Virus record (IMG/VR): IMGVR_UViG_3300025137_000132
Coordinates: 1-34,585 of that record
Origin: a virus
Length of the DNA stretch: 34,585 bases
Direction: 5' to 3' (one strand)
The notes beneath the pieces are model-generated. The model did not search any database. It saw only the letters and a list, made by a program, of their open reading frames with translations, and was not told where the DNA came from. Positions 1-34,585 of this stretch are shown piece after piece. A program made the translations under genes and the position numbers. Numbering within the stretch: the first letter of the stretch is position 1; each line of letters starts with the position of its first letter.

Positions 1-2
1 TT

Positions 3-1592
3 GCTGGTCTAAAAGATAAAGGTCTTATGGGTCTAGGTATTCTTGCTGGTCTAGTTGCAGCTCCATTTGTAGCAATATCTGCATTTTTCACACAACTTGT
101 AAAAGAAGTAAAGTTTTTAGATACACTGTTGAAAGGTGGATTAAGTAAAGCGTTTGCACCAATAAAGGCGTTCTTTAACAATTTAGGTACTAAATTTAAA
201 GGAACTGGTCTAGGTAAAACAATTGATACATTTCTTGATACTGTTAAAAATCTTTTTAAGGTTGGTGATATTAAAGGTTTTAAAGGTCTTGCAATGTTTG
301 AAGATTTGCAGAAAACATTTGGTAGAGCAACAAGACCTATACTTGGTGTTATTAATGGTATAAAAAGATTTGGTAGAAGAGTATCAAGAATCTTTCGTAC
401 AATTAAAAGTGGTCTTTCTAGTATGAAAGGTTTTATGAAAGGGTTTGGTGCAATACAAACTTTTGCAAGAACTGTTGGTACTGTACTTGGTAAAATATTC
501 TTACCAGTTACCGTACTTATGACATTGTTTGATACAGTAAAGGGTGCAGTAAAAGGTTATGAAGATGATGGGTGGTTAGGTGCATTAGAGGGTGGTCTTT
601 CTGGTCTTCTTACTTCTATTATTGGTATGCCTCTTGATTTACTAAAAAGTGCAGTTGCATGGATGTTGGGTATGTTTGGTTTTGATGAATCAGCTGATGC
701 ACTCAAGTCGTTTAGTTTCTCCCAGTTAATTACAGATGGTATTGGTGCAGTCTTTGATTTTGGTAAGAAAGCATTTGCATGGTTTGGTCAGTTATTTACA
801 GACCCAGTAACAGCACTTAAAAATTTATGGACAGGCCTTGTCGGTGAAGGTGGTTTCCTTGACCTTATTACCACACCATTTAATCTTGCAGTAAATTGGT
901 TATTGGGATTATTTGGGTGGAGTGACCCAGAAAATAAATTTAACTTTTTAAGCACTGTTACAGGCGCATTTACTATGGCAGTTCAGTGGGTAAAAGATTT
1001 ATTCTCATGGCCTGAAGATGGTAATGTAGGAACAGCAGTAACTAAGTTTATTGATATTATTCTTGCACCATATAATCTTGCAGTTAATTGGTTAATGGGG
1101 TTATTCGGATTTAAACCAGAAGATTTTGGACAAGAAGGTGAAAGTTTCTCAATTGGTAAATTAGTCGTTGATGCAATAAAAGGTATCTATGAATGGTTTA
1201 AAGGTCTTCTTGATATTGATGTTGGTGCAATTGTTTCAAGTATTCCAGGCGCATCAACAGTTCTAAAAGCACTTGGTATTATAGATGAAAGTCCAGCAGA
1301 AAAAGCAAAGAATATAAAGACTGCAATTGCAGAAGCACAAAACAGAATAACAAGGTCTGAAGGTGGAGAAAATGTCTACTTTGGTCGTGAAGGTGTTGGT
1401 CAGTCTGATGATAAAGAAGAAATTGCATCACTACAACAAGAACTATTAGAATTACAATCACAAAACAAAGGTACAACTATCATTAATCAAATTGATAACA
1501 GTACTAATAATAGTGGGAATTCTAGTAATCAAACACTTTCATCAACACAATTGGTTGATGGTGCGGCTCCGGCTGGTGCTAAAATGGATTAA
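3..1592 (+). CDS. Virion/tape-measure-like hydrophobic protein, 5' truncated
   Basis: The frame is open to the window edge, so the N-terminus is missing; the first internal ATG is at 27. From that Met the 521 residues are rich in Gly, Phe, Leu and Lys, with long amphipathic and hydrophobic helices. A degenerate motif of the form NLAVNWLLGLFGW recurs near residues 208-219, 286-298, 316-328 and 350-362. The tail (about 480-505) is Asn/Ser-rich (NQIDNSTNNSGNSSN). This architecture resembles phage tail tape-measure or large internal virion proteins, but no family-defining motif is visible, so the role is inferred. It is the only plus-strand gene. Its TAA overlaps the stop of the convergent gene by 4 bases (1589-1592). 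Confidence 0.6.
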   Translation, partial: AGLKDKGLMGLGILAGLVAAPFVAISAFFTQLVKEVKFLDTLLKGGLSKAFAPIKAFFNNLGTKFKGTGLGKTIDTFLDTVKNLFKVGDIKGFKGLAMFEDLQKTFGRATRPILGVINGIKRFGRRVSRIFRTIKSGLSSMKGFMKGFGAIQTFARTVGTVLGKIFLPVTVLMTLFDTVKGAVKGYEDDGWLGALEGGLSGLLTSIIGMPLDLLKSAVAWMLGMFGFDESADALKSFSFSQLITDGIGAVFDFGKKAFAWFGQLFTDPVTALKNLWTGLVGEGGFLDLITTPFNLAVNWLLGLFGWSDPENKFNFLSTVTGAFTMAVQWVKDLFSWPEDGNVGTAVTKFIDIILAPYNLAVNWLMGLFGFKPEDFGQEGESFSIGKLVVDAIKGIYEWFKGLLDIDVGAIVSSIPGASTVLKALGIIDESPAEKAKNIKTAIAEAQNRITRSEGGENVYFGREGVGQSDDKEEIASLQQELLELQSQNKGTTIINQIDNSTNNSGNSSNQTLSSTQLVDGAAPAGAKMD

Positions 1593-2071
1593 ACCATACC
1601 TCTAGTTTGCATAAACATCCATGTAACTCCACCAATAAACCCAAGTATAACTACCATAAGTATAACTACCATAATAGCTTCAATGACTTTCCTTTGTCGT
1701 TCTTGTTGGTCATAGATTGCTCTCTGACGTTTTTTCCTAATATCCCCTTCAGTAGCTAAGAGCTCTTCCCAAGCAGATGGGCCTCTGGTAAATGAGATTA
1801 TTTGTTTTAACTCATTCCTCATATCCTCTGCTTTTTTCTTAGCCATGAAGATTTGCATAGCTTCTTCTTCTACAGAACCAGCTTGAAATAACTTTTTAAA
1901 TAGGGGGGGTTTTTTATTGTACTCTTCTGCCTTTTTGATATCACTTACAGCACCCATCCAGCGAGACAAATCTCCAGCCATGGATTCTATTTCTCGGCCA
2001 GCGGCAAAACCAGCTTTGATGGTATTGAAAGCTCCAGTTGCTAAGGCAACTGCTGAAATTGGGTCTACCAT
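1589..2071 (-). CDS. Conserved phage protein with C-terminal membrane anchor
   Basis: A 160-residue protein beginning MVDPISAVALATGAFN. The N-terminal part (1-30) is a Gly/Ala-rich amphipathic segment. A charged Lys/Glu-rich helical middle follows, and then a single strongly hydrophobic segment near residues 132-154 (VVILMVVILGFIGGVTW). I do not recognise a named family; a virion or membrane-associated late function is likely from the context. The ATG is preceded by GAGAGG at good spacing. An exact TATAAATA late promoter lies about 30 bases upstream, so the 5' UTR is only about 23 nt. Fifteen bases of that UTR are perfectly complementary to the putative small RNA at 13216-13310. The gene also contains an A6C7 homopolymer junction (around residues 54-57). 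Confidence 0.75.
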   Translation of the reverse strand: MVDPISAVALATGAFNTIKAGFAAGREIESMAGDLSRWMGAVSDIKKAEEYNKKPPLFKKLFQAGSVEEEAMQIFMAKKKAEDMRNELKQIISFTRGPSAWEELLATEGDIRKKRQRAIYDQQERQRKVIEAIMVVILMVVILGFIGGVTWMFMQTRGMV

Positions 2072-2079
2072 TTATTTGC

Positions 2080-2094
2080 ACCTCTCACTCTCTC
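2080..2094 (-). promoter_or_regulatory. RBS region, predicted small-RNA target
   Basis: On the minus strand these bases read GAGAGAGTGAGAGGT and include the Shine-Dalgarno of the 1589-2071 gene. They are the exact reverse complement of 15 bases (13276-13290 region) in the loop of the putative small RNA. Pairing would cover nearly the whole 5' UTR. The complementarity is visible directly; regulation is inference. Confidence 0.5.
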
Positions 2095-2099
2095 AAGAG

Positions 2100-2107
2100 T
2101 ATTTATA
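2100..2107 (-). promoter_or_regulatory. T4-type late promoter
   Basis: The minus strand reads TATAAATA, the T4 late promoter element recognised by gp55-type sigma with the gp33 co-activator. It lies directly downstream of the gp32 terminator and about 30 bases before the ATG of the 1589-2071 gene. No -35 element is visible, as expected for this promoter class. Confidence 0.75.
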
Positions 2108-2112
2108 CAAAT

Positions 2113-2144
2113 AAAAAAAGGGAGAGCATTTCTACTCTCCCTTT
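2113..2144 (-). terminator. Intrinsic terminator after gp32
   Basis: The GGGAGAG (2120-2126) and CTCTCCC (2135-2141) arms, with flanking A-T pairs, form a 7 to 10 bp stem with an 8-base loop. On the minus strand the stem is followed by a run of seven T. It lies about 50 bases past the gp32 stop and isolates that gene from the downstream late gene. Confidence 0.85.
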
Positions 2145-2191
2145 CACCTTACCTAACCGTGGGTATGGACGGACTTATTGAGTAGTCACCC

Positions 2192-3073
2192 TTATTCCTT
2201 AGCGAGTTTTTGGAAGTATGACATAGTGTCATCATCATCCTCTTCTACACTAGGAATGGTCGGTTGAGGTTCAGTTTTGAACTGTGGTGTTTCCACAACG
2301 TCCTCATCAATCATAGAGGCAGCAGATGCAGTAACAGTTCCAGAGAGAACATCATCAAGACGTTTCTTCAACTCATCATATGACTTGAAGTTAGTCGGTG
2401 CATGAAAATCTTGTAATGAATACTGAGTTTTCCATATACCATCAAGTTTCTCGTCACTGTCTGCAAGTGCAGTTACACTATCAAATTCAGACTTATCATA
2501 GTTCCAGAAACCATCAACCTTGCGAATCTTCAACTTGAAGTTCGCACCTTCCCAGAAATCGAAAGGGTTAATAGGTGTTTCGTCTTCAAACTCTGGTTGC
2601 ATTGAAGCCATAATCTTATCAAAGATTTTCTTACCATAACGAAATAGAAACACTTTTCCTTCATTCTCTGGGTGTTTTGGGTCAGATACTACAAAGATAT
2701 TTGAGTAGTATTCCAACTTTCTCTTTTGCTTTCTAGCAATCTCTTTATCAGATTCAAGTCCAGTATTCCACAACGCAGAGTTGTGTTCTGAAACTGGGTC
2801 TTGTTTACCGATAGTGGTAAGTGAGTTCTCAATGAACCATTTACCAGTAGAGCCTTGGAAAGCGTGTTTGAACATCTTAATCCAAGGAAGTTCTTCACCA
2901 TCTGGTGCAGGCAAGAAACGAATGACTGCTTGTCCAGTACCAGATTTATCTAGTTCTGGTTTCCACAACCTTTCATCCACATAGGATTTCTTTTCTTGAG
3001 GGGCACTTTCTGATTGAACTTGTGCTAGAAGTTTGTCCAACGTATTGGACTTGCGTAGAGTACTAACTGACAT
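2192..3073 (-). CDS. 32: gp32-like single-stranded DNA-binding protein
   Basis: A 293-residue homologue of T4 gp32 (301 aa), the replisome SSB that coats ssDNA and recruits gp59 and other partners. The order is typical: a basic N-terminal cooperativity region (TLRKSNTLDKLLAQ), an OB-fold core with VIRFLPAP and WFIENSLTT, and an acidic C-terminal protein-interaction tail (VEEDDDDTMSYFQKLAKE). In T4 the core holds a zinc ion through one His and three Cys. Here the equivalent stretch reads NSLTTIGKQDPVSEHNS and the whole protein has no cysteine, so the zinc site is absent. An AAGGAG ribosome site precedes the ATG. A combined early/late promoter lies upstream and a terminator downstream, making this a single-gene unit. 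Confidence 0.96.
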   Translation of the reverse strand: MSVSTLRKSNTLDKLLAQVQSESAPQEKKSYVDERLWKPELDKSGTGQAVIRFLPAPDGEELPWIKMFKHAFQGSTGKWFIENSLTTIGKQDPVSEHNSALWNTGLESDKEIARKQKRKLEYYSNIFVVSDPKHPENEGKVFLFRYGKKIFDKIMASMQPEFEDETPINPFDFWEGANFKLKIRKVDGFWNYDKSEFDSVTALADSDEKLDGIWKTQYSLQDFHAPTNFKSYDELKKRLDDVLSGTVTASAASMIDEDVVETPQFKTEPQPTIPSVEEDDDDTMSYFQKLAKE

Positions 3074-3141
3074 ATTTTTCTCCTTATGTTAATATATGTA
3101 ATTGTATGTTTAAATATTTCACTTTATTCATAATATAACCT

Positions 3142-3172
3142 TATTTATACACTAAAATGAACCCAAAGTCAA
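3142..3172 (-). promoter_or_regulatory. Dual early (sigma70) and late (TATAAATA) promoter of gp32
   Basis: The minus strand reads TTGACT (3172-3167), a 17-base spacer, then TATAAATA (3149-3142). The first six bases of the late element double as a sigma70 -10 (TATAAA). The TGA stop of thyX lies inside the -35 hexamer. A promoter usable by host holoenzyme early and by gp55-type sigma late suits a protein needed throughout replication. Confidence 0.75.
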
Positions 3173-3822
3173 GTCTTTTTTCGTAATTCTTTCCAAGAAT
3201 ATTCAAAAAGTTTTTCTCCAAATTTATCAATCTGATTTGCAATCTGTTGAGTTTCCCATTGAGTATCTTTTGCACAACGCAAATTACATACTCTTGCGAA
3301 AGCCATCAGTGTACCAGACCAATACCATTCAGTGTACAAATTCTGTGGTAAAACCATTCTTGCCATCTCTGGTGCAACTTGTTCTCGCAACAAGTTTTTA
3401 TAAGTCTGTGTTACAAACTGTATTGCACCGTCAATATTATATTCAATGGTTTCATCACTAGAACCTTGTTTCTTATTATCGGCTTTAAGTCTCCATTCTT
3501 TAGGTGTATAGAATTCTGGTTCGTCATCTACATACCTTCTGGATACTTCATTCCACACCAAACCGACTTGGTGTTTTACAAGTTGTCTTGCAACAAAGAT
3601 TGGAGCTTTAATATGGAACTGCATAGATGCGTGTCCAAATGGACTCCAATGATTGTGTTTTGCAAGATACTTGATTAGTTTCTCATCTGCAAGTGAAAGT
3701 AGTCCTTCTATATGACCACCTTCTGGAATCGCTTCCCATTCCGATTCCTTTGCAAATGATACACGAGCAGCATTAACCACACTTAGGTCAGAACCCATCT
3801 TGTCAACCAGTTTGACTTGCAT
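3169..3822 (-). CDS. thyX: Flavin-dependent thymidylate synthase ThyX
   Basis: A 217-residue ThyX, which makes dTMP from dUMP using FAD, NADPH and methylene-tetrahydrofolate. Recognisable segments are an N-terminal VVNAARVSF, FGHASMQFHIKAPIFVARQ, and NEVSRRYVDDEPEFYTP. The ThyX signature is unusual: where most family members have RHR before the NExSxRY segment, this protein has KHQV. I chose the ATG at 3822 because it has AGGAGA at ideal spacing; two in-frame ATGs upstream, at 3837 and 3867, lack one. It overlaps the preceding gene by 20 bases. Its stop codon lies in the gp32 -35 box. It works with the ribonucleotide reductase genes to supply DNA precursors. Confidence 0.93.
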   Translation of the reverse strand: MQVKLVDKMGSDLSVVNAARVSFAKESEWEAIPEGGHIEGLLSLADEKLIKYLAKHNHWSPFGHASMQFHIKAPIFVARQLVKHQVGLVWNEVSRRYVDDEPEFYTPKEWRLKADNKKQGSSDETIEYNIDGAIQFVTQTYKNLLREQVAPEMARMVLPQNLYTEWYWSGTLMAFARVCNLRCAKDTQWETQQIANQIDKFGEKLFEYSWKELRKKT

Positions 3823-4018
3823 TTTCTCTCCTAACATGGTCTTCACCCTCTGCTCGTGCTTCTGCATATGTATTTCTAGTAATAAATGCAGCTAACTTAC
3901 CATTACTAAACAATTCTGCATGGAACACTGGTGGGTTCGCATTAAGTGTAAATGCAGGCCCCTTATCCGATTGTGGGATAAGGTATTTTGCTTGGTAAAC
4001 TTTGTAGGTCTTACCCAC
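3803..4018 (-). CDS. Small conserved phage protein, unknown
   Basis: A 71-residue protein (GTG start) opening VGKTYKVYQAKYL with alternating beta-type residues, then NANPPVFHAELFSNGKL and a charged C-terminus (EDHVRRENASQTG). The GTG at 4018 has GGAG eight bases upstream and overlaps the previous stop by 8 bases. A longer reading from a TTG at 4063 has a poorly spaced ribosome site. It looks like a small beta-barrel protein, but I do not recognise a function. It lies between a coiled-coil gene and thyX in the same transcription unit. Confidence 0.6.
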   Translation of the reverse strand: MGKTYKVYQAKYLIPQSDKGPAFTLNANPPVFHAELFSNGKLAAFITRNTYAEARAEGEDHVRRENASQTG

Positions 4019-4220
4019 GGTTAAATCTCCGTGGGGGTTTCCTAAAGTTAGTCTTAGATGCAAGTTCCTTGCACCTTAAAGATAACTCATCATCTCGTTT
4101 TACGAGTTCAGCGTTATCAAACTCCAGAACTTTAATTCGTTTCTGAAGTTCCTCTACCTTGGCATGATAGAAATCTCTTTCTTTCATTACACCCAAGACT
4201 TTAGATGATTGGTCATCCAT
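4011..4220 (-). CDS. Small coiled-coil protein
   Basis: A 69-residue protein. Residues about 12-55 carry heptad-like leucines and alternating charge (KVEELQKRIKVLEFDNAEL), which predicts a coiled coil, and the tail is strongly basic (FRKPPRRFNRG). It follows the gp59 stop immediately and has a likely promoter of its own (4255-4283) inside the gp59 coding end. Its function is unknown; a small oligomeric nucleic-acid or protein adaptor is possible. Confidence 0.65.
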   Translation of the reverse strand: MDDQSSKVLGVMKERDFYHAKVEELQKRIKVLEFDNAELVKRDDELSLRCKELASKTNFRKPPRRFNRG

Positions 4221-4808
4221 TTACAAATACTCCTTAATAGTTGACATTGTTATAATCTTACACGATTGTTTATCAAAAGTCAAGACAGAACTGTAGTTTT
4301 TTATAAGTTTTTTTTGTTCTTTCCAGACGTATTGTTCTTCAATCTCTTCATCCCAATACTTACAGAAATCTAGTAGTGTTTCTAATATACACATAGTTTC
4401 TAGACTTACTTTTTTAGCAAGGAATTGTTTTAACAACAAAGGGTGTTGTTTATCTTTGACATGAAATAATTCATCAAATACTGTTACATTTTTGAATAAT
4501 TCATTTAGGTCATTCTTATAGTTATACTTTAAACTTTCAATCCTTTTACGATAATCCGAATAGTTCTCTTCACTAAAATTACCAACCCATGACTTAGGGT
4601 CTTTGATAAAGTTAGAGATAAAGAACTTAGTTACATTCTCTTCACTAATATATTTTCGTGCTACCTTTGCAAAGAATGGTCTATCCTTCCTTTTAAGATA
4701 TGAGTTCACTGTAACCTTAGCTTTTCCATGATACTTTGTATAGTCATAGTCACTGTTAAAGTGTAACTTCAATGCATGATATATTTTATAGGCGTCAAAT
4801 GCTTCCAT
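4221..4808 (-). CDS. 59: gp59-like replicative helicase loader
   Basis: A 195-residue homologue of T4 gp59 (217 aa), the all-helical protein that loads gp41 helicase onto gp32-coated forks. Matching segments include YDYTKYHGKAKV, RKDRPFFAKVARKY, FISNFIKDPKSWVGNFS and SDYRKRIESLKYNYKNDL, which track T4 gp59 along its length. The start at 4808 comes one base after the gp33 stop (TAACATG), which indicates translational coupling; an in-frame upstream ATG at 4868 would bury it in gene 33. The order 33-59, followed a few genes later by 32, is the T4 order. Confidence 0.88.
   Translation of the reverse strand: MEAFDAYKIYHALKLHFNSDYDYTKYHGKAKVTVNSYLKRKDRPFFAKVARKYISEENVTKFFISNFIKDPKSWVGNFSEENYSDYRKRIESLKYNYKNDLNELFKNVTVFDELFHVKDKQHPLLLKQFLAKKVSLETMCILETLLDFCKYWDEEIEEQYVWKEQKKLIKNYSSVLTFDKQSCKIITMSTIKEYL
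4255..4283 (-). promoter_or_regulatory. Sigma70-like early promoter inside gp59 3' end
   Basis: The minus strand reads TTGACT, a 17-base spacer, then TAAGAT. It would drive the coiled-coil gene, the small unknown gene and thyX. It shares its -35 hexamer and spacing with the other early promoters in the window, but the -10 is weaker. Confidence 0.5.
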
Positions 4809-4809
4809 G

Positions 4810-5043
4810 TTATATCGGCAGTGTTGCAACCTTTGGAAGATAGTTAAGGTTTCTCGCATCCACCTCAACCTTCTCTTTCAAAGATTTAGTTATTAGGGGT
4901 TTAATCATCTCTGGTTCTAACTGATACTTATCACAGTAATCCAATAATGCATCCATATATGATATTCCAGACTCTTGGACAGTTTTCTCAATTGATATAG
5001 AAAACTTCTTAGGTGTCATTAATTTTTCTTGTACTTCTTCCAT
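4810..5043 (-). CDS. 33: gp33-like late transcription co-activator
   Basis: A 77-residue protein matching the central and C-terminal part of T4 gp33 (112 aa), which bridges RNA polymerase and the gp45 sliding clamp to activate late promoters. The segment SIEKTVQESGISYMDALLDY aligns with the T4 IEKMVEEFGMSYLEA region, and IKPLITKSLKEKVEVDA with its continuation. I chose the ATG at 5043, which has GAGGAA at good spacing, over an upstream ATG. It is followed by gp59 with one intervening base, as in T4. Its presence fits the TATAAATA late promoters in this window. Confidence 0.82.
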   Translation of the reverse strand: MEEVQEKLMTPKKFSISIEKTVQESGISYMDALLDYCDKYQLEPEMIKPLITKSLKEKVEVDARNLNYLPKVATLPI

Positions 5044-5050
5044 TATTTCC

Positions 5051-5737
5051 TCACTGTGGTTTATTAATTGCAAAAGATATACTATACCTTTTTTCTCTTT
5101 TTGTCAAGGGTGTTACCATATGCATCATCCACACTGGAAAAAGTATAAGTAATGACTCTCTAGGAATAACAGATACGTCATCACCATAAAATTCTCTACT
5201 ATTATAATTAGTTTTAACCAATGATTTAATAGTATACGCTGGGTCAAATAGTACTAATATACCATCACGCTTTGGGAAACCATTAATAATAGTTTTTTCC
5301 TCATCAAAATCATCTAGGTCATCAATTTTTTCTAAACCTTTTGGATAGTAAACTCCACTCCATAATGTATTACCACTTCCATGCATATGTGGTTTACTAA
5401 ATCCACCAGCATTATCAATAATGTTCCCCCAAAGATTCGATACTGTAACAAATGGAGCACTTATCTCCGATATACCACTATGTTTTAAAACTGGTATAGA
5501 AGCTTGTAAAATTTGTTCTTTTAGTGTTACAAAACTATCCCATCTATCTTCCATTTTTGATAAAGATTGCCAAGATGCGTTATTCTTTTTAAATGTTGCA
5601 GTTTTACCATCACTATGTTCTTTTCGTTCTGTTTCCATATCCTTTATAAGTTGTTTATTTAAATCTTTGTTTGCATTACCAAAGTTAACATAACCTAAAG
5701 GACTAGGAAATATAGGTTTGAAATGAATTTGGGTCAT
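5051..5737 (-). CDS. 2OG-Fe(II) oxygenase family protein
   Basis: A 228-residue protein with the marks of the putative 2OG-Fe(II) oxygenase family common in marine phages. These are an iron-binding HMHG near residue 117 followed by WSGVYYPK, a middle strand GILVLFDPAY, then a distal His in FPVWMMHMVTPL with KRYSISFAIN supplying the 2-oxoglutarate-binding Arg and Ser. Such enzymes hydroxylate or demethylate substrates using O2 and 2-oxoglutarate; the substrate here cannot be read from sequence. It overlaps the upstream membrane-protein gene by 4 bases (ATGA). The promoter for 33-59 lies within its 3' end. Confidence 0.8.
   Translation of the reverse strand: MTQIHFKPIFPSPLGYVNFGNANKDLNKQLIKDMETERKEHSDGKTATFKKNNASWQSLSKMEDRWDSFVTLKEQILQASIPVLKHSGISEISAPFVTVSNLWGNIIDNAGGFSKPHMHGSGNTLWSGVYYPKGLEKIDDLDDFDEEKTIINGFPKRDGILVLFDPAYTIKSLVKTNYNSREFYGDDVSVIPRESLLILFPVWMMHMVTPLTKREKRYSISFAINKPQ
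5079..5107 (-). promoter_or_regulatory. Sigma70-like promoter for 33-59
   Basis: The minus strand reads TTGACA, 17 bases, TAGTAT; an alternative -10, TATAGT, sits at 15 bases. It lies at the 3' end of the oxygenase gene, about 40 bases before the gp33 start. Confidence 0.55.
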
Positions 5738-6096
5738 TCGTGTTCTCCACCTCTATCCATAGGGTCTAACTTAATTCTTTTACCATTAAAGAACATACTT
5801 CTTGCACGGCTAGGTGTAGATGTAGGGAAATTGTTGAAAAAAGATGAGTTACGTTTTGCAGTTTCAAATGTCGCTACTGTAATTACAATTACAGCTAGTA
5901 ATATAACATGAGCTATTGCACTAAATCCAAATACATACCAACTACCTATAAGTTGAGCAAAAGTTGCACACCACATCCATGCAAGTATTTGTAGTATCAT
6001 ATGTCTTGTTTGTAAATCTGGAATATGTCTCAATGGATTCCTATCCATATTCATCACACCATTCCATGCATCATATATCCATTCTCTCATTCGCAT
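5734..6096 (-). CDS. Conserved phage membrane protein
   Basis: A 120-residue protein. A polar N-terminus (MRMREWIYDAWNGVMNMDRN, then PLRHIPDLQTRH) leads into two hydrophobic segments: about 33-52 (ILQILAWMWCATFAQLIGSW) and 56-76 (FSAIAHVILLAVIVITVATF). A basic C-terminal tail follows. This arrangement recurs in marine T4-like phages in my recollection, but no function is established. The ATG has AAGGA five bases upstream. It overlaps the oxygenase gene by 4 bases and the preceding small secreted gene by 10. Confidence 0.75.
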   Translation of the reverse strand: MRMREWIYDAWNGVMNMDRNPLRHIPDLQTRHMILQILAWMWCATFAQLIGSWYVFGFSAIAHVILLAVIVITVATFETAKRNSSFFNNFPTSTPSRARSMFFNGKRIKLDPMDRGGEHE

Positions 6097-6311
6097 TTAT
6101 CCTTACCTTGACAATCCACTGGGAAACAATCAAGTTGAATGTCATAATACTTGTTAGTATGATTTTTAGTCCATGAATTTTTATCAGATAATTGTTCACA
6201 CTGTTCAAGTGTGAATTCTTGGTTCAATACATCTTGATTACCTATGTAAGTCCATTCACCATCACCAGTTAATCCCCACATAGAAATGACTAATACAAAT
6301 AATTTTTCCAT
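6087..6311 (-). CDS. Small secreted Cys-containing protein
   Basis: A 74-residue protein with a hydrophobic N-terminus (MEKLFVLVISMWGLTG) resembling a signal sequence, then FTLEQCEQL and a Cys-rich end (IQLDCFPVDCQGKDKCE). The ATG at 6311 has GAGGA at proper spacing. A longer reading from a GTG at 6362 would run into the 3' hairpin of the tmRNA and is not favoured. It shares its layout (leader, Phe-x-x-x-Glu-x-Cys, later Cys) with two other small genes at 7415-7681 and 31309-31533. A periplasmic disulfide-bonded product is inferred. It is the first gene after ssrA and is probably co-transcribed with it. Confidence 0.65.
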   Translation of the reverse strand: MEKLFVLVISMWGLTGDGEWTYIGNQDVLNQEFTLEQCEQLSDKNSWTKNHTNKYYDIQLDCFPVDCQGKDKCE

Positions 6312-6377
6312 AATATCCTCTTCATAATTAAGTGGTGGTGTTTCTGTTTCCAAGTACACCACCGAAACTCAGTAAAA

Positions 6378-6422
6378 TTAAGCTGCTAGAGCGTAATCTA
6401 CAGGCGCAAAATTATCGTTTGC
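6378..6422 (-). other. tmRNA proteolysis-tag reading frame
   Basis: The resume codon GCA at 6422-6420 opens fourteen sense codons (A-N-D-N-F-A-P-V-D-Y-A-L-A-A) and a TAA. The ALAA ending matches the degradation signal read by ClpXP/ClpAP and SspB systems. The ANDN opening is typical of alphaproteobacterial tags. The A at -4 before the resume codon is retained. Confidence 0.93.
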
Positions 6423-6506
6423 ACTTATCAAGTTTGACCAATAACGCAGTCATCCGATAGTTCTACTCGCCTCTATTTCCGTCAGTCGAACCTATTTCAC
6501 CCCCAT

Positions 6507-6556
6507 CATAACTACTCTCACGCAGTGATTCACTATCTCATCTAAGAGTAGTTATG
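6507..6556 (-). other. Intervening hairpin of permuted pre-tmRNA
   Basis: The 6507-6518 and 6545-6556 arms form a 12-bp perfect stem with a 26-base loop, joining the acceptor CCA to the mature 5' G of the coding piece. The stem takes in two bases of the CCA, so RNase processing must open or trim it to free the 3' end. The counterpart in bacterial permuted tmRNA genes is excised. Confidence 0.8.
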
Positions 6557-6623
6557 GTGGAGGTGGAGGGTATCGCACCCTCGTCCTGCCCGTCATTCGA
6601 TTTGTATCATCAAACTATGATTC

Positions 6624-6654
6624 TATTTATACCAGATTACTCTTCAATTGTCAA
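6624..6654 (-). promoter_or_regulatory. Dual early/late promoter of the tmRNA
   Basis: The minus strand has consensus TTGACA (6654-6649), exactly 17 bases, then TATAAATA (6631-6624). TATAAA serves as a sigma70 -10 and the full octamer is the T4 late element. Transcription would begin near 6618, at the start of the acceptor piece. The -35 lies inside the 3' end of the thermonuclease gene. Confidence 0.8.
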
Positions 6655-7047
6655 GTTTAATTTTGACCTATTTGCAATATGTTCTTCTGCAATCTCATCT
6701 TTTGATTGACCATAATAACGTACTGCATGATGATTGTCAACCAATAACTGATTAATATTGTGTTCACCACCATACCAAATTTCTCCAAGAATACGTCCAT
6801 ACTTACCCTTACCATCTTTGAATGTTTTCAAAGATAGTTCACCAGCATTTGTCCATTTAGTTAGAAATGCAGATGCAGCTTTTCCGTATACTTTTTCTAC
6901 TTTGTCAGAAGTTCGTGATTCTGGCGTATCTATTCCATACATTCGTATACGTTGTTTTTGCATCCAAACACCAAATCCCAAGTCAATATCAACATCAACT
7001 GTGTCTCCATCAACTACCCTAACTAATTTACATTTATACTCATACAT
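6637..7047 (-). CDS. Thermonuclease (SNase-like)
   Basis: A 136-residue staphylococcal-nuclease-fold protein, about the length of the bare SNase domain. Active-site features are visible: VVDGDTVDVDIDLGFG (calcium-binding Asp), RIRMYGIDTPESR (the Arg35 and Glu43 equivalents) and GKYGRILGEIW (the Arg87 equivalent). It hydrolyses DNA or RNA to 3'-phosphate products. There is no signal peptide, so it probably acts in the cytoplasm, perhaps in host nucleic-acid breakdown for nucleotide recycling. It abuts the upstream secreted gene with no gap, and its 3' end hosts the tmRNA promoter. Confidence 0.92.
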   Translation of the reverse strand: MYEYKCKLVRVVDGDTVDVDIDLGFGVWMQKQRIRMYGIDTPESRTSDKVEKVYGKAASAFLTKWTNAGELSLKTFKDGKGKYGRILGEIWYGGEHNINQLLVDNHHAVRYYGQSKDEIAEEHIANRSKLNLTIEE

Positions 7048-7431
7048 TTATTTCTCCCATGTGACTTTTGTTTTATCTGTTGATGGAATATCATTTAATC
7101 TGAAGTTAGAACCACCAGCCACAATACAAACAAGTCCATCAGCAATAAACTCCACAACACTAAAAGTTTTAGTTTCCATATTTACTGCAATTACAACTTG
7201 AGTCCTAATATATTGTTTACCATCTTGTGCTGGTGCAATACCGTCACCAGACATATAAGGTTTTTCCCCAAACTTCTTATCAACTATTGTTAACATTTGT
7301 TCTGAAGACATACAATTAACTGGTTTCTTTGAGTTGTAATTCGGTTCACCTTCTGGTATTCCATTATTATCTGCATATGCATTTGTTGTTAGAACTAGTG
7401 CTAAAACAAATGTGCTAAATATCCGTTTCAT
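7048..7431 (-). CDS. Secreted periplasmic protein, unknown
   Basis: A 127-residue protein with a clear signal peptide (MKRIFSTFVLALVLTTNAYA, predicted cut after AYA). The mature part starts DNNGIPEGEP and has two cysteines (NCMSSEQML and GLVCIVAGG) that could form a disulfide across a small beta-rich domain. I do not recognise a characterised family. It overlaps the upstream small gene by 17 bases and is followed directly by the thermonuclease gene. Export to the host periplasm is well supported; the purpose (envelope remodelling, exclusion or scavenging) is unknown. Confidence 0.75.
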   Translation of the reverse strand: MKRIFSTFVLALVLTTNAYADNNGIPEGEPNYNSKKPVNCMSSEQMLTIVDKKFGEKPYMSGDGIAPAQDGKQYIRTQVVIAVNMETKTFSVVEFIADGLVCIVAGGSNFRLNDIPSTDKTKVTWEK

Positions 7432-7681
7432 TTTCTTTACCTTTTATTATGTTACTTAATGTTTGCATTATTTCTTTATCAACACAATTAATCATTTTAG
7501 GTGGTATTGTTTTTTCATATTTTTCATACGATTTATAGAATAAAATATCTTGATTATCTTGAACATAAGACACACATTGTTCTTTTGAACCAAATTCTAA
7601 AAATGGAATAAACAATGGTGTCTCTGGTTCTCCACCAGAATTAAGCTGCGTTGTCATTACGACTATTATGAACCACTTCAT
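7415..7681 (-). CDS. Small secreted Cys-containing protein
   Basis: An 88-residue protein from the ATG at 7681, where a hydrophobic leader (MKWFIIVVMTTQLNSGG) begins; an ATG 33 bases further upstream adds only a basic stretch. The mature part holds FGSKEQCVSYV and a second cysteine in KMINCVDKEI. The layout matches the small genes at 6087-6311 and 31309-31533, suggesting a family of phage periplasmic miniproteins. It overlaps the exonuclease gene by 41 bases. Its function is unknown. Confidence 0.6.
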   Translation of the reverse strand: MKWFIIVVMTTQLNSGGEPETPLFIPFLEFGSKEQCVSYVQDNQDILFYKSYEKYEKTIPPKMINCVDKEIMQTLSNIIKGKENETDI

Positions 7682-8348
7682 TTTCTTTTTCCCAATGCGT
7701 AGTGAAATCGTCAATCGCTTCTACTAGTAGTGGTAAGTAGTCATGTTTAGTCTTGATAAATTCTTGAACGATTCCATCTTCAGTTACAACTAGAATCACA
7801 ATCTGGTTGATTTCAATTCCAGTTCTCTCTTCAAACATTTCTGCATATGCAGATGCTTGAATGTAATAAGATTCATTCCAATCATCATTTCGTTCTCTTG
7901 TAGAGGTTTTGAAATCAATAATGGAAGGAATACCATTGTATTCACCAATACAATCAACTCTTCCTGCTACCATATATTTATCAGAATATAAACCACACTC
8001 TTGAGACATGATATTGTCTACCTTTTCTTTTAAGTGTGGTTTGATTTGTCCAAATAAAGTATATGGAAGGAAGTTCTTTTTATGAGTTTCATCATCAAAA
8101 TTATTATTGAGAAAGTCTTCGCACATATGGTGTACTTTCGTACCCCTTGCGGCCGCTGTTCTCGCAACATAGTTTGCAACATCATCACCAACTTTCTTTC
8201 TCCACGCCATTAGACCTTCCATCTTACGTCTAGATAGAACAGTAGTAATAGATGGGTAAAGTTTCCCATCTGGAGTTTCGTAGAAACGCTTGCGATTAAC
8301 AGTTTTAGTAGAGAGTTCTGTAATCTCTATTGGGTTGTGTGTAAACAT
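7641..8348 (-). CDS. PD-(D/E)XK exonuclease (RecB/Cas4-like)
   Basis: A 235-residue nuclease of the PD-(D/E)XK superfamily. The motifs run in order: PSITTVLSR near residue 33, RGTKVHHMCEDFL (motif I-type His), VAGRVDCIGEYNGIPSIIDF followed by KTSTR (catalytic Asp and the D-x-K pair), and YIQASAYAEMFEE (the motif IV Gln/Tyr typical of RecB and Cas4 families). Similar proteins are widespread in marine T4-like phages and probably process DNA ends during recombination-dependent replication. There is no CRISPR context. The ATG has AAGGA upstream and a dedicated promoter at 8377-8405. Confidence 0.85.
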   Translation of the reverse strand: MFTHNPIEITELSTKTVNRKRFYETPDGKLYPSITTVLSRRKMEGLMAWRKKVGDDVANYVARTAAARGTKVHHMCEDFLNNNFDDETHKKNFLPYTLFGQIKPHLKEKVDNIMSQECGLYSDKYMVAGRVDCIGEYNGIPSIIDFKTSTRERNDDWNESYYIQASAYAEMFEERTGIEINQIVILVVTEDGIVQEFIKTKHDYLPLLVEAIDDFTTHWEKENEVVHNSRNDNAA

Positions 8349-8376
8349 AATATATCCTTATCATTTAATTATAACC

Positions 8377-8405
8377 ATCATACCATAACTCAACACACTT
8401 GTCAA
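8377..8405 (-). promoter_or_regulatory. Sigma70-like early promoter of the exonuclease
   Basis: The minus strand reads TTGACA, 17 bases, TATGAT. It lies in the short gap between the GH108 stop and the exonuclease ATG. Confidence 0.7.
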
Positions 8406-8409
8406 GTCA

Positions 8410-8937
8410 TTAAATAAGTTTCATTGCAGACTGTGTAGTCTCTGTAACCCTTCTTGTCCAACCTCTACCAAAAGTTTTAAAGTGTTTTAACTTCTCATAA
8501 TACTCTTGTCTATCTGATTGGTATGTTTTGACAACATCTTCAATACCATGTTTATCAACATATGCATCAATCATTTTAAGTGAGTTGGGGCCGATACCAC
8601 CATCAACTGTTGTACCAACAATCTTTTGAATAAATTTAGCAGCTCGTCCAGTTCCAGCATTAACTCCAAAATCGAAAATGCAGAGTGCAAGCGCTGGGTG
8701 AAGTGCATCACCTTTTACTCTATCCCAATATTCAGTTTTATAGATAGGTGCAACATCTGTTACTTCTAATCTTTTCATGTCTTTCGGTCTAAGACCATTC
8801 TTTTTACAGTATGCATCATAAACTTTTTTAGTTACGCCTAAGTTGGTTTCACCGCCTGGGTCGCTGGGATGATTCACATAACCGCCTTCGTGATGCAAAA
8901 TAAGTTCTAAACAATGATTATATTCTTTGTTTATCAT
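8410..8937 (-). CDS. GH108-type endolysin (muramidase)
   Basis: A 175-residue lysozyme-like protein of glycoside hydrolase family 108. The catalytic Glu is in HHEGGYVNHPSDPGGETN (about E17), followed by the family's LGVTKKVYDAY, YKTEYWDRVKGDALHP and FDFGVNAGTGRAAKFIQ segments. A C-terminal region (VDGGIGPNSLKMIDAY) resembles the peptidoglycan-binding part of this family. It cleaves the glycan backbone of peptidoglycan. There is no signal peptide, so release would need a holin. Its ATG overlaps the stop of the upstream 45-residue gene (ATGA). The window also holds a SleB-type hydrolase, giving two wall-degrading enzymes. Confidence 0.92.
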   Translation of the reverse strand: MINKEYNHCLELILHHEGGYVNHPSDPGGETNLGVTKKVYDAYCKKNGLRPKDMKRLEVTDVAPIYKTEYWDRVKGDALHPALALCIFDFGVNAGTGRAAKFIQKIVGTTVDGGIGPNSLKMIDAYVDKHGIEDVVKTYQSDRQEYYEKLKHFKTFGRGWTRRVTETTQSAMKLI

Positions 8938-9071
8938 TTTCCTTGTCCTCTATATTTTTTATAACTACGTCTTTTACTTTTATTCATAGTAGACGTAATT
9001 GGTTTCTTTCCCATTGAAGTACCTTTTGGAATACTCTCATGGGCCGATTGAGTTGAATACATTTTAGCCAT
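8934..9071 (-). CDS. Small basic protein between phoH and endolysin
   Basis: A 45-residue protein: MAKMYSTQSAHESIPKGTSM, then GKKPITSTMNKSKRRSYKKY and RGQGK. It is rich in Ser, Lys and Arg. The start overlaps the phoH stop (TAATG) and the stop overlaps the endolysin start (ATGA), so it is fully embedded in an operon, which argues that it is real. A very similar short basic peptide near phoH occurs in other marine T4-like phages as far as I recall. Its function is unknown; nucleic-acid binding is possible from its charge. Confidence 0.8.
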   Translation of the reverse strand: MAKMYSTQSAHESIPKGTSMGKKPITSTMNKSKRRSYKKYRGQGK

Positions 9072-9775
9072 TATTGTTCAACCCCTTTCTTTGTTTTACT
9101 AATTAAATAACTACGAACTAAACCAGAACGAACAATATCACCAATATTAAATTCCACCGATTTGAACTCTTCCATGTCTGCAATAATATCTAAAAATCTA
9201 GGCATACCATCTTTATCAGAATTTTTAGTTAAATCTGATTGGAAGAAATCACCAGAGAAAATAATTTTACTGTCTTGACCTACACGAGTCATAATTGTAT
9301 CTAACTCATGAAAATTTAAGTTTTGACATTCATCAACTATAATAATTGCATTGTCTAATGTAATACCTCGCAAGTATGATGTTGTTAAAAACATAACAGA
9401 ACCTTGTGCTTTTAGTCTATCATACAACATTAAAAATGCTTGGTCATTTGCTTGTTTGAACATAAACTGTACCATGTTCTGATACGGAATTTGATATAAT
9501 GCTGTCTTATCTTCTTCATCTCCAGGCAAGAAACCAATTTCTCTTGTGGGTACTGCACTACGAATTAGATATACACAATCATATGGTGTAGATGGGTCTA
9601 ATACTTTTTCTAGTGCAAGGTACAAGGAAATAAACGTCTTTCCAGTTCCAGCAGCCCCATGAAGAAATAATTCTTTATTGTCTTTTTTAAATGCCTCAAA
9701 GGCAACTTTTTGATTATCAGTAATTGGTTTGACAGTTACTAAGTCATCAATTTTTACATCTTGTTTTTTTGCCAT
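9071..9775 (-). CDS. phoH: PhoH-like ATPase
   Basis: A 234-residue PhoH-family P-loop protein. Walker A is GAAGTGKT at residues 40-47, Walker B is IIIVDECQN with D148-E149, and a sensor-type SKIIFSGD follows. IRSAVPTREIGFLPGD is the family-typical segment after the P-loop. PhoH is one of the commonest auxiliary genes of marine phages. It is linked to the phosphate regulon in bacteria, with RNA helicase or ribonuclease-associated roles proposed, and its phage role is not settled. It sits in a tightly overlapped operon (1-base overlaps on both sides). Confidence 0.95.
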   Translation of the reverse strand: MAKKQDVKIDDLVTVKPITDNQKVAFEAFKKDNKELFLHGAAGTGKTFISLYLALEKVLDPSTPYDCVYLIRSAVPTREIGFLPGDEEDKTALYQIPYQNMVQFMFKQANDQAFLMLYDRLKAQGSVMFLTTSYLRGITLDNAIIIVDECQNLNFHELDTIMTRVGQDSKIIFSGDFFQSDLTKNSDKDGMPRFLDIIADMEEFKSVEFNIGDIVRSGLVRSYLISKTKKGVEQ

Positions 9776-10074
9776 TAATCAATCACTCCATGTTTCTTTA
9801 ATACTTGTCTAGTTTTTGTACTCTTAATAGATTCTTTACCATATCTATCTGAAACAGAACTGCCTGGGTTTGCTTCTGCAATCCTAGACATATGTTCTTT
9901 CCACCCATTATCATTCTTGACCATATCACCAGTTCCACTATACGACATTGCAAATAGTGACGGTAATTGTTGAATATGGGGGTTATCTTTTAAATACTTT
10001 TCTCTATCACTGATATGAAAGAACTCTTCAAACTCTTCACCAGTTTCATTATTTTTAAAATTATAAGTTGGCAT
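9775..10074 (-). CDS. Conserved marine-phage protein, unknown
   Basis: A 99-residue protein starting MPTYNFKNNETGEEFEEFF, then DREKYLKDNPHIQQ, a middle SYSGTGDMVKNDNGWKEHMS, and a basic C-terminus (IKSTKTRQVLKKHGVID). The opening resembles the first strand of FmdB/zinc-ribbon regulatory proteins, but the cysteines are absent. I chose the ATG at 10074 over a TTG one codon upstream. It overlaps the preceding gene by 14 bases and phoH by 1. Proteins of this shape recur beside phoH in marine T4-like phages; no function is known to me. Confidence 0.75.
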   Translation of the reverse strand: MPTYNFKNNETGEEFEEFFHISDREKYLKDNPHIQQLPSLFAMSYSGTGDMVKNDNGWKEHMSRIAEANPGSSVSDRYGKESIKSTKTRQVLKKHGVID

Positions 10075-10336
10075 CAATTTTCTCTTTTAGTCTATTTATC
10101 TCTTCTCCCAATTCCTTTACACGAACTAGAAGTTGGTGGTTTGCCTTTTGCATTTCTGCAATTTCTTTCATATACATATCTTCTCTTGACATATGAGGTT
10201 TTTCTGTCCAACCGCTCAATGCACCACCAATTTCAGTAATATCATCCATAGGGTCATCCATTTCTTTCTCCTGCCTTAATTTCCAGAGCATCCAATCATA
10301 GTACCGTTCTGGTTCTGGGTCATGTTCATGTACCAT
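10061..10336 (-). CDS. Coiled-coil protein, unknown
   Basis: A 91-residue protein, MVHEHDPEPERYYDWMLWKL at the start. The second half, from about residue 55, is a predicted coiled coil (MKEIAEMQKANHQLLVRVKE, then LGEEINRLKEKI). The ATG at 10336 has GAGGA eight bases upstream; it lies 61 bases inside the end of the previous gene, a long overlap. A later start at Met15 is possible. Its function is unknown. Confidence 0.6.
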   Translation of the reverse strand: MVHEHDPEPERYYDWMLWKLRQEKEMDDPMDDITEIGGALSGWTEKPHMSREDMYMKEIAEMQKANHQLLVRVKELGEEINRLKEKIDANL

Positions 10337-10872
10337 TCTGGTCTTCCTCTTTCTTTCCAAGTTGCAAACCTTCTCTTTGCAACAACATAAAAATTACGAT
10401 ACGCTTGTACAGAATCACCATCTACTTTACATTGTGGAAATTCTTTCATAGCTTGTGGAACAGGCGTACTACCCATTACACTAGATGGTATATTCTTAGG
10501 TGGTTCTCGTAACAACCACCAATTATCTTTTGCACCATGTTCTTTCCCATACCTATATGTATATTCCTCACAAATTAGTTTATAGTAAGTAAACATTAAC
10601 ATATAGTTTTCACGACACATTCGTACCCAGATATTAGTTGGGTGGTTCACATGACCAGCAAGATACAAGTCTCTATTCATCTTTCGGTCTGGGTGTTTCC
10701 ACCGTTTAATCTTTGCACCACTTTTAGTCCTACCATAGTATAATTCACCATCAAGAACCCTATGTGCAGTACACAACATTTGTTTGTACTCTGTAGGCAT
10801 CTTGACAATGTGTTTGTCACAATGGTACTCAATTGACTTAAATGGGTCTTCATCTAGGTAAAAGAAATTCAT
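10276..10872 (-). CDS. Conserved phage protein with CDKH motif
   Basis: A 198-residue protein. Its N-terminus, FFYLDEDPFKSIEYHCDKHI, followed by VKMPTEYKQMLCTAHRVLDG, is a motif I associate with a widespread phage family of unknown function (acidic D-x-D-P, then C-D-K-H-x-V-K-M). Downstream there are HPTNIWVRMCRENY, YTYRYGKEH and a C-terminal RFATWKERGRPEWY. Some relatives carry pyrimidine-dimer-glycosylase-like annotations, which I cannot confirm here. The conserved acidic, Cys and His residues suggest an enzyme or metal site. It overlaps the upstream gene by 4 bases. An intragenic promoter (10950-10978) may drive it. Confidence 0.75.
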   Translation of the reverse strand: MNFFYLDEDPFKSIEYHCDKHIVKMPTEYKQMLCTAHRVLDGELYYGRTKSGAKIKRWKHPDRKMNRDLYLAGHVNHPTNIWVRMCRENYMLMFTYYKLICEEYTYRYGKEHGAKDNWWLLREPPKNIPSSVMGSTPVPQAMKEFPQCKVDGDSVQAYRNFYVVAKRRFATWKERGRPEWYMNMTQNQNGTMIGCSGN

Positions 10873-11123
10873 AATAATTTAATCCTTTGTAGTGTATCCA
10901 ATACTTTTTCTTCATCTGCCCAACCGATTACATCTTCAGTTATTGGTGTACTATAACACAAATCTCCACCAGAGTCAAGTACTGCAATCTCATACAACCC
11001 CAGCTTACCACCATAAGAAGTAGAGTGTTGAACTATAGATGCACCATACCCATTATCAAATTGATATGTGTACCCCCATCCATCATGGACTTTACTTTTC
11101 TTTGCATAACCTCTTAACGTCAT
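10869..11123 (-). CDS. Small conserved phage protein
   Basis: An 84-residue protein, MTLRGYAKKSKVHDGWGYTY, then QFDNGYGASIVQHSTSYGG, GLYEIAVLDSGGDLCYSTP and a helical C-terminus (EEKVLDTLQRIKLL). The beta-rich body with paired Gly-Tyr motifs suggests a small barrel. The ATG at 11123 has GGTGGG upstream and overlaps the SleB-type gene by 4 bases. Its function is unknown. A TTGACT-17-TATAGT promoter lies within the coding sequence. Confidence 0.7.
   Translation of the reverse strand: MTLRGYAKKSKVHDGWGYTYQFDNGYGASIVQHSTSYGGKLGLYEIAVLDSGGDLCYSTPITEDVIGWADEEKVLDTLQRIKLL
10950..10978 (-). promoter_or_regulatory. Intragenic sigma70-like promoter
   Basis: The minus strand reads TTGACT, 17 bases, TATAGT, wholly inside the 10869-11123 coding sequence and about 80 bases before the start of the CDKH-motif gene. 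It has the same hexamers and spacing as the intergenic promoters of this window, though coding constraint makes chance more likely. Confidence 0.5.
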
Positions 11124-11665
11124 TTTTCCCACCTATAAAATATATGGTCTTCAATTTCAATTGTCCTTGTCTTGGTTTTTCTCCAAGCAGGGAATACATA
11201 ATCTGCATGGTAATGTGTTGCACCTTCAGTTATATCAACAACAGTTATGTCACCATAAACTAAATCTGCAGCCATCTCATACAATGCACCATAAGTTGTT
11301 GGTTCATGGGGAGTATCATCCTTACCATCACAGTACCAGCTAAATTGGCAACGGTGACGAATTGGGTAATAATTTCGTTCACTGTCTGGAACATTCTTAC
11401 CTTTAGTTTTCCATGATTCTCTGATAGGGCCTTGATGTACAACTTCACAAATTGTATTTGGATACCTATCATCTTTCACACGATTTAATACAACTAAACT
11501 TACTGCAAGTTGTCCAGCGAGTCCTTGACTACGAGCCTCATGATACATATTATTTGCTAAACAGACTGCTTGTTTATCAAGGTAGTCTGTTGTACCTTTT
11601 AATGTTACACCTACTTCACCAGCGGAAGCAGATATAACAAAGGTTGTTAAAAGTTCTTTAAGCAC
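11120..11665 (-). CDS. SleB-type cell wall hydrolase
   Basis: A 181-residue protein of the cell-wall hydrolase family related to SleB/CwlJ spore lytic enzymes. The core reads CLANNMYHEARSQGLAGQLA (catalytic Glu in YHEAR) and VSLVVLNRVKDDRYPNTICE, then CQFSWYCDG, and ends GATHYHADYVFPAW with IEDHIFYRW. These enzymes cleave peptidoglycan glycan strands. The start is GTG at 11665, giving a weakly hydrophobic leader (MLKELLTTFVISASAGEVG) that might be a signal sequence. It overlaps the upstream gene by 8 bases. Together with the GH108 enzyme it gives a second wall-degrading activity, perhaps virion-borne or for lysis. Confidence 0.88.
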   Translation of the reverse strand: MLKELLTTFVISASAGEVGVTLKGTTDYLDKQAVCLANNMYHEARSQGLAGQLAVSLVVLNRVKDDRYPNTICEVVHQGPIRESWKTKGKNVPDSERNYYPIRHRCQFSWYCDGKDDTPHEPTTYGALYEMAADLVYGDITVVDITEGATHYHADYVFPAWRKTKTRTIEIEDHIFYRWEK

Positions 11666-11930
11666 TTTTTTCTACCATAAATGCATCCAGATATTCTGGA
11701 TTAGATGTTTGTAAAGTATAAACACTACCGAAATACTTTTCAAAAGTTCTCAGTAAATTTATGTAGTCACCAGATTTCATCTCATTCAAGATTCTATCTT
11801 GCATCTCTTTATCAAAGTTACTTTTTTTCATAGTAGCATTTGCATATCCCAGAAGGCAAAATGCATTACCTTCTGAACCATCTAAGTCTATCACAGTAGT
11901 AGATGGTCTACCTTTTGCTTGTACTGTCAT
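11658..11930 (-). CDS. Small phage protein, unknown
   Basis: A 90-residue protein. The N-terminal strand TTVIDLDGSEGNAFCLLGYA is followed by helical segments (FDKEMQDRILNEMKSGDY, LLRTFEKYFGSVYTL) and ends NPEYLDAFMVEKSA. The start overlaps the preceding stop (TAATG), with GAGG upstream. The VIDLDGxxGNAF opening occurs in small phage proteins I have seen in this kind of genome, but no function is known to me. Confidence 0.7.
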   Translation of the reverse strand: MTVQAKGRPSTTVIDLDGSEGNAFCLLGYANATMKKSNFDKEMQDRILNEMKSGDYINLLRTFEKYFGSVYTLQTSNPEYLDAFMVEKSA

Positions 11931-12184
11931 TAAGCAGCCTCCAACATTGAGAAAGGTACATTATAACTTCTACCTTTCATATTAACGATTGCTCTGGTCT
12001 GATTGATTTTCTCAACAATCCCAGGCGTCTTTTTTGTTTTTTGCACAACAAAAACATTTCCACCAACTATGATTGCAGATTTTGCTTTCATAGTTTTGAT
12101 ATCTGATATCATACTCTGTACTTGAGTAAGTTCAGATATTGTTAGACCCATAAGTTGGTCGTTCACTTTTGATAAATTTGACAT
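11930..12184 (-). CDS. Small phage protein, beta-barrel-like C-terminus
   Basis: An 84-residue protein. A helical N-terminal half (LTISELTQVQSMISDIKTMK) leads to an SH3/KOW-like strand series (IIVGGNVFVVQKTKKTPGIV, INQTRAIVNMKGRSYNVPFS). This two-part design recurs in small T4-like phage proteins and suggests nucleic-acid or protein binding. I chose the ATG at 12184 for its AGAGGA ribosome site; a much longer upstream reading has none. It forms an operon with the 12207-12422 gene upstream. Confidence 0.72.
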   Translation of the reverse strand: MSNLSKVNDQLMGLTISELTQVQSMISDIKTMKAKSAIIVGGNVFVVQKTKKTPGIVEKINQTRAIVNMKGRSYNVPFSMLEAA

Positions 12185-12206
12185 GATATAATCCTCTCTT
12201 ATGTCG

Positions 12207-12422
12207 TTAAAATAATTTAGTTCCAACTTCAGCAGCACGTTGTATCTCAAACGCTTCTGCTTGTTCATTGATATGTTGGTCTTGCAATTCTGCATCAACC
12301 ATACCAGTGAATGATTGTGTCAAGTGAAACCACTTGTTCACAAGAAGATTTGCAGCTTTTTGTTTTTCTGCATCTGACATTCTTGCGAGTGACTCGACAA
12401 ATTGTTCTGCTGTAATTTTCAT
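12207..12422 (-). CDS. Small helical phage protein, unknown
   Basis: A 71-residue, mostly helical protein: FVESLARMSDAEKQKAANLL and then KWFHLTQSFTGMVDAELQDQ, ending AAEVGTKLF. The ribosome site is GAGAGG eight bases before the ATG. It is the first gene after the sigma70-like promoter at 12454-12482. Its function is unknown. Confidence 0.7.
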   Translation of the reverse strand: MKITAEQFVESLARMSDAEKQKAANLLVNKWFHLTQSFTGMVDAELQDQHINEQAEAFEIQRAAEVGTKLF

Positions 12423-12453
12423 AATAACCTCTCTTTTTTCATCTTATAGAATC

Positions 12454-12482
12454 ACTATACCATGTTCTGACAACAAAGTCAA
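12454..12482 (-). promoter_or_regulatory. Sigma70-like early promoter
   Basis: The minus strand reads TTGACT, 17 bases, TATAGT. The TGA stop of the 12479-12679 gene is part of the -35 hexamer. It drives the 12422-to-11120 group of small genes and the SleB-type hydrolase. Confidence 0.75.
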
Positions 12483-12679
12483 GTACTTTCTATCATACAA
12501 CCGAAAGTATTTTTCACTACAAAAGTAGTATTTGTACCCTCTGATATTTCATTCAGAACCATTTTTTCTTCCTCTGCATTACCCAAACATTGATGCAAAG
12601 AAACAATCTCTGGTTGTTTGTCTGATTCACACTTTACTATTGCCCAACCGTCTATCGGATTTCCTACATTGTTAAACAT
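12479..12679 (-). CDS. Small phage protein, unknown
   Basis: A 66-residue protein starting MFNNVGNPIDGWAIVKCESD, then IVSLHQCLGNAEEEKMVLNE and a C-terminal TTFVVKNTFGCMIEST. The three cysteines are scattered and form no zinc motif. The ATG overlaps the stop of the zincin-like gene (TAATG) with GGAG upstream. A longer upstream reading is not favoured. Its function is unknown. Confidence 0.65.
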   Translation of the reverse strand: MFNNVGNPIDGWAIVKCESDKQPEIVSLHQCLGNAEEEKMVLNEISEGTNTTFVVKNTFGCMIEST

Positions 12680-13113
12680 TATATTTCTCCACTTTCCCAA
12701 ACTTGTAATGCAAGACCATCTTGCAATCTGTATGCTTCTTTCTCCCAAGGAAGATTGTAGTAAGTAGTTTTTGGGTTTACTTTTCTACCCTTCCAAGTAG
12801 CTGCACCGTACTGAACACATTCGTCAGTCATTTCATTTCTTGCATACTGTTTGACATGAATCATCTCATGACACACTGTGGTTACTAATTCATTGATACC
12901 CATCTTGCTATCAATCTCAATTTCAAAAGTACGGTTATCATCTGTCATTCCACAGAAACCAACTGCACCTTCTTTTTTACTGAATGTTCTAAAAACAACT
13001 TCAATATCAAGTGTTCTAAATCTAGGAAGTAATTCTGCTATCATTTGATGTACAGTAGTAATAGCGATATCTCTTTGATGCTTTTTACCACCTTTTGCAC
13101 TCACAAAATTCAT
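12679..13113 (-). CDS. Zincin-like metallopeptidase (SprT-like)
   Basis: A 144-residue protein with a zincin core: VTTVCHEMIHVKQYARNEM carries HExxH, and a downstream Glu in LPWEKEAYRLQ is a plausible third zinc ligand. This is the shape of short SprT-like or phage metallopeptidase-like proteins. The N-terminal region (HQMIAELLPRFRTLDIEVVF) precedes strands GAVGFCGMTDDNRTFEIEID. Substrate and role are unknown; protein processing or DNA-protein-crosslink repair are options seen in relatives. Start choice: the ATG at 13113 has AGAGAG upstream; an in-frame ATG at 13137 lacks a site. It follows the promoter at 13147-13175. Confidence 0.75.
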   Translation of the reverse strand: MNFVSAKGGKKHQRDIAITTVHQMIAELLPRFRTLDIEVVFRTFSKKEGAVGFCGMTDDNRTFEIEIDSKMGINELVTTVCHEMIHVKQYARNEMTDECVQYGAATWKGRKVNPKTTYYNLPWEKEAYRLQDGLALQVWESGEI

Positions 13114-13146
13114 AGTCTTTTTTCTCTCTTTTTTCATTATATTATC

Positions 13147-13175
13147 ATTCTATACTAAAAATGGAGCAATGTCAA
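13147..13175 (-). promoter_or_regulatory. Sigma70-like early promoter of the zincin gene
   Basis: The minus strand reads consensus TTGACA, 17 bases, TAGAAT. It sits downstream of the small-RNA terminator, so the zincin gene does not depend on read-through from that unit. Confidence 0.65.
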
Positions 13176-13215
13176 GGGTTATTTTTTATCCTTATAAATC
13201 AAGGGTTTACAAGGG

Positions 13216-13247
13216 AAAAAATAGGGGGTAGCTTTGGACTACCCCCT
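13216..13247 (-). terminator. Intrinsic terminator
   Basis: The 9-bp arms AGGGGGTAG (13223-13231) and CTACCCCCT (13239-13247) enclose a 7-base loop. On the minus strand they are followed by ATTTTTT. It ends the small RNA and any read-through from the 13326-13799 gene. Confidence 0.9.
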
Positions 13248-13310
13248 AAAGTGATTCGCAGATATGGGTTTTTGAGAGAGAGTGAGAGGTTTTACCATAT
13301 CTTTGAATCG
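13216..13310 (-). ncRNA. Putative orphan small RNA (anti-RBS loop)
   Basis: A sigma70-like promoter (13317-13345) ends exactly where a structured segment begins, and an intrinsic terminator closes the segment about 95 nt later; no credible gene lies between. The 5' hairpin pairs 13305-13309 with 13253-13257 (5 bp) and 13295-13302 with 13260-13267 (8 bp) around a 2x2 internal loop. The 27-base apical loop (13268-13294) is pyrimidine-rich (CCTCTCACTCTCTCTC). Fifteen loop bases match the reverse complement of the RBS region at 2080-2094, with shorter matches to other ribosome sites. A 19-codon frame inside lacks a Shine-Dalgarno. Promoter, hairpin and terminator are seen; regulatory function is inferred. 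Confidence 0.65.
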
Positions 13311-13316
13311 TAGTAA

Positions 13317-13345
13317 ACTATAACACTATTTTGAGGCAGAGTCAA
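13317..13345 (-). promoter_or_regulatory. Sigma70-like promoter of the small RNA
   Basis: The minus strand reads TTGACT, 17 bases, TATAGT. The -35 overlaps the last codons of the 13326-13799 gene. The predicted start, about 7 bases past the -10, falls at 13310, the first base of the hairpin. Confidence 0.75.
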
Positions 13346-13799
13346 GTCTTACATACTCATCATTCCAATTAAATGCAGTTTTAACTACATTATCTGAAAG
13401 ACCTTTGTATTTTTGATGCAGAACTTTATCCTTTATACTACAAAGAACTTCTGCTTCATTTTTATGCAAACCTTCTAACATCTGAATGAACATAGATTCT
13501 TTTCTCATTCTAGGTGTTTGATTATCTGCACCTTTAATGAAGTGCCACAATCTTCGTGATTCTTGAGAAAGTAGAGTATGTTCTGTACCTTCAGGCGCTT
13601 CATTTGCTTTGTATGGAGTATCACCCTCTGGTAATACCCATTCAATTTTTGGGTCAAAAGATGCTTTAATAATCATTCTAAGAGCTTCGGTATCGTTTTC
13701 TCTTAGAACTGCAATCTTCTTATCTTTAGTTTTTGCATTGTTTACTTTTTGCAACACTTCTGATATAAGTGGTGTGTAAGTTTTTATAGGTTTATTCAT
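13326..13799 (-). CDS. Conserved marine-phage protein (DUF6433-like)
   Basis: A 157-residue, mostly helical protein. Features include ISEVLQKVNNAKTKDKKIAV, LRENDTEALRMIIKASFDP, WVLPEGDTPYKANEAPEGTE, ESRRLWHFIKGADNQTP and KDKVLHQKYKGLSDNVVKTA. The combination of a C-terminal AFNW, a central WxLPEGxxPY and a RRLW segment matches a family I recall as DUF6433 in marine T4-like phages; the number is from memory. Function is unknown. It sits next to the Rnh gene in these genomes. It overlaps the rnh stop by 1 base (TAATG). Confidence 0.75.
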   Translation of the reverse strand: MNKPIKTYTPLISEVLQKVNNAKTKDKKIAVLRENDTEALRMIIKASFDPKIEWVLPEGDTPYKANEAPEGTEHTLLSQESRRLWHFIKGADNQTPRMRKESMFIQMLEGLHKNEAEVLCSIKDKVLHQKYKGLSDNVVKTAFNWNDEYVRLDSASK

Positions 13800-14653
13800 T
13801 AGAAATCTCCAATATTTTCCATTAGGTTTTTTAGTTTATACTTTATAAAGTAATTTAGTAGTTGTTTTCTATCACCATTAGGAGTATCCACATAAGATTG
13901 AATACACTCATTTACTAGTTCTTCTGGAATATAGTTTAAATCTATTAGAGTTCTATTTCTATGAAAGTTTCTCATCATCTCTTCATTACAGAAATCTTTA
14001 GGTTCAAGTTCAATCCAAGTTTCAAGTTTTCTTTTTGAGATAGGTCTTTGACGAATCTCATCTACGAAAGTACTATCTGGTGATAAAAAGTTCGGTACTC
14101 CATCACTTCTATCACCTTGAAGTATATGTGTCTTAATATATGTAGTAGGGTCTTCACCATTAAGAAATTTCTTTTGAGTTGGACTGTATTGCGATACAAA
14201 ATTATGTTGTTGCAATTGAATAAAGTCTTTGTCTCCAGAAAGAATTAGTACCTTCTCGTAATTCTTTGGTTCTTTTGCAACATGAAATACTACAGCTGCA
14301 ATGATATCATCTGCTTCTGCTGTTTCTACTTGCAATACTTTATATGGGAAGTACTCTGTCAATTCGTCACGAATTAAATGCAGAGTATCAAATATAGAAT
14401 TCCAATCTAATTTAGATTCTTTTCTATCTTTTCTACGACTGTATTTGTAGTTGGGAAATATTTCCCTTCTCCAGTTATTTTTAGAATCATAACACAATAC
14501 TAATTCACCATACTCATCAGAGAATTTCCTACGATATCCTCTCAATGAATTTAGAACCATATGTCTTACTAAATCTGGGTCTACTTCTTTACGTCCACCA
14601 ATCTGCACCATCAAATTAGATAGTGTGACTTGGTTCATATCAACTAATATCAT
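13799..14653 (-). CDS. rnh: T4 Rnh-like RNase H / 5'-3' exonuclease
   Basis: A 284-residue FEN-1-family nuclease homologous to T4 Rnh (305 aa), which removes RNA primers and flaps from Okazaki fragments. Metal-ligand motifs are visible: LVDMNQVTLS at the N-terminus, LCYDSKNNWRREIFPNYKYS, VETAEADDIIAAVV and LILSGDKDFIQLQQ; QGDRSDGVPNFLSPD corresponds to the helix-hairpin region. It partners with gp32. The start is uncertain: I use the ATG at 14653 (MILVDMNQ), which aligns with the T4 active-site strand. ATGs at 14665 and 14668 are alternatives. It overlaps the upstream gene by 14 bases. Confidence 0.9.
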   Translation of the reverse strand: MILVDMNQVTLSNLMVQIGGRKEVDPDLVRHMVLNSLRGYRRKFSDEYGELVLCYDSKNNWRREIFPNYKYSRRKDRKESKLDWNSIFDTLHLIRDELTEYFPYKVLQVETAEADDIIAAVVFHVAKEPKNYEKVLILSGDKDFIQLQQHNFVSQYSPTQKKFLNGEDPTTYIKTHILQGDRSDGVPNFLSPDSTFVDEIRQRPISKRKLETWIELEPKDFCNEEMMRNFHRNRTLIDLNYIPEELVNECIQSYVDTPNGDRKQLLNYFIKYKLKNLMENIGDF

Positions 14654-15035
14654 CTCCGTCACCATCATCCTTCGATTGAGGAATACATTCGTCAATCTTG
14701 TTCAAATTTATTCTAGTCATTATTGTCTTATCATCATTGGTTTCAGTCTTTACAATTAAATCCATAAAGTGTTGCATAGGATGGTCAAACCCCATTTGTC
14801 TATAGAGAGCACTCTTAACTACTTCATTAAGGAAACTTATATCACCAATAAATCTATCCTTCTTAATATCAAATCCATTTTCACCCACATTATGTATGAG
14901 GTTAATCATTAGACCCTCTGCGAGATTATCACAAAAGTCCAAATCCTCAGTAACCCTTTGTGCATCCATGTCAATAATCTTGGGTGCATCTTTACCTTTA
15001 TATGTTGTTGGAAATTTTATGACATTATCGCTCAA
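14640..15035 (-). CDS. Conserved phage protein, unknown
   Basis: A 131-residue protein starting MSDNVIKFPTTYKGKDAPKI from a TTG codon whose bases overlap the bS21 stop (TTGA), with GGAG eight bases upstream. It contains helical segments CDNLAEGLMINLIHNVG and FLNEVVKSALYRQMGFDHP, a strand-rich part and an acidic tail (SKDDGDGDDIS). Similar MSDNVIKFP-type openings occur in marine-phage hypothetical genes. Its position between bS21 and rnh suggests a replication or takeover role, which is not demonstrable here. Confidence 0.7.
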   Translation of the reverse strand: MSDNVIKFPTTYKGKDAPKIIDMDAQRVTEDLDFCDNLAEGLMINLIHNVGENGFDIKKDRFIGDISFLNEVVKSALYRQMGFDHPMQHFMDLIVKTETNDDKTIMTRINLNKIDECIPQSKDDGDGDDIS

Positions 15036-15328
15036 TAGCCTAACTCCGTTTTTCTCTTTTCGACTTTTTTCTGGTAACGTCTTTTTCCTGCTGCTTTTGC
15101 TTTACGTTTCTTTTCACCTTTACTAGTGAAATGAGTACGTTCTCTTAGTTCTTGGAAGAAACCATCTTTCATCAGTTTCTTCTTTAGAACTCGCATTGCA
15201 CCATTTACGTCAGATGTTACGTTTCCGTCTTTATCTCTAATCTGACGTACTGTTACCGTCATCCCCTCATCTCTTGGAAACTTTTCCTTCTTATGAAAGG
15301 GTTTCTTATTGAATTTATTGTATCTCAT
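15032..15328 (-). CDS. rpsU: Ribosomal protein bS21 homologue
   Basis: A 98-residue protein whose residues about 23-95 match bacterial small-subunit protein bS21 (about 70 aa). It opens VTVRQIRDKDGNVTSDVNGA, then MRVLKKKLMKDGFFQELRER and a long basic tail (KGEKKRKAKAAGKRRYQKK). bS21 lies near the anti-Shine-Dalgarno end of 16S rRNA and helps initiation. Phage copies, known in Pelagibacter and other phages, are thought to replace the host protein and favour phage mRNAs. A basic N-terminal extension of about 22 residues is included because the strong AAGGAG site precedes the first ATG at 15328. Confidence 0.88.
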   Translation of the reverse strand: MRYNKFNKKPFHKKEKFPRDEGMTVTVRQIRDKDGNVTSDVNGAMRVLKKKLMKDGFFQELRERTHFTSKGEKKRKAKAAGKRRYQKKVEKRKTELGY

Positions 15329-15336
15329 TTAACTCC

Positions 15337-15990
15337 TTAACCAGCGTCTATTATTTTATTTAGTTTGTCTGTCTCAGACTCTTTTACCTTGTTAACATCT
15401 GCATCAAGTTCTTTAAATGCTTCGTTAGCTTTAATCTTAGACATTAACATCTTATCCTTCTTTAGACGATTAAGAAGAATTTTCTGTGCTTCTTCATCAG
15501 AGTATTCCAACAAAACATACACACGATATTGCATACCATTAGAAACAATCTTTGATTCTTTCACACTATATCCAGCAACATCTACATCAGCAACAATATT
15601 CTTTGTTGCAGTAGAAATCTCATTTATCACAGAAGCATCTAAATCAGAAGAACCTACTTTTGTCATAAATGATTTCGTTACAGAATTCAATCTACCGTTG
15701 ATTCTATCTGCAAGAATTGTCTTTGCACTAAGGATTGCAATATCCTTTGATAGTTGCAACTCTGGAGATAATGCAGTACCCACCGAATAAATTGCCTCTT
15801 TATTATTAGGCATTTTGGTGAACCAATCTGGAACTTGTTCCACTTGTTCTTGCACTACCTTTGCAGTGTGTTCATATGCTTTCTTTACTGCAAATGGAGT
15901 TGGTTTGGATGCACTGTCAATATTGCCTGTATTTGCACACGCTCCTAAGAAGGCACCCATAGCGCCTACCATAATCACATTTTTAATCAT
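15337..15990 (-). CDS. LPP20-like lipoprotein
   Basis: A 217-residue predicted lipoprotein. The signal peptide MIKNVIMVGAMGAFLGAC ends in a lipobox (LGAC, Cys18). The mature part has VPDWFTKMPNNKEAIYSVGT and then LSKDIAILSAKTILADRING, typical of the LPP20/LpoB-like domain in which a small periplasmic alpha/beta fold follows an amphipathic helix. A lysine-rich C-terminus ends the protein. Bacterial relatives are outer-membrane lipoproteins; a phage copy could alter the host envelope or block superinfection, which is inference. The start overlaps the stop of the upstream 45-residue membrane gene. Confidence 0.8.
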   Translation of the reverse strand: MIKNVIMVGAMGAFLGACANTGNIDSASKPTPFAVKKAYEHTAKVVQEQVEQVPDWFTKMPNNKEAIYSVGTALSPELQLSKDIAILSAKTILADRINGRLNSVTKSFMTKVGSSDLDASVINEISTATKNIVADVDVAGYSVKESKIVSNGMQYRVYVLLEYSDEEAQKILLNRLKKDKMLMSKIKANEAFKELDADVNKVKESETDKLNKIIDAG

Positions 15991-16127
15991 TACTCTACCT
16001 CTTTCAATTGGTTTACGATTTGGTCACGAATACCACTGTCTACAAATATAGCTTTAGTGGTGGTTGTAATTTGTGGATAATATGTAACCAATACTATTCC
16101 TACCACAATTCCCATAATAAATTTCAT
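15990..16127 (-). CDS. Small single-span membrane protein
   Basis: A 45-residue protein: MKFIMGIVVGIVLVTYYPQI and then TTTTKAIFVDSGIRDQIVNQ, ending LKEVE. One N-terminal membrane segment (about 3-16) is followed by a short polar domain. Both ends overlap neighbouring genes in TAATG junctions, which supports it as real. Its function is unknown. Confidence 0.75.
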   Translation of the reverse strand: MKFIMGIVVGIVLVTYYPQITTTTKAIFVDSGIRDQIVNQLKEVE

Positions 16128-16474
16128 TAGTTAAATATCCCATACAATACTGCATCAATGAACTTCGGTTTATCATTCATATAATTACCATAGTAATGTG
16201 TTGGGTCTGGACTTGAAGTTGGTCTAATTGGTTTAAACAATTCTGCCATCTTTTCTGCCTTACTCTTTTTCTCCACCTCAACATACTTTATCAAAAGTTC
16301 TGGTGGAGTATCACACACATACTCAGTTTTTGAACTCACAATGTTACCGTCTTTGTACTTGACTATTTTTACATAGTCACAGTCTTGACTTGAATGTGCA
16401 TCTGGTATAAATGAACCAAGTACCCATAACATCAAGACTGTTGCACCAACAATCCATAATAAATTTTTAATCAT
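16127..16474 (-). CDS. Membrane-anchored or secreted protein
   Basis: A 115-residue protein with an N-terminal hydrophobic segment (LLWIVGATVLMLWVLGSF), which may be an anchor or a signal peptide. Two cysteines (SSQDCDYVKIVKYKDG and KTEYVCDTPPELL) flank a short beta hairpin and are likely disulfide-bonded in the periplasm. A charged helix (VEVEKKSKAEKMAELF) and a Pro/Ser-rich tail follow. It is the first gene behind a sigma70-like promoter and heads the cluster 16127-15337. Its function is unknown. Confidence 0.7.
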   Translation of the reverse strand: MIKNLLWIVGATVLMLWVLGSFIPDAHSSQDCDYVKIVKYKDGNIVSSKTEYVCDTPPELLIKYVEVEKKSKAEKMAELFKPIRPTSSPDPTHYYGNYMNDKPKFIDAVLYGIFN

Positions 16475-16505
16475 AATCTACTTTCGTTACTCGTTAATTT
16501 AGTCT

Positions 16506-16534
16506 ATACTACCAAATTTCTTAGGCAGAGTCAA
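16506..16534 (-). promoter_or_regulatory. Sigma70-like early promoter
   Basis: The minus strand reads TTGACT, 17 bases, TAGTAT. It overlaps the end of the 16521-16850 gene and drives the membrane protein, lipoprotein and bS21 group. Confidence 0.6.
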
Positions 16535-16850
16535 GTACTTTCTGAACAGCATCTAAAGCATCTCCATTGTGGAAACCACCAATGTGCCAATCATACTCTT
16601 CTGTAGGGATATATCCATCTTTCCAATTGTAGATTGTCGCTGTGACATAATTAAAGTCTTCACCGTATTCATCTTCATAAGGAACTTTGATATCCAATGT
16701 CCAATTTGCATTGACTTTTTCATAAGGACTTGCATCTATGTATGTGGGTTCTCCAAATACTTCGACCAATTTATCATAAGTTGTTTTTATCTTACCTTGT
16801 AGGCTGCTCCCACTGAAGGCTACTGTATCACTGTTTTCAAACTCTAACAT
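16521..16850 (-). CDS. Small conserved phage protein
   Basis: A 109-residue protein with the segments YDKLVEVFGEPTYIDASP, ANWTLDIKVPYEDEYGEDFN, YVTATIYNWKDGYIPTEEYD and WHIGGFHNGDALDAVQKVL. The pattern of a helix, beta strands around ATIYNWKDG and a WHIGG loop recurs in phage early genes that I have seen annotated as hypothetical. It is acidic and cytoplasmic. The RBS is GAGAGG-like; the start overlaps the upstream gene by 7 bases. Its function is unknown; a host-takeover role is possible from its early promoter. Confidence 0.7.
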   Translation of the reverse strand: MLEFENSDTVAFSGSSLQGKIKTTYDKLVEVFGEPTYIDASPYEKVNANWTLDIKVPYEDEYGEDFNYVTATIYNWKDGYIPTEEYDWHIGGFHNGDALDAVQKVLDSA

Positions 16851-17056
16851 TCTATTACCTCTCCTTTGTCAATCCAAACCAAGTTTTCTTCAAACAGAAC
16901 TTCCCAAGTGTCCTTTCTCTCTTTCAAGTAGTCGAACATATAGACATTCTCTTTCGCCCATTTGATAGCATCTTTTGCATTATCAAAAGTACCAGTTTTA
17001 CCCCTTTTATTCATTTGGGTATAAACGATATATTTTAGTTTTTTCGCATTTTCCAT
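16844..17056 (-). CDS. Small early protein, unknown
   Basis: A 70-residue protein: MENAKKLKYIVYTQMNKRGK, then TFDNAKDAIKWAKENVYMFD and a C-terminal EVLFEENLVWIDKGEVIEC. The alternation of strand, helix and strand suggests a small alpha/beta fold. The ATG at 17056 has GAGAGGT upstream, which is among the sites complementary to the small-RNA loop (8 bases). It lies behind a near-consensus promoter. Its function is unknown. Confidence 0.68.
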   Translation of the reverse strand: MENAKKLKYIVYTQMNKRGKTGTFDNAKDAIKWAKENVYMFDYLKERKDTWEVLFEENLVWIDKGEVIEC

Positions 17057-17081
17057 AGTATTACCTCTCAATTATATTTAC

Positions 17082-17110
17082 ATTATACACTGTTTTTAAA
17101 ACAAAGTCAA
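17082..17110 (-). promoter_or_regulatory. Strong sigma70-like early promoter
   Basis: The minus strand reads TTGACT, 17 bases, consensus TATAAT. The spacer, TTGTTTTAAAAACAGTG, is nearly the same as that of the promoter at 17354-17382, so the two are probably duplicated copies. Confidence 0.85.
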
Positions 17111-17118
17111 GGATTATT

Positions 17119-17325
17119 TTAGAAATAACCCCAGAAATCGTTCCACATATCGTCTACCACACCTTCTGCAATACCGATATCAAAATGAGTTTTTAAACCC
17201 AACTTCTCCACCACAAAGGCTTTCATCTCTGCGATATGTTCACACTCACCAATCTTGGTTTCAAGACCGTCAATATCAAAGACTTTCTCTTCAATATCCA
17301 TGATGTAGTTCTTAACTTTTCCCAT
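17119..17325 (-). CDS. Small acidic early protein, unknown
   Basis: A 68-residue acidic protein: MGKVKNYIMDIEEKVFDIDG, then ECEHIAEMKAFVVEKLGLKT and a C-terminal VVDDMWNDFWGYF. It is helical and aromatic at the end. It has its own strong promoter upstream (17354-17382) and another directly downstream for the next gene. Small acidic early proteins of T4-like phages often bind host enzymes; nothing more specific can be said here. Confidence 0.68.
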   Translation of the reverse strand: MGKVKNYIMDIEEKVFDIDGLETKIGECEHIAEMKAFVVEKLGLKTHFDIGIAEGVVDDMWNDFWGYF

Positions 17326-17353
17326 AATTTACCTCTTTCTCTATTATATTATC

Positions 17354-17382
17354 ATTATACACTGTTTTTAGAACAATGTCAA
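17354..17382 (-). promoter_or_regulatory. Consensus sigma70 promoter
   Basis: The minus strand reads TTGACA, 17 bases, TATAAT, a perfect match to the sigma70 consensus. The TGA stop of the upstream gene lies inside the -35 hexamer. Confidence 0.9.
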
Positions 17383-17624
17383 GCCTTTTCTGCAAATAAT
17401 TTACCCATTCCTTCAAAGACCACATTATAGGCATTTACCTCATATACCCAAACATCAAAGAAATCATCATCATCCATTTCGGTGTCTAAGGTGCAATGTG
17501 TGTTCCATATTGCGTTCATCTTCTCCATACCACCCAAAAGGTTACCATCTCCAAGACCTTTGATAGTAGTTACAGCGTCATCCCACTTAGGGGTTTCAAC
17601 ATAAAAATTAGGAATTCTAAACAT
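17379..17624 (-). CDS. Small early protein, unknown
   Basis: An 81-residue acidic protein: MFRIPNFYVETPKWDDAVTT, then DGNLLGGMEKMNAIWNTHCT, an Asp-rich stretch (EMDDDDFFDVWVYEVNAY) and NVVFEGMGKLFAEKA. The ribosome site is AGAGAGAGAGA, which has nine bases complementary to the small-RNA loop. It lies behind the promoter at 17660-17688. Its function is unknown. Confidence 0.68.
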   Translation of the reverse strand: MFRIPNFYVETPKWDDAVTTIKGLGDGNLLGGMEKMNAIWNTHCTLDTEMDDDDFFDVWVYEVNAYNVVFEGMGKLFAEKA

Positions 17625-17659
17625 ATTTTTCTCTCTCTCTTTATCTTAATTACTCTTAG

Positions 17660-17688
17660 AGTATACCTTGTTTTCATAACAAAGTCAA
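17660..17688 (-). promoter_or_regulatory. Sigma70-like early promoter
   Basis: The minus strand reads TTGACT, 17 bases, TATACT. The spacer is TTGTTATGAAAACAAGG, related to those of the two neighbouring promoters. It lies just downstream of the terminator at 17705-17731. Confidence 0.8.
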
Positions 17689-17704
17689 GTCTTTTTTTGG
17701 GCCT

Positions 17705-17731
17705 AAAAAAACCCTTGAAAATCAAGGGTTT
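17705..17731 (-). terminator. Intrinsic terminator
   Basis: The 10-bp arms AAACCCTTGA (17709-17718) and TCAAGGGTTT (17722-17731) enclose a 3-base loop. On the minus strand the stem runs into seven T. It ends the transcription unit containing 17801-18037 and separates it from the early-gene array. Confidence 0.85.
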
Positions 17732-17737
17732 AGTTAG

Positions 17738-17794
17738 TTAATTTTTGTTAGGTTTTGAGATTAATTCCCACTCTTCATCCGTATATGGCCACAT
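17738..17794 (-). CDS. Possible 18-residue microprotein
   Basis: A short frame, MWPYTDEEWELISKPNKN, lies between the stop of the 17801-18037 gene and its terminator. AAGG lies nine bases before the ATG, overlapping the preceding stop. The two Trp and the acidic helix are not typical of random AT-rich sequence, and the frame ends just before the terminator stem. It may be a small gene, the remnant of one, or chance. Confidence 0.4.
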   Translation of the reverse strand: MWPYTDEEWELISKPNKN

Positions 17795-17800
17795 GATTCG

Positions 17801-18037
17801 CTACCTTAATTCTACAATTTTCTTATCGTATTCTGCGTTTGTTTTATCATTCATTCTGGATAGGTAAAAGAACGAATCACCTCTAGGTGTAAATTCATAC
17901 TTCATCTGTTCCATGATTTGACGGTTTGCACTTAGTTGTTTACCTCTTTGAATGTTTAATAATGCTTTAGTAATATGATATCTTATCTCATCACAGACAT
18001 GACAAGTACGCTCATACACAGCGCTAGCTACTGACAT
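17801..18037 (-). CDS. Small phage protein under late promoter
   Basis: A 78-residue protein with two N-terminal cysteines in a CHVC motif (SVASAVYERTCHVCDEIRYH), followed by a helix (ALLNIQRGKQLSANRQIMEQ) and a polar C-terminus (SRMNDKTNAEYDKKIVELR). A single CxxC is not enough for a zinc finger unless the protein dimerises. AAGGAG at ideal spacing and a TATAAATA promoter mark it as a strongly expressed late gene. Its function is unknown. Confidence 0.7.
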   Translation of the reverse strand: MSVASAVYERTCHVCDEIRYHITKALLNIQRGKQLSANRQIMEQMKYEFTPRGDSFFYLSRMNDKTNAEYDKKIVELR

Positions 18038-18090
18038 AATAGTCTCCTTTTTTTATTATTGAAAAATAGTTTAGTTTTAAACTACATAGT

Positions 18091-18098
18091 TATTTATA
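18091..18098 (-). promoter_or_regulatory. T4-type late promoter
   Basis: An exact TATAAATA on the minus strand, 54 bases before the ATG of the 17801-18037 gene. The UTR between them contains an all-A/T 7-bp hairpin and the AAGGAG ribosome site. The 18038-18129 gap holds nothing else visible. Confidence 0.75.
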
Positions 18099-18129
18099 AG
18101 ATTAGACCCATTCTGGATACGCAAAACTG

Positions 18130-19128
18130 TCATGCGTTTCCGTAAACAGTGTTAATAATATTGTTAACTCTTACAAATGTTGCACACTTAGATAATGATT
18201 TTAATCTCTTTGCACCCACATAAGTACACGCAGAACGAATACCAGAAAGTATATCAATAATGGTATTATTTACAGCACCACGATATGGAACTTCTACGGT
18301 TTTACCTTCGACTCCACGATATTCTCTATGTGGTACATTATGTCTAGACATTGCAGATTCAGATGCCATTCCATAGAATGTCATTTTTCCATCTACAACT
18401 TTACCATCACATTCATCATGTCCTGCTAACATTCCACCAATCATTACAAAGTCTGCACCAGCGGCAAACGCTTTTACAATATCTCCAGAATTAGTACAAC
18501 CACCATCTGCAATAATGTGTCCATTTAATCCATGAGCTGCATCTGCACATTCTATAACTGCACTAAGTTGTGGATATCCAATACCAGTTTTAATTCTTGT
18601 CGTACATACAGAACCAGGCCCAACTCCTACTTTTACAATATCTGCACCAGCAAGAATTAGTTCTTGTGTCATATCAGCAGTAACCACATTACCAGCAACA
18701 ATAGTTGCATCTGGGATATGTTCTCGTAACGACTTTATTCCATCAATTACAGAAATGGTATATCCATTTGCAACATCAATACCTATGAACTCCCATTTAG
18801 TATTATGAAGTGTCAACGTAGTTATATCATCAAGACCAGCCATCATACAGACATTACGACCTTTACCAAATGCAGTAATATCTTTTTTAAGATAATGTCT
18901 TGCTGGACAAGTAATCATTTTATGTTCTGATAACACACTGTGCATCTCTGGTGTTCCAACTGTATCCATGTTAGAAGCCATGATGGGGATGCCTGTCCAT
19001 TCTTTTTTACTATGCACAAACTTATGAGTTCGTGTCATATCAACATCATATCTGGAAGTTAGGGTTGACCTTTTTGGTCTAATTAGTACGTCTGAATAGT
19101 CTAGTTTGATATCTTCACTTATAAGCAT
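18130..19128 (-). CDS. guaC: GMP reductase
   Basis: A 332-residue (beta/alpha)8-barrel of the IMPDH/GMP reductase family, matching GuaC (about 345 aa) rather than IMPDH: there is no CBS insert. The signature [20 protein letters not shown] places the catalytic Cys at 175; [40 protein letters not shown] and [12 protein letters not shown] follow, all GuaC-typical. It converts GMP to IMP and ammonia with NADPH, allowing guanine nucleotides to be redirected to adenine nucleotides. In an AT-rich phage this could rebalance purine pools recovered from host RNA and DNA. It is an unusual auxiliary gene for a phage and probably host-derived. Confidence 0.93.
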
Positions 19129-19135
19129 TGTATTT

Positions 19136-19459
19136 TCACCTTTTGTTACTGTTAAACAATTTTTCCATTTTATTTTGTCTAGGTCTTCTCATGACCTTTT
19201 CTCTTTGGGGGGGTTCTGTTTTTGGTTCTACTTTTTTCATTCTTTTTGCAGCTTCATCTTGTTTTTTCCATTTCACTTGTTCTCGCATACTTAACTGTGG
19301 TCTAAAATGTTCTAGAACTTCTTCTGCATTTTCTGTAAATTCTAACATAAATTTAATTGCAATATAACTATCACCTTTAAACATAAGACGGCTATTCTGG
19401 TAAACTTTACCTTTACCATCTTCCATTAGTATTGTACAATTTTTACAGTCAAACCTCAT
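19136..19459 (-). CDS. Phage protein with basic C-terminus, unknown
   Basis: A 107-residue protein. A beta-rich N-terminal part (MRFDCKNCTILMEDGKGKVY, then GDSYIAIKFMLEFTENAEEV) with a CxxC pair leads to a long, highly basic and probably disordered tail (KKVEPKTEPPQREKVMRRPR). It overlaps the upstream nuclease gene by 11 bases and precedes guaC by 7. Nucleic-acid binding is plausible from the tail; the function is not recognised. Confidence 0.65.
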   Translation of the reverse strand: MRFDCKNCTILMEDGKGKVYQNSRLMFKGDSYIAIKFMLEFTENAEEVLEHFRPQLSMREQVKWKKQDEAAKRMKKVEPKTEPPQREKVMRRPRQNKMEKLFNSNKR

Positions 19460-19787
19460 CTTTGTGCAGTCCTACAAAATACTCTGCATCAACTACAACT
19501 AATGGTTTATGATTATTTCTTTTAATCACAACCACTGGTTCATAGTTTTTAGAGTTTTCGACTGCTTGAGAATATGATTCCCATATATTTAATTTTTCTT
19601 GATTTTTACACTCAATAGAATAAGGGAACTTTTCTCTTGCAGCCCTTGCCATAATTAAGTCTTCACCACCAGCACCCATAGACCTAGATTCCACATCTTC
19701 TGGATGAACTTCTAATTTTTCAATCAATTGGTCACGAAACCATTGTTGTAATCTGCGACCTTTAGCTTTTGCACTTTGTGTTTTCAT
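19449..19787 (-). CDS. PD-(D/E)XK-type nuclease
   Basis: A 112-residue protein with a compact restriction-endonuclease-like core. KGRRLQQWFRDQLIEKL is the helix bearing the first acidic residue, SMGAGGEDLIMARAAREKFP holds the catalytic Asp, and YSIECKNQEKLNIWESYSQA holds the E-x-K pair followed by a Gln. This is the shape of small phage nucleases near Holliday-junction resolvases. It probably cuts branched or foreign DNA; which of these is not decidable. The start is at 19787, overlapping the upstream stop (TAATG); two upstream Met codons fall inside the previous gene. Confidence 0.75.
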   Translation of the reverse strand: MKTQSAKAKGRRLQQWFRDQLIEKLEVHPEDVESRSMGAGGEDLIMARAAREKFPYSIECKNQEKLNIWESYSQAVENSKNYEPVVVIKRNNHKPLVVVDAEYFVGLHKDEV

Positions 19788-20056
19788 TACCATGACCAAT
19801 CCCATTTCCAAGGTAACATTGAAACACCCAACATATTAAAGAAAATCTCGGCAATATAAACTATAACAACAAATATACAGATTTCAAAAATAAGTTTATA
19901 CGGTTGGGGTAATTTATTTTTCCAAGCAACAAACCTACTTTGTTCTACCTTCTCATCAAGTTTTGTTTTGTTTATTATTTTTTCTGTCCACCAGTTATGG
20001 TCTAATATATTTTTCAACATTATAAGAGGCCAGAATATTATTTTAAGAATTTTCAT
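19787..20056 (-). CDS. Small membrane protein
   Basis: A 90-residue protein with two hydrophobic segments: an N-terminal one (MKILKIIFWPLIMLKNIL) and a stronger one near residues 56-75 (LIFEICIFVVIVYIAEIFFN). Between them is a charged stretch, and a Trp-rich end follows (LPWKWDWSW). It overlaps the zinc-ribbon gene by 4 bases (ATGA). Its function is unknown. Confidence 0.68.
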   Translation of the reverse strand: MKILKIIFWPLIMLKNILDHNWWTEKIINKTKLDEKVEQSRFVAWKNKLPQPYKLIFEICIFVVIVYIAEIFFNMLGVSMLPWKWDWSW

Positions 20057-20280
20057 ATAGTTTTCCACTGTTGTTTTAATGGTGGTGATACAATTGATTC
20101 ATCTGTCCAAGTTTCATCCCAAACGTCCATGTTTGCTTCAGACCACCTTGTGTAATCTTTTTCACAAACATCACAACGACAGTGGTGACAGACTAAAATA
20201 TTCTTGTCTGCACCAAAGTCTTTGTATAGTTTAGTATTACAATGTGTTTCGTGTCCACAATTTTTGCAACCACTAATCAT
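20053..20280 (-). CDS. Zinc-ribbon miniprotein (third of three)
   Basis: A 75-residue protein: MISGCKNCGHETHCNTKLYK, then NILVCHHCRCDVCEKDYTRW and an acidic, Trp-rich tail. Four Cys/His clusters (CKNCGHETHC, CHHCRCDVC) predict one or two structural zinc sites. The opening CxNCGHExHC is nearly the same as that of the gene immediately upstream, so the two look like a tandem duplication. The ATG overlaps the upstream stop by 8 bases. A longer reading to 20370 would run through the other gene in a different frame and lacks cysteines, so it is rejected. Confidence 0.75.
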   Translation of the reverse strand: MISGCKNCGHETHCNTKLYKDFGADKNILVCHHCRCDVCEKDYTRWSEANMDVWDETWTDESIVSPPLKQQWKTI

Positions 20281-20380
20281 CCGATTCACTGCATTTACAT
20301 TCTGTACAAGCACATTGTCCATGTTGACAACGACTATATTTGCAGTGACACTCATGACCACAATTTTCACAATTAGTCAT
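20273..20380 (-). CDS. Cys-rich zinc-binding miniprotein (second of three)
   Basis: A 35-residue protein with ten cysteines: MTNCENCGHECHCKYSRCQH and then GQCACTECKCSESDD. The spacing (CxxC, CxC, and further C-x(1-4)-C pairs) could hold two zinc ions, or several metals in metallothionein fashion. It overlaps the upstream stop by 8 bases and the downstream start by 8. Its function is unknown. Confidence 0.8.
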   Translation of the reverse strand: MTNCENCGHECHCKYSRCQHGQCACTECKCSESDD

Positions 20381-20543
20381 AATCGTACTCCTCATATTCT
20401 TCGTTTACTTCATCTTCATCATCAATATTTATCTCACCACCACAAAAGACACAATGTCTTGCATGGTAGTATTTTTCTGACATTCCAAATTGAACCTTAA
20501 ATTCAACGTCACAGTCATTACAATAAAGAACTTTTTTTGCCAT
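20373..20543 (-). CDS. Zinc-ribbon miniprotein (first of three)
   Basis: A 56-residue protein with the pattern CNDC...CVFCGG: MAKKVLYCNDCDVEFKVQFG, then YYHARHCVFCGGEINIDDED and a very acidic tail (EVNEEYEEYDYD). Two CxxC knuckles make a standard zinc ribbon. It follows the nrdB stop by three bases, with GAGG upstream. A role in binding nucleic acid or RNA polymerase is possible but not shown. Confidence 0.8.
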   Translation of the reverse strand: MAKKVLYCNDCDVEFKVQFGMSEKYYHARHCVFCGGEINIDDEDEVNEEYEEYDYD

Positions 20544-20546
20544 ATT

Positions 20547-21794
20547 CTATGCAGCCTCGTAAGCATCATCCCAAGTTCCAGATAAACCAGCAACCTCGTA
20601 TTCTGTTACTCTGTTTTCAAAAAAGTTAGTATGGTCTGCACCATTAAGTACCCACTCTAACCAAGGTAGGGGATTTTCTTTCACTTTAAAATTAGGTTTC
20701 AAACCAAGTTGCAACAACCTTCGGTCTGTTATATACTTTATATAGGTCTTTACATCAATCGCTTCAAGTCCTTCTGGAGCACCCATCTTATAGGTTAACT
20801 GAACAAACTTATCTTCTAGTTTGACTGATTGTCTTGCCATTTCGTATATTGCAGCTTTGAACTCATCATCTACAATCTTTGGATATTCTGTACAGAACTG
20901 TCGGAATAGTTTTGCAATCCCTTCCACATGGATAGATTCGTCACGAATAGACCATTCTACGACCTTACCCATACCTTTCATCTTTCCATACCTTTGGAAA
21001 TTCAATAACATTACAAATGATGCAAACAAAGCAATACCCTCATTCATCACTGACTTTGCCATTGCAAGTGCAAGACCTTTATGGGTTGAAGTATTTGAAT
21101 CCATCATGAAATCAATCTTATCTGACATTTCAGAGTATTCCAAAAATGCATGATATTCTTCTGGTGGAAGACCAAGAGTTTCATTCAGTAGTGCATATGC
21201 TCTCTGGTGGATTGCTTCTCTATTTGCAAACGAACCTAACATATTTCTTACTTCATTATTCTTGAACTTTGGAATTAATTGGTCATAGTAGTTTTGACCA
21301 ACTGCAACATCAGCTTGTGTAAACAGTCTAAGAATATTAGTAATATATTCTTTTTCAGTTTCACTAACCTTTCCACCCTTCCAATCTGCAACATCTTCTG
21401 CAAGGTCTACTTCATCTTCAATCCAGTGAACCTTTTCATGTCTTGTAGTAATCTCTACTGCCCAAGGATAGAAGAATGGTTTATAGGTTTCATTAAATTT
21501 TAACAAACTACCAGCACTTCTCTTCTTAAATAAAGTGTCTGCATATTTCATTAGGTTATCATACCCACCGATTCTATCACCATCAATAAATATTTGTGGT
21601 ACAGAGTTTACTCTACGAACATCAGCAGGGGCTCCGATTACTTCTTTAATTCCATTGATTGATTGATAGAACTCTAGACGTTCTTCTTCATTATCCATTA
21701 ATTGTAGTTCAAATTCAAATCCATTGTCATCTAACCACTTCTTAGTCATCTCACAAAAAGGACAATCTGATTTAGTTATTACTTTTATTTCCAT
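20547..21794 (-). CDS. nrdB: Glutaredoxin-NrdB fusion (RNR beta subunit)
   Basis: A 415-residue fusion. Residues 1-80 are a glutaredoxin: CPFC at 11-14, SVPQIFIDG with the cis-Pro, and GGYDNL. From about 100 onward it is a class I ribonucleotide reductase radical subunit. Iron ligands and the radical site are visible: E193-x-x-H196 followed by Tyr200 (REAIHQRAY), E252 in MNEGIALF, and E286-x-x-H289 in RDESIHVEG. The Grx domain probably re-reduces the NrdA C-terminal cysteines, joining electron donor and enzyme in one chain. I chose the ATG at 21794 for its GGAAGGA site. It follows nrdA by 19 bases and ends just before the zinc-ribbon genes. Confidence 0.93.
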   Translation of the reverse strand: MEIKVITKSDCPFCEMTKKWLDDNGFEFELQLMDNEEERLEFYQSINGIKEVIGAPADVRRVNSVPQIFIDGDRIGGYDNLMKYADTLFKKRSAGSLLKFNETYKPFFYPWAVEITTRHEKVHWIEDEVDLAEDVADWKGGKVSETEKEYITNILRLFTQADVAVGQNYYDQLIPKFKNNEVRNMLGSFANREAIHQRAYALLNETLGLPPEEYHAFLEYSEMSDKIDFMMDSNTSTHKGLALAMAKSVMNEGIALFASFVMLLNFQRYGKMKGMGKVVEWSIRDESIHVEGIAKLFRQFCTEYPKIVDDEFKAAIYEMARQSVKLEDKFVQLTYKMGAPEGLEAIDVKTYIKYITDRRLLQLGLKPNFKVKENPLPWLEWVLNGADHTNFFENRVTEYEVAGLSGTWDDAYEAA

Positions 21795-21813
21795 TACTTT
21801 TTCCTTCCGTTTT

Positions 21814-23640
21814 TTATCCTTGACACGCAACACATTCTTCTTGTGATTCAATTTCAGAAACTAGTTCTTGTGATTGATAATCTTGTAGTGCATCTCTTTT
21901 AACTTTCTCTGCAACATTCTCTGCTCTTTGAGTTGTTTCAGTTCTTAGATAGTATAATCCTTTAACTTCCCTCTTCCATGCATTAAAATGTACTTGATGT
22001 AAATACTTTCTATCAGCACCAGCAGGGAAAAACAAATTAACTGATTGACCTTGACATAAGAATCTTTGTCTAGTTCCTGCTTGGTCAATAATTTTATTCT
22101 GGTCAATTTCTATCGCAGTTTTGAAAACATCTTTGGTTGCATCATCTAAAAAAGATAAGTGTTGTACTGAACCACCATTAGTAATAATGTCTGTCCAGAC
22201 TTTATCAGTGTTCTTACCTTTTTCTTCTAACACTTCTTCAAGGTACTTGTTCTTAACCAAATGAGAACCAGCTCTTGTTCTGTGTGTGTATGCATTTGCT
22301 TTTAATGGTTCGATAGATGGTGAAGTTCCACAAATTATAGAACTATTAGCATTAGGTGCAATTGCAAGTAAATGTGCATTACGTCTGCCAGTGCCTTCCA
22401 TATCTGGTGCTTCACCCCTCTGTGAACCCATTTGTAAACTTTCTGCAATTGCTTCTTTTTGGATATACATGAATATTACGTTATTCCATACTTGTGCAGA
22501 TTCGGATTCAAATGCAATTCTTTTCTTATGTAAGAAAGCGTGCCATCCCATTGCACCAAGTCCTAATGACCTTTCTTGTGTTGCAGAAAATCTTGCACGA
22601 CTAATCTCATCTCCAGCATTATCAATAAAGAATTGAAGTACGTTGTCTAAGAATCGTGTAAGGTCACGAATCATTGTAGTACCCTTCCACTCATCAAACA
22701 TTTCTACATTTACAGATGAAAGACAACAAACAGCAGTTCTATCTTCAGAAGTTGCAAGGTGGATTTCATTACATAGATTTGAACCATTTATCTTCAACCC
22801 TTTGTCTTTTTGGGTCTGTGGTAATGCACGATTAGCGGTATCAATAAAATTAAGATATGGTTCACCAGTTCTAAATCTTACTTCTAATATTTGTTCCCAT
22901 AACTTTCTTGCAGGCATTGTTTCTCTAACAGTTTTATCATGTGGGTCAACTAAATCCCAACTTTCACCTCTTTCAACTGCTCTCATAAATGCATCTGTAA
23001 TATTGATTGCATTATGTAGATTTAAATTCTTACGATTAACATCTCCAGTAGGAACACGCATATTCATAAATTCAATAATATCTGGGTGGTCAACATTCAT
23101 GTAAGCTGCATAAGAACCCTTACGAGTTTTACCTTGACGATATGCAGTCATATCTGCATCTACTGTATGAAGAAATGGCATCGGCCCAGGCGCTTTGTCT
23201 GACACTGCACGAATATCACTCCAGTGACCACCAACTCCACCACCCTTAACTGACAACCAACGTAATTCAGCAGTGTGGTCAATTAGTCCTTCCAGACTAT
23301 CTGGCACATAAGTTAAAAAACATGAAATAGGAAGTGCTTTTGCTTTTTCATTTGGTTTTGGTGCATTTGATAAAACTGGTGATGCAAACATAAACCAACC
23401 TTTAGAAACATATTCATAAATTCTTTGTGCTAAATCCATATCACCATAACAATATGCAACTGACGCTCTTGCATATGCTTGTTGTGGAGAATCTTCACCG
23501 TCTTTACAATAGTAATCTTTTACCAATTTATGTGCTTGTTCAGATAACAATTTATCTCTATTTTTTTCTATATTAATTCCTAAGTATTTTCCAGATGATT
23601 CAGATGGTGGTAACTTGACCACCGTGGACGATTGCGCCAT
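21814..23640 (-). CDS. nrdA: Ribonucleotide reductase alpha subunit NrdA
   Basis: A 608-residue class Ia alpha subunit that reduces ribonucleoside diphosphates to deoxy forms. Active-site residues are visible: Cys107 (LPISCF), N288-L-C290-N-E292, and Cys305/306 (the partner of Cys107). FFPAGADRKYLHQVHFNAW lies near the radical-transfer end, and the C-terminal redox pair is CVACQG. Compared with E. coli NrdA (761 aa, catalytic Cys225) the N-terminus is over 100 residues shorter, so the ATP-cone that gives dATP feedback inhibition is missing. The ATG has AGGAGA upstream. It sits between primase and the Grx-NrdB fusion. Confidence 0.95.
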   Translation of the reverse strand: MAQSSTVVKLPPSESSGKYLGINIEKNRDKLLSEQAHKLVKDYYCKDGEDSPQQAYARASVAYCYGDMDLAQRIYEYVSKGWFMFASPVLSNAPKPNEKAKALPISCFLTYVPDSLEGLIDHTAELRWLSVKGGGVGGHWSDIRAVSDKAPGPMPFLHTVDADMTAYRQGKTRKGSYAAYMNVDHPDIIEFMNMRVPTGDVNRKNLNLHNAINITDAFMRAVERGESWDLVDPHDKTVRETMPARKLWEQILEVRFRTGEPYLNFIDTANRALPQTQKDKGLKINGSNLCNEIHLATSEDRTAVCCLSSVNVEMFDEWKGTTMIRDLTRFLDNVLQFFIDNAGDEISRARFSATQERSLGLGAMGWHAFLHKKRIAFESESAQVWNNVIFMYIQKEAIAESLQMGSQRGEAPDMEGTGRRNAHLLAIAPNANSSIICGTSPSIEPLKANAYTHRTRAGSHLVKNKYLEEVLEEKGKNTDKVWTDIITNGGSVQHLSFLDDATKDVFKTAIEIDQNKIIDQAGTRQRFLCQGQSVNLFFPAGADRKYLHQVHFNAWKREVKGLYYLRTETTQRAENVAEKVKRDALQDYQSQELVSEIESQEECVACQG

Positions 23641-23658
23641 GGTATTCTCTCCTATTTG

Positions 23659-24675
23659 TTAAACTTTTTTCCAGTGTGATATCTGTGTCTTGGCTTGTAA
23701 ACCAGAAAAGGTATTTGTATGTATAATATCAGATATTTCTTTATTTGTCAAACCAGAAATTATCATATCATTTATATCCTTTTCTTTTATTCTTTGAGGC
23801 CAGATTACGACACTATAATCCTCCTCAATCGCTTTTTCTATATTCTTAACAATTTCTCTATTTCTAGGTTCGTTGTCAAATACTAAAGTACTTTTAGTTT
23901 TGTATTGAGGTAGGCGCAAGTCTCCTTGAGCCACTGCAATACAATTTGGAAGAAACAAACTATCAATAGGGCCTTCCACGATAAGAGTATTCCTATTATC
24001 GTCCACCCTATCAAGACCAAAAATCTTTTGATGATTTTGGTCAAGTACAATTGTAATGTACTTCGGTTGTTCTTCTCCAAAAGACCTTCCTTGATACGCA
24101 AAAACCTTACCGTGTTTATCACGAAAAGGAATCACCATTCTAGGATGGTCATTCGTCAAATCCTTGAACTTATTAGGTATTAACTCATTAGTCCAAGTAA
24201 AAAACTTATTGACCAAATAAATATCATTGTATCTATGTTGGGGTATAAGGCGTTTACTGATAGATTGCACAGCTGGGTGGTCTTGTCCAAGTTCCCTAAA
24301 CGACTTGTGTTTAGACAAAATGTCTTTTTGAATAAAGACAGGCTTTGGTATATTGAACTCTGGATTTTTGACATTCCCACCTCTTCCATTTGCTGTAGAA
24401 CCTTCCTTGTATCTTTCAACAAGGTATTCTTTATATAGGGATTCGTCAACCTCTAAAACTAAGTTTGCAAGGTTTGTTCCCTTAGAACAGTTATGACATT
24501 TATAGAACAAATCATTCTTTGTTCTATAGACATAACCTCTAGCTTTTGATTTATTTTTCTGACTATCTCCACAAAATGGACACCGAAAATTCCAGAGGTA
24601 ATCTCCTTTTTTGGAAAACCTCTGCAATCGGTGTGACATTAAGTTGAGATATTTAATATCTACAAATGTACTCAT
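23659..24675 (-). CDS. 61: gp61-like DNA primase
   Basis: A 338-residue homologue of T4 gp61 (342 aa), the lagging-strand primase that works with gp41 helicase. The N-terminal zinc-binding domain is CPFCGDSQKNKSKARGYVYR with the second pair in FYKCHNCSKGTNLANLV. The Toprim-type catalytic domain shows NTLIVEGPIDSLFLPNCIA (the Glu motif), STLVFDNEPRNREIV (D-x-x motif) and VIWPQRIKEKDINDMII. It heads the primase-RNR transcription unit behind the promoter at 24683-24711. Confidence 0.93.
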   Translation of the reverse strand: MSTFVDIKYLNLMSHRLQRFSKKGDYLWNFRCPFCGDSQKNKSKARGYVYRTKNDLFYKCHNCSKGTNLANLVLEVDESLYKEYLVERYKEGSTANGRGGNVKNPEFNIPKPVFIQKDILSKHKSFRELGQDHPAVQSISKRLIPQHRYNDIYLVNKFFTWTNELIPNKFKDLTNDHPRMVIPFRDKHGKVFAYQGRSFGEEQPKYITIVLDQNHQKIFGLDRVDDNRNTLIVEGPIDSLFLPNCIAVAQGDLRLPQYKTKSTLVFDNEPRNREIVKNIEKAIEEDYSVVIWPQRIKEKDINDMIISGLTNKEISDIIHTNTFSGLQAKTQISHWKKV

Positions 24676-24682
24676 GTTGTAG

Positions 24683-24711
24683 ATAATACCCTAAACTTGA
24701 CTGAAAGTCAA
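24683..24711 (-). promoter_or_regulatory. Sigma70-like early promoter of primase-RNR
   Basis: The minus strand reads TTGACT, 17 bases, TATTAT. The spacer starts TTCAGTCAAG, giving an inverted repeat (GACTTGACTTTCAGTCAAG) across the -35 that could bind a dimeric repressor. The inverted repeat may be coincidence. Confidence 0.75.
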
Positions 24712-24718
24712 GTCTTAT

Positions 24719-25168
24719 TTAAAGATTTATTGTAATTACTTTTTGAATGATGAAACCAGCGACAATTGAACCACCTACAATCAACCATTTCCACTTTTCC
24801 AGAATACCAACACGACTAGATAACTCTTCACGCATCTTTCTGAAGTGTTCTTCTTCTGTTTTACTGTGAGCATTCATCTGTTCCACAAGTCTACGCTCCA
24901 TCTCACCCATTGCAGTGTGAGTTTCTTTTGCATTAGTGGTTATACGAGAATGTAAATCTTGTATGTTATCTCTTAATTGATTCTCTTGTTCGTTCAATGC
25001 ATCTTCCTGCCTGGCTAATTTTTCTTCATGTACCGCCATGATAGTATGTAATGAGGAAGAAACATCTGCAATTTTTTCAATTGCAGAATCAAGTCGAACA
25101 TGAATTCCCTTCATATCCGATACTTCTCTTTTTAGGAGTTCAATTTCTGTTTCTACATTTACTGACAT
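24719..25168 (-). CDS. Coiled-coil protein with C-terminal membrane anchor
   Basis: A 149-residue protein. Residues about 5-120 form a long coiled coil (IELLKREVSDMKGIHVRLDS, then EEKLARQEDALNEQENQLRD and MGEMERRLVEQMNAHSKTEE). A single membrane segment ends the chain (WLIVGGSIVAGFIIQKVI). It resembles tail-anchored phage proteins of unknown role and pairs with the upstream coiled-coil membrane gene at 25180-25749, which has the opposite topology. An inner-membrane complex is an inference. Confidence 0.75.
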   Translation of the reverse strand: MSVNVETEIELLKREVSDMKGIHVRLDSAIEKIADVSSSLHTIMAVHEEKLARQEDALNEQENQLRDNIQDLHSRITTNAKETHTAMGEMERRLVEQMNAHSKTEEEHFRKMREELSSRVGILEKWKWLIVGGSIVAGFIIQKVITINL

Positions 25169-25179
25169 ACAGTTATTTA

Positions 25180-25749
25180 TTAGTTTCGATTTGCGAGTGG
25201 ATTATCCAAACTCTTTTGTAACTTACGGTTTAAGTCCTCTTCAAGTGTGTTTAGTTCTCTTTTAACGAATCCTTCCAAACCAGATACCTTATCATTGAAA
25301 CGATTGTTTGCATCATTAATCATATTACGAGCATCAGTCTTGGTTCTATCCATAAGTGCAGTTGCTTCATCTTCTAGTTTATCAATATCGTTCTCTACCT
25401 TTTCCAGTAGTTTCTCTGTACGAATAATTTCGTCACGCAAATCGTGTTTTGTGTCACGCATCATATCAACCGAATCATTCACACTGTCTCTGATAATAAT
25501 AATCTCTTCTTTGAACACTCCAACTGTTTCTTTAACAATTTTCATATCCTCAGCCATTACTGCAAGTGACTTATCAAACTCTGATAAATCTGGTGCAACA
25601 TATTCTTGGATTTGTTCTTTCATATCCATGTAGTCTTTATAAAATTCAAAGCCTCCCCATAGACCACCACCTAACATTGATACTAGTGGTATAATCATAA
25701 AGAGTTTACTTCCAGTAAGTTTCACTCCCCCATATTCTACTTCTGCCAT
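25180..25749 (-). CDS. Membrane-anchored coiled-coil protein
   Basis: A 189-residue protein. A short N-terminal polar segment (MAEVEYGGVKLTGSK) is followed by one membrane span (LFMIIPLVSMLGGGLWGGF), and then a long charged coiled coil up to the end (MKEQIQEYVAPDLSEFDKSL, DEIIRTEKLLEKVENDIDKL, and others). The ATG at 25749 has AGGAG at ideal spacing. It is adjacent to, and similar in design to, the 24719-25168 protein. Its function is unknown. Confidence 0.75.
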   Translation of the reverse strand: MAEVEYGGVKLTGSKLFMIIPLVSMLGGGLWGGFEFYKDYMDMKEQIQEYVAPDLSEFDKSLAVMAEDMKIVKETVGVFKEEIIIIRDSVNDSVDMMRDTKHDLRDEIIRTEKLLEKVENDIDKLEDEATALMDRTKTDARNMINDANNRFNDKVSGLEGFVKRELNTLEEDLNRKLQKSLDNPLANRN

Positions 25750-25759
25750 TTTTATTCTC

Positions 25760-27742
25760 CTAATTAAAGTTATATTGTAAATCTTCCATTGCAACAAAGT
25801 TTGGGTCATTTAAAAACCATCTTGCATATGCATGGTCTACCACTGGTTTTGGTGGATAGAAATTTACTTGTGGTAATTTCTTTTCACTATAATCAAATCC
25901 AGGCACATATGAAATCAATGCAAGTAATTGTCTCTGCACTAACATCTGTTGTTCTATAGATACTGATTCCTCAACTTTTTTTGTTAACTCAATCGCTTTC
26001 TGTGCAAGTAACATTTTTATTTTTTCATTTTTAGTCGTTTTCTTTTTGACTACTTTTTTCTTCTCTGGTTTATCTATTTTTTCTGAAGGAACTGATTCTT
26101 CTAATTCTGCAATCTCTTTTTCTATATCATCCTCAGAAGTTGTTTCTCCTTGACCACCCACAGAACCATCTTTATCTCCAGGCGTTTCTTCAGTCTCATC
26201 TCTTTCTTTCTCAAAAGGATTACTAACATTCTCTTCTTCTATTGGTTCTTCCTCAACTCTTTCTAGTTCTGCAATTTCTTTTTCAATGTCATCTTCCATA
26301 TTCATCTGGTCACCAGAAATAGTATCTTCAACTTCTTGAAACCCATTTCCACTATCCAGTTCCACTACTTGCACTGTTGGAACTTCTGGTAAAGTCATAA
26401 CATTAGGAACACCCTCAATCACAGTTGTTGCAACAACATCTATTTCTGTATTTTCAATACCGTCATCAATAATCTCATCAGTCAAGTCCTCTAGTGCAAT
26501 CGCTTCATTGTATCCTATACAAGTTACATCATACAATGGGTCTGATTGACACTGCTGTTCTATATATGCTTGTTGATATCCTATACAAGTTATGTCATAT
26601 AGTGCATCAAAATCACATTGTTGTAATTGATAAGCTGCATCATAACCAGTGCATTGTGGGTCAAATAAAGGGTCTAGAGAACATTGTTGATTCAAGTATG
26701 CAGTTTGGTATCCAGTACATTTACTATCGTAAAGTGGGTCTAGTTTACATTGTTGATTGAAATATGCTTGTGCATAACCAGTACAACCACTATCAAATAA
26801 TGGATTTAAACTACACTGTTGATTATAATATGCATTTGCATAGCCTGGACAAGCAGGGTCAGTTAAAGGATTCGCACTACATTGTTGAGTTAGAAGTGCA
26901 TTTGCATAGCCTGGACAAGCAGGGTCAAATAATGGATTTGCAGTACACGCTTGAGTAAATAATGCATTTCCATAGCCTGAACAAGTTGCATCATGTAAAG
27001 GATTTGATGCACATATATCTGCTGAATAGATTACACTACCAACCATATTCTTTATTCTAGGGCCGTAGTTCCCTGACCAATAACCAGCATCATATCCAAA
27101 TATTTCTACTTGTACATTTGCAACTTCAAGTTGGGTAGGTGCCCATGCTAATATATTTTGTTGTGACCAGTTTGGGTCTGCAAGGTTAGGATTAATATTA
27201 TGAGTATCTAATCCACTATAATCATATGTCTCTGTAGAGATAACATTACCAGCAGCATCATACCCAACAACTTTTAATTCTAATACATCAAGACACTTAC
27301 CATTTGTTTTTGCAACTAGACAACTACCACTAATTGTATTGTGGTTTTTATTGAAGATTTCCATTTGCATATGATAACCATCAATTTTTATACCAGCACT
27401 TCTAAGTGCTTGATTAATTGCAATTGAGAGTTCCCAAGTATCTTGAGTATGTTGAAACCATAACTCATCATTACCATTCCAAGTTACAATGTTTGCAGTG
27501 GAATTACTATTTAAAGTACCAGATTGAAAGTTGGGTAATACATTCTGTGTAGAATCAAATACTGGTTGACTTTGTTGTAAGTGTGTAGATGGGTCTTCTG
27601 CACAAGTTGTACCAGTGATGAAGTTTACACTTCCATCTGTAGAACAATCAGTTGTGCCTAGTTGCTGTGCGCTAGAGTAAGAATAGAAGCAGAGTAAGAA
27701 GACTGACGCCACCAACGATAGCACCGTTCCTTTTTTGAACAT
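25760..27742 (-). CDS. Secreted protein with eight 22-residue Cys repeats
   Basis: A 660-residue exported protein. The signal peptide (MFKKGTVLSLVASVFLLCFY, ending SYSSAQ) is followed by a domain of about 220 residues rich in aromatic and polar residues (NIVTWNGNDELWFQHTQDTW, MQMEIFNKNHNTISGSCLVA). Eight tandem repeats come next, each like CSANPLTDPACPGYANAYYN plus two Gln, with Cys spaced 10 apart. After these are an acidic/lysine-rich low-complexity linker with two copies of DDIEKEIAELE, and a helical end. It suggests a cell-surface or virion-exposed scaffold with repeated disulfide loops. The start overlaps the previous gene by 71 bases. Function is unknown. Confidence 0.8.
   Translation of the reverse strand: MFKKGTVLSLVASVFLLCFYSYSSAQQLGTTDCSTDGSVNFITGTTCAEDPSTHLQQSQPVFDSTQNVLPNFQSGTLNSNSTANIVTWNGNDELWFQHTQDTWELSIAINQALRSAGIKIDGYHMQMEIFNKNHNTISGSCLVAKTNGKCLDVLELKVVGYDAAGNVISTETYDYSGLDTHNINPNLADPNWSQQNILAWAPTQLEVANVQVEIFGYDAGYWSGNYGPRIKNMVGSVIYSADICASNPLHDATCSGYGNALFTQACTANPLFDPACPGYANALLTQQCSANPLTDPACPGYANAYYNQQCSLNPLFDSGCTGYAQAYFNQQCKLDPLYDSKCTGYQTAYLNQQCSLDPLFDPQCTGYDAAYQLQQCDFDALYDITCIGYQQAYIEQQCQSDPLYDVTCIGYNEAIALEDLTDEIIDDGIENTEIDVVATTVIEGVPNVMTLPEVPTVQVVELDSGNGFQEVEDTISGDQMNMEDDIEKEIAELERVEEEPIEEENVSNPFEKERDETEETPGDKDGSVGGQGETTSEDDIEKEIAELEESVPSEKIDKPEKKKVVKKKTTKNEKIKMLLAQKAIELTKKVEESVSIEQQMLVQRQLLALISYVPGFDYSEKKLPQVNFYPPKPVVDHAYARWFLNDPNFVAMEDLQYNFN
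26486..27013 (-). repeat. Eight in-frame 66-bp tandem repeats
   Basis: Eight 22-codon units encode C-x-x-N/D-P-L-x-D-x-x-C-x-G-Y-x-x-A-x-x-x-Q-Q. Units 2 and 3 are the most alike (CPGYANA shared). The amino-acid frame is kept while the third positions vary, which points to selection on the protein rather than recent duplication. Copy number could vary between relatives. Confidence 0.9.
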
Positions 27743-28220
27743 CTGATTTTGTCTCCAATGATATTGGGTCTGGAATTTTATCTGGATTAACCTTCCAATC
27801 TTCAGACGCTTGTTCTCCAATTTTACCCATAAATGGGCAAGGTGTGCCAGCCATTTCCATTGCATCATATACTCTTCTATCTTGGCAGAGTACAGACACG
27901 GCAGCTACTTTCATACCCATATCGTATAATGTTTTTGAAATTTTTAGTCTTTCACAATTTGCATCACGAATCATCTCACCAGTTGATATACCTAAAATTT
28001 GTGTTTGGACTGCTCCAGACACACCAGTGGTACATAGGTCAGATGATGAAGAACCCACTGAAGGTGAGATAGCAGAAGGTGGTGGAGATATAACAATCGT
28101 CCTTCCTTCTGTTTTCACATCAGATTTACTATCGGTTGTTGTATTAACAACTGTTTGTGCTATAGATGTAGAAGTTGTGGCTATAAGAAATAGTGCAACA
28201 ATCAAAAAGTTTTTGCTCAT
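27672..28220 (-). CDS. Secreted protein with C-terminal membrane segment
   Basis: A 182-residue protein with a signal peptide (MSKNFLIVALFLIATTSTSI, then AQ) and a Ser/Pro-rich linker (VISPPPSAISPSVGSSSS). A conserved-looking domain with five cysteines follows (SSDLCTTGVSGAVQTQILGI, RDANCERLKISKTLYDMGMK, SVLCQDRRVYDAMEMAGTPC), and then a C-terminal hydrophobic anchor (IVGGVSLLTLLLFLL). It is transcribed just before the repeat protein and overlaps it by 71 bases; the same DNA encodes its anchor and the next signal peptide. The two are probably partners at the envelope. A TATAAATA late promoter precedes it. Confidence 0.78.
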   Translation of the reverse strand: MSKNFLIVALFLIATTSTSIAQTVVNTTTDSKSDVKTEGRTIVISPPPSAISPSVGSSSSDLCTTGVSGAVQTQILGISTGEMIRDANCERLKISKTLYDMGMKVAAVSVLCQDRRVYDAMEMAGTPCPFMGKIGEQASEDWKVNPDKIPDPISLETKSDVQKRNGAIVGGVSLLTLLLFLL

Positions 28221-28270
28221 ATATGTTTCTCTCTCGAATCAGCATTCTAGTATACAATCGCATACAGTCT

Positions 28271-28278
28271 TATTTATA
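28271..28278 (-). promoter_or_regulatory. T4-type late promoter
   Basis: An exact TATAAATA on the minus strand about 50 bases before the 27672-28220 gene. A TTGACA lies upstream, but at 14 bases from TATAAA, too short for good sigma70 use, so this site is mainly late. Confidence 0.75.
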
Positions 28279-28324
28279 ATGCAGATGTTCTTTGTCAAGA
28301 ATTTGACAGTATAATAATTTGACG

Positions 28325-28630
28325 TTATTTACCGTCACCCATCTGACGTTCTGCATTAGTTTCTAACTCATGCAATCTTTGTTCCAACTCATCAATCTTT
28401 TTAGTTACATGGGGATATTTTTTTCTCCATGCATCTTCTGGTTGTTTGAACCAAGTCCAACCCCACCTTTCAACAAGATAATCTAGAAACATATCGAACT
28501 TTGCATAACACCAAAGTCCTGCTGTTGTACCCTTAAAATATGCTAAAAAAGCTGCACCAAATAATGCACCAACAATACCAGTGTAAATCCATAATCTATC
28601 ACTGACCATTCTTTCAATCATCTCTAACAT
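28325..28630 (-). CDS. Membrane protein with coiled-coil tail
   Basis: A 101-residue protein. One membrane segment near residues 15-33 (IYTGIVGALFGAAFLAYF) is followed by an aromatic stretch (YLVERWGWTWFKQPEDAWRK) and a C-terminal coiled coil (VTKKIDELEQRLHELETNAE). Its start overlaps the lipase stop (TAATG). Position in the lysis cluster suggests an envelope role; no family is recognised. Confidence 0.7.
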   Translation of the reverse strand: MLEMIERMVSDRLWIYTGIVGALFGAAFLAYFKGTTAGLWCYAKFDMFLDYLVERWGWTWFKQPEDAWRKKYPHVTKKIDELEQRLHELETNAERQMGDGK

Positions 28631-29373
28631 TATACGTCATATCCTTTAACTCTTTTAGCGTATGTGGAAATATTATGGTCATAAACACCATCAAAGAACT
28701 GTCGTTTAGACCATGCTTTAAATCTACCACGCATACTGTCTATGAACCTTCTCCACATATTCATTTTACATATTTTTCCATTGTATCCAATATATACATT
28801 TTTTCCATGATGCCTGTATCCCATCATCCAGAATGGAACTTTACATACTACATCATTGTTGTTCTGAAAACGATAATGGTCTACATTCAATGAACTTACC
28901 CACCTCTTATCACCAACTCTTGGAGAACCGTATGTATATAAACAATGTGGGTGAATACCCTCTTCTTGTAATCTTTTTGCACAGATAGTTGCCATTGCAC
29001 CACCTAACGAATGTCCAGTGATATGAATTTTTCTGTCTTGAATATCTGCAACTGTAAAGTTTAAATCATCCCAGATTTTTTTAATCTCACCTTGAAACCC
29101 ACCATGAACATCACCAGTATTATGCATACCTTGTCTTTGTATTGCATTTAGGTCTGCTTTAACATCAGACATTTCTGTCGGTTCTGTTCCTCTAAAAGCA
29201 ATAATCGCATCAATATCATTCCACATGACATAACATTGAGCGCCTTCTTTGTCAATGAATCTATGATTGGTAAAACCATAGTGTTTGAATGTTTTACTCG
29301 CTTCTTCTGGGTCTTTATATGCAACACCAGAAAGAAGGGCCATTAAATATGGCTTATTCTGTATCTCTGTCAT
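28630..29373 (-). CDS. Class 3 lipase
   Basis: A 247-residue alpha/beta hydrolase of the class 3 lipase family. The nucleophile elbow is ITGHSLGGAMATICAKRL (Ser at about 122). It is preceded by IIAFRGTEPTEMSDVKADLN and VHGGFQGEIKKIW, and followed by YTYGSPRVGDKRW (the Gly-Ser-Pro-Arg-Val-Gly-Asp catalytic Asp segment) and a C-terminal His region (MMGYRHHGKNVYIG). It hydrolyses acyl esters. In a phage it might degrade host membrane phospholipid to aid lysis or release fatty acids. There is no signal peptide. I chose the ATG at 29373; a GTG three codons earlier is the alternative. It overlaps the o-spanin gene by 20 bases. Confidence 0.9.
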   Translation of the reverse strand: MTEIQNKPYLMALLSGVAYKDPEEASKTFKHYGFTNHRFIDKEGAQCYVMWNDIDAIIAFRGTEPTEMSDVKADLNAIQRQGMHNTGDVHGGFQGEIKKIWDDLNFTVADIQDRKIHITGHSLGGAMATICAKRLQEEGIHPHCLYTYGSPRVGDKRWVSSLNVDHYRFQNNNDVVCKVPFWMMGYRHHGKNVYIGYNGKICKMNMWRRFIDSMRGRFKAWSKRQFFDGVYDHNISTYAKRVKGYDV

Positions 29374-29758
29374 CTTTCTCACTCTCTGAAGGTCTTGTTG
29401 CCTCCTCGTAGTAAACGATAATCTGTTTCTGTTGTTCGATATACCTTCTCAGTTCTGCAAAGTTTTTTGATAGATTTTCGTAATCTTTTATAGAAATTGC
29501 AATATACGAATCTGCACCATTTTTCTTTTCAAACTCTTCTTTGAATTGTTCAAAGTTTTCTTCTGGCGATACAACATAAATCTTTATTTCGTTCATTTGT
29601 ACTTGTCTTGGGTGAGGAACAATTGGTATTTGTTTCTCTACAAGTTTTGTTACCGTAACAACTTGTTTTTCTGGTTTATAGAAACTAGAGCAACTACTTA
29701 GAAGTAGTGTTGTCACCAGTAACAGACTCAAGGTCACCCCATAGTTTATCTGTCGCAT
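29354..29758 (-). CDS. o-spanin-like lipoprotein (Rz1-type)
   Basis: A 134-residue predicted outer-membrane lipoprotein. The signal peptide MRQINYGVTLSLLLVTTLLL ends in the lipobox LSSC. A linker with IPIVPHPRQVQMN follows, and then a helical C-terminal region (YENLSKNFAELRRYIEQQKQ, IIVYYEE). Its start lies 65 bases inside the upstream membrane/coiled-coil gene in another frame, the overlapping arrangement of Rz/Rz1 spanin genes. Spanins fuse inner and outer membranes at lysis. The ATG at 29758 has AGAGGA six bases upstream; a TTG upstream is not favoured. Confidence 0.78.
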   Translation of the reverse strand: MRQINYGVTLSLLLVTTLLLSSCSSFYKPEKQVVTVTKLVEKQIPIVPHPRQVQMNEIKIYVVSPEENFEQFKEEFEKKNGADSYIAISIKDYENLSKNFAELRRYIEQQKQIIVYYEEATRPSESEKDDRDTE

Positions 29759-30086
29759 TTTGCATCCTCTTTTCAATCAACCCAGGCTTCTTATTTGCAA
29801 GGTGGGTTAGATTATGTTTATTTAGAGTATTCCTTAGTTCATCACCATACTCTTCTGATTTTCTTAAATCTTGATTTAGTTGATTAGTGAGTGCATTTAA
29901 CCTAACACTGTTCTCTTCTATTTTTGAAATAGTCAGTTGGTTTTCTTCATTTGCAACTTCTAACTTTGCGTTGTTCTCACGCAATTGTGCAATGGTTGCT
30001 TGCGTTGTGTCATAGTAATACTTGGCGGCATAAACTGCACCGCCAAGTAAACCTAGAACTACAATTAATATGTAAATTCTAAACAT
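29694..30086 (-). CDS. i-spanin-like protein (Rz-type)
   Basis: A 130-residue protein with an N-terminal signal-anchor (MFRIYILIVVLGLLGGAVYA) followed by a long periplasmic coiled coil (IAQLRENNAKLEVANEENQL, then KIEENSVRLNALTNQLNQDL) and a basic C-terminus. This is the Rz inner-membrane spanin layout, and its 3' end overlaps the lipoprotein gene in a different frame. It follows the small membrane gene at 30092-30253 by five bases. Confidence 0.8.
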   Translation of the reverse strand: MFRIYILIVVLGLLGGAVYAAKYYYDTTQATIAQLRENNAKLEVANEENQLTISKIEENSVRLNALTNQLNQDLRKSEEYGDELRNTLNKHNLTHLANKKPGLIEKRMQNATDKLWGDLESVTGDNTTSK

Positions 30087-30091
30087 ATATG

Positions 30092-30253
30092 TTACTCACT
30101 TTTCCAGATAGTCCAGATACCCCATGCAATTGCTATACCAGCAGCAATTTTTGCAAGTGGTGCCATGAATAGAATCATAAGTCCTAGTCCGATACATACT
30201 GCACCATCCCAAGATGTTCTTTCACCTATTCTGTTTTTAATCCAATTAATCAT
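30092..30253 (-). CDS. Small membrane protein, holin candidate
   Basis: A 53-residue protein: MINWIKNRIGERTSWDGAVC, then IGLGLMILFMAPLAKIAAGI and AIAWGIWTIWKSE. Two closely spaced hydrophobic segments with a basic N-terminus fit a small holin. It sits immediately before the spanin pair, and the window has two signal-less or weakly signalled lysins that need a holin. Such GERTSWDGA-type miniproteins recur in marine phages in my recollection. A strong AAGGAG site precedes the ATG. The holin role is inferred from position and size. Confidence 0.78.
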   Translation of the reverse strand: MINWIKNRIGERTSWDGAVCIGLGLMILFMAPLAKIAAGIAIAWGIWTIWKSE

Positions 30254-30264
30254 TTTTTTTCTCC

Positions 30265-31299
30265 TTAATTGAAGTTTTCATAACTAATAACTTTACTAGT
30301 TGTTTTAAAATCTTTCTTTCGCATAATTGTTTTGTTTGTTACTTCAAAACTATCATCACTCTTTGTTTTAATAACAACTGGTAAATTCAAATTCGTTGCC
30401 ATGTCTTTCAACACAGCCTCAACGTCTGGATTATTAATGATATTCCTACCCTTATTCTTTTGTATCTTCTTAAAAAATCTTTGTAACTCAGATACTTTAA
30501 TATCTGGACTATTTCGTGGGTCATTTAACCTATCTACGAAATGTCTGGTAAACTCAACATCAATACCGTATTTTCTCAGTATTCTATCTGCGAATTTTTC
30601 TAAATCATTAACATCCTTTTGTGTAAAGTCTTCATTAACATACTTACCATAGTTTTCTCTGTTCATAATCATAAACATTTTTTCTGCGAGTAAGTTGCCT
30701 GCGACATAATCTGCAAGGTAATGAAATCCTGCTTTAACTCTTCCAAGACCACATTCCTTTGCAGCCTCTTTAATTCCTTTTTCATGTTTTGGAAACTTCT
30801 CCGAAACATATAGTGCAATCAACATTGATTGAGTTGCATGACCAGATGGATAACTTCTGGTTTTATTTGTGACACTTGACATTGGACGAATAGACCTATC
30901 AACTTCGTGTGGTCTAGGAACATCAAATGTATCTTTAAAATACATAATTGTTTTTCTAGATTGGTTTACTATTTGTTTCATTTCATCATAGTGAAACTCT
31001 AAACCATTTTCTTTACAATATTGTTCGATTGCATAAAAAGAATTTTCATCATGAAGACGAATAGATGTTTCATCTTCTGGTGTTCTTCTTGCAATAATAT
31101 CTTTCAATATTATAATTTCTTTTTTCATGTCAAATGTTGGTGGGGGGAGTTTGATACGCTTGTGTGCGTTCATTGGGAAAAACTTATACTCTGGTTTTTC
31201 CTCAACTTTTTTTGTTCTCTTAACAATTCGTTTTACCTTTGCATTTAGATTTGCAACTGGTTTTACGTTTGTATAATTTGTATATGTGACTAAACTCAT
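30265..31299 (-). CDS. PAP2-type phosphatase fused to a phage-specific domain
   Basis: A 344-residue, two-part protein. Residues about 55-215 carry the PAP2/haloperoxidase phosphatase motifs: KDTFDVPRP (K-x6-RP), SYPSGHATQS (PSGH) and GRVKAGFHYLADYVAG (R-x5-H-x3-D). There are no membrane spans, so it is a soluble acid-phosphatase type. The C-terminal 110 residues (FTRHFVDRLNDPRNSPDIKV, then SELQRFFKKIQKNKGRNI and NKTIMRKKDFK) match a module I recall in marine-phage proteins. The N-terminal 55 residues are basic. It may dephosphorylate lipid or small substrates, possibly phosphate scavenging. The ATG at 31299 has AGGGGA upstream. Confidence 0.8.
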   Translation of the reverse strand: MSLVTYTNYTNVKPVANLNAKVKRIVKRTKKVEEKPEYKFFPMNAHKRIKLPPPTFDMKKEIIILKDIIARRTPEDETSIRLHDENSFYAIEQYCKENGLEFHYDEMKQIVNQSRKTIMYFKDTFDVPRPHEVDRSIRPMSSVTNKTRSYPSGHATQSMLIALYVSEKFPKHEKGIKEAAKECGLGRVKAGFHYLADYVAGNLLAEKMFMIMNRENYGKYVNEDFTQKDVNDLEKFADRILRKYGIDVEFTRHFVDRLNDPRNSPDIKVSELQRFFKKIQKNKGRNIINNPDVEAVLKDMATNLNLPVVIKTKSDDSFEVTNKTIMRKKDFKTTSKVISYENFN

Positions 31300-31308
31300 C
31301 AATATCCC

Positions 31309-31533
31309 CTAGTGGTCATAAAGACCTTTGGTATTACTATTTATGTAAACTGGTTTACAATAAGCAGTAGCTTTATGTTCTGGGGGAACTAGAGATGAAT
31401 AACTATAATTTCCGTATCTTTTCACGATACGACTTGCATACCAATTGCAAGTCTCAATACTGCGAAAATACATAGGTTGACCACCTTGTACTTTATCTGC
31501 TAAAAGGAAGACCAAAAGAAATGCGTGTATCAT
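31309..31533 (-). CDS. Small secreted Cys-containing protein
   Basis: A 74-residue protein with a short hydrophobic leader (MIHAFLLVFLLADKVQGGQP), then YFRSIETCNWYASRIVKRYG and a second cysteine in ATAYCKPVYINSNTKG. The spacing of leader, Phe-x-x-x-Glu-x-Cys and Cys-x-Pro-Val resembles the small proteins at 6087-6311 and 7415-7681. A periplasmic, single-disulfide protein is likely. It lies directly upstream of the PAP2 gene. Its function is unknown. Confidence 0.65.
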   Translation of the reverse strand: MIHAFLLVFLLADKVQGGQPMYFRSIETCNWYASRIVKRYGNYSYSSLVPPEHKATAYCKPVYINSNTKGLYDH

Positions 31534-31536
31534 GCA

Positions 31537-32040
31537 TCACTTAAAGACAACTCCAACAAGTTTCATAAATTGAGACTTTCCACCCTTGTTGATAATATCT
31601 TCCATCTTCTTCTTCGTATCTGGTTTTACTTTTCCAAGAGCTTGAGTTAATGCAGATGCAGTAAATAGGTCAACTCGCAATGTTCCATCTTTTAATTTAA
31701 TCTTGTTGTTTTGTTTATCTTTAACAATTTTCTGAAGAACATCTACGTTTGCTTCATTAAGATACTCTTCACCAAAGTTGTCCATATTTTCTTTTACAGA
31801 CTTTCTAAAGTTTGCTTCTCTCTTTGCTCGTAATTCACCCATTCTTCTAATAAATGCTTTTGATTCTTTTCTTCGACCATCATACTTCTGCATTTCTTTT
31901 TGTCTTTTTTTACTTACTGCATTGGGTGCCATGTCTACTCCACCACTTGCAATTGAGTTTGCTGGTGCATCTTCTGTTTTGATACCCAACATCTCATCTT
32001 CGTAAAACTTTTTCATTATGTCGTTAAATTTTTGTGTCAT
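31537..32040 (-). CDS. Conserved phage protein, unknown
   Basis: A 167-residue basic protein: MTQKFNDIMKKFYEDEMLGI, a middle NSIASGGVDMAPNAVSKKRQ, a helical, charged stretch (RRMGELRAKREANFRKSVKE) and a C-terminal domain (KIKLKDGTLRVDLFTASALT, then KKMEDIINKGGKSQFMKLVG). It forms a tight cluster with the three following upstream genes (4-base overlap with 32037-32672). A virion or assembly role is suggested by this neighbourhood; no family function is known to me. Confidence 0.7.
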   Translation of the reverse strand: MTQKFNDIMKKFYEDEMLGIKTEDAPANSIASGGVDMAPNAVSKKRQKEMQKYDGRRKESKAFIRRMGELRAKREANFRKSVKENMDNFGEEYLNEANVDVLQKIVKDKQNNKIKLKDGTLRVDLFTASALTQALGKVKPDTKKKMEDIINKGGKSQFMKLVGVVFK

Positions 32041-32672
32041 AGTTCTAAATCCTCGATTCCAACTTCCTTAATGTCCTCTGCACTAACAAAGATTTTAGTT
32101 TGTGTTGGTATATGTATAACTGGAAATATTTCTACTCCCAACACTGTATCAGATGGTGCAATCGGTTCAAATGCTTGAACTTCATCACCTTCTAATGCAT
32201 CTGGACTTTCTGCATCTTCTACGTCAAATGTAATATCATTTACAAGTTTATAAAGGCCTTTCGGTAACTTACCGTCATCTAGTGTAACTTCTTCTGATAT
32301 TGTATTATCTAGTTCAATGTTGTTTTCTTTCAGATACTTCATGAACTCTTGTTCCCACATCTTTGGGTCAACATCTTCTTTGAATGTATCCTTCAGTAAA
32401 AATAGTGCGGCTGCATAACTACCTAGTTTTGTTCTCAGACCAGGCACTTTACTAAAAATCTTTTTAATGTTAAAAACTAATTTATGAAGAACTGTATATG
32501 AATTTTTCTCTGCAATTGTATTGAGAATGGTAGGTTTATTCGTGCCTGGAATTAAGATACGGTTACCTACCTTATCAATTACTCCAAGTTTATATGCCTC
32601 TTGTTTTTCAAAAGGTGTTACCAATATCTTTATAAATCTATAGGTAACAAATAAATCTATCGCTCTTCCCAT
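32037..32672 (-). CDS. Conserved marine-phage virion-associated protein
   Basis: A 211-residue protein: MGRAIDLFVTYRFIKILVTP, then FEKQEAYKLGVIDKVGNRIL, TVLHKLVFNIKKIFSKVPGL, RTKLGSYAAALFLLKDTFKE and an acidic C-terminal half. The MGRAxDLFVTYRFIKIL opening and the SYAAALFLLK helix are hallmarks of a family I have seen in T4-like cyanophages and pelagiphages near structural genes. It probably belongs to the head or baseplate; the exact role is not known to me. Both neighbours overlap it (4 and 1 bases). Confidence 0.72.
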   Translation of the reverse strand: MGRAIDLFVTYRFIKILVTPFEKQEAYKLGVIDKVGNRILIPGTNKPTILNTIAEKNSYTVLHKLVFNIKKIFSKVPGLRTKLGSYAAALFLLKDTFKEDVDPKMWEQEFMKYLKENNIELDNTISEEVTLDDGKLPKGLYKLVNDITFDVEDAESPDALEGDEVQAFEPIAPSDTVLGVEIFPVIHIPTQTKIFVSAEDIKEVGIEDLEL

Positions 32673-33034
32673 TATAGTTCCCTTAAAACTTCTGTAATCT
32701 TCAAATCATCATTAATTTCTTTCATTTCAGATGGTGGTAACATATTCAGATACACCAAGAAAGATTTCAATTGTGACCAATGTTCTGGTTCTATTTTAAA
32801 TAATAATAAAGTAGAAGCAGCATCAGGCCCGAACACATTGTTCAGTATGATAATATGATTGAGTAGTAATCGTTCTTTTACGATACCGTCAACCTTATAC
32901 TTTTTAAGTAATCTCTTGATATACTTAAATCGTTTCATATCATCATAAAACTCTTTTTCGCCTTCACACTGTGGATTATCATAATGTTTTAGTGCAAACA
33001 GTAATACATTATCATTCGTTATTTTTTCAAACAT
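32672..33034 (-). CDS. Conserved marine-phage helical protein
   Basis: A 120-residue, all-helical protein: NDNVLLFALKHYDNPQCEGE, FYDDMKRFKYIKRLLKKYKV, ERLLLNHIIILNNVFGPDAA and HWSQLKSFLVYLNMLPPSEM. The pattern Y-D-x-P-x-C, D-M-K-R-F-K-Y-x-K-R-L and L-N-H-x-I-x-L-x-N-V-F-G is highly conserved among T4-like marine phages as I remember it. A structural or assembly role is probable from the cluster. It abuts the next upstream gene without a gap. Confidence 0.72.
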   Translation of the reverse strand: MFEKITNDNVLLFALKHYDNPQCEGEKEFYDDMKRFKYIKRLLKKYKVDGIVKERLLLNHIIILNNVFGPDAASTLLLFKIEPEHWSQLKSFLVYLNMLPPSEMKEINDDLKITEVLREL

Positions 33035-33430
33035 TTAAGAAATTTGTGCAAACACCTTGTGAGTACCAGTTGGAAGTTTTTCGTATACAAAATTAATACT
33101 TCTACCACTCTCAGTTTCGTTAACTATTTCTTCTGGAGCACTATCAATATCTTTTCCATAAACTCCACCGTGTTTCACTAGGGGTACAGAAATTTCTCCT
33201 TGTTCTCCAGTAAATTGAACATCACCAAAATTTATTCCAACTCGCATAAGTTTATTTCGTAATTCATCTACAGCTTTCTCTGGAACTAAGTATTCTCTAA
33301 TCCCAATAGAACCTACAAATGCATTTAGTTTTTCGATAACAGAATCATCAGTCAAATCCATTAAGTTACCGTCTTCATCAATAGCATTTTGATGCTCATC
33401 AATTGAAGAATATTCTTTAAACGTCTTCAT
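33035..33430 (-). CDS. Conserved phage protein, unknown
   Basis: A 131-residue acidic protein. An N-terminal polar stretch leads to DDSVIEKLNAFVGSIGIREY, LVPEKAVDELRNKLMRVGIN, a beta-rich FGDVQFTGEQGEISVPLVKH, and a C-terminal SGRSINFVYEKLPTGTHKVF. It belongs to the same cluster of virion-associated genes. The start overlaps the small gene at 33427-33597 by 4 bases (ATGA). Confidence 0.7.
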   Translation of the reverse strand: MKTFKEYSSIDEHQNAIDEDGNLMDLTDDSVIEKLNAFVGSIGIREYLVPEKAVDELRNKLMRVGINFGDVQFTGEQGEISVPLVKHGGVYGKDIDSAPEEIVNETESGRSINFVYEKLPTGTHKVFAQIS

Positions 33431-33597
33431 TTTTTATCTCCATCTTCATGTTCTTCATCAAAACCATCATCTCCATAAATTTCTTGAAGAGGTTGTTTTT
33501 CTTTTTTGTCCTTGGAAATTTTCTCAACTGGTTCAACCTTTGGGGGTTGATTTACCATTGGAATTCCACCAGCACCGTATCTAATTGGTTCAACCAT
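33427..33597 (-). CDS. Small acidic proline-containing protein
   Basis: A 56-residue protein: MVEPIRYGAGGIPMVNQPPK, then VEPVEKISKDKKEKQPLQEI and an acidic end (YGDDGFDEEHEDGDKK). It is likely disordered. The ATG has GGAGATAAATT upstream, the same ribosome-site sequence as the gene at 34092-34319. Its stop overlaps the next start (ATGA). It probably acts as a small virion or assembly accessory; the function is unknown. Confidence 0.72.
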   Translation of the reverse strand: MVEPIRYGAGGIPMVNQPPKVEPVEKISKDKKEKQPLQEIYGDDGFDEEHEDGDKK

Positions 33598-33607
33598 AAT
33601 TTATCTC

Positions 33608-34078
33608 CTAAGCAATTGTTGCGTTAAAGTTAGAAACAAGATACCACTTGTTATTTGTAAAGATACAAACAACTGCTTCACCAAGTGCATCAAAAACAAC
33701 TTGGTTAGTGTTACTTGCAGTTGAACCCCAACTAGTAACTGTCATGGTATATTTTCTAGAACTTGTTGGTGCAGTAGTCATGACAAGAATTTTAATCTGT
33801 CCATTTGTACCATCTGCAAGAGTACCAGTTGCGTTTGAACTGAAACTCGCACCATCTAACAATGTAATTGATGTAGTTACATTGGGTGCAGTAGAACCAG
33901 TAATTGATTGTGCAGTTCCATCTAATCCAAGATAAGTTGGAATATTATTAAAAATGTTTGCAACACTAATCTTTTTGTTAACTGGTGTACCAGATGGGTC
34001 ATCAATCACATGAAGTAAATCTTCACCAGCGATTGCATTACCTAAATCTGTTAACGCAGTAATTTTCTTATCAGCCAT
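33608..34078 (-). CDS. Phage structural protein (tail/fibre-associated type)
   Basis: A 156-residue, Thr/Ser/Ala-rich beta protein: [20 protein letters not shown], then [20 protein letters not shown] and a series of strands ([46 protein letters not shown]). The opening [13 protein letters not shown]...[23 protein letters not shown] is a common start of marine-phage tail-fibre or virion-surface proteins, and the C-terminal [18 protein letters not shown] is the matching domain end. AGGAGA precedes the ATG. Confidence 0.8.
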
Positions 34079-34091
34079 TTATTTTCTCCTA

Positions 34092-34319
34092 TTAACCCTT
34101 TTTACTTTTGGGAATGCTACTATCGGTATTTTCCGATACCACTTTTAAATCAGAAAGGAATAAATCACATTGTTGAATCGCACCACTAATTGCATGGTGT
34201 TGTGCAACGAGATTTACCCTTTCTGCATCTATTTTATTTAAACTGTCTTTCACCGTTTCTAAATCTTTTTCAAGAGTTTGTCTACGAATATTAATTTCAG
34301 TCTCAGTCAATTGAGGCAT
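34092..34319 (-). CDS. Small coiled-coil protein
   Basis: A 75-residue protein, MPQLTETEINIRRQTLEKDL, then ETVKDSLNKIDAERVNLVAQ and AISGAIQQCDLFLSDLKVV, ending in a basic stretch. The heptad-like Leu/Ile pattern predicts a single coiled coil. It sits between two structural-type genes, so a fibre chaperone or oligomerising accessory is possible. The function is unknown. Confidence 0.7.
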   Translation of the reverse strand: MPQLTETEINIRRQTLEKDLETVKDSLNKIDAERVNLVAQHHAISGAIQQCDLFLSDLKVVSENTDSSIPKSKKG

Positions 34320-34357
34320 AATTTATCTCCATTATTTAAAATTATCTATTATATATA

Positions 34358-34585
34358 TTAACTATCTGGAGTTGCAACATCCTCTGCATCACCAGAAATA
34401 CTTGAAGCAGCAACTAGAGTTTCATAATGAACTCTACCAGCACGACCACCAGTACCTACAGTTTTCTTAACCCAACCAATGTGAGAAACCTCACTTGCGT
34501 TTGTATCTCCATCAGAACCAAGTCCTTGAGATGCAACAGCAGTTGCTTGAGTGGCACCAGTTACAATTGTAAATGTTTGAGCATT
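34358..34585 (-). CDS. Structural protein, C-terminal fragment (N-terminus outside window)
   Basis: The last 75 residues of a gene that continues past the window edge, ending at TAA 34358-34360. Visible segments are FTIVTGATQATAVASQGLGS, DGDTNASEVSHIGWVKKTVG and TGGRAGRVHYETLVAASSIS, ending GDAEDVATPDS. The HxGWVxxTxGTGGRAGRVxxETLVAxxSISGDAED pattern is shared with virion proteins of T4-like marine phages, as far as I recall. The following 34320-34357 gap is A/T-rich with no exact late promoter. Confidence 0.8.
   Translation of the reverse strand, partial: NAQTFTIVTGATQATAVASQGLGSDGDTNASEVSHIGWVKKTVGTGGRAGRVHYETLVAASSISGDAEDVATPDS

Follow-up and report, generated by a model that had tools for sequence, protein, structure and literature searches.

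Permuted, two-piece tmRNA genes are already known from phages. A 2022 study described the two-piece tmRNA of the phage Melnitz and surveyed tmRNAs across phages, of which ARAGORN suggested 53 to be two-piece (PMC9004378), and a 2025 tmRNA database holds 79 bacteriophage tmRNA sequences (PMC11915505). In Escherichia coli infected with T4, host SsrA remains stable while tRNAs are degraded (PMC9697503); ribosome rescue can thus coexist with a T4-type infection and may even be of use to it. The hosts of the phages considered here probably have tmRNAs of their own, and the need for a phage copy is thus not obvious. The T4 late promoter element TATAAATA occupies positions -13 to -6 (PMC1524935), and in RB49, S-PM2, and Syn9, which lack MotA, the middle mode of transcription is proposed to rely on early and late promoters that overlap (PMC2984593).

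Here, we analyze a permuted tmRNA gene in a 34,585-nucleotide DNA stretch of a marine T4-like phage (IMG/VR record IMGVR_UViG_3300025137_000132), referred to below as the window. Its copy is not the first of its kind. What is new is the near-universal presence of the gene among close relatives, the covariation of its pairings, the conservation of its tag as a protein, its fused promoter, and the finding of no SmpB gene in 16 phage records (the window and 15 related records, including three complete genomes).

A permuted tmRNA gene in a T4-like replication region

ARAGORN called a permuted tmRNA (tmRNA*) on the minus strand of the window at 6649-6287, with the tag ANDNFAPVDYALAA. Two Rfam models matched at full length and without truncation: RF04321 (tmRNA_permuted) at 6618-6378, with 118.2 bits against a gathering threshold of 47 (E = 1e-22), and RF01849 (alpha_tmRNA) at 6658-6331, with 113.9 bits against a threshold of 50 (E = 1.4e-30). 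The minus strand at 6618-6331 is confirmed as a circularly permuted two-piece tmRNA gene of the alphaproteobacterial type, and the evidence in the window, together with T-stem pairing in relatives, is far beyond chance. The 50-nt intervening segment has a computed fold of -15.3 kcal/mol, and the acceptor and T stems are recovered when the two pieces are co-folded without it.

A preliminary description, made from the sequence alone, had proposed this gene, its strand, and its permuted order (Table 1). The features it named are all seen: a 7-bp acceptor stem with a G.U third pair, a T arm (GAGGG-UGCGAUA-CCCUC) followed by A and an encoded CCA, and an in-frame tag at 6422-6381, which has a hydrophobic degron end and is followed by a UAA stop. 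Its computational checks turned out in its favor, namely, tmRNA models and finders run on the interval and conservation of the acceptor pairing and tag frame in related phages (72 dereplicated copies and 61 tag DNAs, respectively). The gene was also correctly placed in a T4-like replication setting, as its neighbors include replication and late-transcription genes (gp33, gp59, and gp32). It was presented as a standout item; the phage permuted tmRNA is real, but the implied novelty was overstated, given the 2022 Melnitz publication and the annotation of the Mosig phage tmRNA in GenBank. The same description suggested that a phage copy could keep ribosomes free or compete with the host tag.

Profile searches gave the minus-strand order PhoH, endolysin, PD-(D/E)XK exonuclease, small open reading frames (ORFs), staphylococcal-nuclease-like (SNase) endonuclease, and tmRNA, followed by two small ORFs, a 2OG oxygenase, gp33, gp59, thyX, and gp32. 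The 3' end of the SNase gene overlaps the tmRNA promoter and holds its -35 element, and the small ORF at 6087-6311 found no family match in the same searches. Judged by gp32, the closest cultured relative is Melnitz (68% identity). A similarity search with the whole window matched cyanophages and one other phage only weakly, indicating no close cultured relative in the collection searched. One scan of genome contigs for a host tmRNA with the distinctive T arm of the window yielded only two distant Alphaproteobacteria.

Table 1. Features of the tmRNA locus in the window
Feature	Position	Strand	Details or evidence
Fused early/late promoter	6624..6654	-	-35 TTGACA 6654-6649, 17-bp spacer, TATAAATA 6631-6624
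Acceptor piece, 64 nt	6555..6618	-	Sequence, Rfam, pairing in relatives, fold
P2 5' strand AUAGUU	6618-6613	-	Within acceptor piece
T arm	6582-6566	-	Within acceptor piece
3' acceptor strand CACCUCC	6565-6559	-	Within acceptor piece
Discriminator A; encoded CCA	6558; 6557-6555	-	3' end of acceptor piece
Intervening segment, 50 nt, presumably removed	6505..6554	-	11-bp hairpin continuous with acceptor stem
Coding piece	6331..6504	-	Sequence, Rfam, fold
5' acceptor strand GGGGGUG	6504-6498	-	Within coding piece
P2 3' strand AACUAU	6462-6457	-	Within coding piece
3' hairpin, conserved loop CUUGGAAACAGAA	6363-6334	-	Within coding piece
Tag reading frame ANDNFAPVDYALAA + UAA	6378..6422	-	ARAGORN, tag comparison
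SNase-like endonuclease gene, directly upstream	6637..7047	-	PF00565 (E = 4e-15), phrog_452
PD-(D/E)XK exonuclease gene, conserved upstream neighbor	7641..8348	-	phrog_298 (E = 2e-66)
Small ORF downstream of tmRNA	6087..6311	-	ATG 6311 after AGAGGA, a ribosome-binding-like stretch
gp33 late-transcription coactivator gene, downstream of tmRNA	4810..5043	-	phrog_254 (E = 3e-21)
gp59 helicase loader gene	4221..4868	-	PF08993/PF08994, phrog_269

Conservation of pairing, location, and tag in related phages

A pattern scan for the 5' core of the coding piece matched at least 119 viral stretches, and 72 dereplicated phage copies from the matches listed were compared for pairing. Compensatory changes preserve pairing in the acceptor stem, the T arm, and P2. 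The T stem is 100% paired across the 72 copies, compared to 71% when partners are swapped, and single positions use as many as four pair types; acceptor pair 6 is either C-G or U-A. All 72 copies have the G3.U pair, of which the U side alone is a free observation since the search pattern fixed the 5' G's. P2 forms 5.45 of its 6 pairs versus a mean of 4.70 and a maximum of 5.0 in 1000 partner swaps, in a test at a fixed offset and the usual acceptor length only; a free-offset version gave a weaker signal. The intervening segment ranges from 8 to 499 nt across relatives, and its terminal stem is kept (8.9 bp versus 4.9 bp shuffled).

We also assembled the 80 nearest viral contigs solely by similarity to the exonuclease, a set that presupposes no tmRNA. 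Fourteen of them end before the site, and a tmRNA is present in 66 of the 66 that reach it; because dereplication reduces these redundant contigs to 23 groups and all are the nearest relatives of the window, this count does not extend to all T4-like marine phages. ARAGORN or the pattern identified 65 of these tmRNAs. The last contig, once a candidate for the sole relative without the gene, was found by eye to hold a divergent copy. The tmRNA is a near-universal fixture of the closest relatives of the window phage, while the Melnitz study reported it in 17 of 47 related contigs (PMC9004378). Distances between tmRNA cores correlate with those between exonucleases (Mantel r = 0.64; 0 of 2000 permutations), consistent with co-inheritance.

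Some 30 relatives were missed by ARAGORN, and a tag-less form resembling that of the mycobacteriophage DS6A was considered for them. For most of them this was rejected, as they read as typical permuted genes, many of which have an intervening segment of unusual length, either short or long; in three, the contig stops short of the end of the tag. Separately, one viral contig (L100) carries two tandem permuted tmRNA genes (8159-8493 and 9090-9481) with different tags, ANDNFASEDYALAA and ANENFALAA, and a fused promoter at each.

We compared 61 distinct tag DNAs of 14 codons. Positions 13 and 14 are Ala in 61 of 61, written with three and four codons, respectively; position 11 is Ala in 59 (three codons), and position 12 is Leu in 54 (four codons). 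The terminal Ala-Ala thus varies only synonymously, and such confinement to third positions is a coding signature, which makes it probable that the tag is translated and under selection as a peptide. Phage tags are mostly 14 amino acids long, end in YALAA, and exceed most sampled alphaproteobacterial tags in length. In a few relatives, the tag ends in DYAQAA or DYAIAA, with AQAA in place of ALAA in five contigs (L189, L193, L206, L207, and L209). AQAA-type ends might be recognized more weakly by host proteases or escape them, which speaks against the rescue scheme proposed below. ARAGORN also read an unusually long tag of 29 amino acids, ANDNALSNVTFVDFSAPVTAVNEDFALAA, in four contigs (L043, L052, L069, and L076).

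A promoter joining sigma70 and T4-type late elements

The tmRNA promoter of the window joins a sigma70 -35 element (TTGACA), a 17-bp spacer, and the T4 late element TATAAATA; read as a sigma70 site, it is TTGACA-17-TATAAA. Applying the T4 spacing of -13 to -6 predicts a transcription start at 6618, which coincides exactly with the base where the Rfam match begins. Elsewhere in the window, the two elements also occur apart: TTGACW-17-TATAAT sites at 17382 and 17110 have no late element, and TATAAATA at 18098 and 2107 has no -35 element. A second fused promoter, TTGACT-17-TATAAATA, lies in the gp32 leader (3142-3149, minus strand), and three similar leaders are found in other contigs. The five copies of TATAAATA in the window, all on the coding strand, are near the count expected by chance, and the promoter argument therefore rests on placement across many phages rather than on the window alone.

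Among the distinct tmRNA promoters in the contig set, 53 have the form TTGACW-16..18-TATAAATA, 10 carry TATATATA, and none carries TATAAT. Other sigma70-like promoters carry TATAAT in 48 of 55 cases and TATAAATA in seven, two of which are misfiled tmRNA promoters (Fisher p = 1.6e-23, which ignores relatedness and overstates certainty). TTGACW-17-TATAAATA is present in 21 of the 23 dereplicated groups of exonuclease-seeded contigs, and TATAAATA is found at the promoters of none of 51 alphaproteobacterial host tmRNAs. The composite promoter is absent from the tmRNAs of Mosig and the SAR11 phage HTVC008M and is thus not a rule for the whole family. Consistent with a T4-type late element, TATAAATA lies upstream of capsid and tail genes in the complete Melnitz genome; gp33 is encoded in the window, and a gp55-like sigma factor and gp45 are annotated in Melnitz.

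This arrangement suggests that the tmRNA is made throughout infection, both early and late. The precedent of RB49, S-PM2, and Syn9 means that the fused-promoter device is already known; in the literature searched, we found no report of one serving a tmRNA.

Proposed function and comparison with known systems

We consider it very probable that the gene encodes a functional, phage-owned two-piece tmRNA that is transcribed from a dual promoter, processed and charged by the host, delivered by SmpB, and used to free ribosomes early and late. A precursor starting near 6618 would be transcribed by the host sigma70 polymerase and, later, by polymerase with the phage late-transcription proteins gp55, gp33, and gp45 reading TATAAATA. 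Host tRNA-processing enzymes would cut out the intervening hairpin, leaving the acceptor and coding pieces joined via the acceptor stem and P2, and the G3.U pair would direct charging by host alanyl-tRNA synthetase. Host SmpB would then bring the phage tmRNA to ribosomes that have stalled because their mRNA is broken or lacks a stop codon, a condition expected to spread once phage nucleases and host RNases are cutting transcripts. The ribosome would move to the tag frame, add ANDNFAPVDYALAA, and be released, with the tagged fragment passing to host proteases. The phage would gain a steady supply of free ribosomes in both phases, independent of host tmRNA transcription.

The predicted timing departs from the published one, since the Melnitz authors describe only an early promoter and propose early action for the tmRNA (PMC9004378). 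Transcription could indeed be early only, with TATAAATA merely tolerated as a -10 box: TTGACA-17-TATAAA is a good sigma70 promoter, and TATATATA replaces TATAAATA at ten tmRNA promoters of the contig set. Yet the ordinary early promoters of the same phages carry TATAAT and their late ones TATAAATA, and TATAAT occurs at no tmRNA promoter in the set, which makes an early-only tmRNA rather unlikely in our judgment.

Doubt weighs more heavily on the idea that the phage RNA acts mainly by interfering with the host tmRNA, either competing for SmpB and stalled ribosomes or redirecting tagging through a different tag. Interference is reported for the tag-less DS6A form (PMC11915505), and the greater length of the phage tags would suit redirected tagging. 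However, the tag in the RNA of the window is complete and its terminal Ala-Ala is preserved at the protein level, which argues that full trans-translation is retained. A functionless relic, whether a captured fragment of a host gene or the remains of an integration site, is highly improbable. Integration often occurs at tmRNA genes, and capture from a prophage was raised for Melnitz by its authors (PMC9004378), but the gene occupies a fixed site in 66 of 66 related contigs among replication and late-transcription genes, is apparently co-inherited with the exonuclease, and has covarying stems, a conserved tag, and its own promoter. Phage tmRNAs are easily mistaken for curiosities or relics. The fixed location, covarying stems, protein-conserved tag, and dual-phase promoter lead us to argue instead that ribosome rescue may be a standing need of these ocean viruses. 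We are evenly divided on the broadest form of this reading, in which marine T4-like myophages forming a large clade have the tmRNA as a core gene, inherited together with the replication module, and the fused sigma70/late promoter transfers trans-translation from host to phage control throughout infection.

Among known systems, Melnitz EXVC044M (MZ577097), a phage of OM43/Methylophilales, is the most similar. Its annotated permuted ssrA occupies the same site before gp33-gp59-thyX-gp32, has the same TTGACA-17-TATAAATA promoter, encodes the tag ANDNYVPVDYALAA, and shares 78% identity over 173 nt with the tmRNA of the window. Melnitz has a glutamine riboswitch after its tmRNA, whereas none was found in the window even at E<=1. 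As Melnitz and its host are both cultured, the timing and role of the tmRNA are open to experiment. The Pelagibacter (SAR11) phage Mosig EXVC030M (annotated permuted ssrA) and HTVC008M likewise carry a permuted tmRNA between a PD-(D/E)XK nuclease and gp33, but their tags are shorter (GEDNFALAA and ANFNEYALAA, respectively) and their promoters lack TATAAATA. The HTVC008M gene (NC_020484, 5939-6280) is unannotated in the GenBank/RefSeq record, and Mosig has a manA RNA motif (RF01745, 64 bits) at 9371-9578, downstream of the tmRNA region.

The mycobacteriophage DS6A also has a tmRNA gene, but one reported to lack a tag reading frame (cited in PMC11915505), whereas the window keeps its tag. RB49, S-PM2, and Syn9 combine early and late elements without MotA, but at genes that are middle-mode in T4 and not at a tmRNA (PMC2984593). 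The alphaproteobacterial two-piece tmRNA (RF01849) shares with the window the permuted order, the G3.U acceptor stem, the noncanonical T loop, and the conserved 3' hairpin with its AACAGAA loop; the window differs in its phage setting, the T4 late element in its promoter, and its typically 14-amino-acid phage tag.
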